Assembly: GCA_018819285.1 (NCBI GenBank)
Contig: JAHJQM010000025.1
Location: 1-41,032 of the forward strand
Direction: 5' to 3'
Origin: Candidatus Omnitrophota bacterium
GTDB lineage: Bacteria; Omnitrophota; Gorgyraeia; Gorgyraeales; Gorgyraeaceae
Length of the DNA: 41,032 nt
The position numbers were made by a program, and so were the translations under genes. This document shows, one piece after another, positions 1 through 41,032 of this stretch. A model generated the notes under the pieces. That model made no database searches. It saw only the letters and a program-made list of their open reading frames with translations, and had not been told where the DNA came from. The stretch's first letter is position 1. Each line of letters begins with the position of its first letter.

Positions 1-546
1 AAATCTTGCCTTGACCCCTTGCTTTCTAAGCCTGTCTATAAGTCTCCTTTCTACGGCCATAAAAGCGCATCCATAGTCACGTAACGACACTTTTGTTCTT
101 TTTCTCGTTAACCAATTTGAAACCTTGGAAATCAATCGCCTCTCTAAAGAATCCTTCCTCTTGTATCTCCAACCATTTACAAAATCAAAACCTTTCTCTA
201 TTTTATCTAAAAATTTTGGTATATCACGGGGGTCGTTTTGTAAATCTCCGTCCATAGTGATAATTATCTCTCCTCGTGCAACCTCAAAACCAGCCAAAAA
301 GGCGTAGAGTTGGCCACGATTTTTCTTAAATTTTATAATCCTTACACGCGTATTTTCTATTTGGATATTTTTTATAATATCATATGTTCTATCTTTACTG
401 CCGTCGTCTATAAATATTATCTCATAGCTTTTATTGAGAGAAGTTAATACTTCGCTTGTTCTATGGTAAAATTTTTTTATATTATCCTCTTCATTAAACA
501 ATGGGGTAACTACAGAAATTAAAACTACCTCTGTCTCTATAACCAT
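1..546 (-). CDS. Family 2 glycosyltransferase (polyprenyl-phosphate/ArnC-DPM-like), C-terminus cut by window edge
   Basis: Reverse-strand translation from ATG at 546 gives MVIETEVVLISVVTPLFNEEDNIKKFYHRTSEVLTSLNKSYEIIFIDDGSKDRT...GEIIITMDGDLQNDPRDIPKF..., with GT2 motifs (FIDDGSKD, MDGDLQ.DP). Not in the supplied track because it runs off the edge. Confidence 0.88.
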   Translation of the reverse strand, partial: MVIETEVVLISVVTPLFNEEDNIKKFYHRTSEVLTSLNKSYEIIFIDDGSKDRTYDIIKNIQIENTRVRIIKFKKNRGQLYAFLAGFEVARGEIIITMDGDLQNDPRDIPKFLDKIEKGFDFVNGWRYKRKDSLERRLISKVSNWLTRKRTKVSLRDYGCAFMAVERRLIDRLRKQGVKARF

Positions 547-966
547 TTTTTCACTTTACCTTATAAATATCTATACTGTAATATGTTGAGAAGAGATAGA
601 AACTTTCTGCACAGTAGAACTTATCTTTTAACCTACCAACAAGCATGTACTTGCGGTTCAAAAAAATTTCATAAAAGGTATATTAAACAGAAATGTTGAA
701 ACGGTTCATTTCAGCTAAATTGATACTCTTTTGTTATTATGATACATCTTTTTTCACTATAAAACAAGGGGAAAGTCATCAACTCTACAGCTAATACTGT
801 GCAAGCGGCGTTCAGAAACTGCTCAGATACTATAGTCGAGAATCTCTCCAGAATCTTCTCGACTGTGCTTCCATGTTATGCTCTGAAAACAACTTGAAGA
901 ATACTTGAAGGATGGGTTTAATTTTCTTGTAGATTAAGACTTTTTATCAGGGGATTTTTTGGGTTA

Positions 967-2298
967 TTATAATATCGGCAGATACTTATCCACTTCGTAC
1001 TGGCTAACCTGCGCCTTATATTCATCCCATTCCATTTTTTTATTTCTTATGAAAAACTCGAATAGTTTATCTCCTAGGGTTTCTCTTACTAACTTGCTCT
1101 TTTCCGTAAGCTTTATCGCCTCGTATAAATCTTCCGGCAAGGACTCTATGCCGGCTCTTGCCCTTTCTTCTTCTGACATGTGATAGATATTATCCTCTGA
1201 TGGTTTAGACAGTTTGTATTTTTTCTTTATGCCTTCAAGTCCTGCTGCAAGCATCACAGAAAATGCCAGGTATGGATTTGTTGCCGGGTCAGGGGAACGG
1301 AATTCTATTCTTGTTGCCTTTTCTTTGCCGGGTTTATACATGGGAACTCTAACAAGTGCTGAACGATTCATCTGAGCCCAGCATATGTATACAGGCGCCT
1401 CATAACCGGGCACAAGCCGCTTATAGGAATTGACCCACTGATTTGTCACGGCTGTAGTCTCGTTAACATGCTTTAAAATGCCTGCTATAAAAAACTTGGC
1501 TATTTCTGAAAGATGCGTTTTATCGGCTTTATTAAAAAATGCGTTTTTTGAGCCTTTGAAAAGCGACTGGTGCACATGCATGCCGCTACCGTTTATGCCA
1601 TAAATTGGTTTTGGCATGAACGTCGCGTATTTCCCATGCTGCCTGGCAATCTCTTTTACGACCATGCGGTATGTCATGACATTGTCTGCCATTTTAAGGG
1701 CTTCACAATAGCGTAGGTCAATCTCGTGCTGCGAGGTTGCGACCTCGTGATGCGAATATTCCACATCTATGCCCATATTTTCAAGCATAATCACTGTCTC
1801 GCGTCTCAGATCCTGCGCCACATCAAGAGGTGTTAAATCAAAATACCCTCCCCTATCAAGTATTATTGTATTTTTTGGGTTTTCAAAATAAAAATACTCC
1901 AGTTCCGGCCCTATATAGTAAGTAAACCCAAGATCTTTTGCCTTCTGTAAATTTTTCTTAAACACATATCTCGGGTCTCCTTCAAAAGGACTGCCGTTGG
2001 GTTTCAGAATATCACAAAACATCCTGGCCGAAAATCCATCCTTACCTGTCCGCCATGGAATTAACCGGAATGTTGACGGGTCAGGCATCGCCACCATATC
2101 GCTTTCTTCTATACGCGCAAAACCCTCTATGGAGGAACCATCAAAACCCATACCATCTACCAGCGCTTTCTCTAGTTCGCTTCTTGTGATAGATATGCCT
2201 TTCAAAAAACCCAGGACATCGGTAAACCATAATTTGATAAATCTAATGTTATGTTTTTTTGCTAATTTTAATATATCTTTTCTGTCCTTTGCCAGCAT
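967..2298 (-). CDS. glnA: Glutamine synthetase type I
   Basis: 443 aa; GFDGSSIEGFARIEESDM, NGSGMHVHQSL, RIEFRSPDPATNPYLAFSVMLAAG motifs. Confidence 0.97.
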   Translation of the reverse strand: MLAKDRKDILKLAKKHNIRFIKLWFTDVLGFLKGISITRSELEKALVDGMGFDGSSIEGFARIEESDMVAMPDPSTFRLIPWRTGKDGFSARMFCDILKPNGSPFEGDPRYVFKKNLQKAKDLGFTYYIGPELEYFYFENPKNTIILDRGGYFDLTPLDVAQDLRRETVIMLENMGIDVEYSHHEVATSQHEIDLRYCEALKMADNVMTYRMVVKEIARQHGKYATFMPKPIYGINGSGMHVHQSLFKGSKNAFFNKADKTHLSEIAKFFIAGILKHVNETTAVTNQWVNSYKRLVPGYEAPVYICWAQMNRSALVRVPMYKPGKEKATRIEFRSPDPATNPYLAFSVMLAAGLEGIKKKYKLSKPSEDNIYHMSEEERARAGIESLPEDLYEAIKLTEKSKLVRETLGDKLFEFFIRNKKMEWDEYKAQVSQYEVDKYLPIL

Positions 2299-2300
2299 GA

Positions 2301-2690
2301 CTATCTCCTTTTATATTCACCCGATACAATAGTTTTAATCCCACCCCGAGTATTAAATTCTCCTTTAATATATGCCCACTTTGGTTTGCAAGCCTTTACA
2401 AAATCTTCTATGATTTTATTCACTACGTGTTCATGGAATATTCCTACATCCCTGTAAAAGAGCATATACATCTTGAATGATTTTAATTCTACACAAAATT
2501 TAACAGGCTTGTACTGAATAGTTATATTGGCAAAATCCGGTAATCCTGTTTTTGGGCACACACATGTAAATTCAGGATTTTCCAATGTAATCGTATAGTC
2601 CCTGTCAGGATATTGGTTTTCCCAGACCTCAATCTCTGGCGTTTTTAGCTTGCGTACGTTTTTCTGTAAACCTTCGTAATGAGATTTCAT
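2301..2690 (-). CDS. queF: NADPH-dependent 7-cyano-7-deazaguanine reductase QueF
   Basis: 129 aa; EFTCVCPKTGLPDFANITIQYKP, VELKSFKMYMLFYRDVGIFHEHVVNKI. Confidence 0.95.
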   Translation of the reverse strand: MKSHYEGLQKNVRKLKTPEIEVWENQYPDRDYTITLENPEFTCVCPKTGLPDFANITIQYKPVKFCVELKSFKMYMLFYRDVGIFHEHVVNKIIEDFVKACKPKWAYIKGEFNTRGGIKTIVSGEYKRR

Positions 2691-3400
2691 TTCATTTCAT
2701 GCGCGACTATAATAGCTTCTGCAACTTCTTTCATTGGCTTCCTGTGATCCATGCTGTATTTTTGAATCTTCTTAAAAGAATCTTCTTCTGTAAGAGCTTC
2801 CTGCTTCATCAAAATGCCTTTTGCTTTTTCCACTACTTTTCTTGTCTCAAGCTCTTCCTGTATAACCCTGGTCTTCACCATCAACTCTGTATTCTCTATT
2901 GCAATTGCTGCCTGGTTTGCAACGCTTGTGAGGACATTTATCTCCGTAGGCGTAAATTTATGGGGCTGAGATGTGTAGCAATTCAAAACACCTATAACCT
3001 TCCCTTTGACTGCGAGAGGGACGCATAACAAAGATACAAGCTTTTCTTTCATAGCTATGTCTTTATATTTATACTCCGGTTCTTTTGCGACATCCGCTAC
3101 AACTATTGGTTTATTCTGAAGAACTACTTTCCACGCAACTCCTTCACCTTTAGCCAGAGGCTTTTTATTTATATATTCCTGGCTAATGCTCTGCGTGGCC
3201 CTGATATCTAAATTTTGTTTCTTCTCATCTATGAGCATCAATGAGCAAATCCTGGAATTCATGACTTCTGCAGTAACTGTTACTATAAGTTTCAATATAT
3301 CCTCGAGATACAGATCGCTTGATATAGCCTTGCTGATCTTAGAAATAGCTTCTATAGTATAGTTGGATTTGGATGTTTTTTTCTTTGGTTTTATTGCCAT
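2687..3400 (-). CDS. GAF domain plus ANTAR RNA-binding domain response protein
   Basis: N-terminal GAF-like region and C-terminal KGILMKQEALTEEDSFKKIQKYSMDHRKPMKEVAEAII typical of ANTAR. Start moved from track 3460 to internal ATG (MAIKPKKK). Overlaps queF by ATGA. Confidence 0.85.
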   Translation of the reverse strand: MAIKPKKKTSKSNYTIEAISKISKAISSDLYLEDILKLIVTVTAEVMNSRICSLMLIDEKKQNLDIRATQSISQEYINKKPLAKGEGVAWKVVLQNKPIVVADVAKEPEYKYKDIAMKEKLVSLLCVPLAVKGKVIGVLNCYTSQPHKFTPTEINVLTSVANQAAIAIENTELMVKTRVIQEELETRKVVEKAKGILMKQEALTEEDSFKKIQKYSMDHRKPMKEVAEAIIVAHEMK

Positions 3401-3446
3401 AGATAACCACCCCAACTTCGGAAGACGCCTACGGCGTTTCTGAAGT

Positions 3447-4253
3447 TTATAATGCCACAATAACTACGCCTGCTTCGTCTGCAAGCTTTAATGTCTCTTC
3501 CTTATCTATAATCAATGTCTTTTTAGCCTCTATTGCAAGGCAGCTAGCCTTGACTTCCTGAAGCAGCTTTATCGTATCAGGCCCTATCACAGGCACATCA
3601 AACCTCATATCCTGCCTTGGCTTTGTCACCTTTATAACAACAACGCCTTCCTTGCCATATTTAGCAGCTCTTTTGATTGCCTCATCAGTACCTTCAATAG
3701 ATTCTACTGCCAGGACACTTTTTTCTTTTACTATAACCGATTGGCCAATGTCCAAGCCTGCTATAGTCTTTGCTATCTTCCTCCCAAAATCTATGTCTTT
3801 CAGAATTCTTTCATCAGGCAACAATCTAGTAAGAACACCTTTTTTAGGAAGGCAATCTGATAAAAAAATTATTGAACTTAAAACCCTGATACCTCTAAGC
3901 TCCAGGAGCCTTGCAACAGCCCCTATTATAGAATCTGTTTTTTTATTCCTTATATTTCCCAGTAGAAGCTGCATCCTCTGATCAATCTTTATATTCTTAT
4001 CGAAAAGTAGCTTATGCCTTACCTGGCCTGCCATTATAATAGAGCGTATATTTTCTTCCTTGAGAATCTTTAGCAATTTCTCAAGTTCTCCTACGCCAAG
4101 CCAGTATATTTTACTTACAAATTTTTCAAGCTCTTTTGATGTTTCTTCGTTTATGCCTATAGCAATTACTTCAACGCCTTTCTTTCTGGCGTTCTCGGCA
4201 AATATAATAGGAAATCTGCCGTTGCCAGCTATAAGCCCAATTCTGCTAATCAT
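3447..4253 (-). CDS. lpxI: UDP-2,3-diacylglucosamine pyrophosphatase LpxI (DUF1009)
   Basis: MISRIGLIAGNGRFPIIFAENARKKGVEVIAIGINEET..., C-terminal KPRQDMRFDVPVIGPDTI; next to lpxA. Confidence 0.93.
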   Translation of the reverse strand: MISRIGLIAGNGRFPIIFAENARKKGVEVIAIGINEETSKELEKFVSKIYWLGVGELEKLLKILKEENIRSIIMAGQVRHKLLFDKNIKIDQRMQLLLGNIRNKKTDSIIGAVARLLELRGIRVLSSIIFLSDCLPKKGVLTRLLPDERILKDIDFGRKIAKTIAGLDIGQSVIVKEKSVLAVESIEGTDEAIKRAAKYGKEGVVVIKVTKPRQDMRFDVPVIGPDTIKLLQEVKASCLAIEAKKTLIIDKEETLKLADEAGVVIVAL

Positions 4254-4264
4254 TTTCTCCGTTC

Positions 4265-4303
4265 ATAAGTTGACACTCTGACAATGTCAGAGTGTCAACT
4301 TAT
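4265..4303. repeat. Family A palindrome, copy 1 (lpxA-lpxI junction)
   Basis: ATAAGTTGACACTCTGACA-A-TGTCAGAGTGTCAACTTAT, perfect 19-bp arms. Confidence 0.95.
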
Positions 4304-4309
4304 ATGGTT

Positions 4310-5089
4310 TTATTTGCTGCCCCTGCAAATGCCTCTTTCTGAATTCTTTAAAAAATCAAGGAGATATTTCACTTCTTCAACAAGTTCTATTTCTTTTTTA
4401 ACTTTTTCTATGCCGTTTTTTAAAACGAGTCCTGAATGAAATAAAATCTTAAACGCCTTTTTTAATTCCCGTTGAACTTTCTGAGACATACATGCGCGTC
4501 TAACGCCTACCAGGTTCAGCCCATATACCCTTGCAGGATTTCCGTCGCAGGTAGAAAAAGGAGGGATGTCCTGCACAACCTTTGAACAGCCTCCTATTAT
4601 CGCCATCTTTCCAACTCTTGTAAACTGATGCACTCCTGCAAACCCTCCTAGCACAACTTTGTCTTCCAGTGTAACGTGTCCTGCAAGAGTTCCTGCATTT
4701 GCAATGACACAGTTATTTCCAACCCTGCAGTTGTGCGCAACATGCGAATATGCCATAAAAAGATTCTCATCTCCTACAGAAGTGCTAGTCCCCTCTTCTG
4801 TGCCAGGGTTCATTGTAACATATTCCCTTATAATGTTTTTCTTGCCTATCTTGAGAAATGTTTTTTTGCCTTTATATTTAAGATCCTGCGGCGCACTTCC
4901 TATAACAGCGCTTGTAAATATACGCGTCCCCTCTCCTATTATAGTATACCCTTCAACTGTAGTGCGCGGCCCTACAATAGCCCCTTTTGCTATCTCCACA
5001 TTAGGACCTATAATAGCATAAGGGCCGACTTCTATATCGTCGGCCAACTTTGCTTTTTTATCTACAATTGCTGTGGGATGAATTCTCAT
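4310..5089 (-). CDS. lpxA: Acyl-ACP--UDP-N-acetylglucosamine O-acyltransferase
   Basis: Left-handed beta-helix hexapeptides; MRIHPTAIVDKKAKLADDIEVGPYAIIGP; HVAHNCRVGNNCVIANAGTLAGHVTLED. Confidence 0.96.
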   Translation of the reverse strand: MRIHPTAIVDKKAKLADDIEVGPYAIIGPNVEIAKGAIVGPRTTVEGYTIIGEGTRIFTSAVIGSAPQDLKYKGKKTFLKIGKKNIIREYVTMNPGTEEGTSTSVGDENLFMAYSHVAHNCRVGNNCVIANAGTLAGHVTLEDKVVLGGFAGVHQFTRVGKMAIIGGCSKVVQDIPPFSTCDGNPARVYGLNLVGVRRACMSQKVQRELKKAFKILFHSGLVLKNGIEKVKKEIELVEEVKYLLDFLKNSERGICRGSK

Positions 5090-5108
5090 AATGGTTGATA
5101 AAAAACCA

Positions 5109-5193
5109 CGAATTCCTTAGCTAATTTCGCCTTGCTGTTTTGCTTCGCAAAGCTAAACAGCAGGGCGAAATTCAAAGGTGACAATACATCTTA
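5109..5193 (+). repeat. Family B hairpin repeat, copy B1 (lpxC-lpxA junction, antisense to genes)
   Basis: gaattccttagctaattt-[stem]-aaattcaaaggtgacaatacatctta. Confidence 0.88.
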
Positions 5194-6504
5194 CGCGTCT
5201 ACAAGAGCAAACATCAGATCCGCTTCAGCTACGACCGCACCATCCACAAGCGCCCTTGTGTGTACCTGGCCTGTCCTTGATTTAAGTTTCATGACCTCTA
5301 CTTCTAAGCGCAGTTGATCGCCAGGAATAACTGTTTTTCTGAACTTTACATTATCAAGGCTCATGAAATATGCATACTTGCCCATATTCTCTTTTTTATT
5401 CAGCAGTAATACTCCTGCCACCTGCGCCATTGCCTCAACAATTAATACGCCTGGCATAACAGGCTTGCCTGGAAAATGCCCTGTAAAAAACTGCTCATTC
5501 ATTGTAACATTTTTTATACCTATAGCTTTTTTGTCCACCTCGATCTTTATGATCCTGTCCACCAATAGAAACGGATACCTGTGCGGCAGTATTTTCTGTA
5601 TATCAATGGCATCCAGTGCCCTGCCGCTTGTTTCAACATACACAGCTTTGATGCCGCCGGAATAAATCCTTTCTCTTTGATTATTTATTTTCTCAACCAG
5701 CTGCACGTTCAGAGGATGACCGCTGCGCATCGCAATAATATGGCCTCTGATGTTGTACCCCAGGAGGTATAAATCCCCTAAAAGATCCAGTATCTTATGC
5801 CTCGCGAATTCGTCTTCAAATCTGAGTTTATTATCTATGACCCCGCCTTCTCCTACCACTACAGTATTGTCGTAATTAGCGCCTTTCCCAAGGCCTTTTT
5901 TCCTGAGCTCGTTTACTTCTTTTTCCAGGCAAAAAGTCCTGGCAGTGGAGATTTCTTTTGCAAATGTATTTTCATCTACAGTAAATGATATATACTGCGC
6001 CTTTAAAAGAGGATGTTCATAATTCAACGTGTAAGACACCCTAAAATTATCGTCAGGTAAAACCATTATCATGGCCCCATCCTGTTCAGCCCACAGGGGC
6101 GCTCTTATCTGGTAAATCTTTTTAGGTAGCCCCTGGTCTTCGATACCCACCTTTCTCAAGATTTCCATGAAGCCTGTTGCGCTTCCATCAAGGCCCGGGA
6201 GCTCAGGCCCGTCCGCTTCTATGATTATATTATCTATGCCGAGCGCCCACAATGCGGCCATTAAATGCTCTATTGTGTGGATTTCAACCCCATCGATTCC
6301 GATGGAAGTGCGCCTAGGGCTTTTTTCCTGGCAGATAATGCTACTGATATCGGCCTTGACCATAGGAGAATCTTTTATGTCAATCCTTATGAAATTTATG
6401 CCCGTATTAGTCGGGGCAGGCTTGAATTTAAGGTTAACGTTCACCCCTGTATGCAGGCCTACTCCTTTTAATTCAACCGATTTTTTTATTGTTCTCTGCT
6501 GCAT
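5191..6504 (-). CDS. lpxC/fabZ: Bifunctional UDP-3-O-acyl-GlcNAc deacetylase / beta-hydroxyacyl-ACP dehydratase (LpxC-FabZ fusion)
   Basis: N-terminal LpxC ([44 protein letters not shown]) fused to FabZ ([43 protein letters not shown]). Confidence 0.96.
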
Positions 6505-6523
6505 TTTGTTCCTCGTATGATTT

Positions 6524-7570
6524 TTAACTTTTGTTGTTTTCTTTAGCTGCGGATTTTAATCGCTCAATCTCTTCTTCCAATTGCTTTACCTTTTTAAATA
6601 ACCCCGGGAGGTTCTGGGTAAATGCATGGATTTTTTTTGCCAGGACATGCGGTTTGGCAGGATAACCTGAAACGCAGGTATTTGAAGGGATAGATTTTGT
6701 CACGCCTGACTGGGCCGCAACCACAACGTTATCGCCTATAGAAATATGCCCGATAACGCCTGACTGGCCCGCAATAGTGACATTCTTGCCTATAGTTGCG
6801 CTGCCCGATATTCCGCTCTGCGCAACTATTATGGAATTTTCCCCTATTGATACATTATGGGCAATCTGAACAAGATTATCTATTTTCGTACCTTTTTTTA
6901 TAATAGTTTTATCAAATCGCGCCCTGTCAATAGTAACATTGGCGCCAATCTCTACATCGTCCTCTATTATTACTGTCCCTATCTGCGGAATTCTATGATG
7001 CACGCCCTGGACTGTAGAGAAACCAAAACCATCGCTTCCGATAACAGTCCCGCCGTGAATGACAACTCTGTTTCCTATGCTTACCCTTTCCCTTATTATT
7101 ACATACGGGTAGATAAAACAGTCTGTGCCAATTTTGGTATGGTGGCCTACGTACACGCCTGCGTAGAGAATAGTATTATCTTTTATTTCTACATTATCTT
7201 CCAGCACAACATATGGCTCTATAGCTACATTCTTTCCTATCTTTGTTTTGTCGCCAATAATAGCTGTAGGATGAATGCCTTTTGGCCTTCTGACATCGTT
7301 TGGCGCCAAAAGAGAAACCATCTTTGCAAACGCCAGAGACGGGTTCTCAGTACGTATAATTGTCTTTTGGGATAGCTTTACATCCCTAGATGTTATAATG
7401 GCTGATGCCTTTGTATGGCCCATAAGAGGAAGATATCTAGAATTCGCAACAAATGTAAGATCTCCCTCTTTTGCCTCTTTGATACCACATATGCCTGTAA
7501 CGATTATATTCTCATCGCCAACTATTTCGCCGTCTATGATACTGGCTATCTCTTTTAATGTCTTCTGCAT
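6524..7570 (-). CDS. lpxD: UDP-3-O-(3-hydroxyacyl)glucosamine N-acyltransferase
   Basis: 348 aa hexapeptide acyltransferase; [89 protein letters not shown]. Confidence 0.96.
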
Positions 7571-7583
7571 TTAATGAGCACTT

Positions 7584-7614
7584 GGTTTACGGCGTTCTTT
7601 GAACGCCGTAAACC
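7584..7614. repeat. Perfect 14-bp hairpin with 3-nt loop
   Basis: ggtttacggcgttc-ttt-gaacgccgtaaacc. Confidence 0.9.
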
Positions 7615-7650
7615 AACCTCCTATTGTTTTTTCTATGTTTGTGCGAATTA

Positions 7651-7726
7651 ATCCTTGCCATTTTGCGTAGTACATTAAAATAACTGGCTTCCAGTACGTT
7701 CAAATCCCCCGCAAAATGGCAAGGAT
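7651..7726. repeat. Inverted repeat, perfect 17-bp arms
   Basis: atccttgccattttgcg (7651-7667) and cgcaaaatggcaaggat (7710-7726). Confidence 0.9.
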
Positions 7727-7782
7727 AAGTTCGGACTTATGACTTAACGTCGCCCTTCGGACTCCGTAAGTCATGTCCTCAC

Positions 7783-8337
7783 TTATTTGCCTGACACGTC
7801 CTTATATTTATCATTCAATATCTTTATAATTTCGTTCGTGAGATCCATCCCATGATCGCCGTATAAAAGCACTCTGTCATTTACAATAATTGAATATTCA
7901 TTCTTCTCGCCGTATTCTTTTATGACATCACTCATCTCTTTCAGAATATCCTTCACCATATTATCCCTATCTTTTGTAAGGTCTAGTTTTGCTTCCTGGT
8001 CAAAATCTTGTAGAGACTTTATCTTTGCTTCTATATCTGTTTCTTTTTTCTCGCGGCTACTTTTATTCATAAGTTCCAGCTCTTCTCTCATTTTTCTTAT
8101 CTCCTGGACAACCTTCTCTCGCTCTTTTTGTTTCATATCGCCCTTTGCTTCCAGTTCTTTGTCAAAGTCTTTTGTCTTCCGGTATTCATCAAATGACCTG
8201 GATAAGTCGATATAGCCGATTTTACCCTGCGATTCTGCAAAAACATTTCCTGTGGAAAGAAATAAAAATATGAAAGCTAGCGCTAATGCAACTTTATACA
8301 ACTTTATACAACCTCTTGCAGCCTTATGCAACCTCAT
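7783..8337 (-). CDS. OmpH/Skp-like periplasmic chaperone
   Basis: Signal peptide, then GKIGYIDLSRSFDEYRKTKDFDKEL coiled coil; directly after bamA. Confidence 0.85.
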   Translation of the reverse strand: MRLHKAARGCIKLYKVALALAFIFLFLSTGNVFAESQGKIGYIDLSRSFDEYRKTKDFDKELEAKGDMKQKEREKVVQEIRKMREELELMNKSSREKKETDIEAKIKSLQDFDQEAKLDLTKDRDNMVKDILKEMSDVIKEYGEKNEYSIIVNDRVLLYGDHGMDLTNEIIKILNDKYKDVSGK

Positions 8338-8338
8338 A

Positions 8339-10663
8339 TTAGAACCCCCTGCTCATACTAAAGTTAATCCTTCCGGTATGCGACTGGTCATCGGATGGAT
8401 TTACAGGAAAACCATAATCTAGTTTAACTGGGCCTATAGGAGTTTTTATTCTGATTCCTGCGCCTACGCCTGCTCTAATTCCGCCTGCAGATATCCCCCC
8501 TTTTGGCCTGCTATCAGGAACATGCCATACGTTCCCGGCATCTATAAAAAACGCGCCTTTCAAATTCTCTACTATTGGAAAAGTTAATTCTGCATTTGCA
8601 ATAGCTAATGTACCGCCACCAATAGGATCTCCTGACTGGTCTTTCGGGCCTACGTCACGCTCCTTATAACCCCTGATTGTATATGTGCCTCCTGCAAAAA
8701 ACCTTTCATAAATAGGCACAGCTCCGCTTCTTCCGTAAGTACTAACTATACCGTCCCTCAATTTTAATTCCAGCACAAAAGGCCCTATTGTAGAATAATG
8801 GCTTATTGAATTGAAAAATTTGGCAAAATCCCTATCCCCTCCAAGCATGCCACCCGCTATTTCAATAGACCCTACCAGAATAGACCCTTTTATAGGATTA
8901 AATTTATTGTCTGTGGTGTTCTTTGTAAGCTGGAACATAGTGCTGGATATGGTATTCTTTCCTTCTTCATCCTTCAATGCCTGAGAAACATTGCTATCCA
9001 GGTTGGATATGTCTACTTCTTCCAGCTTGTAAGTAAGATCTCCTCTGAAAGTTTCATTGAATTCTTTCCCAAATCTTATATTTCCGCCTTGCCTTTTTTC
9101 GTCATAAGCATATCCTGAAGAGCCGCTTTTATTATATTCTGAGGCATAAAGGTCGAATCCAAAAGAAAGAGGTTGATCGAATATCCAAGGCTCTGTCCAA
9201 CTCAGTAAATAATTTTTACGAGTAGAGCCGAATTCTCCTCTCAGCCTGAGATCCTGGCCGTCTCCTGTAAATGTAGGAAAATTCAACAGATCAAAATTTC
9301 TCTGCTCTATTTCCACAAAACCTATGAGCTTATCTATTGAACTAAACCCTCCGCCGAAACTGAATTCGCCTGTCTTTGTCTCTTTTACATCCACCACCAT
9401 ATCCCTCTTATCCGGCACAGTTGTTTCCTCTGTATTAAATGTTATATCTTCGAAATAACCCAGGTTATAAAGGCGCTCTTTGCTCCTTTTTAACTTTGCT
9501 CCGTCATAACGTTCTCCCGGTTTTATCCTTAATTCCCTGCGTATTACAATATCTTTTGTCTTTGTATTGCCTCGTATATTGATCTTGTTTACGTACGCTA
9601 CCTCTCCTTCTGTAAAAACATACATGATGTCAATCCTGTCTGTTTCCATGTTCAAAAGCGTATCAGGCCTTACCCTGGCCATTATATATCCTTTATCAAA
9701 ATAATGTTCCTGTAAACTACCTACATCGACATGAAGAGCTTCTTCTGTAAATGTGTCGCCTGGTTTCATTTTCAAAAGCGCCTTTAGTTCTTCTCCAGAA
9801 AATACAGCGTTGCCGCTAACTTTTATAGCACCTGTTACATATTTTCTGCCTTCTTCTATGCGCACAGCAACCTCAATCCATTTCTTCCTGGCCTTTTCCT
9901 GGAAAAGAAGTTCATATGCCGGCTTTACATCCAGAAACCCGGACTGTTTATAAAAATTCTTGATGCGCTCCATATCATCTTCCAGAACCTCTTTTTTGTA
10001 AACCCCGGAGCGGAAAAATCCTGCTGTCCTGGACTTCATGATCTTTGCTATGCGCTTGTCGCTAAATGCGGTGTTGCCTATCAGGTCTATCTTTTTTACA
10101 ACCGCCCTTGCGCCTTCGTCTATTGTAAATATAGTTTTGGAAGAGCTGCTAGTTTCATCCATTTCGATTTTATAGGTTACATTTACCCAGGGATAGCCTT
10201 TTTTCTCGTACAAATCTTTTATGTTATCCGCATCCTTTTTGAGTTTTCTTTCATCTGCAAATTCGTTCAGCTTTGACTCCACAACACCTTCCAGCTTTCT
10301 GGAGTCAAAAACCTTGTTTCCGATAAAAATTATTTTAGTAAGAGGCGCTTTTTCTGTAACGGTAAAAATAACGCCTACGCCTTCTTGAACATCTTCCACT
10401 GATACGCTTACATCGCTGAAAAAACCCAAAAGATATAGCCTTTTTATATCCTCATCCACTCCTTTTTGGGAAAATGCGTCGCCTTTTTTTGTTTTCAATT
10501 TTGACAGGATTGTGGCGCCGGAAACTGTTTTGTTGTTCTTTACGTCAACATATTTTATTAACTTCTGGCCAGGGGAAATCTCCTCGCCAAAAGCGGGCTT
10601 TATGGAAATAAATGCCAGGATTATAAATATAAACCATATAAATTTAAAGATATTATTTTTCAT
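8339..10663 (-). CDS. bamA: Outer membrane assembly factor BamA (POTRA repeats plus beta-barrel)
   Basis: 774 aa, POTRA repeats, C-terminal IRGYKERDVGP and GAGIRIKTPIGPVKLDYGFP...FSMSRGF barrel end. Confidence 0.95.
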   Translation of the reverse strand: MKNNIFKFIWFIFIILAFISIKPAFGEEISPGQKLIKYVDVKNNKTVSGATILSKLKTKKGDAFSQKGVDEDIKRLYLLGFFSDVSVSVEDVQEGVGVIFTVTEKAPLTKIIFIGNKVFDSRKLEGVVESKLNEFADERKLKKDADNIKDLYEKKGYPWVNVTYKIEMDETSSSSKTIFTIDEGARAVVKKIDLIGNTAFSDKRIAKIMKSRTAGFFRSGVYKKEVLEDDMERIKNFYKQSGFLDVKPAYELLFQEKARKKWIEVAVRIEEGRKYVTGAIKVSGNAVFSGEELKALLKMKPGDTFTEEALHVDVGSLQEHYFDKGYIMARVRPDTLLNMETDRIDIMYVFTEGEVAYVNKINIRGNTKTKDIVIRRELRIKPGERYDGAKLKRSKERLYNLGYFEDITFNTEETTVPDKRDMVVDVKETKTGEFSFGGGFSSIDKLIGFVEIEQRNFDLLNFPTFTGDGQDLRLRGEFGSTRKNYLLSWTEPWIFDQPLSFGFDLYASEYNKSGSSGYAYDEKRQGGNIRFGKEFNETFRGDLTYKLEEVDISNLDSNVSQALKDEEGKNTISSTMFQLTKNTTDNKFNPIKGSILVGSIEIAGGMLGGDRDFAKFFNSISHYSTIGPFVLELKLRDGIVSTYGRSGAVPIYERFFAGGTYTIRGYKERDVGPKDQSGDPIGGGTLAIANAELTFPIVENLKGAFFIDAGNVWHVPDSRPKGGISAGGIRAGVGAGIRIKTPIGPVKLDYGFPVNPSDDQSHTGRINFSMSRGF

Positions 10664-10677
10664 ACATTAATTAAATT

Positions 10678-10706
10678 AATATATCATATATATAAAACTA
10701 TGTCAA
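10678..10706 (-). promoter_or_regulatory. Putative sigma70 promoter upstream of bamA
   Basis: TTGACA - 17 nt - TATATT on the minus strand, upstream of the bamA ATG. Confidence 0.7.
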
Positions 10707-10744
10707 ACGAAACTCACACCTGGACAACTTGCGAAGTTGACCGA

Positions 10745-12112
10745 TCAAAATGCCTCTTCAGTTATCAGGCCTTCTTCCTTTAAGGCGAGGTTATCAAACT
10801 TTGCATAATCCCTGAGAAAAGCAAGTTTTATAGATCCTACTGGGCCATTACGCTGCTTTGCTATTATCACCTCTGCAATGCCTTTGTTTTCCTCTGTGGG
10901 ATTGTAATATTCCTCCCTCAGAAGAAGCCCTACTACATCAGCGTCCTGCTCTATGGCGCCTGATTCTCTTAAATCAGAAAGCTGAGGCCTGCGATCTTGA
11001 CGATTTTCCACTGCCCTTGAAAGCTGGCTGACCGCTATAACAGGAACGCTTAATTCTCTTGCAAGGGCCTTTAATGAACGCGATATCTCTGATATCTCCT
11101 GCTGCCTGTTTTCAGAGCCTGGCATGCCCTGCATCAATTGCAGATAGTCAACAATTATAAGCTGTATATTATGCTGAGATTTCAGCCTTCTCGCTTTTGC
11201 CCTGAGCTCCAGAACAGAAAGTCCTGCTGTATCATCTATAAAAATAGGCGCGTCTGAAAGTTTTCCCGCAGCATTTGTAAGTTTTGGCCAATCTGACTGG
11301 GATAAAAAACCTGTTCTGACATTATGGGCATTTACCCTTGCATGAGAACATAGCATCCTCTGCACAAGCTGTTCCTTTGACATTTCCAGGCTGAATATGA
11401 TAAGAGGTATTTTTTCCGCAACGCCTACGTGTTCCGCTATGGAACTCACTAGAGCGCTTTTGCCCATCGACGGGCGGCCTGCAAAAACCACCAGATCTGA
11501 TGGATGCAGCCCTGCGGTCATGCTGTCAAAATCGCTGAATCCAGTAGGGATACCTGTAACATGGGCCTTTTTCTGATAAAGCTGGTCTATGGTCTCTATA
11601 CTGCCTTTTATTATCTCTTTGAGCGGCGCAAAATTTGACTCTATCTTTCTGGAAGATATATCGAATATTATGCGTTCGGCCTTATCTAAAATCTTTTCCA
11701 CTTCGCCATGCACGTCATAACTTTCCGAGATGATGTTGGTAGCGGCCGAGATGAGGTTTCTCAGTATGCTTTTTTCTTTTACAATACTGGCGTAATGCCT
11801 TACATTGGCTGCTGTGGGCACAACTGTGGTAAGATTTGCAATATAGGTGGATCCTCCTACCTTGTCCAAATCGCCTGTCTTCTTTAATTCTTCTATCAGC
11901 GTGACTATATCAATGGCTTTATTGTCACTGTATAGTTTAAGCATGCTCTCAAAAATTCTGCGATTTGAGTCATTATAAAAACTGGCGCTCGCAAGCATTT
12001 CTATGGCATAACCGATAGCTGTTTCTTCTATCAGCATAGAGCCCAGAACAGCCATCTCTGCTTCAAGATTCTGCGGAGGCATCTTTTCAAAGTTTATATC
12101 AATCTTGTCCAC
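10745..12112 (-). CDS. dnaB: Replicative DNA helicase
   Basis: PPQNLEAEMAVLGSML; FAGRPSMGKSAL; IIVDYLQLM; SQLSRAVENR. Confidence 0.97.
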   Translation of the reverse strand: MDKIDINFEKMPPQNLEAEMAVLGSMLIEETAIGYAIEMLASASFYNDSNRRIFESMLKLYSDNKAIDIVTLIEELKKTGDLDKVGGSTYIANLTTVVPTAANVRHYASIVKEKSILRNLISAATNIISESYDVHGEVEKILDKAERIIFDISSRKIESNFAPLKEIIKGSIETIDQLYQKKAHVTGIPTGFSDFDSMTAGLHPSDLVVFAGRPSMGKSALVSSIAEHVGVAEKIPLIIFSLEMSKEQLVQRMLCSHARVNAHNVRTGFLSQSDWPKLTNAAGKLSDAPIFIDDTAGLSVLELRAKARRLKSQHNIQLIIVDYLQLMQGMPGSENRQQEISEISRSLKALARELSVPVIAVSQLSRAVENRQDRRPQLSDLRESGAIEQDADVVGLLLREEYYNPTEENKGIAEVIIAKQRNGPVGSIKLAFLRDYAKFDNLALKEEGLITEEAF

Positions 12113-12140
12113 TGTGTTCTTCTAACCTTTAAACTTTAAA

Positions 12141-12584
12141 CTACTTTTTTACCACCCACACCTTCACCTCAGCAATCACCTCTGGGTGGAGTTTTATAGC
12201 TATATTATAAACTCCTAATTTTTTTATCGGTTCTTCCAGAATTATTTTTCGCTTTTCTATTATAAGTCCTTCCACCTCAAATGCCTGGCTAATATCCTGG
12301 TTCGTAACGCTTCCGAAAAGCTTGTCATCTTCTCCTGCTTCCATTGGTATGGTGCAAGAAAGCGCGCAGATTTTTTCTTTAACAGCATCTGCCTCTCTTT
12401 TCTCCTTAGTCTGTGCAATCAGTTTCTTCTTTTTTATATCTTCTATAATTTTCAAATTGGAATCAATAGCTTTCCTAGCCAGCTTTTTAGGAAATAAAAA
12501 ATTTCTGGCGTATCCGTCTTTTACATCTATTATATCACCCATCGAACCTATACTTTTCACGTCCTCTATTAATATGACTTTCAT
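12141..12584 (-). CDS. rplI: 50S ribosomal protein L9
   Basis: MKVILIEDVKSIGSMGDIIDVKDGYARNFLFPKKLA. Confidence 0.97.
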   Translation of the reverse strand: MKVILIEDVKSIGSMGDIIDVKDGYARNFLFPKKLARKAIDSNLKIIEDIKKKKLIAQTKEKREADAVKEKICALSCTIPMEAGEDDKLFGSVTNQDISQAFEVEGLIIEKRKIILEEPIKKLGVYNIAIKLHPEVIAEVKVWVVKK

Positions 12585-12588
12585 AGTT

Positions 12589-12870
12589 TTATTCTCCTAC
12601 GTATGGTAGTATCGCGATATGCCTTGCCCTTTTTATTGCGGTTGCTATTTTGCGCTGGTGCTTTGCGCAATTACCAGTAAACCTGTTAGGCATTATCTTG
12701 CCTTTTTCTGTAATAAACCTCTTCAGTTTCATAGAGTCCTTATAATCTATGGCCTCTGTTTTATCTAGGCAGAATCTGCATGATTTTTTCCTGAAAAATT
12801 TTTCTTTTGAATCAAACTTTTTAGTTTTAGTTTTTGGCTTCCTTGTCTTTTCATCTGATCGTCTTGGCAT
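12589..12870 (-). CDS. rpsR: 30S ribosomal protein S18
   Basis: [61 protein letters not shown]. Confidence 0.96.
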
Positions 12871-12895
12871 TTTATCGTCTCCTTATCGCTATGTT

Positions 12896-12945
12896 GGTGA
12901 AAGGTGTAAAGTGAAAAGTAAATGTGTCACCTTAAACCTTTCACC
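12896..12945. repeat. Imperfect inverted repeat at ssb-rpsR junction
   Basis: ggtgaaaggtgtaaagtga ... tcaccttaaacctttcacc. Confidence 0.8.
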
Positions 12946-12955
12946 TTTAACTATT

Positions 12956-13393
12956 TTAAAATGGCGCGTCTTCTTCTGGTTTAATATGCTCCGCTGGCGC
13001 CTCTTCTACAAATGTCTCCTTCTGAGGCTCGGGCATCTCTTCAGACCCTCCCGTTCCATGTTTGGTTGGAGAACCTAAAAACTGCACCCTGTCAGCTACT
13101 ATATCCAGAGTACTTCGTTTCTGGCCGTCCTGTTCCCAGGCGCGGTATTGCAGCCTACCTTCTATAAAAACAGGCCTACCCTTTGTTAGATACTGACTGC
13201 AGCTTTCTGCCTGTTTGCCAAATACAACCACCCTCACAAAACACACCTCATCTTTCTTTTCTTTGTTTTGTGTCATAAATGTCCTATTTACAGCCAGGCC
13301 AAATGTGGCAACAGGCGTACCGCTCGGAACATAACGAAGTTCTGGGTCTCTTGTAAGATTTCCAATCATTAATACTTTATTAAGGCTGGCCAT
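12956..13393 (-). CDS. ssb: Single-stranded DNA-binding protein
   Basis: MASLNKVLMIGNLTRDPELRYVPSGTPVATFGLAVNR; acidic C-terminal tail EEDAPF. Confidence 0.95.
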   Translation of the reverse strand: MASLNKVLMIGNLTRDPELRYVPSGTPVATFGLAVNRTFMTQNKEKKDEVCFVRVVVFGKQAESCSQYLTKGRPVFIEGRLQYRAWEQDGQKRSTLDIVADRVQFLGSPTKHGTGGSEEMPEPQKETFVEEAPAEHIKPEEDAPF

Positions 13394-13410
13394 TCCCCCC
13401 CTCGCTTTCT

Positions 13411-13692
13411 CTATAACTTTGTTATAAACATGCGCAATATAGATTCGTTCAACACAAGGTTTTTCTTTATAGCGGATATAGCTTCCGGTATAACGCTGAA
13501 ACTTATCCGATAGTAAATACCTTCTTTATTTTTCTTCAAGGGGTAAGCTAATCTATTTTTCCCAATCTCTTTTGTATCAGCTATGGCTCCTTTATGTTTT
13601 GTGACAAGCTCCTGTATCTGGCCCAGGATTTTATCTACTCCTGTTTTATCCAGATCCGGCTTTAAAATAAACACGCTTTCGTATTGTTTCAT
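13411..13692 (-). CDS. rpsF: 30S ribosomal protein S6
   Basis: MKQYESVFILKPDLD...KEIGKNRLAYPLKKNKEGIYYRISF. Confidence 0.95.
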   Translation of the reverse strand: MKQYESVFILKPDLDKTGVDKILGQIQELVTKHKGAIADTKEIGKNRLAYPLKKNKEGIYYRISFSVIPEAISAIKKNLVLNESILRMFITKL

Positions 13693-14267
13693 CCCAATCC
13701 TCCGTATTTGTTAAATTTATTCATTGCGGCGTTAACACCTTGGCCTATCCAGTATTCACAAGCTTGCGCAGCGTTATCCAGTACTTCTGGAAGATTTTTC
13801 TGTTCGGCTTTTGTAAATTTACCGAGCACATAACTTGAAAGACTCTTTATGTTTTTTTTTCCTAGAATCCCTATTCTCATTCTTGGGAATTCTTGCATGC
13901 TGATCGAGTCTATTATGGAATTTAATCCGTTATGGCCACCGCTTGAACCTTTAGGTTTTATTCTTATTGCGCCAAAAGGCAATGCTATATCATCTATTAT
14001 TACAAACATATCATGATAGTTTATATCAAGCCAGTTCAAGATAGGTCTCACTGAATGGCCTGAAAGATTCATGAATGCCTGCGGCATCGCAAGAAAAGCC
14101 TTTTCTTTACCTATCTGACCCTCTCCTATTAATGCATTAAAACGTTTGCTTGTTTTAAATTTTATATTATTAATCCTGGCAAACTTTTCTAAAACTAAAA
14201 ATCCTATATTGTGGCGCGTAAGAGCATATTCTGCGCCTGGATTCCCCAGGCCAACTATCAACTTCAC
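13689..14267 (-). CDS. pth: Peptidyl-tRNA hydrolase
   Basis: MKLIVGLGNPGAEYALTRHNIGFLVLEKFA; KPKGSSGGHNGLNSIIDSI. Confidence 0.97.
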   Translation of the reverse strand: MKLIVGLGNPGAEYALTRHNIGFLVLEKFARINNIKFKTSKRFNALIGEGQIGKEKAFLAMPQAFMNLSGHSVRPILNWLDINYHDMFVIIDDIALPFGAIRIKPKGSSGGHNGLNSIIDSISMQEFPRMRIGILGKKNIKSLSSYVLGKFTKAEQKNLPEVLDNAAQACEYWIGQGVNAAMNKFNKYGGLG

Positions 14268-14974
14268 TTCTTCTCTTCCTTTTTCTCTTGCTTTGGCGCC
14301 TCTTGTTTTTCTTCTTCCTCAGCCTCTTCTTTTTCTTTCTTCTCTCTTATAAGTTCAGGCTCTAGGGATTCGCCTTCTACAGGCGCTGCAACAGCCTCTT
14401 CAATCGTCTTTACATGTTCAACGCTGAATACTATGCTCTCAGAATCGCCTAGGATCTTTACCCCTTCTGGAAGTAATATATCTTTTATGCTCAATGTCCC
14501 ACCTATATTGAGGTTTGTAATATCTACTTCTATCTTATCTGGGATATTAGTAGGTAAACACTCTACCTCCACTTCCCACATGACATGTTGCAACACCCCT
14601 CCTTCCTGCTTTACTCCAGCTGCCTCGCCTTTTGATATAATAGGGACCTTTACTTTTAATGTCTCTGTAAGAGATATCTCATTAAGGTCCAAATGCATAA
14701 GAACGTCCTTTACGGGGTCTTTTTGTATCTCTTTTATTACAACTATCCTCTCTTTTTTCTTTTTGTCTCCCTCGATAAAAAGTTTTATAATGACATTCTC
14801 CCCAGCCTCTGTGTGCAAGGCCTTTGAAAGGCTCTTGGAGTCTATCTTTAAAGACAGTGTTTCCTCGCCTTTTCTATAAACCACGCCCGGCACCATCCCA
14901 GCATTCCTGAGTTTTTTATTCAATTCTTTCCCTTTTTCTTCCCTTAGATTTGCTTTCAATTCTACAAAATCCAT
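14264..14974 (-). CDS. rplY: 50S ribosomal protein L25/Ctc family
   Basis: REEKGKELNKKLRNAGMVPGVVYRKGEE; HLDLNEISLTETLKVKVPI; charged C-terminal extension; next to pth and prs. Confidence 0.93.
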   Translation of the reverse strand: MDFVELKANLREEKGKELNKKLRNAGMVPGVVYRKGEETLSLKIDSKSLSKALHTEAGENVIIKLFIEGDKKKKERIVVIKEIQKDPVKDVLMHLDLNEISLTETLKVKVPIISKGEAAGVKQEGGVLQHVMWEVEVECLPTNIPDKIEVDITNLNIGGTLSIKDILLPEGVKILGDSESIVFSVEHVKTIEEAVAAPVEGESLEPELIREKKEKEEAEEEEKQEAPKQEKKEEKK

Positions 14975-14988
14975 TTTAATCGCCCTTT

Positions 14989-15915
14989 CTAGTTAAAAAG
15001 ACAACTTACAGATTCTTCATTATGAATCCTCTTTATTGCCTCTGCTAAAAGAGGCGCTATTGACAGAACTTCTATCTTTTTATGCTTCTTTCCATTTTCC
15101 ACAGGTATGGTATTTGTTACAAATAATTTCTTTATACTAGAGTCGTTTATGCGTTTTATCGCAGGCCCTGAAAGAATAGGGTGCGTGATAGCAGCGTATA
15201 CTTCCTTCCCACCCTGTTTTTTTAATGCGCTAGCCGCCTCTACAAGAGATGACGCTGTTGCAACAAGATCATCCACTATAATCAGATTTTTGCCCTTTAT
15301 GTCACCAAGTATATTCATTGCCTCTGTATCTTCTCCGCTGATCCTGCGTTTATCAATTATAGCAAGCGGGGCATCGAATTTTTTTGCATAAGCCCTTGCC
15401 ATTTTTATGCCGCCCACATCAGGAGAGACTATTACTATATCTTTCAACTTTATATTTTTTATATGCCTTACAAAAATATTTACTGCGTAAAGATGATCCA
15501 TGGGTATATCAAAAAATCCCTGAATCTGGCCTGCGTGAAGATCCACTGTCAAGATCCTGTTCACGCCTGCTGTAGTAATAAGATTTGCCACAAGCTTTGC
15601 TGTTATAGGAACTCGTGGCTGGTCTTTTCTGTCCTGCCTGGCATAACCAAAATAAGGCAGTACCGCTGTGATTCTTTTTGCAGAAGCCCTTTTAAGCGCG
15701 TCTATAAGAATCAGGAGCTCCATAAGGTTATTATTCACAGGAGAGCATGTTGGTTGGACTATAAAAACATCTTTGCCGCGCACATTCTTATTTATTTTTA
15801 CACGTATCTCGCCTTCGCTGAATGTAGTAACAAGCGCATCTCCCAAAGGCATATTTAGATATTTACATATCTCTTGTGCTAATTTAGGATTCGCATTTCC
15901 TGTAATTATTTCCAT
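14989..15915 (-). CDS. prs: Ribose-phosphate pyrophosphokinase
   Basis: MEIITGNANPKLAQEICKYLNMPLGDALVTTFSEGEI; DLHAGQIQGFFDIPMDHL; VSPDVGGIKMARAYAK. Start set at internal ATG 15915, after SD CAGAGGAG, not the track start 15984, which lies in a hairpin repeat. Confidence 0.95.
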   Translation of the reverse strand: MEIITGNANPKLAQEICKYLNMPLGDALVTTFSEGEIRVKINKNVRGKDVFIVQPTCSPVNNNLMELLILIDALKRASAKRITAVLPYFGYARQDRKDQPRVPITAKLVANLITTAGVNRILTVDLHAGQIQGFFDIPMDHLYAVNIFVRHIKNIKLKDIVIVSPDVGGIKMARAYAKKFDAPLAIIDKRRISGEDTEAMNILGDIKGKNLIIVDDLVATASSLVEAASALKKQGGKEVYAAITHPILSGPAIKRINDSSIKKLFVTNTIPVENGKKHKKIEVLSIAPLLAEAIKRIHNEESVSCLFN

Positions 15916-16002
15916 ATGGATAGTTCTCCTCTGAATTTTGCTAACTTTACAATTCGTGCCATGCACCATTTGCAAAGTTAGCAAAATTGGTTAAGGAATT
16001 CA
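15913..16002 (-). repeat. Family B hairpin repeat, copy B4 (upstream of prs)
   Basis: Minus strand GAATTCCTTAACCAATTTTGCTAACTTTGCAAATGG...TTGTAAAGTTAGCAAAATTCAGAGGAGAACTATCCATATG. Confidence 0.88.
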
Positions 16003-17268
16003 TGATTTATTGTTCTTTTTATTTAATAGCCTCGCAGGTATTCCTACTACTGTTGTACCTGCCGGAACGTTTTTATTCTTAGTGACAACGCTTCCTGCGC
16101 CTGTAACCGCGCCTTTACCCACTCTTACAGGCGCTATAAGAATAGTACCTGTGCCTATAAATGCATTGTCTTCTATGACAGTCTTGTGCTTTTCCTTGCC
16201 GTCATAGTTAGCAACAATTGTTCCTGCTCCTATATTGACATTCTTGCCGATTACAGTATCGCCTATATAACACTGATGCCTTATCTTTGTCTCTTGACCA
16301 ATAGAAGAGCGAACTATTTCGACAAAATTTCCTATTCCGACGCTATCTCCTATAATAGTTCCCGGCCTCAGTCTTGCAAAAGGCCCAATACTACAATTAG
16401 AACCTATTTTAACATTGTTTTCTATGAAAGTATAGGGATATATAATCGTGTCTTTTTTAATCTTTGCGTCATGTTCTATATAAGTGTTATTAGGGTCAAT
16501 AACTGTCACTCCTCCGTCCATAATTTTATCCAATATCCTTTTCCTCATCACTAATTCTGCCTTGCCTAGTTCAGCCCTTGTATTAACGCCCAGAAACTCT
16601 TCGGCGTCATTTGTAGTTACTGATTCAACCAGGATATTGGATTTTGTCAGCACCTCTATTGTATCTGTAAGGTAATATTCCTCTTTCTTATTATCTGGTT
16701 TTATCTTTTCAAGGCCATAAAAAAGTGCTCTTTTATTAAAACAATAAACTCCTACATTTATCTCTTCTATGACTTTTTCATAAATAGACGCGTCTAATTC
16801 TTCAACTATTTTTACAATTTTCTTGCCAGAAGAGCGAATAATCCTTCCATAGCCAGTGGGATTTTTAAGCTGCGCTGTAAGAAGGGTGGCTCCTGCGCTA
16901 GAGGAGACATGCTTTTCAATGAGTTTTTTTATGATGTCCTGGCTCAATAAAGGAGTATCGCCATATAATACAAGAACATTATCTATATTATTGTCTTTTA
17001 AAAGAATGCTTCTTGTTTTTGAAACAGCATCGCCTGTCCCTAAAAGCTTGCTTTGTTTTATGCATTTTATGCCGCAAATCTCTTTCTTCACAAGACCCGC
17101 CTTATGGCCTACAATGACAATGACTTTATCTATACCGATAGACTTGACATTATCAATAAGATACTCTAGCATTGGCTTGCCGCATATATTGTGGAGGACT
17201 TTCGGCAAAGAAGACTTCATCCTTGTGCCTTCTCCAGCGGCAAGAATAATAGTAGTTATATTTTTCAT
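16000..17268 (-). CDS. glmU: Bifunctional GlcNAc-1-P uridyltransferase/acetyltransferase
   Basis: LAAGEGTRMKSSLPKVLHNICGKPMLEYL; C-terminal hexapeptide domain GPFARLRPGTIIGDSVGIGNFVEI. Confidence 0.96.
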   Translation of the reverse strand: MKNITTIILAAGEGTRMKSSLPKVLHNICGKPMLEYLIDNVKSIGIDKVIVIVGHKAGLVKKEICGIKCIKQSKLLGTGDAVSKTRSILLKDNNIDNVLVLYGDTPLLSQDIIKKLIEKHVSSSAGATLLTAQLKNPTGYGRIIRSSGKKIVKIVEELDASIYEKVIEEINVGVYCFNKRALFYGLEKIKPDNKKEEYYLTDTIEVLTKSNILVESVTTNDAEEFLGVNTRAELGKAELVMRKRILDKIMDGGVTVIDPNNTYIEHDAKIKKDTIIYPYTFIENNVKIGSNCSIGPFARLRPGTIIGDSVGIGNFVEIVRSSIGQETKIRHQCYIGDTVIGKNVNIGAGTIVANYDGKEKHKTVIEDNAFIGTGTILIAPVRVGKGAVTGAGSVVTKNKNVPAGTTVVGIPARLLNKKNNKS

Positions 17269-17280
17269 AGAATGTGTATA

Positions 17281-17309
17281 ATTATATATGGAATGGCCTA
17301 TAATGGCAA
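17281..17309 (-). promoter_or_regulatory. Putative sigma70 promoter upstream of glmU
   Basis: TTGCCA - 17 nt - TATAAT on the minus strand, shortly before the glmU start. Confidence 0.65.
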
Positions 17310-17330
17310 GGAAAATATTGTAAGCTTAAG

Positions 17331-18371
17331 TTAAATTCTAATAGTGTCTAAAAAGTCTTTATTAGCAGAAATGGCAGGTATATTTTCCCAATTTTGTTCA
17401 GGCAATACGCAATATGAAACAATTACACTTTTGCCATCTGAATCTGAGTATCTTGCCAATATTGACGCCATTAATTCAATATCTTTTTGCGCGAAGCTCA
17501 CGGAGCCTACCCCGAGTAACATTGAGGGGTTCGCTTCGCTACTCCTGGCAAGACCAATAGCGCTTGGGATATCCAGAATATCGAATATAAAATCGTCTTT
17601 TTCTGATAAATTCATTATCTTTTCGTTTTCCTTGCTATCTCTACCAACAATAAATTTTAAACTATCCGAAATCCTGAAATGCCTTCCTATCTTTAAAAGA
17701 TGAAGGTCGCTAATATTATAGTCGGGCTTATATTTCAAAAGGTCTTTGAGCCTGGCTGAAAAACCCTTATCTGTTAAAAGACACCCTCCCGCAGGGCATG
17801 GATAATCATTGATGCTAAACTTTTTTGCCAAAGCCATCTGTTGATTTCGTCTTCTCCCATGAATATCCAAAAGCCTATTTCTATCTACAATTCCTTCTTT
17901 TTCTGGTATTGTAAGCTCAAAAAATTTGGCAGATAGCGGTCTTACGATAAGCCCTTGAAGGCCAGATTCTTTTTCTATAGTCATGATAGCCTGTTTTCTT
18001 TGAGACATCGGCCTTTGGCCTATCACCTCTCCGGTTATTACAAAAGAAGCTTTTATTTCTTCCATAAAATCTTTTGCCTTCTTAAAAGTAAAAATCCTGC
18101 AGTCAATACAAGGGTTCATATTCCTGCCTCTTGGATATTTAGGGTTTTTAACTATTTCCATATATTCTTTTGTGATATTCATGACTTTGATAGGCACTTT
18201 GAATTCTTCTGCTACTTTTGTAGCCTGATGGGTACAGCCTTTGGAAGTGCAAGTACAAAATACTGTTAAAAAATTCAGCGCATGCACTTCTATGCCTTGC
18301 TCAAGCATTAACTTTATAGCCAGCGTACTGTCCAGCCCGCCTGATAATAATGCAACTGCTCTCTTATTCAT
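17331..18371 (-). CDS. ThiI/MnmA-like tRNA thiolation ATPase (PP-loop)
   Basis: MNKRAVALLSGGLDSTLAIKLMLEQGIEVHALNF PP-loop; NPCIDCRIFTFKKAKDFMEE; TGEVIGQRPMSQRKQAI. Start set at the ATG before the SGGLDS motif. Confidence 0.82.
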   Translation of the reverse strand: MNKRAVALLSGGLDSTLAIKLMLEQGIEVHALNFLTVFCTCTSKGCTHQATKVAEEFKVPIKVMNITKEYMEIVKNPKYPRGRNMNPCIDCRIFTFKKAKDFMEEIKASFVITGEVIGQRPMSQRKQAIMTIEKESGLQGLIVRPLSAKFFELTIPEKEGIVDRNRLLDIHGRRRNQQMALAKKFSINDYPCPAGGCLLTDKGFSARLKDLLKYKPDYNISDLHLLKIGRHFRISDSLKFIVGRDSKENEKIMNLSEKDDFIFDILDIPSAIGLARSSEANPSMLLGVGSVSFAQKDIELMASILARYSDSDGKSVIVSYCVLPEQNWENIPAISANKDFLDTIRI

Positions 18372-18383
18372 ATCCCTATCCCC

Positions 18384-18422
18384 ATAAGTTGACACTCTGA
18401 CAATGTCAGAGTGTCAACTTAT
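18384..18422. repeat. Family A palindrome, copy 2 (rarA 3' end)
   Basis: 39 bp identical to copy 1; supplies the rarA stop codon (REIS-TGA). Confidence 0.95.
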
Positions 18423-19727
18423 TTCGCGTAGTTTGTCCAGATATTCTTTTATTTTTTTCTCGTAACCAATATCGGTTGGTTCGTAATATGTTTTCTTCTC
18501 AGGAGTATATTCCTGCGCCACATAATGGTCTTTATATTCATGGCTATATTTATATCCAACGCCATGCCCTAATTTTTCTGCTCCGCGATAATTGGCGTCT
18601 TTTAAATGTTTCGGAACTTCCATGGTCCTGCCCTCTTCCACATCCTTCATAGCCTTATCTATTCCGAGATACGCTGCATTGCTTTTAGGGGCGCAGGCAA
18701 TATAACAGACTGCTTGGGCAAGGGGAATCCTTGCCTCTGGCATGCCGACAAATTCAGCTATTTGCATCGCTGCATTTGCAACTACAAGCGCCTGTGGATC
18801 AGCGTTGCCAACATCTTCTGCCGCGCAAATAACAATACGCCGGGCAATAAACCTGGTATCTTCTCCTGCGTAAAGCATTTTTGCAAGCCAGTATAAGCTA
18901 GCGTCAGGGTCTGAACCTCGCATGCTCTTAATAAAAGCAGAGATTGTATCATAATGTCCATCTTCGTCCTTATCGTAAACAACTGCCTTTTTCTGAATAG
19001 AGTCTTCGGCGACTTTAAGATTGAAATCAATAACCTTGTCTTTGCCGGGTTTTGTAGTCAATGTCCCTACTTCAAGGCCGTTAAGTGCAATCCTCGCATC
19101 CCCATCACAGGCTTCTGCTAAAAAATCTAACGCCTTTTCATCTATTTTAATATTCGCGTTGCCAAGACCACGCTCTTTATCCTTAAGGCTGGCCTTCAGG
19201 ATCTCGATTATATCTTCCTTGGATAATTTTTTTAATTCAAAAACTATGGAACGGGAAATAAGAGGGGAAATCAAAGAAAAAAACGGGTTGTGCGTGGTAG
19301 CGCCTATCAGGATAGGATTGCCTTTCTCCACATCAGGCATCAAGACATCCTGCTGGGATTTATTAAATCTATGTATCTCATCTATAAAAAGGATTGTTTT
19401 TTTGCCAGATGTCTTTTCGCGCTCTTTAGCTTGTTTTATCGCGTCTTTTAATTCCTGCACATTGGATACAACTGCGTTTATCTCGTGAAAATAGGCTTTG
19501 GTGACATTGGCTATTACATGCGCAAGCGTTGTCTTTCCCGTACCTGGGGGGCCATAAAGAATGAGAGATGTAATTCTGTCAGCGTTTATTGCTCTTTTTA
19601 AGAGCTTGCCTTCACCTAAAATATGCTCTTGGCCCACAAATTCTTTGAGTAATCTGGGCCGCATCCTGACAGCTAGAGGATATTTTTTTTCCGTAGTTTT
19701 TTTCTGGGATTCGAATAAATCAGGCAT
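18414..19727 (-). CDS. rarA: Replication-associated recombination protein RarA/MgsA (AAA+ ATPase)
   Basis: RPRLLKEFVGQEHILGEGKLLKRAI; YGPPGTGKTTLAHVIA; FIDEIHRFNKSQQD; YKYSHEYKDHYVAQEYTPE. Confidence 0.95.
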   Translation of the reverse strand: MPDLFESQKKTTEKKYPLAVRMRPRLLKEFVGQEHILGEGKLLKRAINADRITSLILYGPPGTGKTTLAHVIANVTKAYFHEINAVVSNVQELKDAIKQAKEREKTSGKKTILFIDEIHRFNKSQQDVLMPDVEKGNPILIGATTHNPFFSLISPLISRSIVFELKKLSKEDIIEILKASLKDKERGLGNANIKIDEKALDFLAEACDGDARIALNGLEVGTLTTKPGKDKVIDFNLKVAEDSIQKKAVVYDKDEDGHYDTISAFIKSMRGSDPDASLYWLAKMLYAGEDTRFIARRIVICAAEDVGNADPQALVVANAAMQIAEFVGMPEARIPLAQAVCYIACAPKSNAAYLGIDKAMKDVEEGRTMEVPKHLKDANYRGAEKLGHGVGYKYSHEYKDHYVAQEYTPEKKTYYEPTDIGYEKKIKEYLDKLREIS

Positions 19728-19738
19728 ATTAAAATCAA

Positions 19739-19777
19739 ATAAGTTGACAAACTAACAATGTCAGAGTGTCAACTTAT
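19739..19777. repeat. Family A palindrome, copy 3 (upstream of rarA)
   Basis: ataagttgacaaactaacaatgtcagagtgtcaacttat, degenerate left arm. Confidence 0.9.
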
Positions 19778-19790
19778 GATGTAAAAATAA

Positions 19791-19973
19791 AAATCCCCAC
19801 ATATGCCGTATGAAAGGATGCTTAATTGAACCTATTAAGCACGTGGGCGCCCTCTCAGGTGTTTATTGTTTCCTTGTAACTATCTCAAGGCTTACAGCCG
19901 CATCTGAAGTTAGGCTCCCCAGTATTTGGTGTTGGCTCAAAAACTTCCATTTCACCACGCACATCGCAGGGAC
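19791..19973 (-). ncRNA. ssrS: Candidate 6S RNA (SsrS)
   Basis: Minus-strand GTCCCTGCGATGTGCGTGG...TTTTTGAGCCAACACC...GGGAGCCTAACTTCAGATGCGGCTGTAAGCCTTGAGA...GGGCGCCCACGTGC...GGCATATGTGGGGA. Ends can pair (UCCCUGCG with CAUGUGGGGA-type 3' end), about 180 nt in a gap with no ORF, strong promoter directly upstream. Confidence 0.72.
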
Positions 19974-19979
19974 AATTTA

Positions 19980-20008
19980 AGTATAACACAACATTCTAGA
20001 AAAATCAA
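19980..20008 (-). promoter_or_regulatory. Putative sigma70 promoter for the 6S RNA candidate
   Basis: TTGATT - 17 nt - TATACT, 7 bp upstream of the inferred RNA 5' end. Confidence 0.68.
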
Positions 20009-20057
20009 TGCCGTTAGCGAATAGCGTCGAGCATATAGCAGTTAGTTTCCCTATGCG

Positions 20058-22115
20058 CTATCTAATTTGGGCGCCTAGCCTTTTCATAAGTGCATCTTGC
20101 ACTTTCTTGTGCAAGTCGTTCACTTCTTTATCATTGAGGGTTCTCTCGTCTGAGCGGTATTCTATCGTGTAAGCCAGGCTTTTCTTGCCTTCTTGTATCT
20201 GCTGACCTTTATAAAGGTCAAAAACATCCACGCTCCTTACCAGCCCTCTTGCTTCTTCTTTTATCACATCATATATATTTGAGGCATTTATAGTATCGTC
20301 TAATAAAATCGCTATGTCTCTTTTAACAGATGGGTATTTAGGCAGGGTTGTAAATATTTTTTTCAAGTTGACGCAAATGAGCAAATCATCCAGAGATATC
20401 TCTGCGATATAAACCTTTCTTTTTATATCAAACCTTCTAGCCACTTCCTCTTTAACTTCACCGAATATGCCGCAGGTTTTACCGTGTACATTGATAGCTA
20501 AAGCCATATTTTCTCTTAAAGAAGGGCTGTCTATTTTTTCTATTCTACAGTCATGCGCCCCGAGATGCTCAATAAGAATCTCAATTATGCCTTTTAAATC
20601 AAAGAAATCCAGGTCTCTTGATTTTTCTTTCCAATTACCTGGTTTATTTCCGCAGATGCCTATGGAAAGATGCATTACTTCGTCGGCCTGGCCAGCTGCC
20701 TTATTCATAACATAAACCTTATTTAGCTCGAAAAGTTGCAGCAGCGTATTTTTCCTGTTCAGATTCCAGTTTAAAACCCCAAGCATCTCTGATAAAAGGC
20801 TTGGCCTCATAATCTCCTGCTGGGAACTCATTGGATTCTTCAGGCTCACTAAGTTCTCCATAGAAAAACCAAGATGCTCTATTGAATTCCTGCTGGTCAA
20901 TGAATATGTCATGATTTCGTTCAGGCCCATACCGCATAAAATATGCCTTATCTCATTTTCAAGAGAAAGCGTTTTTTTCTCAAGCTGGTACGTCTTTTGA
21001 GGCGTAAAGAAAGGAAGCCTAGAAGGAACCTTGTCATAACCATAAAGCCTCGCGATCTCCTCTATTAGGTCTATGTCTTTACCCAGGTCCTGCCTGTAAG
21101 AAGGTACTGTTACAAATATTTTATCTTTCTTTTTAACAGGGTTGAGATTTAATTTTTTAAATATATCTTTTATTTTTTCCGGGCTTATATCTATGCCCAA
21201 TATCCTGGCTACTTCACTAAGAGAAAGAGAGATCTCTTTTTCCTTTTCTATCCCTATTCCTATATCGCTCATTTTGCCTGCGACTTTTCCACCTGCTGTT
21301 TCTTTAATTAATTCCTGCGCCCTGATGCTACTAGCAAATATCATAGCTTGGTCAACGCCTCTTTCAAATCTATAACTCGACTCTGATGCTAGTCCCAACT
21401 GCCTGCAGGCTTTTCTTGTTACTACTGGATTAAAACAGGCACTTTCTATTAAAACATTTTTAGTGCTAGCAGTTATCTCTGTATCTTTGCCACCCATAAT
21501 ACCTGCGATAGCAACAGGCCTTAACGCATCTGCTATAACAAGTATATTAGGGTCCAATACCCTCGTAATCCCATCAATAGTAACTATGCTTTCTCCTTTT
21601 TTGGCACGCCTTACAATAATCCGCTTCTCTTCAAGCTTATCTAAATCAAAAGCATGCAAAGGCTGGCCCAATTCAAAAAGCGCATAATTTGTTATATCCA
21701 CTATGTTATTTACAGACCGCGCTCCCATAGCATTCAGCCTCTGGGTCAGCCATTTAGGAGAAGGTCCTATTTTAACATTTTTCATGATACAACCCACATA
21801 GCGGGAACAGGCATGTTTATCTAAAATTTCTATCCTTACGCTACCCCTGGCATTGCCTTTTTTCATGAAATTTTTTCTAATAGACTCTGGGAGTTTTATG
21901 GAAATTCCAGAAACTGCGCTCAGTTCCCTTGCAATGCCTAAAATAGAAAGGCAATCTGGCCTGTTAGGCGTTATTTCTATTTCCATGACATGGTCGCCTT
22001 CTATATCAGCCATAGATGTAATTTCAAGCCCTGCCATTGTAAGAAAACTCTGGGCTTTAGTCGCATCTATTTTTCTTTCCATAAAATCTTTTAACCAATC
22101 AAAACTAATTCGCAT
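20058..22115 (-). CDS. pheT: Phenylalanyl-tRNA synthetase beta subunit
   Basis: MRISFDWLKDFM; EIEITPNRPDCLSILGIARELSA; RFERGVDQ; C-terminal FDX-ACB FDLYKGQQIQEGKKSLAYTIEYRSDERTLNDKEV. Short form without the N-terminal tRNA_bind domain. Confidence 0.95.
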   Translation of the reverse strand: MRISFDWLKDFMERKIDATKAQSFLTMAGLEITSMADIEGDHVMEIEITPNRPDCLSILGIARELSAVSGISIKLPESIRKNFMKKGNARGSVRIEILDKHACSRYVGCIMKNVKIGPSPKWLTQRLNAMGARSVNNIVDITNYALFELGQPLHAFDLDKLEEKRIIVRRAKKGESIVTIDGITRVLDPNILVIADALRPVAIAGIMGGKDTEITASTKNVLIESACFNPVVTRKACRQLGLASESSYRFERGVDQAMIFASSIRAQELIKETAGGKVAGKMSDIGIGIEKEKEISLSLSEVARILGIDISPEKIKDIFKKLNLNPVKKKDKIFVTVPSYRQDLGKDIDLIEEIARLYGYDKVPSRLPFFTPQKTYQLEKKTLSLENEIRHILCGMGLNEIMTYSLTSRNSIEHLGFSMENLVSLKNPMSSQQEIMRPSLLSEMLGVLNWNLNRKNTLLQLFELNKVYVMNKAAGQADEVMHLSIGICGNKPGNWKEKSRDLDFFDLKGIIEILIEHLGAHDCRIEKIDSPSLRENMALAINVHGKTCGIFGEVKEEVARRFDIKRKVYIAEISLDDLLICVNLKKIFTTLPKYPSVKRDIAILLDDTINASNIYDVIKEEARGLVRSVDVFDLYKGQQIQEGKKSLAYTIEYRSDERTLNDKEVNDLHKKVQDALMKRLGAQIR

Positions 22116-22152
22116 AACACCCCCAGATTTTTTAAATAATTAATCTATTTCT

Positions 22153-22530
22153 CTAATTTATAACGGTAACAATTCCATCTTTAACAGTAATGGTGCCAGT
22201 GGTTACAGCCTCGGTCACGAAATTAACAGTTTTCACATAGGTAATAGTTGTAGTCCCAGCAGCTCCTAGGGTCGTACCCGCTGAATAAGCTGTAGCATCT
22301 ATTGTGCCAGCTACTTTAAGCTTATAAGTGCCAGGGGTTGCCGTCCCAATACCAACGTTACCTGAAGTTGTGGCTAAATATGTGTCTCCTGTTGTTGTAA
22401 GTTCGTCATACGCTCCGTAAGGGGCTGGATAATAAGTGGTAAGCGTTATGTCTTCTGCCATAAGCGTTGCGCCAAACCCAAGAATCGCTAACAAAAATGC
22501 ATAGAAAAAATTAAAAGTTTTTTGTTGCAT
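22153..22530 (-). CDS. Secreted/surface protein with TLTTYYPAPYGAY motif and tail-fibre-like NVGIGT.TP repeat
   Basis: Signal peptide MQQKTFNFFYAFLLAILGFGATLMA, then EDITLTTYYPAPYGAYDELTTTGDTYLATTSGNVGIGTATPGTYKLKVAG. Internal ATG preferred over track start 22563. Confidence 0.7.
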   Translation of the reverse strand: MQQKTFNFFYAFLLAILGFGATLMAEDITLTTYYPAPYGAYDELTTTGDTYLATTSGNVGIGTATPGTYKLKVAGTIDATAYSAGTTLGAAGTTTITYVKTVNFVTEAVTTGTITVKDGIVTVIN

Positions 22531-22569
22531 ATCATACCCCCTTTTTGTTAATCGCAAAACCACGCGATT

Positions 22570-23586
22570 TCAAAACTGCCTTAAAAATCTCACATCATTT
22601 TCATATAACAAACGAATATCATCAATGCCGTATTTCAACATACAGATCCTATCCACGCCCATGCCGAACGCAAAACCTGTATAAATAGCAGGATCTATTT
22701 TTACAAATTCAAATACCCTTGGATTTATCATGCCTGAACCTAAGACTTCAAGCCAACCTTTGTGAGAACAAACCCTGCAGCCTTTTCCTCCACAAATAAA
22801 ACAGGATATGTCAACCTCTGCAGAAGGCTCTGTAAACGGAAAGAAATGCGGTCTGAATCTCATCTTAACGCTATCCCCGAAATATTCCTTTGCGAACCTT
22901 TCCAATACGCCTTTAAGGTCTGAGAATTGAATGCCTTTATCAACCATAAACCCTTCTATCTGGTAAAACATAAATGAATGGCTGGCGTCAACTGCGTCTG
23001 GCCTGTAAACCTTGCCTGCATGGATAACTTGTATCGGCGGCTTTTCTTTTTCCATAACGCGTATCTGGCTTGTGGATGTCTGGCTTCTTAAGAGATTACC
23101 GTTTTCAATATAAAATGTATGAAAGGTCTCTCTGGAAGGATGGTTTTTCGGTATATTCAAAGCCTCAAAATTATAATATTCTGTTTCTATCTCAGGGCTT
23201 TCCACTGCCTTAAAACCCATCTTTCCGAAAATCTCTATTATTTCCTGTGTTGTTTTAATTAGAGGATGGCTATGCCCCAGTTCTCTTTTTATGCCAGGAA
23301 GGGTTATGTCATTATTTTCAAAAATCGTTGTCTCTTTTGACCTAAAATCTTTTTCTCTTTCTTCCAATAAAACCGTTATCTTCTGTTTCAGTTTATTAAT
23401 AAACATACCTGCTTCTGGCTTGTCTTTTTTAGGAACGTTTTTTATGCCCTTGATAGCATCTGTAACAGCTCCTTTCCTGCCCAGATATCTGACCTTGGCA
23501 TTTTCCAATTCTTCAATATTTGAAGAATCAGATATCTCTTTTATTGCTATCCTTTCAATATCCTTTAGCTTATCTATGAATTTCAT
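22570..23586 (-). CDS. pheS: Phenylalanyl-tRNA synthetase alpha subunit
   Basis: HPLIKTTQEIIEIFGKMGF; HTFYIENGNLLRSQTSTSQIR; FRPHFFPFTEPSAEVDISC; GMGVDRICMLKYGIDDIR. Confidence 0.97.
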   Translation of the reverse strand: MKFIDKLKDIERIAIKEISDSSNIEELENAKVRYLGRKGAVTDAIKGIKNVPKKDKPEAGMFINKLKQKITVLLEEREKDFRSKETTIFENNDITLPGIKRELGHSHPLIKTTQEIIEIFGKMGFKAVESPEIETEYYNFEALNIPKNHPSRETFHTFYIENGNLLRSQTSTSQIRVMEKEKPPIQVIHAGKVYRPDAVDASHSFMFYQIEGFMVDKGIQFSDLKGVLERFAKEYFGDSVKMRFRPHFFPFTEPSAEVDISCFICGGKGCRVCSHKGWLEVLGSGMINPRVFEFVKIDPAIYTGFAFGMGVDRICMLKYGIDDIRLLYENDVRFLRQF

Positions 23587-24100
23587 CTTGCCTCCTGATT
23601 TTTTTTAGTTTTAACTGACTTAATATCATTGCTAGACTTAATATTCCTAATAATACGAATGCGCCATTTCTTTTTACAATATCGACCTTCTCTCTAATAA
23701 CCATTCCGCTATCAATCTTGCTCAGCTCCTCGATATGAATATCTAAATCTCCGCCATGTTCGAGACATGCACGATGAAAAATTCCCTTTATCTCTACTAT
23801 ATCTCCGCGAGATTTATAGCCGCCTGTATAAATAATATCCTTTGCCAAATCTTTTTTTGACCAGATACCTATTGCATTTACGCCGTCATTTACATTGACC
23901 CAAATAAATCCGCCGCGCACCATTATATCTCCAATCACCTCGCCTTTATACACAACTGTTTTGCCGTCATATTCTCTTGCGTTTTGTATTAATTCCTCGG
24001 ATGATATTGGAGCGGCAAAACAGTTAATAACCAGAAACCAGTAACCAGAAACCAGTAAAATAGTCCGTGTAATCTGTTTTTTAAATCTGTGATTTATCAT
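23570..24100 (-). CDS. OB-fold exported/membrane protein of unknown function
   Basis: YDGKTVVYKGEVIGDIMVRGGFIWVNVNDGVNAIGIW nucleic-acid-binding-like OB fold; N-terminal signal and C-terminal TM helix. Confidence 0.7.
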   Translation of the reverse strand: MINHRFKKQITRTILLVSGYWFLVINCFAAPISSEELIQNAREYDGKTVVYKGEVIGDIMVRGGFIWVNVNDGVNAIGIWSKKDLAKDIIYTGGYKSRGDIVEIKGIFHRACLEHGGDLDIHIEELSKIDSGMVIREKVDIVKRNGAFVLLGILSLAMILSQLKLKKIRRQDEIHR

Positions 24101-25614
24101 CTACCCCTTATCTCTGCTATAAAAAATCCTATTAAAACAAAAACCGACATAAACTCTAATCTCCCTGTCCACATCTGAAAGATATACGTTAATTTTAAAG
24201 CGACTGGCATGCCAGCATTAGTTATGCCGCAAGATAAACCCACATTAGCTGCAGCTGATGTAGATTCAAATAAAGAATTCAGAAATGGATACCCAAACCA
24301 GGTTCCTATAATAGCGCCTAACATATATAAGCCCAGATATACCAGGGTAATTAAAAGCGCAGACCTCACTTGTTTGTCTTCCAAAAATACATCTTTGATA
24401 TGATGAAACATCTGGCTGATTACAGCGCTTTCCGGCAGGATTATTTTTTTTATATCCTGCTTCAACGCTTTAACAAAAATCCCTATACGCAACATCTTTA
24501 TGCCGCCAGCGGTAGAACAAACGCAGCCGCCTAAACCCATTGCACAAATCAGCCCCACAAGCGCTAAATTTCCCCATTCATTAATAAACTGCCTGGCATA
24601 TATTGTTGTGTAACCCGTGCCAGTATGCCCTGATATAAGATGGAAAAAACCTTTTCTGAACAGCGCGATTGCCTCAGGGTATACGCCCAGCTGATTCAAG
24701 CTAACAACAGTAATGAAAGAAAAAAATAGAATGCTGAAAAAAAGTGTTCTCGTCTCTATATTTTTCCATATCTCTTTACGATTGCCAAACCACATATGAT
24801 AGTGAAGGTTAAAATTCAGCGTGCCCAAAAGCATAATTACGATAGTTACTATTTCAAAAAGCAGGCTATGATAATAAAGTATGTTTTGCGACTGCGGGGC
24901 AAACCCTGCAGTATCAAAACCAGCCATAAATATACACGCGCTATGAAAAAATGCATTCGATGGCTTCATGCCAATTGACATGCCTACTATGCCCAATATA
25001 AGCGTGCCTAAAATTAAATAGACGGTGCTGATCAGCCATATAAATCTTGCTGTATTTATAACGTTTGGCAATAACCTTTCGTCCCGCCCCTCTCCTACAT
25101 ACATTTTAAATGCGCCGGAAGTCCCTTTTACAAAAAAAGACAGGGCAACAATTGCGATACCCTGGCCTCCGATAAAATTACCCAAATGCCTCCATAGATT
25201 ATGAGTATAAGATAAATAATCAAGGCCCTGAACTAAAACGAGCCCGGTTGTAGTAAACATTGACATGGCTTCAAAACAGGCATCCAGGTATGACTTCCAG
25301 TGGCCACTTAAATATAAAGGCAATGCGCCCAATACCATGGCAGCTAACCAGGATAAAGAAACTACTATCATCCCCTGCATCCAATTAAGGTCTTCTTTTG
25401 TGCGGCATAATCTTGTTAAAATGACTCCTATCAATAATGTTATCTCTGCACTGATTAAAAAATCCAGGCTGGGGTTTATTTCACGAAACGTCAAGCCAAT
25501 CGCAATCGGCACTATCATTGTAAGGCCAAGGCCAATAATAATTTTGCCTAAATAATATCCAATGTTTTTAATATCGCTTATATGAGGGCGTAGTATCATA
25601 AGATGTATTGTCAC
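24097..25614 (-). CDS. trkH: TrkH/KtrB family potassium uptake membrane subunit
   Basis: GALPLYLSGHWKSYLDACFEAMSMFTTTGLVLVQGLDYLSYTHNLWRHLGNFIGGQGI; GHTGTGYTT; CVCSTAGGIKMLRI. True start may be ATG at 25599. Confidence 0.93.
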   Translation of the reverse strand: MTIHLMILRPHISDIKNIGYYLGKIIIGLGLTMIVPIAIGLTFREINPSLDFLISAEITLLIGVILTRLCRTKEDLNWMQGMIVVSLSWLAAMVLGALPLYLSGHWKSYLDACFEAMSMFTTTGLVLVQGLDYLSYTHNLWRHLGNFIGGQGIAIVALSFFVKGTSGAFKMYVGEGRDERLLPNVINTARFIWLISTVYLILGTLILGIVGMSIGMKPSNAFFHSACIFMAGFDTAGFAPQSQNILYYHSLLFEIVTIVIMLLGTLNFNLHYHMWFGNRKEIWKNIETRTLFFSILFFSFITVVSLNQLGVYPEAIALFRKGFFHLISGHTGTGYTTIYARQFINEWGNLALVGLICAMGLGGCVCSTAGGIKMLRIGIFVKALKQDIKKIILPESAVISQMFHHIKDVFLEDKQVRSALLITLVYLGLYMLGAIIGTWFGYPFLNSLFESTSAAANVGLSCGITNAGMPVALKLTYIFQMWTGRLEFMSVFVLIGFFIAEIRGR

Positions 25615-25624
25615 CTTTGAATTT
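25599..25624 (-). repeat. Family B right end only, copy B6 (trkH start)
   Basis: AAATTCAAAGGTGACAATACATCTTA, 26 bp identical to the right end of B1. Confidence 0.85.
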
Positions 25625-25629
25625 ACGAT

Positions 25630-25740
25630 TTAAGTTAATATTAAACAGATCAAAAATGCCACTGCCATTATAATTAGAGTATATAAAATTTCAGTTCCTG
25701 CCCCAAGTATAGGCTTCAAAAAAATTTTTATACCTATCAT
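25630..25740 (-). CDS. Small single-TM membrane protein, candidate accessory subunit of the Trk/Ktr K+ uptake system
   Basis: Not in the supplied track (36 aa). Minus-strand translation MIGIKIFLKPILGAGTEILYTLIIMAVAFLICLILT*; ATG overlaps the stop of the upstream trkA-like gene (TTTAATGATAGG) and precedes trkH. Confidence 0.6.
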   Translation of the reverse strand: MIGIKIFLKPILGAGTEILYTLIIMAVAFLICLILT

Positions 25741-26402
25741 TAAAGTTTACCTATCAGTACATTCAACAGCTGCTGCTCATTGCTAACTAATGTAAGGGCT
25801 ATAATATCATCCCCGGGTTTAAGCACAGTATTGCCTTTGGGGATGATTACCTCTTCGCATCTAACAATAGAAACAAATACAGAATCCGGAGGAAGCTGTA
25901 TATCCTGAATCTGTTTATTGATTACAGGGGAATCCTGAGACAGATCTACGCGCACAATGGAGAGCTTGCCATGCTTAAAACTCATAAGGTTTACAATATC
26001 AGATAAAGAAACTTCCTCTTCAATAATCTTGGCGATAATTTTAGTGGAATCAACAGGTACATCAATGCTTAACTTGGAAAAGGTATGTTCGTTGTCCGGA
26101 TTATTTACCCTCGCCACAGTGCGCTGAACATTAAAAATTTCTTTGGCCAATTGACAAACGATCAAATTATCTTCGTCATCGCCAGTTACTGCAGCTAATA
26201 CGTCTGCCCGCTTTATGCCTGCTTCTTCCAGAATATGCGGATCGCAGCCATCGCCATGAATAACCAGCGCTTGCAACTGCTTAGCCATTTCTTCACAAAG
26301 TTCTCTATTTTTATCTACTATGCTAACCGTATGTTTGCCCACTAGTAGCCTTTTTGCCAAAAAATAACCTACTTTTCCGCCGCCAATAATAATAATATAC
26401 AT
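25740..26402 (-). CDS. trkA: TrkA-type RCK (NAD-binding + TrkA-C) protein, copy 2
   Basis: MYIIIIGGGKVGYFLAKRLLVGKHTVSIVDKN; single RCK_N plus TrkA_C. Confidence 0.92.
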   Translation of the reverse strand: MYIIIIGGGKVGYFLAKRLLVGKHTVSIVDKNRELCEEMAKQLQALVIHGDGCDPHILEEAGIKRADVLAAVTGDDEDNLIVCQLAKEIFNVQRTVARVNNPDNEHTFSKLSIDVPVDSTKIIAKIIEEEVSLSDIVNLMSFKHGKLSIVRVDLSQDSPVINKQIQDIQLPPDSVFVSIVRCEEVIIPKGNTVLKPGDDIIALTLVSNEQQLLNVLIGKL

Positions 26403-27049
26403 TAGCTTAACCCAAACCTTTCTTTTATACCTTTAAGGTTGGTTACTTTCACTACACCCATTAATACGTCTTTTACTTTTAGTACCGTATCTGGCTCCGG
26501 GATAATAACTTCATTTAACCTTTTTATAGCCACTACCATAAATTCCCGCGGTATATTTATATCCTTGATCATCTTTCCTCTCAGGCTGTCTTGAACTTCG
26601 ATCTCGATACCCCCTAGTTCTTTTGTTTCAATGAGGTAGCTGGAAAAGCGGCTCTCAATAATCTTATCGCGGATCATTGCTGCAAAAAGAATAGTCCCGC
26701 TAATAACATCCATACCTAGAGCAGTATAAATATGCGCGCGCTGAGGATCATACACTCGAGCAATAACTTTGGGGATATTAAATATCTTTTTAGCTACTTG
26801 AGCGGAAATTAAATTGGTATTGTCTCCATTTGTAACCGCGCAAAAAGCATCTGCTTTCTCAATGCCAGCTTGTTTTAAAAGCTCTGTATCAAACCCACTA
26901 CCCACCAAGGTTACGCCATTGAATGTCCCTCTTAAGCGATCAAAAGAAGATTTGTTTTTATCAATAATAATTACATCATGGCCTTCGTTGGATAAAAGCC
27001 TGGCAAGCTCTGAGCCAACCCTCCCACAACCTGCTATTATTATATGCAT
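26402..27049 (-). CDS. trkA: TrkA-type RCK (NAD-binding + TrkA-C) protein, copy 1
   Basis: MHIIIAGCGRVGSELARLLSNEGHDVIIIDKN; single RCK_N plus TrkA_C. Confidence 0.92.
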   Translation of the reverse strand: MHIIIAGCGRVGSELARLLSNEGHDVIIIDKNKSSFDRLRGTFNGVTLVGSGFDTELLKQAGIEKADAFCAVTNGDNTNLISAQVAKKIFNIPKVIARVYDPQRAHIYTALGMDVISGTILFAAMIRDKIIESRFSSYLIETKELGGIEIEVQDSLRGKMIKDINIPREFMVVAIKRLNEVIIPEPDTVLKVKDVLMGVVKVTNLKGIKERFGLS

Positions 27050-27106
27050 AGTAACCTCTCCGACTAACGGCGTGAAGCCCCGTAGATGGATTCATGTTTT
27101 AAAGCG

Positions 27107-27457
27107 TTATTTTTTCTTTACGCTTTCTACTAATTTTTTAAACGAGGAAGCGTCGTTTACCGCCATATCAGCCAGAACCTTCCTGTTTAAAGCTATTTTT
27201 GCATCCTTTAGGCCTTTCATAAATTTTGAGTACGACACCTCAAGTTCTTTGCAAGCATTAGAAATCCTTAGAATCCACAATCTCCTGAATGTGCCTTTTT
27301 TAGCACGGCGGTCTCTCGTGCCGTACATAAGGGCTTTTTTCACGGTTTCAACCGTAACTCTGTGCAGCTTGCTTCTGCCTGCACGGTAGCCTTTCGCCAT
27401 CTTGGAAACTCTTTTTCTGCGGGCCCTGGATGCTGGTCCGTATTTTGCTCGTGACAT
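27107..27457 (-). CDS. rplT: 50S ribosomal protein L20
   Basis: MSRAKYGPASRARRKRVSKMAKGYRAGRSKLHR; RDRRAKKGTFRRLWILRI. Confidence 0.97.
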   Translation of the reverse strand: MSRAKYGPASRARRKRVSKMAKGYRAGRSKLHRVTVETVKKALMYGTRDRRAKKGTFRRLWILRISNACKELEVSYSKFMKGLKDAKIALNRKVLADMAVNDASSFKKLVESVKKK

Positions 27458-27471
27458 TTAAAACCTCCTCT

Positions 27472-27669
27472 TTAGCCGTATGGTAACAGCTTCTTGGTTA
27501 TTTTCGCCTCCATACCTAATATTTCTACGCATCTTCTCATTTTCCTTTTTCTTTTTGAAGATTTAGATGTAAGTATGTGACGCTTGCCTGCTTTGTATCT
27601 CATCAACTTGCCATTTTTCGTGATTTTTAATCTTTTTCTGGCGCCTTTATTTGTTTTTAATTTTTGCAT
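27472..27669 (-). CDS. rpmI: 50S ribosomal protein L35
   Basis: MQKLKTNKGARKRLKITKNGKLMRYKAGKRHILTSKSSKRKRKMR. Confidence 0.96.
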   Translation of the reverse strand: MQKLKTNKGARKRLKITKNGKLMRYKAGKRHILTSKSSKRKRKMRRCVEILGMEAKITKKLLPYG

Positions 27670-27689
27670 GTTATTTACTCCTCATATCA

Positions 27690-27706
27690 TTAGTGCCTGG
27701 CACTAA
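27690..27706. repeat. GTGCCTGGCAC palindrome, infC-rpmI junction
   Basis: ttagtgcc-t-ggcactaa. Confidence 0.8.
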
Positions 27707-27711
27707 GCTCT

Positions 27712-28239
27712 TTATTTTTTTACACCTGCCGATGGCCGCGCCATGAAATGTATCATTATGGCCCTACCTTCCATCATCGGGCCTTTTTCAACCTCTCCTA
27801 CTTCGTTCAGGTCCGCTATCATTCTATTCATGACCTTTTTGCCTATATCTAAATGGCTCATCTCCCTGCCTCTGAAGATCATAGTGAGCTTTGCCTTGTC
27901 TCCCCTTGCAAGAAACCGTTTGAGATGATGAAGTTTTACCTGATAGTCATGCTCTTCTATATTCGGTTTTATCTTTATTTCTTTCAAGTGGATAGTTTTC
28001 TGGTGTTTGCGCGCCTCTTTTTCTTTTTTCTCCTGTTCATATTTATATTTAGAGTAATCCATTATCCTGCAGACAGGAGGAGATGTCTGGCCAGCAACTT
28101 CAACCAGGTCAAGCCCGGATTCTTCCGCCTTTTGCAACGCATCCTGGGTATTTATAACACCAATTTGTTCACCCTCAGGGCCTATGAGCCTTACTTCTTT
28201 CACTCGTATCCTTTGATTAATCCTTAAATCTTTTGAAAT
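27712..28239 (-). CDS. infC: Translation initiation factor IF-3 (probable AUU start)
   Basis: ISKDLRINQRIRVKEVRLIGPEGEQIGVINTQDAL...; AAAGGAGGTGGTTTTTATTTCA shows SD followed by ATT. The track GTG at 28248 lies inside the SD. Confidence 0.93.
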   Translation of the reverse strand: MSKDLRINQRIRVKEVRLIGPEGEQIGVINTQDALQKAEESGLDLVEVAGQTSPPVCRIMDYSKYKYEQEKKEKEARKHQKTIHLKEIKIKPNIEEHDYQVKLHHLKRFLARGDKAKLTMIFRGREMSHLDIGKKVMNRMIADLNEVGEVEKGPMMEGRAIMIHFMARPSAGVKK

Positions 28240-28259
28240 AAAAACCACCTCCTTTGATT

Positions 28260-29978
28260 TTATACCTTGTTTTTAACTTCTGTTTTTATCCTCTCCACAA
28301 AATCTTCTATTTTCACTGCGCCAAGATCGCCTTCTTTTCTAGCGCGAAGCGAGACTGTGCGGGCTTCTTTTTCCCTGTCTCCTATTATCAGCATATAGGG
28401 GACCTTGTTTAATTCGCCTTCTCGTATCTTATACTGAAGCTTTTCGTTTCTCTTATCCACCTCTGTTCTTATGTCTTCCTCCTGCAAAATCTTGAATATA
28501 TCATCTGCGTAATTGTGCGCCCTGTCAGTAATCGGTATCACAATAGCTTGCACGGGGGCCAGCCATACAGGAAACGCTCCTGTGTAATGTTCTATGAGCG
28601 TGCCGATAAACCGCTCCATGCTGCCTAATATTACTCTATGAAGCATTACGGGCCTTTCTTTTTTACCGCTGCTTGAAATATACGTAAGGTCAAATCTTTC
28701 CGGCAATGCAAAATCGCACTGGACTGTCGCGCATTGCCATGGCCTTCCAAGGGCGTCTTTTACCATTATATCTATCTTGGGCCCGTAAAATGCACCTTCG
28801 CCTTTATTGATCTCATAGCTCATGCCTTTTAATTCCAGCATTTTTTTAAGGGCGCTTGTGGCCTGATCCCATGCCTTGTCTGTCCCAATAGATTTTGGCG
28901 GTCTTGTGGAAAGATCTATCTTATAATCTTTAAATCCAAAAACCTTCATCGTGTCTATTACAAAATCTATTACTCCGACTATTTCCTGCTCTAATTGGTC
29001 AGGCAAACAAAATATATGCGCATCATCCTGCGTAAAACCTCTTACCCTTAAAAGCCCATGTAATACTCCTGTTTTTTCGCGCCTGTAAACATTGCCAAGC
29101 TCAAAATAACGTATAGGCAAGTCTTTATAACTGCGTATCTTTGATTTATAGATTAACATATGACCGGGACAATTCATCGGCTTTATGACGTATTCTTCTC
29201 CTTCGACTTTAAATATGTACATATTGTCTTTGTAATATTCATAATGGCCTGACGTAACCCATATGTCTGATTTTAGGATATGTGGCCCAATGACAATTTG
29301 ATATCCGCGCTTCAGATGTTCTTTTTTTTCATAATCTTCTATCTGCATCATCAAGAGAGCACCTTTAGGGTGATAGAATACAAGGCCTGGTCCAACTTCG
29401 TCATGGATGCTGAACAAATCCAATTCCTTGCCAAGCTTTCTGTGGTCTCTTTTTTTTGCTTCTTCTATTTTTTCCAAATGTTCTTTCAGCGCAACGCTGG
29501 TTTCAAAGCATGTACCATATATCCTTTGAAGCATTGGATTTGTTGCAATGCCATGCCAGTACGCCCCTGCGATGCTCAAAAGTTTAAACGCTTTTATTTC
29601 GCCGGTAGATTTTACATGAGGGCCTTTGCATAAATCTACAAATTTTCCATGAGCATAAATAGAAACTGTATCGTCTTCTAATTTATTTATGAGCTCTATT
29701 TTGTAAGGCTCTTTTAATTTTTCAAATAATTTCAATGCCTCTTTCTTGGAGAGTGCATTTTGTTTAAATTCCAAATCTTGTTTTATAATCGTCGCCATCT
29801 CTTTTTCTATCGCAGGTAAATCTTCCGGCTTAAAAGGCTCTTTCCTATCAAAGTCATAATAAAACCCGTCTTCAATGGCAGGGCCTATGGCAAGCTGCGC
29901 ATCAGGAAAAAGCCTTTTTACAGCATCTGCCATCACATGAGACGAGCTATGTCGTAAAGCGTCTAGATTATTCGGCAT
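28260..29978 (-). CDS. thrS: Threonyl-tRNA synthetase lacking an N-terminal TGS domain
   Basis: Starts at MPNNLDALRHSSSHVMADAVKRLFPDAQLAIGPAIEDGFYYDF; core motifs MNCPGHMLIYKS, RYFELGNVYRREKTGVLHGLLRVRGFTQDDAHIFC. Confidence 0.96.
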   Translation of the reverse strand: MPNNLDALRHSSSHVMADAVKRLFPDAQLAIGPAIEDGFYYDFDRKEPFKPEDLPAIEKEMATIIKQDLEFKQNALSKKEALKLFEKLKEPYKIELINKLEDDTVSIYAHGKFVDLCKGPHVKSTGEIKAFKLLSIAGAYWHGIATNPMLQRIYGTCFETSVALKEHLEKIEEAKKRDHRKLGKELDLFSIHDEVGPGLVFYHPKGALLMMQIEDYEKKEHLKRGYQIVIGPHILKSDIWVTSGHYEYYKDNMYIFKVEGEEYVIKPMNCPGHMLIYKSKIRSYKDLPIRYFELGNVYRREKTGVLHGLLRVRGFTQDDAHIFCLPDQLEQEIVGVIDFVIDTMKVFGFKDYKIDLSTRPPKSIGTDKAWDQATSALKKMLELKGMSYEINKGEGAFYGPKIDIMVKDALGRPWQCATVQCDFALPERFDLTYISSSGKKERPVMLHRVILGSMERFIGTLIEHYTGAFPVWLAPVQAIVIPITDRAHNYADDIFKILQEEDIRTEVDKRNEKLQYKIREGELNKVPYMLIIGDREKEARTVSLRARKEGDLGAVKIEDFVERIKTEVKNKV

Positions 29979-29989
29979 AATATTTCTAT

Positions 29990-30027
29990 ATAAGTTGACA
30001 CTCTAACATTGTCAGAGTGTCAACTTA
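29990..30027. repeat. Family A palindrome, copy 4 (upstream of thrS)
   Basis: ataagttgacactctaacattgtcagagtgtcaactta. Confidence 0.92.
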
Positions 30028-30045
30028 ACCCCTTTTAAAATATCG

Positions 30046-30122
30046 TGGTGGGCCTAACAGGACTCGAACCTGTGACCTCTTCCATGTCAAGGAAGCGCGC
30101 TAACCAACTGCGCTATAAGCCC
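30046..30122 (-). tRNA. tRNA-Val (GAC), CCA encoded
   Basis: Minus strand GGGCTTATAGCGCAGTTGGTTAGCGCGCTTCCTTGACATGGAAGAGGTCACAGGTTCGAGTCCTGTTAGGCCCACCA; full cloverleaf, anticodon GAC. Confidence 0.96.
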
Positions 30123-30137
30123 GAAAATTTTTTAATA

Positions 30138-30223
30138 TGGTGGGCGAGGAGGGAGTCGAACCCTCACGACCTTGCGATCAATGGATTTTAAGTCCATCGT
30201 GTATGCCATTCCACCACTCGCCC
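30138..30223 (-). tRNA. tRNA-Leu (TAA), CCA encoded
   Basis: Minus strand GGGCGAGTGGTGGAATGGCATACACGATGGACTTAAAATCCATTGATCGCAAGGTCGTGAGGGTTCGACTCCCTCCTCGCCCACCA; long variable arm, anticodon TAA. Confidence 0.96.
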
Positions 30224-30225
30224 GG

Positions 30226-30297
30226 AGGCGACGACCGGAATCGAACCGGTGAATAAGAGTTTTGCAGACTCCTGCCTTCCCCCTTGGCTACGCCGCC
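30226..30297 (-). tRNA. tRNA-Cys (GCA), CCA not encoded
   Basis: Minus strand GGCGGCGTAGCCAAGGGGGAAGGCAGGAGTCTGCAAAACTCTTATTCACCGGTTCGATTCCGGTCGTCGCCT; anticodon GCA. Confidence 0.95.
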
Positions 30298-30326
30298 AAT
30301 ATATAGCCACCGCTGAATTCAAACTC

Positions 30327-30365
30327 TAACTTTACAAATGGTGCCTGGCACGAATTGTAAAGTTA
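30327..30365. repeat. GTGCCTGGCAC-type hairpin between tRNA-Cys and the pseudopilin terminator
   Basis: taactttacaaatggtgcctggcacgaattgtaaagtta. Confidence 0.85.
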
Positions 30366-30369
30366 AGAC

Positions 30370-30409
30370 AAAAAAACGTGTAGCTTTCAGTAAACCTTGC
30401 TACACGTTG
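30370..30409 (-). terminator. Rho-independent terminator downstream of pseudopilin gene
   Basis: Minus strand ACGTGTAGC-AAGGTTTACTGAAA-GCTACACGTTTTTTT: 9-bp stem plus T tract. Confidence 0.75.
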
Positions 30410-30425
30410 TTAAAAATACTTTTCA

Positions 30426-30884
30426 TTAAAACGGCGGCGCCCATTTACCCTTGGAAGTAGGCTGCCATTTTACATGGCCTCCTACAAACAATACATTACC
30501 GCCCTGGCCTTTATGATTCTCAGCTTTATCGCAGGCTATAGCTTCGCCCGAATCAGCTGACTCTGTAAGCCCTGTTTTATAAGCATAATCTCCGCTGTCC
30601 GGATTATCAGGTATGCTAGTAGGGGCTGACGGGCATTTAAAAATCTCAAGACTATCAAGATAACCCCCGTCTACAAGCTCCTGGAGCGTCTTTGGAAATC
30701 TTTCCATATTATCTGTAGCATATAAATGCAATGCTATGCTTATCTGTTTTAAATTATTCAAGCAGCTTGTGCGCCTCGCTCTTTCCCTTGCCTGACCTAT
30801 TGCCGGCAGAAGCATGCCTGCCAATATGCCTATAATAGCTATTACAACTAATAGTTCAATTAAGGTAAAGCCTTGTTTTTTCAA
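30426..30884 (-). CDS. Type II secretion/type IV pilus-like prepilin with N-terminal methylation motif
   Basis: [49 protein letters not shown]-terminal [22 protein letters not shown] lies just upstream of TTG at 30884, giving leader MKKQG, so 30884 preferred over ATG 30896. Confidence 0.85.
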
Positions 30885-30899
30885 GCTGGCCTCCATAGC

Positions 30900-31541
30900 T
30901 TATTTATTCTTTAAATACCACATTTCCTCTATCTTGTCAAGCAAAACATGGCTGATAAAAGTCTTGTTTTTAGCTTTTAAAGACATAATATTTTTAAATC
31001 TGTCAATTATAACAACATCTAACTTATTATTATAAAAGGGGTTGTGGTGTTTTGTTAAAATATTTGCTACTATAAGGTCAAGATTTTTATGCTTTAATTT
31101 TAAATATGCATTTTTTACCAAATCTTCTGTTTCTAAACTAAATCCTACGAATAAGTTACGTTTATGAAATTTGCTTAAGTTTCGCAATATATCTTTATTC
31201 GGCACTAGCTCTATTGTTAAATTTTTACTTCTTTTTATTTTTCTATTAAAAAGGCACTTTGGCCTAAAATCGCTTACAGCAGCGCACATAATCAAACAAT
31301 CTGCGCGGCGCATCTTTTTCTTGAGTTCTTCTAGTAATTCATCTGCTGTTCTTATAAAAACAACCTTGTCCGTTTTGGGCGGGATAAGATTTGTAGGGCC
31401 GCTTATAAGAGTAACTTTATGTTTTCTCTTAAGCGCTTCTTCAGCTATTTTATAGCCCATATAACCAGTAGACCTGTTTGAAATAAATCTAACAGGATCT
31501 ATAGGTTCCTGGGTTGGGCCTGCAGTAACTATGATTCTAAT
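30900..31541 (-). CDS. coaB: Phosphopantothenate-cysteine ligase (CoaB domain as separate gene), probable AUU start
   Basis: Extending the track ORF upstream in frame gives I-RIIVTAGPTQEPIDPVRFISNRSTGYMGYKIAEEALKR, the CoaB N-terminus. No ATG/GTG/TTG exists between the PEPCK stop and this motif. Confidence 0.87.
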   Translation of the reverse strand: MRIIVTAGPTQEPIDPVRFISNRSTGYMGYKIAEEALKRKHKVTLISGPTNLIPPKTDKVVFIRTADELLEELKKKMRRADCLIMCAAVSDFRPKCLFNRKIKRSKNLTIELVPNKDILRNLSKFHKRNLFVGFSLETEDLVKNAYLKLKHKNLDLIVANILTKHHNPFYNNKLDVVIIDRFKNIMSLKAKNKTFISHVLLDKIEEMWYLKNK

Positions 31542-31556
31542 AAACCCTTCTCCTTG

Positions 31557-33425
31557 TCAAAACACATCCGGGACAGGATAGTCGCCATTGTCTTTTCTAC
31601 AATCTTCAAGCCGCTGTCTCTGGTCTTCAAGGGTCTTCATTAAGATATGCGGGGCGTCAAATACTTTTGTGTGATAGATTTTTTTAATCCTGTCTATTTT
31701 AGCTATGCATTCAGGTATACGTAATTTAAACTGCTCATTATAATCTTCTCTTGAGTACTCCTTACCAAGAACATCCTTAAAGAGAAGCTTTAGGTCATCA
31801 TATATGGGCATGTAACCTATAGGCGTTTTTATGCCGCCTGCTTCTCCATGCACACGCAGCTCCATCCATTTTAACCAGACGTGTTTGTCCTTAACGCCGT
31901 TGAGATATTTACCGTCTTTCCCCCGCAGAAAATAATTAACATGGAATATGAGCGGTGGATTTTTAACGCCTTGCACTATATCTAAGTTGTTCTGTATATA
32001 CCTTCCGATCGGTATGGAAAGAAAATCCAGGTTCGCCATGAGATTAAATTTTCTGACTCCCTCTTCGCCAAGCGTAGCTGCTGTTGTCTCTGATTCTATC
32101 ATGGCTGCCTGGCCAAGTATGCCATGAGCCCAGTCAAACGATTGTACAACAGGCACGCTCGTATCCGAATCCCTGCCTCCATAAATAATCCCGCCTATTT
32201 CAACCCCTTTAGGGTTTTCGAGATTCTCGTCGCAGTTCTTCAAGTCTTTCAATCTTATTGTATACCGGGCGTTTTTATGCGCGTAAAGCACTTCGTTTCC
32301 ATCTAGGCCCTTTTTGCCAGGCGTCCATTCTCCCGCAAAATTCACGCCTTTTTTTGGTTCAGGTCTACCATCGCCAAGCCATCTCGGATTATTATTCTCA
32401 TCTACAAGCACGTTTGAAAAGATGACCTCTCCTGGCGCTGTAAGAGCTTCAAATATAGCTGGGTCGCTTGTTTCGCTCACATCCTGGATAATGCCGAATA
32501 TCCCTTTTTCCACATTGACAGTTACTATCTGGCCATCTAAATTTTTTAAATAGGCAATATCATCGCCTATAATCTTTTCACCTTCCAACATCGCAGTCGC
32601 AGTCTTGCCGCAGGCAGACGGAAAAGATCCTGTAAAATATGTAATCCGTTTTTTCCGACGGCCATAGACACCCATGATAAACATATGTTCTGTAAGCCAT
32701 CCTTCTTCGGATGCGCGTTTAATAGCCAGCCTCATGGCAAGTTTTTTAAGGCCAATTGCGTTTCCCGCGTATTGAGTGTTGAAACTAAACACTATTTCAT
32801 CCTGAAGATCTATATATACGTGCCTCTTTTCAAAATTTTTGCTCACGCCTTTATCCAGTTCACCTGCTGAATGCACAAAACGGAAGAAATTGCCAGAGCC
32901 TTTGAGGTTCAGAAACTGTTCATAGCCGCTCCTATAAAGTATATCCTCTGAATGAGCTACATAGCTTGAATCTGTTATCTGAACAGCCGATATAGAAAAT
33001 TTTGAGCCAGTAGGGCCCAGGCAATAGAAAGAGATGTACATCTCTTTGCCTTCCATGGCATTCTCAAATAATTTATGTATCTCCTCGATACCTTTTTCCC
33101 TGTCAACTGACATTATGTCAGAACCAAGGACTTCATCAGGCCTTAAAAGATACCTGGTAGAGCCCTTATCCCTGCCCTGGTCAAAATAACCGTCGAAATG
33201 CGCTACATGGCCTTTTGTAACAAGAGGTTTCTCTTCTTTGTTTTCTAATGTTTTTTTGCGTATATATTCAGCATCCTCCCTGGAATCCGTACGTACAAAT
33301 ATCGAATCAGGGTTAAACAGTTTCGCGTATTTGGCTGCAAACTTTATGAGCTTATCGTTTGCGAGTTTCTCAAGTTTTTTATAATTCTCTTGCCCGCATT
33401 TTTCTTTTAGTAAATCTATGCTCAT
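31557..33425 (-). CDS. pckG: Phosphoenolpyruvate carboxykinase (GTP)
   Basis: 622 aa; FPSACGKTATAML; NFAGEWTPGKKG; GRDSDTSVPVVQSFDWAHGILGQAAMIESETTAA. Confidence 0.96.
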   Translation of the reverse strand: MSIDLLKEKCGQENYKKLEKLANDKLIKFAAKYAKLFNPDSIFVRTDSREDAEYIRKKTLENKEEKPLVTKGHVAHFDGYFDQGRDKGSTRYLLRPDEVLGSDIMSVDREKGIEEIHKLFENAMEGKEMYISFYCLGPTGSKFSISAVQITDSSYVAHSEDILYRSGYEQFLNLKGSGNFFRFVHSAGELDKGVSKNFEKRHVYIDLQDEIVFSFNTQYAGNAIGLKKLAMRLAIKRASEEGWLTEHMFIMGVYGRRKKRITYFTGSFPSACGKTATAMLEGEKIIGDDIAYLKNLDGQIVTVNVEKGIFGIIQDVSETSDPAIFEALTAPGEVIFSNVLVDENNNPRWLGDGRPEPKKGVNFAGEWTPGKKGLDGNEVLYAHKNARYTIRLKDLKNCDENLENPKGVEIGGIIYGGRDSDTSVPVVQSFDWAHGILGQAAMIESETTAATLGEEGVRKFNLMANLDFLSIPIGRYIQNNLDIVQGVKNPPLIFHVNYFLRGKDGKYLNGVKDKHVWLKWMELRVHGEAGGIKTPIGYMPIYDDLKLLFKDVLGKEYSREDYNEQFKLRIPECIAKIDRIKKIYHTKVFDAPHILMKTLEDQRQRLEDCRKDNGDYPVPDVF

Positions 33426-33973
33426 CTATGTGACCCCTTCAACCGTTTAATTTCTTTGATAATAATTTCTACATCCTGTATATGGCCCAGGCCTTCTGTA
33501 CCGCAGGCAAGGCTGCCTTTTATTGGGCCAGTGAAATAAAATCCGAGTTTTTTCAATTTGCTGATATTTTCCTGCACGATTTTATTCTTGTACATATTTT
33601 CGTTCATAGCTGGCGCGAATAATACAGGCGCATTTGTCGCGCACACCAGACATGTAAGCATATCGTCGCATATGCCATTTGCTATTTTCCCGATAATATT
33701 CGCTGTGGCAGGTATAATAGCGACACAATCCGCTTTGTGAGCAAGCGAAACATGGCCGGAACCCCACTCATCTGGCACGTTGAACATATCATGCGTTATA
33801 ACCTTGCTGCCAGAAATTGCCTGAAATAAAATAGGCTTTATAAATTCTTTCGCCTCTTTTGTCAGGACTACTGTTACTTGGTTACCTTGCTTACGAAGCC
33901 TGCTTATAACATCTAGGGCCTTATAACAGGCAACGCTCGCAGTAACACCGATTATAACATTTTTATTCTTCAT
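33422..33973 (-). CDS. coaC: Phosphopantothenoylcysteine decarboxylase (CoaC flavoprotein domain as separate gene)
   Basis: NVIIGVTASVACYKALDVISRLRKQGNQVTVVLTKEA; APAMNENMYKN. Confidence 0.95.
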   Translation of the reverse strand: MKNKNVIIGVTASVACYKALDVISRLRKQGNQVTVVLTKEAKEFIKPILFQAISGSKVITHDMFNVPDEWGSGHVSLAHKADCVAIIPATANIIGKIANGICDDMLTCLVCATNAPVLFAPAMNENMYKNKIVQENISKLKKLGFYFTGPIKGSLACGTEGLGHIQDVEIIIKEIKRLKGSHR

Positions 33974-33987
33974 AACAATTAAGCTAA

Positions 33988-34036
33988 GACCAAGATTAGG
34001 GTTAAGAAATTCTCAACCTCAACCTAAATCTTGACC
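33988..34036. repeat. Inverted repeat at coaC-rpoZ junction
   Basis: gaccaagattagggtt ... aacctaaatcttgacc. Confidence 0.75.
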
Positions 34037-34041
34037 TTTTA

Positions 34042-34275
34042 CTATTTTGCTTCTTTTATTTTGTACTTTATTTTTCCTGCGGCTATTTCTTCCAAGGCAA
34101 TAGTGGAAAACTTAGAGGTTACCGTGTCTATTAATTTCTTGGCTCCGTTATTAAGCTCCACTGCGCGTCTCGCAGCAAGTATTGTAATTTTGTAAATACT
34201 ATCCGACCCCTTAAATATTTTTTCTACTGGCATATAAGCCATTCTAACTCCTTCCTGTTTTACATCTTTCTGCAA
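34042..34275 (-). CDS. rpoZ: DNA-directed RNA polymerase omega subunit
   Basis: DSIYKITILAARRAVELNNGAKKLIDTVTSKFSTIALEEIAAGKIKYK; next to gmk. Confidence 0.88.
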   Translation of the reverse strand: MQKDVKQEGVRMAYMPVEKIFKGSDSIYKITILAARRAVELNNGAKKLIDTVTSKFSTIALEEIAAGKIKYKIKEAK

Positions 34276-34825
34276 TAATAATAGCCCTTAGGTTATCAAG
34301 GGCTGATTCCAGCCTGTTGTTTATAATCACGTAGTCGTATTTCTGGCTGCACAGGATCTCTTTTTTGGCAATATTCAGCCTTTCGCAAATCGCTTCTTTA
34401 GAATCTGTTGAGCGGTTTATAAGCCTTTCCTTGAGCATTGCAATAGACGGCGGAAGTATGAACATATAAACAGCGTCTAATTTAAGCCGTTTTATCTTCA
34501 TGGCGCCTTGCACATCTATGCTTAATAAAACATCGCTGCCCCTTTTTAACATATGTAATATATGCTTTTTAGGAGTGCCATAATATTCTCCAAAGAATTT
34601 CGCCCATTCTAAAAATTCATTTTTTTTCTGGCGTTTTATAAATTCCGGCTTTTCAATAAAGATGTAATCCATGCCATCTTTTTCTCCAGGCCTGGGGGCC
34701 CTTGTGGTCATAGAGATAGACCTGTATAAACTATCAACTGATTCCACTAGTCGAGCGCAGAGGGTTGTCTTGCCTGAACCTGATGGAGCTGATATTATGA
34801 ATAATATACCCCTTTTTTTCATCAT
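34244..34825 (-). CDS. gmk: Guanylate kinase
   Basis: GILFIISAPSGSGKTTLCARLVE; SMTTRAPRPGEKDGMDYIFI. Confidence 0.96.
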   Translation of the reverse strand: MMKKRGILFIISAPSGSGKTTLCARLVESVDSLYRSISMTTRAPRPGEKDGMDYIFIEKPEFIKRQKKNEFLEWAKFFGEYYGTPKKHILHMLKRGSDVLLSIDVQGAMKIKRLKLDAVYMFILPPSIAMLKERLINRSTDSKEAICERLNIAKKEILCSQKYDYVIINNRLESALDNLRAIIIAERCKTGRS

Positions 34826-35700
34826 TCTACATTTTGCGCTTGTTCGCGCATCTTTTCTAATTCGCTTTTTATGTTTATTGCTATCCTGGCTATTTTTATA
34901 TCATTTGCTTTTGCGCCAAGTGTATTAATTTCTCTATTTAATTCCTGCAATATAAAATCCAGTTTTCTGCCTGCTTCTTCGCCTGTTTCTAGAATCTTTT
35001 TAAAACCCTCGAGATGGCTTTTTATGCGGGTAAGTTCCTCTGATATATCGCATTGTTTTGCAAACAAAGCCAATTCTGTTTCCAGCCTGGCCTGGTCTAT
35101 TGTTTTATTCTTCACAATATCTTTTATTCTGGCATTCAGCCTGCTTTTATATTGTATTACTACGCTGGGCGCCATGCTTGATATAGTATCGATATAGCTT
35201 GAAATTCTTGTTATCCTTGCGGAAAAATCTTTATACAGCACTTTTCCTTCGCGTTCTCTCATCTTATTGCAATCAGAAACTGCTTTTACTGCCGCCTCTT
35301 TTATAGAAACCCACATAGCGTCTATATCAAAGCTCTTTTCTTCATGGATAATAACATCTGTAAAAGAAAGTATGTGAGATAATTTAATCTCTTCCTTTAT
35401 ATCCAGGCGTTTTTTAATCTCGGCCAGTATTTTATAATATTTATCAATTGCCTGTTTATCAAATGTTATTGACCCGGAATCCTTTTCCGAAGCGCGATGC
35501 GAAAGAAAAAGATTTACCTTGCCTCTTTTTATATCTTTATTTAGAAGCTCTTTTATTCTGTCTTCTAAAAACATAAGGCTGTTCGGGATTTTAGAAGAAA
35601 GGTCGAAATATCTGTGGTTTACAGTGCGTATCTCTATGGTAAATATATCTGACTTACTCTTTGCTTCTCCTTTTCCAAAACCTGTCATGCTTTTAATCAT
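34822..35700 (-). CDS. YicC family endoribonuclease-like protein
   Basis: MIKSMTGFGKGEAKSKSDIFTIEIRTVNHRYFDLSSKIP; C-terminal GRKLDFILQELNREINTLGAKAND. Confidence 0.94.
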   Translation of the reverse strand: MIKSMTGFGKGEAKSKSDIFTIEIRTVNHRYFDLSSKIPNSLMFLEDRIKELLNKDIKRGKVNLFLSHRASEKDSGSITFDKQAIDKYYKILAEIKKRLDIKEEIKLSHILSFTDVIIHEEKSFDIDAMWVSIKEAAVKAVSDCNKMREREGKVLYKDFSARITRISSYIDTISSMAPSVVIQYKSRLNARIKDIVKNKTIDQARLETELALFAKQCDISEELTRIKSHLEGFKKILETGEEAGRKLDFILQELNREINTLGAKANDIKIARIAINIKSELEKMREQAQNVE

Positions 35701-35747
35701 AAAATACCTTTTTCATGTCTCTCAGCGCAATGTTACAAAGGATATTA

Positions 35748-36251
35748 TTAGGCCCAAACACGCTTTTTCTCCATCTTAACTTCAATCGCCTTAGTTGGGT
35801 ATAAATCTACTATTATATCTTCTGGCTGAAACCAAAGCTTTATCTCTCTTTCTGCTTCTGATTCATTGGATGATGTATGAAGAACATTTTCATACAACCC
35901 TTTTGTAGTAATTCTGCCGTAAGAGCCTCTGATAGTCGTGGGATCTGCCTCCTCTGGGTTTGTTGCTCCTGCAAGCTGCCTTACTTTTGTAAGAGCGTCT
36001 TCACCCCAATAGACCATTGCCATAACTTTGCGCCTATCATGTAATTCTCCTTGTATATATTTAACAAGGTCTTCAAAAAATGGCTTGTCTTTCATATGCT
36101 TATAATGCTCTATTGCAAGTTCCCTGGAGACTCTGACCATTTTAGCTGCTACTATTTCAAGCTTTGTTTCAGAAAGCCTGGCAAGAATATTTCCTGTGAG
36201 TGATTTTTTAAGTCCATCTGGTTTAATCAAAACTAATAATTGCTGGTTCAT
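35748..36251 (-). CDS. ndk: Nucleoside diphosphate kinase
   Basis: LVLIKPDGLKKSLTGNILARL; GATNPEEADPTTIRGSYG; HTSSNESEAEREIKLWF. Confidence 0.95.
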   Translation of the reverse strand: MNQQLLVLIKPDGLKKSLTGNILARLSETKLEIVAAKMVRVSRELAIEHYKHMKDKPFFEDLVKYIQGELHDRRKVMAMVYWGEDALTKVRQLAGATNPEEADPTTIRGSYGRITTKGLYENVLHTSSNESEAEREIKLWFQPEDIIVDLYPTKAIEVKMEKKRVWA

Positions 36252-36271
36252 GCCTCTCTCTCTCTTAATTT

Positions 36272-36309
36272 ATAAGTTGACACTCTAACATTGTTAGAGT
36301 GTCAACTTA
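36272..36309. repeat. Family A palindrome, copy 5 (parB-ndk junction)
   Basis: ataagttgacactctaacattgttagagtgtcaactta, both arms changed together relative to copy 1. Confidence 0.92.
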
Positions 36310-36312
36310 GTT

Positions 36313-37188
36313 CTATCTATTTGATTTTAAAAGAGTTAGAACTCTTTCCATATCTAGGTCGGAGTAAAACTCTATTTCTATTTTGCCACCTTTTTTGGAT
36401 TTTAAAATTTTTACCTTTGTCCCAAATATTTCTCTTAACTCTTGCTCTAGTGAATAAAGATTTGGGTCTTTGTCGCTTGTTTTAGATTCAGGTTTATTAA
36501 GGGCCATTTTTTTTGCGTAACTCTCTGTGTCTCTTACAGATAGGTCTTCTTTCATTATCTTAGTACACAACCTAATTTGCTCTGATTCTTTAGCCAAACT
36601 AAGCATTGCTCTGGCATGACCCATTGAAATTGTTCCACGTGAAACATATTCCTGTATCTTGGCAGGAAGATTTAATAATCTAAGAATATTGGCTACTGTT
36701 GCCCTGTCTTTTCCAATAGTATCTGCTACTTTTTCCTGCGTCATATCAAATTCGTCTCGTAACCGCTTATATGCCTTTGCCTGGTCTATTGGATTAAGGT
36801 TTTCTCTTTGGATATTTTCTATAATAGAAAGCTCTAAAGAATCGAGATCGCTGGCTTCCTTAATAATAGCTGGTATTTCCTTATAGCCAAGCTTTTTTGC
36901 AGCCCTGAGCCGTCTTTCTCCTGCTATCAGTTCATATTCGTTATCTTTTAGGCGCACTAGAATTGGTTGGATAAAACCTTTTTCTTTTATAGAAGCTGCC
37001 AGATCGCTTAATGCTTCTTGATTAAACTCTTCCCTTGGTTGGTATTTATTTGCTTTTATTTTATCTATTGAGATGGTCCTTACACTTTGCTGTATATTTG
37101 ATTCCAACACCTGTATATTATCAGCTGTTTGTTTTTCAGGTATCAGAGCTGCTAAGCCTCTACCGAGAACTCTTTTTTCCAGATGCAT
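36313..37188 (-). CDS. parB: Chromosome partitioning protein ParB/Spo0J
   Basis: MHLEKRVLGRGLAALIP; YQPREEFNQEALSDLAASIKEKGFIQPILVR; ELIAGERRLRAAKKLG. Start at MHLEK (SD CAGAGGTGA) preferred over track 37245. Confidence 0.96.
   Translation of the reverse strand: MHLEKRVLGRGLAALIPEKQTADNIQVLESNIQQSVRTISIDKIKANKYQPREEFNQEALSDLAASIKEKGFIQPILVRLKDNEYELIAGERRLRAAKKLGYKEIPAIIKEASDLDSLELSIIENIQRENLNPIDQAKAYKRLRDEFDMTQEKVADTIGKDRATVANILRLLNLPAKIQEYVSRGTISMGHARAMLSLAKESEQIRLCTKIMKEDLSVRDTESYAKKMALNKPESKTSDKDPNLYSLEQELREIFGTKVKILKSKKGGKIEIEFYSDLDMERVLTLLKSNR
36631..36646. promoter_or_regulatory. parS: parS centromere site inside parB
   Basis: TGTTCCACGTGAAACA, exact match to the well-known B. subtilis-type parS. 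Confidence 0.93.
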
Positions 37189-37261
37189 GGTCACCTCTGA
37201 ATTTTGCCCCGCCACTTTGCTTCGCAAAACGAAACAGCGGGGCAAAATTAGTTAAGGAATA
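37182..37261 (-). repeat. Family B hairpin repeat, copy B2 (parB start)
   Basis: Minus strand TTCCTTAACTAATTTTGCCCCGCTG...GCGGGGCAAAATTCAGAGGTGACCATGCATCTGG. Confidence 0.9.
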
Positions 37262-37271
37262 ATTATTTTTA

Positions 37272-38081
37272 CTACTCTATTATTGTTTGCTGCACAGAAA
37301 GCTGATTTATATCTTCGTTTACAGCTTCCCCAAGTATTTCATTAGCTAAAGAAAGATACGTCTTGGCTCCTATTGAATGTTTATCATAAAGATGTATTGG
37401 TTTTCCGAACCCAGGAGCTTCGCTTAATTTTATACTACGCGGTATAATTGTTTTAAACACCTTTTCTTTGAAAAATCTCTTTGCTTCATCTATAACTTCA
37501 GATGTAAGGTTTGTCCTGTAATCAGCCATTGTCAAAAGCACTCCCTGTATTTCAAGGTCTTTATTAAGATTTTCTCTTACTAAGTTGATTGTATTTAATA
37601 ATTGGCTAAGGCCTTCTAATGCATAATACTCACATTGTATAGGAATTAATACAGAATTACAAGCTGCAAGGCTATTGATAGTTAAAATTCCGAGAGATGG
37701 AGGTGAATCTATAAGTATAAAATCAAAATCATTTACAATCTCTTTGAGTGCTTGCTTTAATCTATATTCTCTGTTCATAAAGCTTACCAATTCTATTTCA
37801 GCGCCTGTAAGATGAATATTCGAAGGTATAAGTTTTAACTGCGGCATGCTTACTTCTTGCATTGCTTCACTTGGTTTTAAATTATTAATCAATATGTCGT
37901 ATATGCTTTTTTCTATTTTTGATTTATCAATCCCCAAACCACTAGTAGCGTTTGCCTGTGGGTCAAAATCAATAACCAATACATTTTTGCCTTTATGAGC
38001 AAGGTAATAACCAAGATTAACAACTGTTGTGGTTTTCCCCACTCCGCCTTTTTGATTACAAACTGAGATTATTTTACCCAT
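37272..38081 (-). CDS. parA: Chromosome partitioning ATPase ParA/Soj
   Basis: MGKIISVCNQKGGVGKTTTVVNLGYYLA deviant Walker A; DSPPSLGILTINSLAA. Confidence 0.97.
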   Translation of the reverse strand: MGKIISVCNQKGGVGKTTTVVNLGYYLAHKGKNVLVIDFDPQANATSGLGIDKSKIEKSIYDILINNLKPSEAMQEVSMPQLKLIPSNIHLTGAEIELVSFMNREYRLKQALKEIVNDFDFILIDSPPSLGILTINSLAACNSVLIPIQCEYYALEGLSQLLNTINLVRENLNKDLEIQGVLLTMADYRTNLTSEVIDEAKRFFKEKVFKTIIPRSIKLSEAPGFGKPIHLYDKHSIGAKTYLSLANEILGEAVNEDINQLSVQQTIIE

Positions 38082-38090
38082 ATCAAAAAA

Positions 38091-38106
38091 TGTTCCACGT
38101 GGAACA
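38091..38106. promoter_or_regulatory. parS: parS-like site directly upstream of parA
   Basis: TGTTCCACGTGGAACA, perfect 16-bp palindrome, one base from consensus parS. Confidence 0.88.
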
Positions 38107-38107
38107 T

Positions 38108-38172
38108 TAACCGTATCATAACAGTATCAATGCCTATTGGACATTTTATAACCGTATCATCTACCGTATCTT
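38108..38172. repeat. Four helically phased iterons (AMNGTATC core) upstream of parA
   Basis: accgtatc, acagtatc, accgtatc, accgtatc starting at 38110, 38121, 38151, 38163 (spacings 11, 30, 12). Confidence 0.65.
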
Positions 38173-38361
38173 TTTTATTCTAACCTTAGCTAATTTAGTA
38201 CCTTGCATACTAAATAAGCCTTTATTCTCTTCTCTAAGTACAGAAATCTCAACCTTTGATTTTTTGACATTCAACTTAGATAAAGCTAGTTTTATTGCTT
38301 CCTGCGCGGTTTTAGCTTCTACTTCGATTTCGTTTTTATTTATTATAGTAATGTGATGCAT
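38161..38361 (-). CDS. jag: Jag-N domain only protein
   Basis: 66 aa; AKTAQEAIKLALSKLNVKKSKVEISVLREENKGLFSMQGTKLAKVRIKKIR matches the Jag N-terminal domain; located between parA and yidC. Confidence 0.8.
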   Translation of the reverse strand: MHHITIINKNEIEVEAKTAQEAIKLALSKLNVKKSKVEISVLREENKGLFSMQGTKLAKVRIKKIR

Positions 38362-38440
38362 TGTTATCTTTGAATTTTGTCTTTGACGCTTTGCTTCGCA
38401 AAATTAAGCAACAGGGACAAAATTAGCTAAGGAATTCATA
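38357..38440 (-). repeat. Family B hairpin repeat, copy B3 (jag start)
   Basis: Minus strand GAATTCCTTAGCTAATTTTGTCCCTG...AGACAAAATTCAAAGATAACAATGCATCA. Confidence 0.88.
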
Positions 38441-40037
38441 CGCAAACTGTTTTTTTAAACATAAAAAATTGCATAGAGCTTGTAACAAGAGTGCTTGTAA
38501 GCCAGTACAGCACCAGCCCCGACGGTAAAGAATAAAATATGAACCCAAACATCACAGGCATAATATTTGCGATAAGTCTTTGTTGCTCTGACTGGCTAGA
38601 GCCTGTAGTGGATTGAGATATCTTCTGTTGTAATATCATAGCACCTATCATTAAAATTGGCAATAAGTTTATGGTACTGCCCAATAAAGGGATATTGCTG
38701 CTTAAGCGGAAAAACGCGTCAGGCATAGAAAGGTCTTTTATCCAAAGAAAAGACGCATTTTTAAGCTCCACTGATCTGGATAGCGTATTATAAAGCGCTA
38801 TAAAAACCGGCATCTGTATAACCATAGGCAAGCACCCTCCCATGGGATTCACTTTATACCGTTTATAAAGTTCCATTATTTCTTTATTTAACTTAGTAGG
38901 GTTATCTTTATGTTCCTGCCGGATTTTTTCTATATGCGGGCCGAGCTCTTGGAGTTTCTGCATTGATTTCAAACTTTTAAAAGTAAGGGGATATAAAAAT
39001 AAATTGATGCATAGAGTAAGTAAAAGTATTGATAGGCCGTAATTATGAAGAATGGAATAGAAGAATTGTAATATGCTCAATAAAATCAGGCTTATGCTTG
39101 TGAGAAACCCGAAATTCAATGCCTTTGTAAAATCAGGGTCAATTTTTTCAAGTTCCTTGATTTCTATAGGCCCGATATAAAAATTTATTTCATATATCTT
39201 TGTTTCTCCAGGCATGACTTTATCATCCTCGATAATGAAACCCAGAACCGGTTCTCCAGCAATATTTTTTGTAAATACGCCTTTTGAATCAAAATCAGGC
39301 TTTGCTATTATTGTGTAGTATTTATTTTTAAGGCTAATCCAATGTATATCATTTTTATATAACCTGTTATAATTCAATAACTTATTGCCTGTAAATTTTT
39401 TAACGCTTCCATCTTTATAGTGAATATCAAGCTCTATGTATCTTGCTTCCAGAACTTCATTCTTCGATATATTGGAAGCGACTGTAATATCAAAAGATAA
39501 GTCCTGATTCTCAGTGGTTTTATTTTTAATTTTTATAACCGTATCAAGGCCATATTTATCTTTTAAAAAAGAAATATTTTTTTCTAGCTTCAGCTCTTTG
39601 TTTTCAAAGAAAAATGTTGTTGTATCATTATGTATTGTAAAACTTTGCGAAGACATGCCAGATAATATGCCTTTCCCATCTACTGACATAATGCCTGCTG
39701 AGTTTATTGCTTTGGCAACAAGGGCTATGTCATTTTTTCTTTTGGAATCTTTTATCAATATCCCGCTGATAGACCCTCCTATATTAGTTAGGCTTAAAAC
39801 ATATTTATCAGTATATAAATTTTTTGTTATTGCATTTGAAGGGAGTTCGTTTATAGGCTCTGCTTGGCTTGTCTTAATGTCTATATTTTTTTCTACAACT
39901 ACTTGTTTTTGAACAAGTTGCGATTTTTGAGCTGGGCTTACCAAATCAGGGTTTATTTTGGCGAGTATCATTGGATAGACTAATATTATAATGATTGATA
40001 GAGTTACTGCTAATAAAACATTCTTTTCCAGATGCAT
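38436..40037 (-). CDS. yidC: Membrane protein insertase YidC/Oxa1
   Basis: MHLEKNVLLAVTLSIIIILVYP; periplasmic domain; YPLTFKSLKSMQKLQELGPHIEKIRQEHKDNPTKLNKEIMELYKRYKVNPMGGCLPMVIQMPVFIALY. Confidence 0.96.
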   Translation of the reverse strand: MHLEKNVLLAVTLSIIIILVYPMILAKINPDLVSPAQKSQLVQKQVVVEKNIDIKTSQAEPINELPSNAITKNLYTDKYVLSLTNIGGSISGILIKDSKRKNDIALVAKAINSAGIMSVDGKGILSGMSSQSFTIHNDTTTFFFENKELKLEKNISFLKDKYGLDTVIKIKNKTTENQDLSFDITVASNISKNEVLEARYIELDIHYKDGSVKKFTGNKLLNYNRLYKNDIHWISLKNKYYTIIAKPDFDSKGVFTKNIAGEPVLGFIIEDDKVMPGETKIYEINFYIGPIEIKELEKIDPDFTKALNFGFLTSISLILLSILQFFYSILHNYGLSILLLTLCINLFLYPLTFKSLKSMQKLQELGPHIEKIRQEHKDNPTKLNKEIMELYKRYKVNPMGGCLPMVIQMPVFIALYNTLSRSVELKNASFLWIKDLSMPDAFFRLSSNIPLLGSTINLLPILMIGAMILQQKISQSTTGSSQSEQQRLIANIMPVMFGFIFYSLPSGLVLYWLTSTLVTSSMQFFMFKKTVCV

Positions 40038-40096
40038 AGTTACCTCTGATTTCGCACCATTTTCGTAACTAACGTCAGTTGCATTGAAAATGGTGC
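40030..40096 (-). repeat. Family B hairpin repeat, copy B5 (yidC start)
   Basis: Minus strand GCACCATTTTC...GAAAATGGTGCGAAATCAGAGGTAACTATGCATCTGG; right end conserved, left end degenerate. Confidence 0.82.
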
Positions 40097-40111
40097 AGGA
40101 TGTCGTTTAAT

Positions 40112-40345
40112 TTAGTTAGATTTATATGGATCGTAACCACCTTGAGAAAACGGATTACACCGCATAATCCTTTGTAGGCCTTTTAATAGACCCAAAAAAA
40201 TCCCCTTATCTTCTATTGCCAGAAGCGTATATTGGGAACATGATGGGTAAAATCTACATTGACATAACATTAATGAAGATATATTGTTATGATAAAAAAT
40301 AATGCTATTTTTTAATACCGCTGAAAACGATTTTCTTGAAAACAT
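40112..40345 (-). CDS. yidD: Membrane protein insertion efficiency factor YidD
   Basis: CRFYPSCSQYTLLAIEDKGIFLGLLKGLQRIMRCNPFSQGGYDPY. Confidence 0.94.
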   Translation of the reverse strand: MFSRKSFSAVLKNSIIFYHNNISSLMLCQCRFYPSCSQYTLLAIEDKGIFLGLLKGLQRIMRCNPFSQGGYDPYKSN

Positions 40346-40673
40346 CTAGAAGTTCTCTTTCTATCTCTCTGGAAAGCGTATCCTGAGTAATTTTTGTGCC
40401 GACTATAACAATATCATACCCGGCTGGTAAGATAAACTTTGTTTTTCTATAAGCTTCTCTCAGTATTCTTCTGACCCTGTTCCTTAATACAGCTTTCTTT
40501 TGGTGCAGGACTTTTTTACAGATAAACGCCGCTTTATTAATATCAACGCCTTGGCTTTTAAGGATATAGACATTGATCGATTTAGATTTATGGCAAATAC
40601 CGTTATCAAGAACTGTCTTAATCGACCTATTTTTTTTCAGGCTCTCTTTTCTTGAAAAAGAGTTTAAGCTCAT
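40305..40673 (-). CDS. rnpA: Ribonuclease P protein component
   Basis: RKESLKKNRSIKTVLDNG; RNRVRRILREAYR; overlaps rpmH (TAATG) and yidD. Confidence 0.92.
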   Translation of the reverse strand: MSLNSFSRKESLKKNRSIKTVLDNGICHKSKSINVYILKSQGVDINKAAFICKKVLHQKKAVLRNRVRRILREAYRKTKFILPAGYDIVIVGTKITQDTLSREIERELLDVFKKIVFSGIKK

Positions 40674-40810
40674 TAAATTGTAAGTTTGTGTTTACCCTTT
40701 TGTCGTCGGTGTTTTATAACTTTTCTGCCTGTAGAAGTTGCCATCCTGGCTCTAAATCCGTGCTTGCGCTTTCCTTTCAAAAGACTTTTCCGGGTAAGAT
40801 GCTTTTTCAT
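40673..40810 (-). CDS. rpmH: 50S ribosomal protein L34
   Basis: Not in supplied track; minus-strand translation [45 protein letters not shown]. Confidence 0.95.
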
Positions 40811-40833
40811 TTTATCCTCACTTTAAGTGTTTT

Positions 40834-40861
40834 ATTATAACACAACGCTTATTCTCGTCAA
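40834..40861 (-). promoter_or_regulatory. Putative sigma70 promoter of rpmH operon
   Basis: TTGACG - 16 nt - TATAAT upstream of rpmH. Confidence 0.7.
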
Positions 40862-40984
40862 GGACAAAATACCGCGACCCAAAAAGATTTATCTGTCCTC
40901 CCAATATGATAATGTCCTGTTATACCAAAATAGAAATGTCCGGTTTTAAAGATGCTATAATGCACTCCTTACAAGGAGGTCGCT

Positions 40985-41032
40985 ATGGCAGGAAAGGACA
41001 TTATCACAATGAGCCAGAAGGAACTAAAGAGG
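40985..41032 (+). mobile_element. Start of insertion-sequence transposase (ISNCY-like), truncated by window end
   Basis: Only plus-strand gene: AAGGAGG SD then MAGKDIITMSQKELKR..., resembling helix-turn-helix N-termini of ISNCY-type transposases; preceded by repeated aatgtcc motifs (40911, 40935) that look like an IS end. Confidence 0.6.

Follow-up and report, generated by a model that had tools for sequence, protein, structure and literature searches.

A small one-helix membrane protein gene directly upstream of trkH in Candidatus Omnitrophota

Potassium channels of the Trk and Ktr type are described as a channel subunit combined with a gating ring of TrkA or KtrA. To our knowledge, the solved structures, in part according to their depositors' descriptions, hold only the channel and TrkA/KtrA chains, and a literature search confined mostly to papers readable without a subscription found no third Trk subunit. 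The TrkH–TrkA system of Vibrio parahaemolyticus (3PJZ, 4J9U, 6V4J-L) and KtrAB belong to the same channel family, and have the same fold, as the TrkH considered here, which matches V. parahaemolyticus TrkH both by sequence (E 2e-53) and by Foldseek (6e-13).

Two one-helix proteins of other systems serve for comparison. KdpF (PF09604) has about 30 aa and a single transmembrane (TM) helix, and in E. coli K-12 its gene lies directly 5' of kdpA with a 1-nt overlap. According to PMC3618439, which cites Gassel 1999, KdpF can be dispensed with in vivo, and in vitro it lends stability to its complex. AcrZ, likewise of one helix, binds a large membrane transporter (PMC7267776). Here we describe a gene of this kind, denoted Sm, that precedes trkH in Candidatus Omnitrophota.

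The trk locus and its small reading frame

The window, that is, the whole stretch of 41,032 nucleotides analysed, has on its minus strand the gene order thrS-infC-rpmI-rplT-trkA1-trkA2-small ORF-trkH-176-aa gene-pheS-136-aa ORF-pheT, where we take thrS, infC, rpmI, rplT, pheS and pheT to be such from reading the protein sequences. The features of interest are:

26402..27049, minus strand: trkA-like gene 1, 215 aa, TrkA_N and TrkA_C domains
25740..26402, minus strand: trkA-like gene 2, 220 aa, TrkA_N and TrkA_C domains
25630..25740, minus strand: small single-TM protein Sm, 36 aa, ATG start, near-invariant G13 and E17, basic N-terminus
24097..25599, minus strand: trkH, K+ channel subunit, 500 aa, ATG start at 25599, PF02386
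23570..24100, minus strand: membrane-anchored OB-fold protein, 176 aa, with an N-terminal hydrophobic helix, an OB fold and a C-terminal helix

The preliminary description had reported a 36-aa ORF that follows the second trkA-like gene and precedes trkH, with an ATG overlapping the upstream stop. Both observations hold: the frame (ATG, 36 codons, TAA) is found at this place with the same coordinates and sequence, and the A of its ATG is also the final A of the TAA that ends trkA-like gene 2 (...CTT TAATG...). The family alignment supports the ATG at 25599 (MILRP...) rather than the GTG at 25614 as the start of trkH, hence 30 nt separate it from the Sm stop.

The trkH product matches PF02386 (7e-39) and scores 219 bits against TIGR00933, below the cut-off of 331 bits for that family. 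Foldseek matches its model to 6v4k and 3pjz, and thus by both domain and fold it belongs to the TrkH family. KdpA is likewise among the fold matches of this model (KdpFABC chain A, 3e-4).

Between pheS and pheT (22153-22563, minus strand) lies a gene for a secreted-looking protein of 136 aa (TTYYPAPYGAYDELTTTGDTYLATTSGNVGIGTATP...), which by eye resembles tail-fibre-like repeats; neither Pfam nor NCBIfam matches it above cut-off.

Conservation and distribution of Sm

The 36 aa, searched on their own, matched an equally placed frame in two congeners (E 2e-12 and 5e-12, 76–78% identity) and in two other genera. Inspection of the trkA–trkH gaps of relatives, as proposed at the outset, revealed an open frame of about 32–47 codons in every complete trkA2–trkH gap of this TrkH subfamily among the first 119 relatives, one of the frames having no usual start codon. 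Absence or frameshifting in all close relatives, which had been named as a refutation, is not what is seen, as the two congeners keep Sm.

The frame evolves as a coding sequence. In 34 independent close pairs, the pooled pN/pS is 0.33 for the Sm frame versus 0.89 and 1.19 for the remaining two, and the changes per codon position number 208, 127 and 368; the selection check suggested earlier thus yields purifying selection. All 158 distinct members, 28–52 aa in length, have one hydrophobic stretch with a 19-residue segment of Kyte–Doolittle hydropathy at least 1.96. Hence the ORF is indeed a protein-coding single-TM gene. A chance ORF in an intergenic gap would agree with its shortness and with the pN/pS of 1.23 between the window Sm and one near relative, a comparison of few sites (a second relative gives 0.34). 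The probability of this is negligible in view of the conservation, the selection and the linkage to TrkH, and the explanation was rejected on the matches in relatives, the profile search and the pooled pN/pS.

The weighted conservation is 99% at G13 and 98% at E17, small residues are preferred at positions 28 and 32, and the conserved positions are concentrated on one helical face (p 0.011). The family is recognised by a single TM helix whose first turns carry G-[IV]-x-x-E and whose gene lies directly 5' of trkH; the window protein (G13-A-G-T-E17) keeps the glycine and the glutamate, with alanine at the usual isoleucine position. Lysines and arginines outnumber acidic residues by 320 to 12 before the helix and by 139 to 2 after it, and given the basic excess before the helix the N-terminus is most likely cytoplasmic. 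No Pfam or NCBIfam family matches Sm above cut-off, and a comparison of its profile with PDB chains gave nothing convincing (best E 0.8). We conclude that Sm is a genuine family of small membrane genes, to the extent of our searches undescribed, and an example of how sequence alone can reveal genes of a candidate phylum that fall below annotation cut-offs.

In 89 of the 158 distinct members Sm ends in an ATGA overlap with trkH, and in 141 its stop lies within 15 nt of that gene; in 114 out of 145 the Sm start falls within −4 to +5 of the trkA stop. These overlaps imply coupled translation. The ATGA overlap in most members, together with the very small size of Sm, would also suit a leader ORF, whose translation only delivers ribosomes to the trkH start while the peptide itself is inert. 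However, the amino-acid conservation at G13, E17 and the hydrophobic face, the low pN/pS and the codon-position bias all argue against an inert peptide, and some Sm frames end at least 20 nt before trkH, so that direct coupling is lost and the protein is kept. A mere leader is therefore improbable and has largely been refuted.

A profile built from 30 Sm members was run on 386 Omnitrophota genomes without reference to trkH. At E≤1e-3 it matched 119 of them, and 118 of these also carry this TrkH. When the regions of the matches, weaker ones included, were fetched, 98 out of 100 proved to lie directly 5' of trkH and two were chance matches; the 98 include two loci (L097 and L142) where the contig edge follows trkA2 and the Sm gene. 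The TrkH subfamily itself (E below 1e-100) is present in 137 of the 386 sampled genomes. Before rescue of the weak members, 118 genomes had both genes, one Sm alone, 19 TrkH alone and 248 neither (Fisher p 1e-77). Inspection of the 19 revealed a divergent Sm gene in 13, a frame without a usual start codon in one, an assembly gap or contig end precluding judgement in three, and no Sm in two. The Sm frame is thus present in 131 of the 134 assessable TrkH genomes, two having no frame and one no usual start codon. In the named TrkH-anchored set it is found at all 76 assessable copies, and where a genome has two or three TrkH copies, each mostly comes with one Sm gene. Nearly all named records with this TrkH are Candidatus Omnitrophota, two being labelled Planctomycetes.

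The exceptions are as follows. In two genomes of one genus (G193 and G205) Sm is gone and trkA2 and trkH overlap directly, and one extra TrkH copy in G156 (C6 paralogue) is also without Sm. Since trkH is kept in these cases, Sm is not strictly required. In the genome with the unusual start (L030, 1362-1500) the frame is open and hydrophobic, with ACG where ATG, GTG or TTG is expected, which is either a non-standard start or decay. At L196 (1-200, the same place as L004), tandem repeats (LAKRKAKPLPYRLMA...) stand at the contig end exactly at the expected Sm site; this is probably an assembly end, where Sm is not assessable.

Only three of the 12 sampled congeners (window genus, G000-G011) have trkH, hence the genus has patchily lost or acquired the Trk unit as a whole. 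Seven TrkH loci from other phyla (plasmid records, distant TrkHs with <33% identity) have no Sm-like gene; in these, and in divergent TrkHs of the same class, the gap is too short for Sm or contains no match. Sm is tied to one TrkH subfamily in Omnitrophota, the scope outside the phylum being these seven distant loci.

The partner of Sm and the OB-fold gene

In most genomes Sm follows trkA2, as would be expected if it worked with TrkA and not with TrkH. Yet it stays by trkH where no trkA is adjacent, and divergent trkA–trkH pairs are without Sm, which makes a TrkA partner very improbable. The Sm–trkH pair without adjacent trkA is preceded by genes for a KdpD-like (DUF4118) protein and a response regulator in L210, L214, L216, L219 and L223, by a glycosyltransferase gene in L177 and by unrelated genes in L197; several of these genomes have one or two further TrkH copies, each accompanied by an Sm gene. 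The persistence of the pair at such loci ties Sm to TrkH, the partner that had been suggested at the outset.

The kinases preceding these Omnitrophota TrkH paralogues are short and KdpD-like (DUF4118, no Usp-domain match), and the regulators are of the OmpR type. In L214 and L216, the two loci where the domains were checked, the kinase has the DUF4118, HisKA and HATPase_c domains of KdpD. The N-terminal KdpD/Usp domains gave no match in these two, and hence we call the kinases KdpD-like only. Judging from gene content, KdpDE-like control appears to go with a Trk instead of a Kdp system in L210, L214, L216, L219 and L223.

The preliminary description omitted the OB-fold gene, which is as tightly linked to TrkH as Sm. 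This gene (24100..23570) has an ATGA overlap with trkH. It is found 3' of trkH in 101 of 102 assessable loci, also following the KdpDE-type copies (e.g. L210:4003-4497, L214:3963-4451), and occurs in 135 of the 137 genomes with this TrkH, while two genomes have the OB-fold gene alone. Thus the conserved unit is small TM protein–TrkH–OB protein. The OB-fold protein has the conserved motif H-R-x-C-x-E-H-G-G-D-x-D-x-H; for its window member no match to a Pfam or NCBIfam family exceeds the cut-off, and 10 of 58 members yield weak DUF4131 matches. In its AlphaFold2 model (mean pLDDT 95.6) a middle part rich in beta strands lies between an N-terminal helix and a long C-terminal one, and Foldseek matches the model to OB domains from lysyl- and aspartyl-tRNA synthetases. 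Because the N-terminal helix is signal-like, the protein probably resides outside the cytoplasm.

Comparison with KdpF and a possible role

The analogy with KdpF that had been drawn for the window stands in part. Like KdpF, Sm is a short single-TM protein and its gene precedes that of an SKT-superfamily subunit, and the fold match between TrkH and KdpA agrees with this layout. The sequences do not: none of the 30 Sm members matches PF09604 at E≤1, whereas the control, E. coli KdpF, scores 28.9 bits, above the cut-off, and the same KdpF scores 2.3 bits against the Sm profile. KdpF lacks the conserved G-I-x-x-E motif. Further, Sm adjoins trkH and not kdpA of a kdpFABC operon, its partner being TrkH, and no kdpABC was seen in the Sm operon; the layout is analogous. 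By sequence, as judged with PF09604 and the reciprocal score, Sm is thus not KdpF. Among the 119 relatives, six have KdpF proper; the window genome has none. AcrZ resembles Sm as a single-TM accessory protein of a transporter, which is a functional analogy drawn without sequence comparison, and its partner is unrelated to TrkH.

Sm is probably a small accessory component, so far unrecognised, of the Omnitrophota TrkH-type channel, with which it would be physically associated. It is conserved, selected at the protein level, linked to one TrkH subfamily, overlapping with its neighbours and independent of TrkA. By analogy, the best explanation would be a KdpF-like, dispensable subunit for assembly or stability of TrkH, and we consider it fairly likely that Sm is a co-made one-helix inner-membrane protein that packs on TrkH, as KdpF might on KdpA, in a unit with the OB-fold protein. 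Sm would be co-translated with TrkH in stoichiometric amounts; its basic tail would place the N-terminus in the cytoplasm, and its helix would lie against the TrkH membrane domain, packing with the G13-E17-Y/F20-I24-A/G28-C/S32 face. The packing may aid assembly or stability of TrkH, as KdpF does for KdpA. Sm, TrkH and the OB-fold protein would make up one unit, which would be combined with TrkA gating rings in some genomes and with a KdpDE-like regulator in others.

Modelling of TrkH with the peptide, also suggested earlier, made use of the natural fusion that results in frame if the TAA is read through as Gly (window 24100-25740, 111 rows). AlphaFold2 folds the channel part of this fusion, but the Sm helix, at pLDDT of about 53–65, is of low-to-moderate confidence and not confidently placed.

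A charge pair between E17 of Sm and a basic residue in TM1 of the TrkH subfamily (K/R19 in 155 of 157, leucine in the V. parahaemolyticus alignment) was proposed from the alignment as the reason for conservation. It was then weakened, as K/R19 persists in TrkHs without Sm and where E17 is replaced by isoleucine, and position 19 is also basic in some TrkHs with no Sm gene. An obligate E17–K19 interaction is not supported.

More tentatively, and at somewhat less than even chance, the Omnitrophota Trk channel may be of a new composition, with two constant extra subunits around TrkH, the one-helix protein and the membrane-anchored extracytoplasmic OB-fold protein, and with exchangeable control modules, either twin TrkA rings or the KdpDE-like two-component system. 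If true, third and fourth subunits tied to TrkH across many families of the phylum would alter the picture of Trk/Ktr, and small KdpF-like helices would recur in the SKT superfamily, providing a testable case for their function.

Alternatively, Sm may be a regulatory membrane peptide controlling TrkH gating, turnover or the KdpD-like sensor, and not a structural subunit. Single-TM regulators of transporters and sensors are known, AcrZ and MgtR among them, and for KdpF an action on KdpD has been proposed (PMC7267776, PMC6813294, PMC3618439); some Sm copies stand beside a KdpD-like kinase, and Sm is dispensable in a few lineages. We consider this unlikely: most Sm copies have no kinase nearby, and the fixed linkage and overlap, with one Sm per TrkH, suggest constitutive stoichiometric production.

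Follow-up and report, generated by a model that had tools for sequence, protein, structure and literature searches.

Genetic organization of the coaB locus

The window analyzed here is the whole 41,032-nucleotide stretch of contig JAHJQM010000025.1 (positions 1 to 41,032) from Candidatus Omnitrophota bacterium, assembly GCA_018819285.1. The features that concern us all lie on the minus strand:

33422 to 33973, minus strand: coaC, phosphopantothenoylcysteine decarboxylase, with an ATG start (Pfam Flavoprotein 1.3e-33, TIGR00521 6.1e-59)
31557 to 33425, minus strand: GTP-type PEP carboxykinase (PEPCK), between coaC and coaB, with its TGA 15 nt before the AUU (NCBIfam PRK04210 2e-186)
31550 to 31555, minus strand: Shine-Dalgarno sequence AAGGAG of coaB (-8.5 kcal/mol when paired with the standard 16S tail)
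31539 to 31541, minus strand: predicted AUU start codon of coaB (ATT or ATC here in 15 of the 16 family coaB genes)
30900 to 31541, minus strand: coaB, phosphopantothenate-cysteine ligase, 213 codons plus stop (Pfam DFP, structure alignment, single copy)
27712 to 28239, minus strand: infC, encoding initiation factor IF3, with an AUU start at 28237-28239 and the extended Shine-Dalgarno sequence AAAGGAGGTGG (TIGR00168 1.1e-66)

The coaC gene overlaps PEPCK by 4 nt (ATGA). The identity of CoaB is clear from a profile search (Pfam DFP 1.3e-60), from the TAGPT, AAVxDF and KIK motifs of its DFP domain and from its alignment with the crystal structures 5int, 1u7u and 4qji, which extends from residue 2 onward. 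A search of this genome found a single coaB, and this copy is thus presumably functional. Elsewhere in the window, the translation of an ORF at 5191-6504 resembles, as judged by eye, an LpxC-FabZ fusion.

The start of coaB in this genome

An earlier note on this DNA had proposed that coaB begins with AUU, and the stretch that it quoted is present exactly as given: the PEPCK stop TGA (31559-31557, minus strand) is followed by CAAGGAGAAGGGTTT and then by ATT (31541-31539, minus strand), which opens the coaB frame IRIIVTAGPTQEPIDPVRFISNRSTGYMG, with AAGGAG standing 8 nt ahead of the ATT. As was also reported, the N-terminal motif of CoaB precedes any ATG, GTG or TTG, none of which occurs between the PEPCK TGA and Met28. 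The first in-frame ATG (31460-31458) is codon 28, and starting there would drop 27 residues, of which 17 are invariant in the 16 family members with coaB. The ATT falls at the position where CoaB homologues begin.

The 16S tail was looked for and not found in this assembly, and the Shine-Dalgarno energies given here assume the standard tail. On that assumption the coaB duplex ranks ninth among the 33 sites of the window for which an energy was calculated. Local folding near the start does not stand out (-14.1 kcal/mol, rank 5 of 30 in stability).

Conservation of the ATT codon and of the codons that follow it

The family sample comprised 19 genomes, with coaB in 16 of them, including the present one (G000). 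In an alignment of the family coaB sequences, the codon at the position of interest is ATT in 14 of the 16, ATC in G007 and TTT in G013, the last having an ATG three codons upstream of the aligned position. The AUU is kept across at least six genera, and a chance occurrence of ATT is rejected because the codon stands at the same position in so many family members. An assembly error that removed an ATG, which the earlier note had named as a possible refutation, is excluded as well, since independent genomes share the ATT. The other refutation that it named, a canonical start upstream in relatives, is absent in nine of the 16: no ATG, GTG or TTG lies upstream of Met28, as far back as the preceding in-frame stop, in G000, G005, G006, G007, G008, G012, G014, G015 and G018. 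This in-frame stop lies six codons before the ATT in G000, G005 and G006, and three codons before it in G012 and G015. In five relatives an in-frame GTG or ATG occurs within coaC at codon -22, and in G017 an in-frame TTG at codon -6; coaB may have other starts in these six. We rejected the codon -22 GTG/ATG as a start for the family: it belongs to the conserved L-x-C-G region of coaC, an in-frame stop comes after it in G007, and the remaining genomes lack it.

The codons after the ATT are under strong protein-level selection. For codons 2-27, comparison with G006, G005 and G008 gave a pN of 0 and pS values of 0.29, 0.24 and 0.63, respectively, and comparison with other genera a pN of 0.06-0.13 and a pS of 0.67-0.77. 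The eight codons ahead of the ATT (-8 to -1) show no conservation. On this substitution pattern, the codons directly after the AUU are judged to be translated. Family CoaB sequences prefer ATA for isoleucine (188 ATA, 82 ATT, 62 ATC), yet 14 of the 15 isoleucine codons at position 1 are ATT. Part of this bias is not related to the start, because the overlapping coaC frame also constrains these bases in ten genomes. Setting conservation against the position of the first canonical start in every frame of the region gave a noisy result, antisense frames also looking conserved. Among sense genes, only coaB is conserved from about 30 codons ahead of its first canonical start with no upstream gene overlapping it to account for this; gmk has a similar pattern of early conservation, but overlaps yicC.

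With the standard 16S tail assumed, the Shine-Dalgarno duplex amounts to -7 to -12 kcal/mol in 13 of the 15 genomes with ATT or ATC. It is weak in G009 (-4.7) and G012 (-5.8), which both count against the AUU reading, and also in the ATG-start relative G013 (-4.1).

Other families of the class served as a contrast group, and all 79 of their genomes (69 plus ten) start coaB with a canonical codon, in most cases no more than 15 codons from the position of the ATT. Because of these canonical starts, the AUU can be regarded as a trait of this Omnitrophota family. Eighty coaB loci from other named genomes were also considered: 63 encode a fused coaBC, in 12 a canonical codon lies no more than 25 codons away, and five were unreadable. 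One of the 80, L056, is itself a member of the AUU family.

A positive control is available in the same genome in infC, 3.3 kb from coaB. Among the infC genes of 16 family members the start is ATT in 15 and ATC in one, and the Shine-Dalgarno sequence ahead of it is very strong; the family thus evidently uses such starts. The GTG chosen by the ORF caller for infC sits inside the infC Shine-Dalgarno sequence. Taken with the ATT aligned across the family and the selection on codons 2-27, the AUU start put forward in the earlier note is strongly supported, and we consider it highly probable that coaB translation begins at this codon.

History of the junction

In ten relatives coaB overlaps the 3' end of coaC by 10-13 nt, with 7 or 10 nt from the first base of the coaB start codon to the beginning of the coaC stop. 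Of the 15 other family members that carry coaB, 11 lack PEPCK at the coaB junction. PEPCK precedes coaB in G000, G005, G006, G013 and G015, with coaC on its far side in the first four; the G015 contig ends there. These PEPCK lineages fall in at least two places of the CoaB tree, and PEPCK is located elsewhere in G012, G014 and G018. PEPCK directly before coaB was thus seen in three sister species as well as in two further genera (window 31557-33973; L165-L168), close relatives having PEPCK elsewhere or a distant homologue only, which we read as repeated insertion at one junction. In G017, another gene lies between coaC and coaB (L169:7700-8780). It ends in ATTAA, a 5-nt stop/start overlap with coaB that would be impossible with an ATG, GTG or TTG start.

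The ancestral layout was most likely a coaC/coaB overlap with ATT and without PEPCK. The AUU would have arisen in a family ancestor where coaB overlapped the coaC end by 10-13 nt, and would have been retained as PEPCK or a different gene entered the junction in several lineages. ATT is kept in three of the four lineages freed from the coaC overlap (G000/G005/G006, G015 and G017); in the fourth, G013, a nearby ATG replaced it.

The direct coupling of coaB to the PEPCK stop, also proposed earlier, holds only as far as the short gap of 15 nt in this genome. The gap is 79 nt in G005, 22 nt in G006 and 31 nt in G015, PEPCK is missing from the junction in eleven relatives, and the coaB ATT has its own Shine-Dalgarno sequence. 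The conserved overlap or very short gap of a translationally coupled pair is not found for PEPCK and coaB. In native E. coli gene pairs, re-initiation drops by 40-80% at +14 nt and is nearly lost at +38 (PMC10666635).

Other possible routes to CoaB

Could CoaB be made without initiation at the AUU? A stop codon followed by C, as is the PEPCK TGA here, is a leaky context, and this TGA is in frame with coaB, so that read-through would yield a PEPCK-CoaB fusion requiring no separate start. However, in G005 and G006 PEPCK ends in another frame, with a separate in-frame TAA six codons before the ATT, and the relatives that lack PEPCK at the junction could not use this route; we regard it as very improbable. 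A fusion with CoaC through a programmed -1 frameshift in the overlap might be suggested by the ten overlapping relatives and by the fused coaBC of most bacteria (63 of 75 readable loci). Such a shift is impossible in the present genome, where PEPCK parts coaC and coaB by 1.9 kb; inspection of the alignment by eye revealed no shared slippery heptamer in the overlap, and in G012 the coaB frame is closed by a TAG three codons ahead of the ATT, which leaves frameshifting extremely improbable. The conserved ATT and the stops upstream of it rule out an assembly error, and they rule out stop read-through and frameshifting as the general route to CoaB. A start at Met28, and hence a shorter true CoaB, is in line with the ORF caller and with the presence of this ATG in 16 of 16 family members. 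Against it, the selected codons 2-27 hold the TAGPT and SNRSTG motifs of solved CoaB structures, and the Shine-Dalgarno sequence of Met28 is weak (-4.3); we see hardly any chance that this is the start.

A different matter is whether the AUU, although real, is a historical relic without regulatory role, weak initiation being enough for a low-demand enzyme and the coaC overlap having frozen the codon. The codon lies inside coaC in the ten overlapping genomes, and G013, out of the overlap, switched to ATG; yet the three other lineages out of the overlap kept ATT. We put the chances of this explanation at about even.

Possible mechanism and significance

If coaB does start at its AUU, CoaB would come from its own initiation event at this codon, positioned by the upstream Shine-Dalgarno sequence and read by the ordinary initiator tRNA. 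From the established biochemistry of AUU, such initiation is likely to be weak and IF3-sensitive at coaB. Weak initiation would keep CoaB scarce relative to CoaC, and sensitivity to IF3, itself the product of an AUU-start gene, could link CoaB to this factor. In E. coli, non-canonical starts are repressed when IF3 is elevated, and so is re-initiation at sites lacking a Shine-Dalgarno sequence (PMC2268962). Control of coaB by IF3 is plausible by analogy with AUU biochemistry and with the infC, pcnB, sigR, cvfC1 and ccpN precedents. A wider proposal, that the family-wide AUU ties CoA output to translation capacity via free IF3, through the same start-codon check as in infC, appears to us rather unlikely.

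To our knowledge, very few genes besides infC keep an AUU start across genera. The characterised genes with a conserved AUU encode mostly scarce or regulatory proteins. Our literature search turned up no paper describing a coaB with a non-canonical start. When start-codon switches were reconstructed, only one of 61,358 ancestral AUG starts had changed to AUU (PMC5622118). A single-copy essential gene with AUU offers a natural case for asking why no one-base change to AUG has taken place. In practice, gene callers limited to ATG, GTG and TTG will cut 27 conserved residues from the CoaB proteins of this family, and the case suggests looking for such starts in other uncultured genomes.

Comparison with known non-AUG starts

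As judged from sequence conservation, coaB very likely carries a conserved non-AUG start of a known sort, here on an essential metabolic enzyme. The closest parallel is infC (AUU, AUC or AUA, autoregulated; PMC5472188, PMC13009471), which in the same way has an AUU behind a Shine-Dalgarno sequence, kept across genera. It differs in feeding back on its own product, whereas coaB encodes a metabolic enzyme and has the weaker Shine-Dalgarno sequence here. The E. coli pcnB gene (Binns and Masters 2002, as cited in PMC13009471) also has an AUU on an enzyme gene. It is another gene in another phylum and, according to that citation, the AUU was experimentally shown to limit its output. In Streptomyces, sigR resembles coaB as a non-canonical start outside infC that gene callers misannotate, but its codon is GTC and its repression by IF3 has been demonstrated (PMC5472188). 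For cvfC1 (AUU) and ccpN (AUA) of Staphylococcus aureus, reporter output in poor medium was about 10% of that with AUG (PMC13009471). Like coaB they have conserved non-canonical starts, with strong Shine-Dalgarno sequences in their case (PMC13009471); they encode a small protein and a repressor and were shown by ribosome profiling, whereas coaB encodes an essential enzyme whose start is predicted from sequence.
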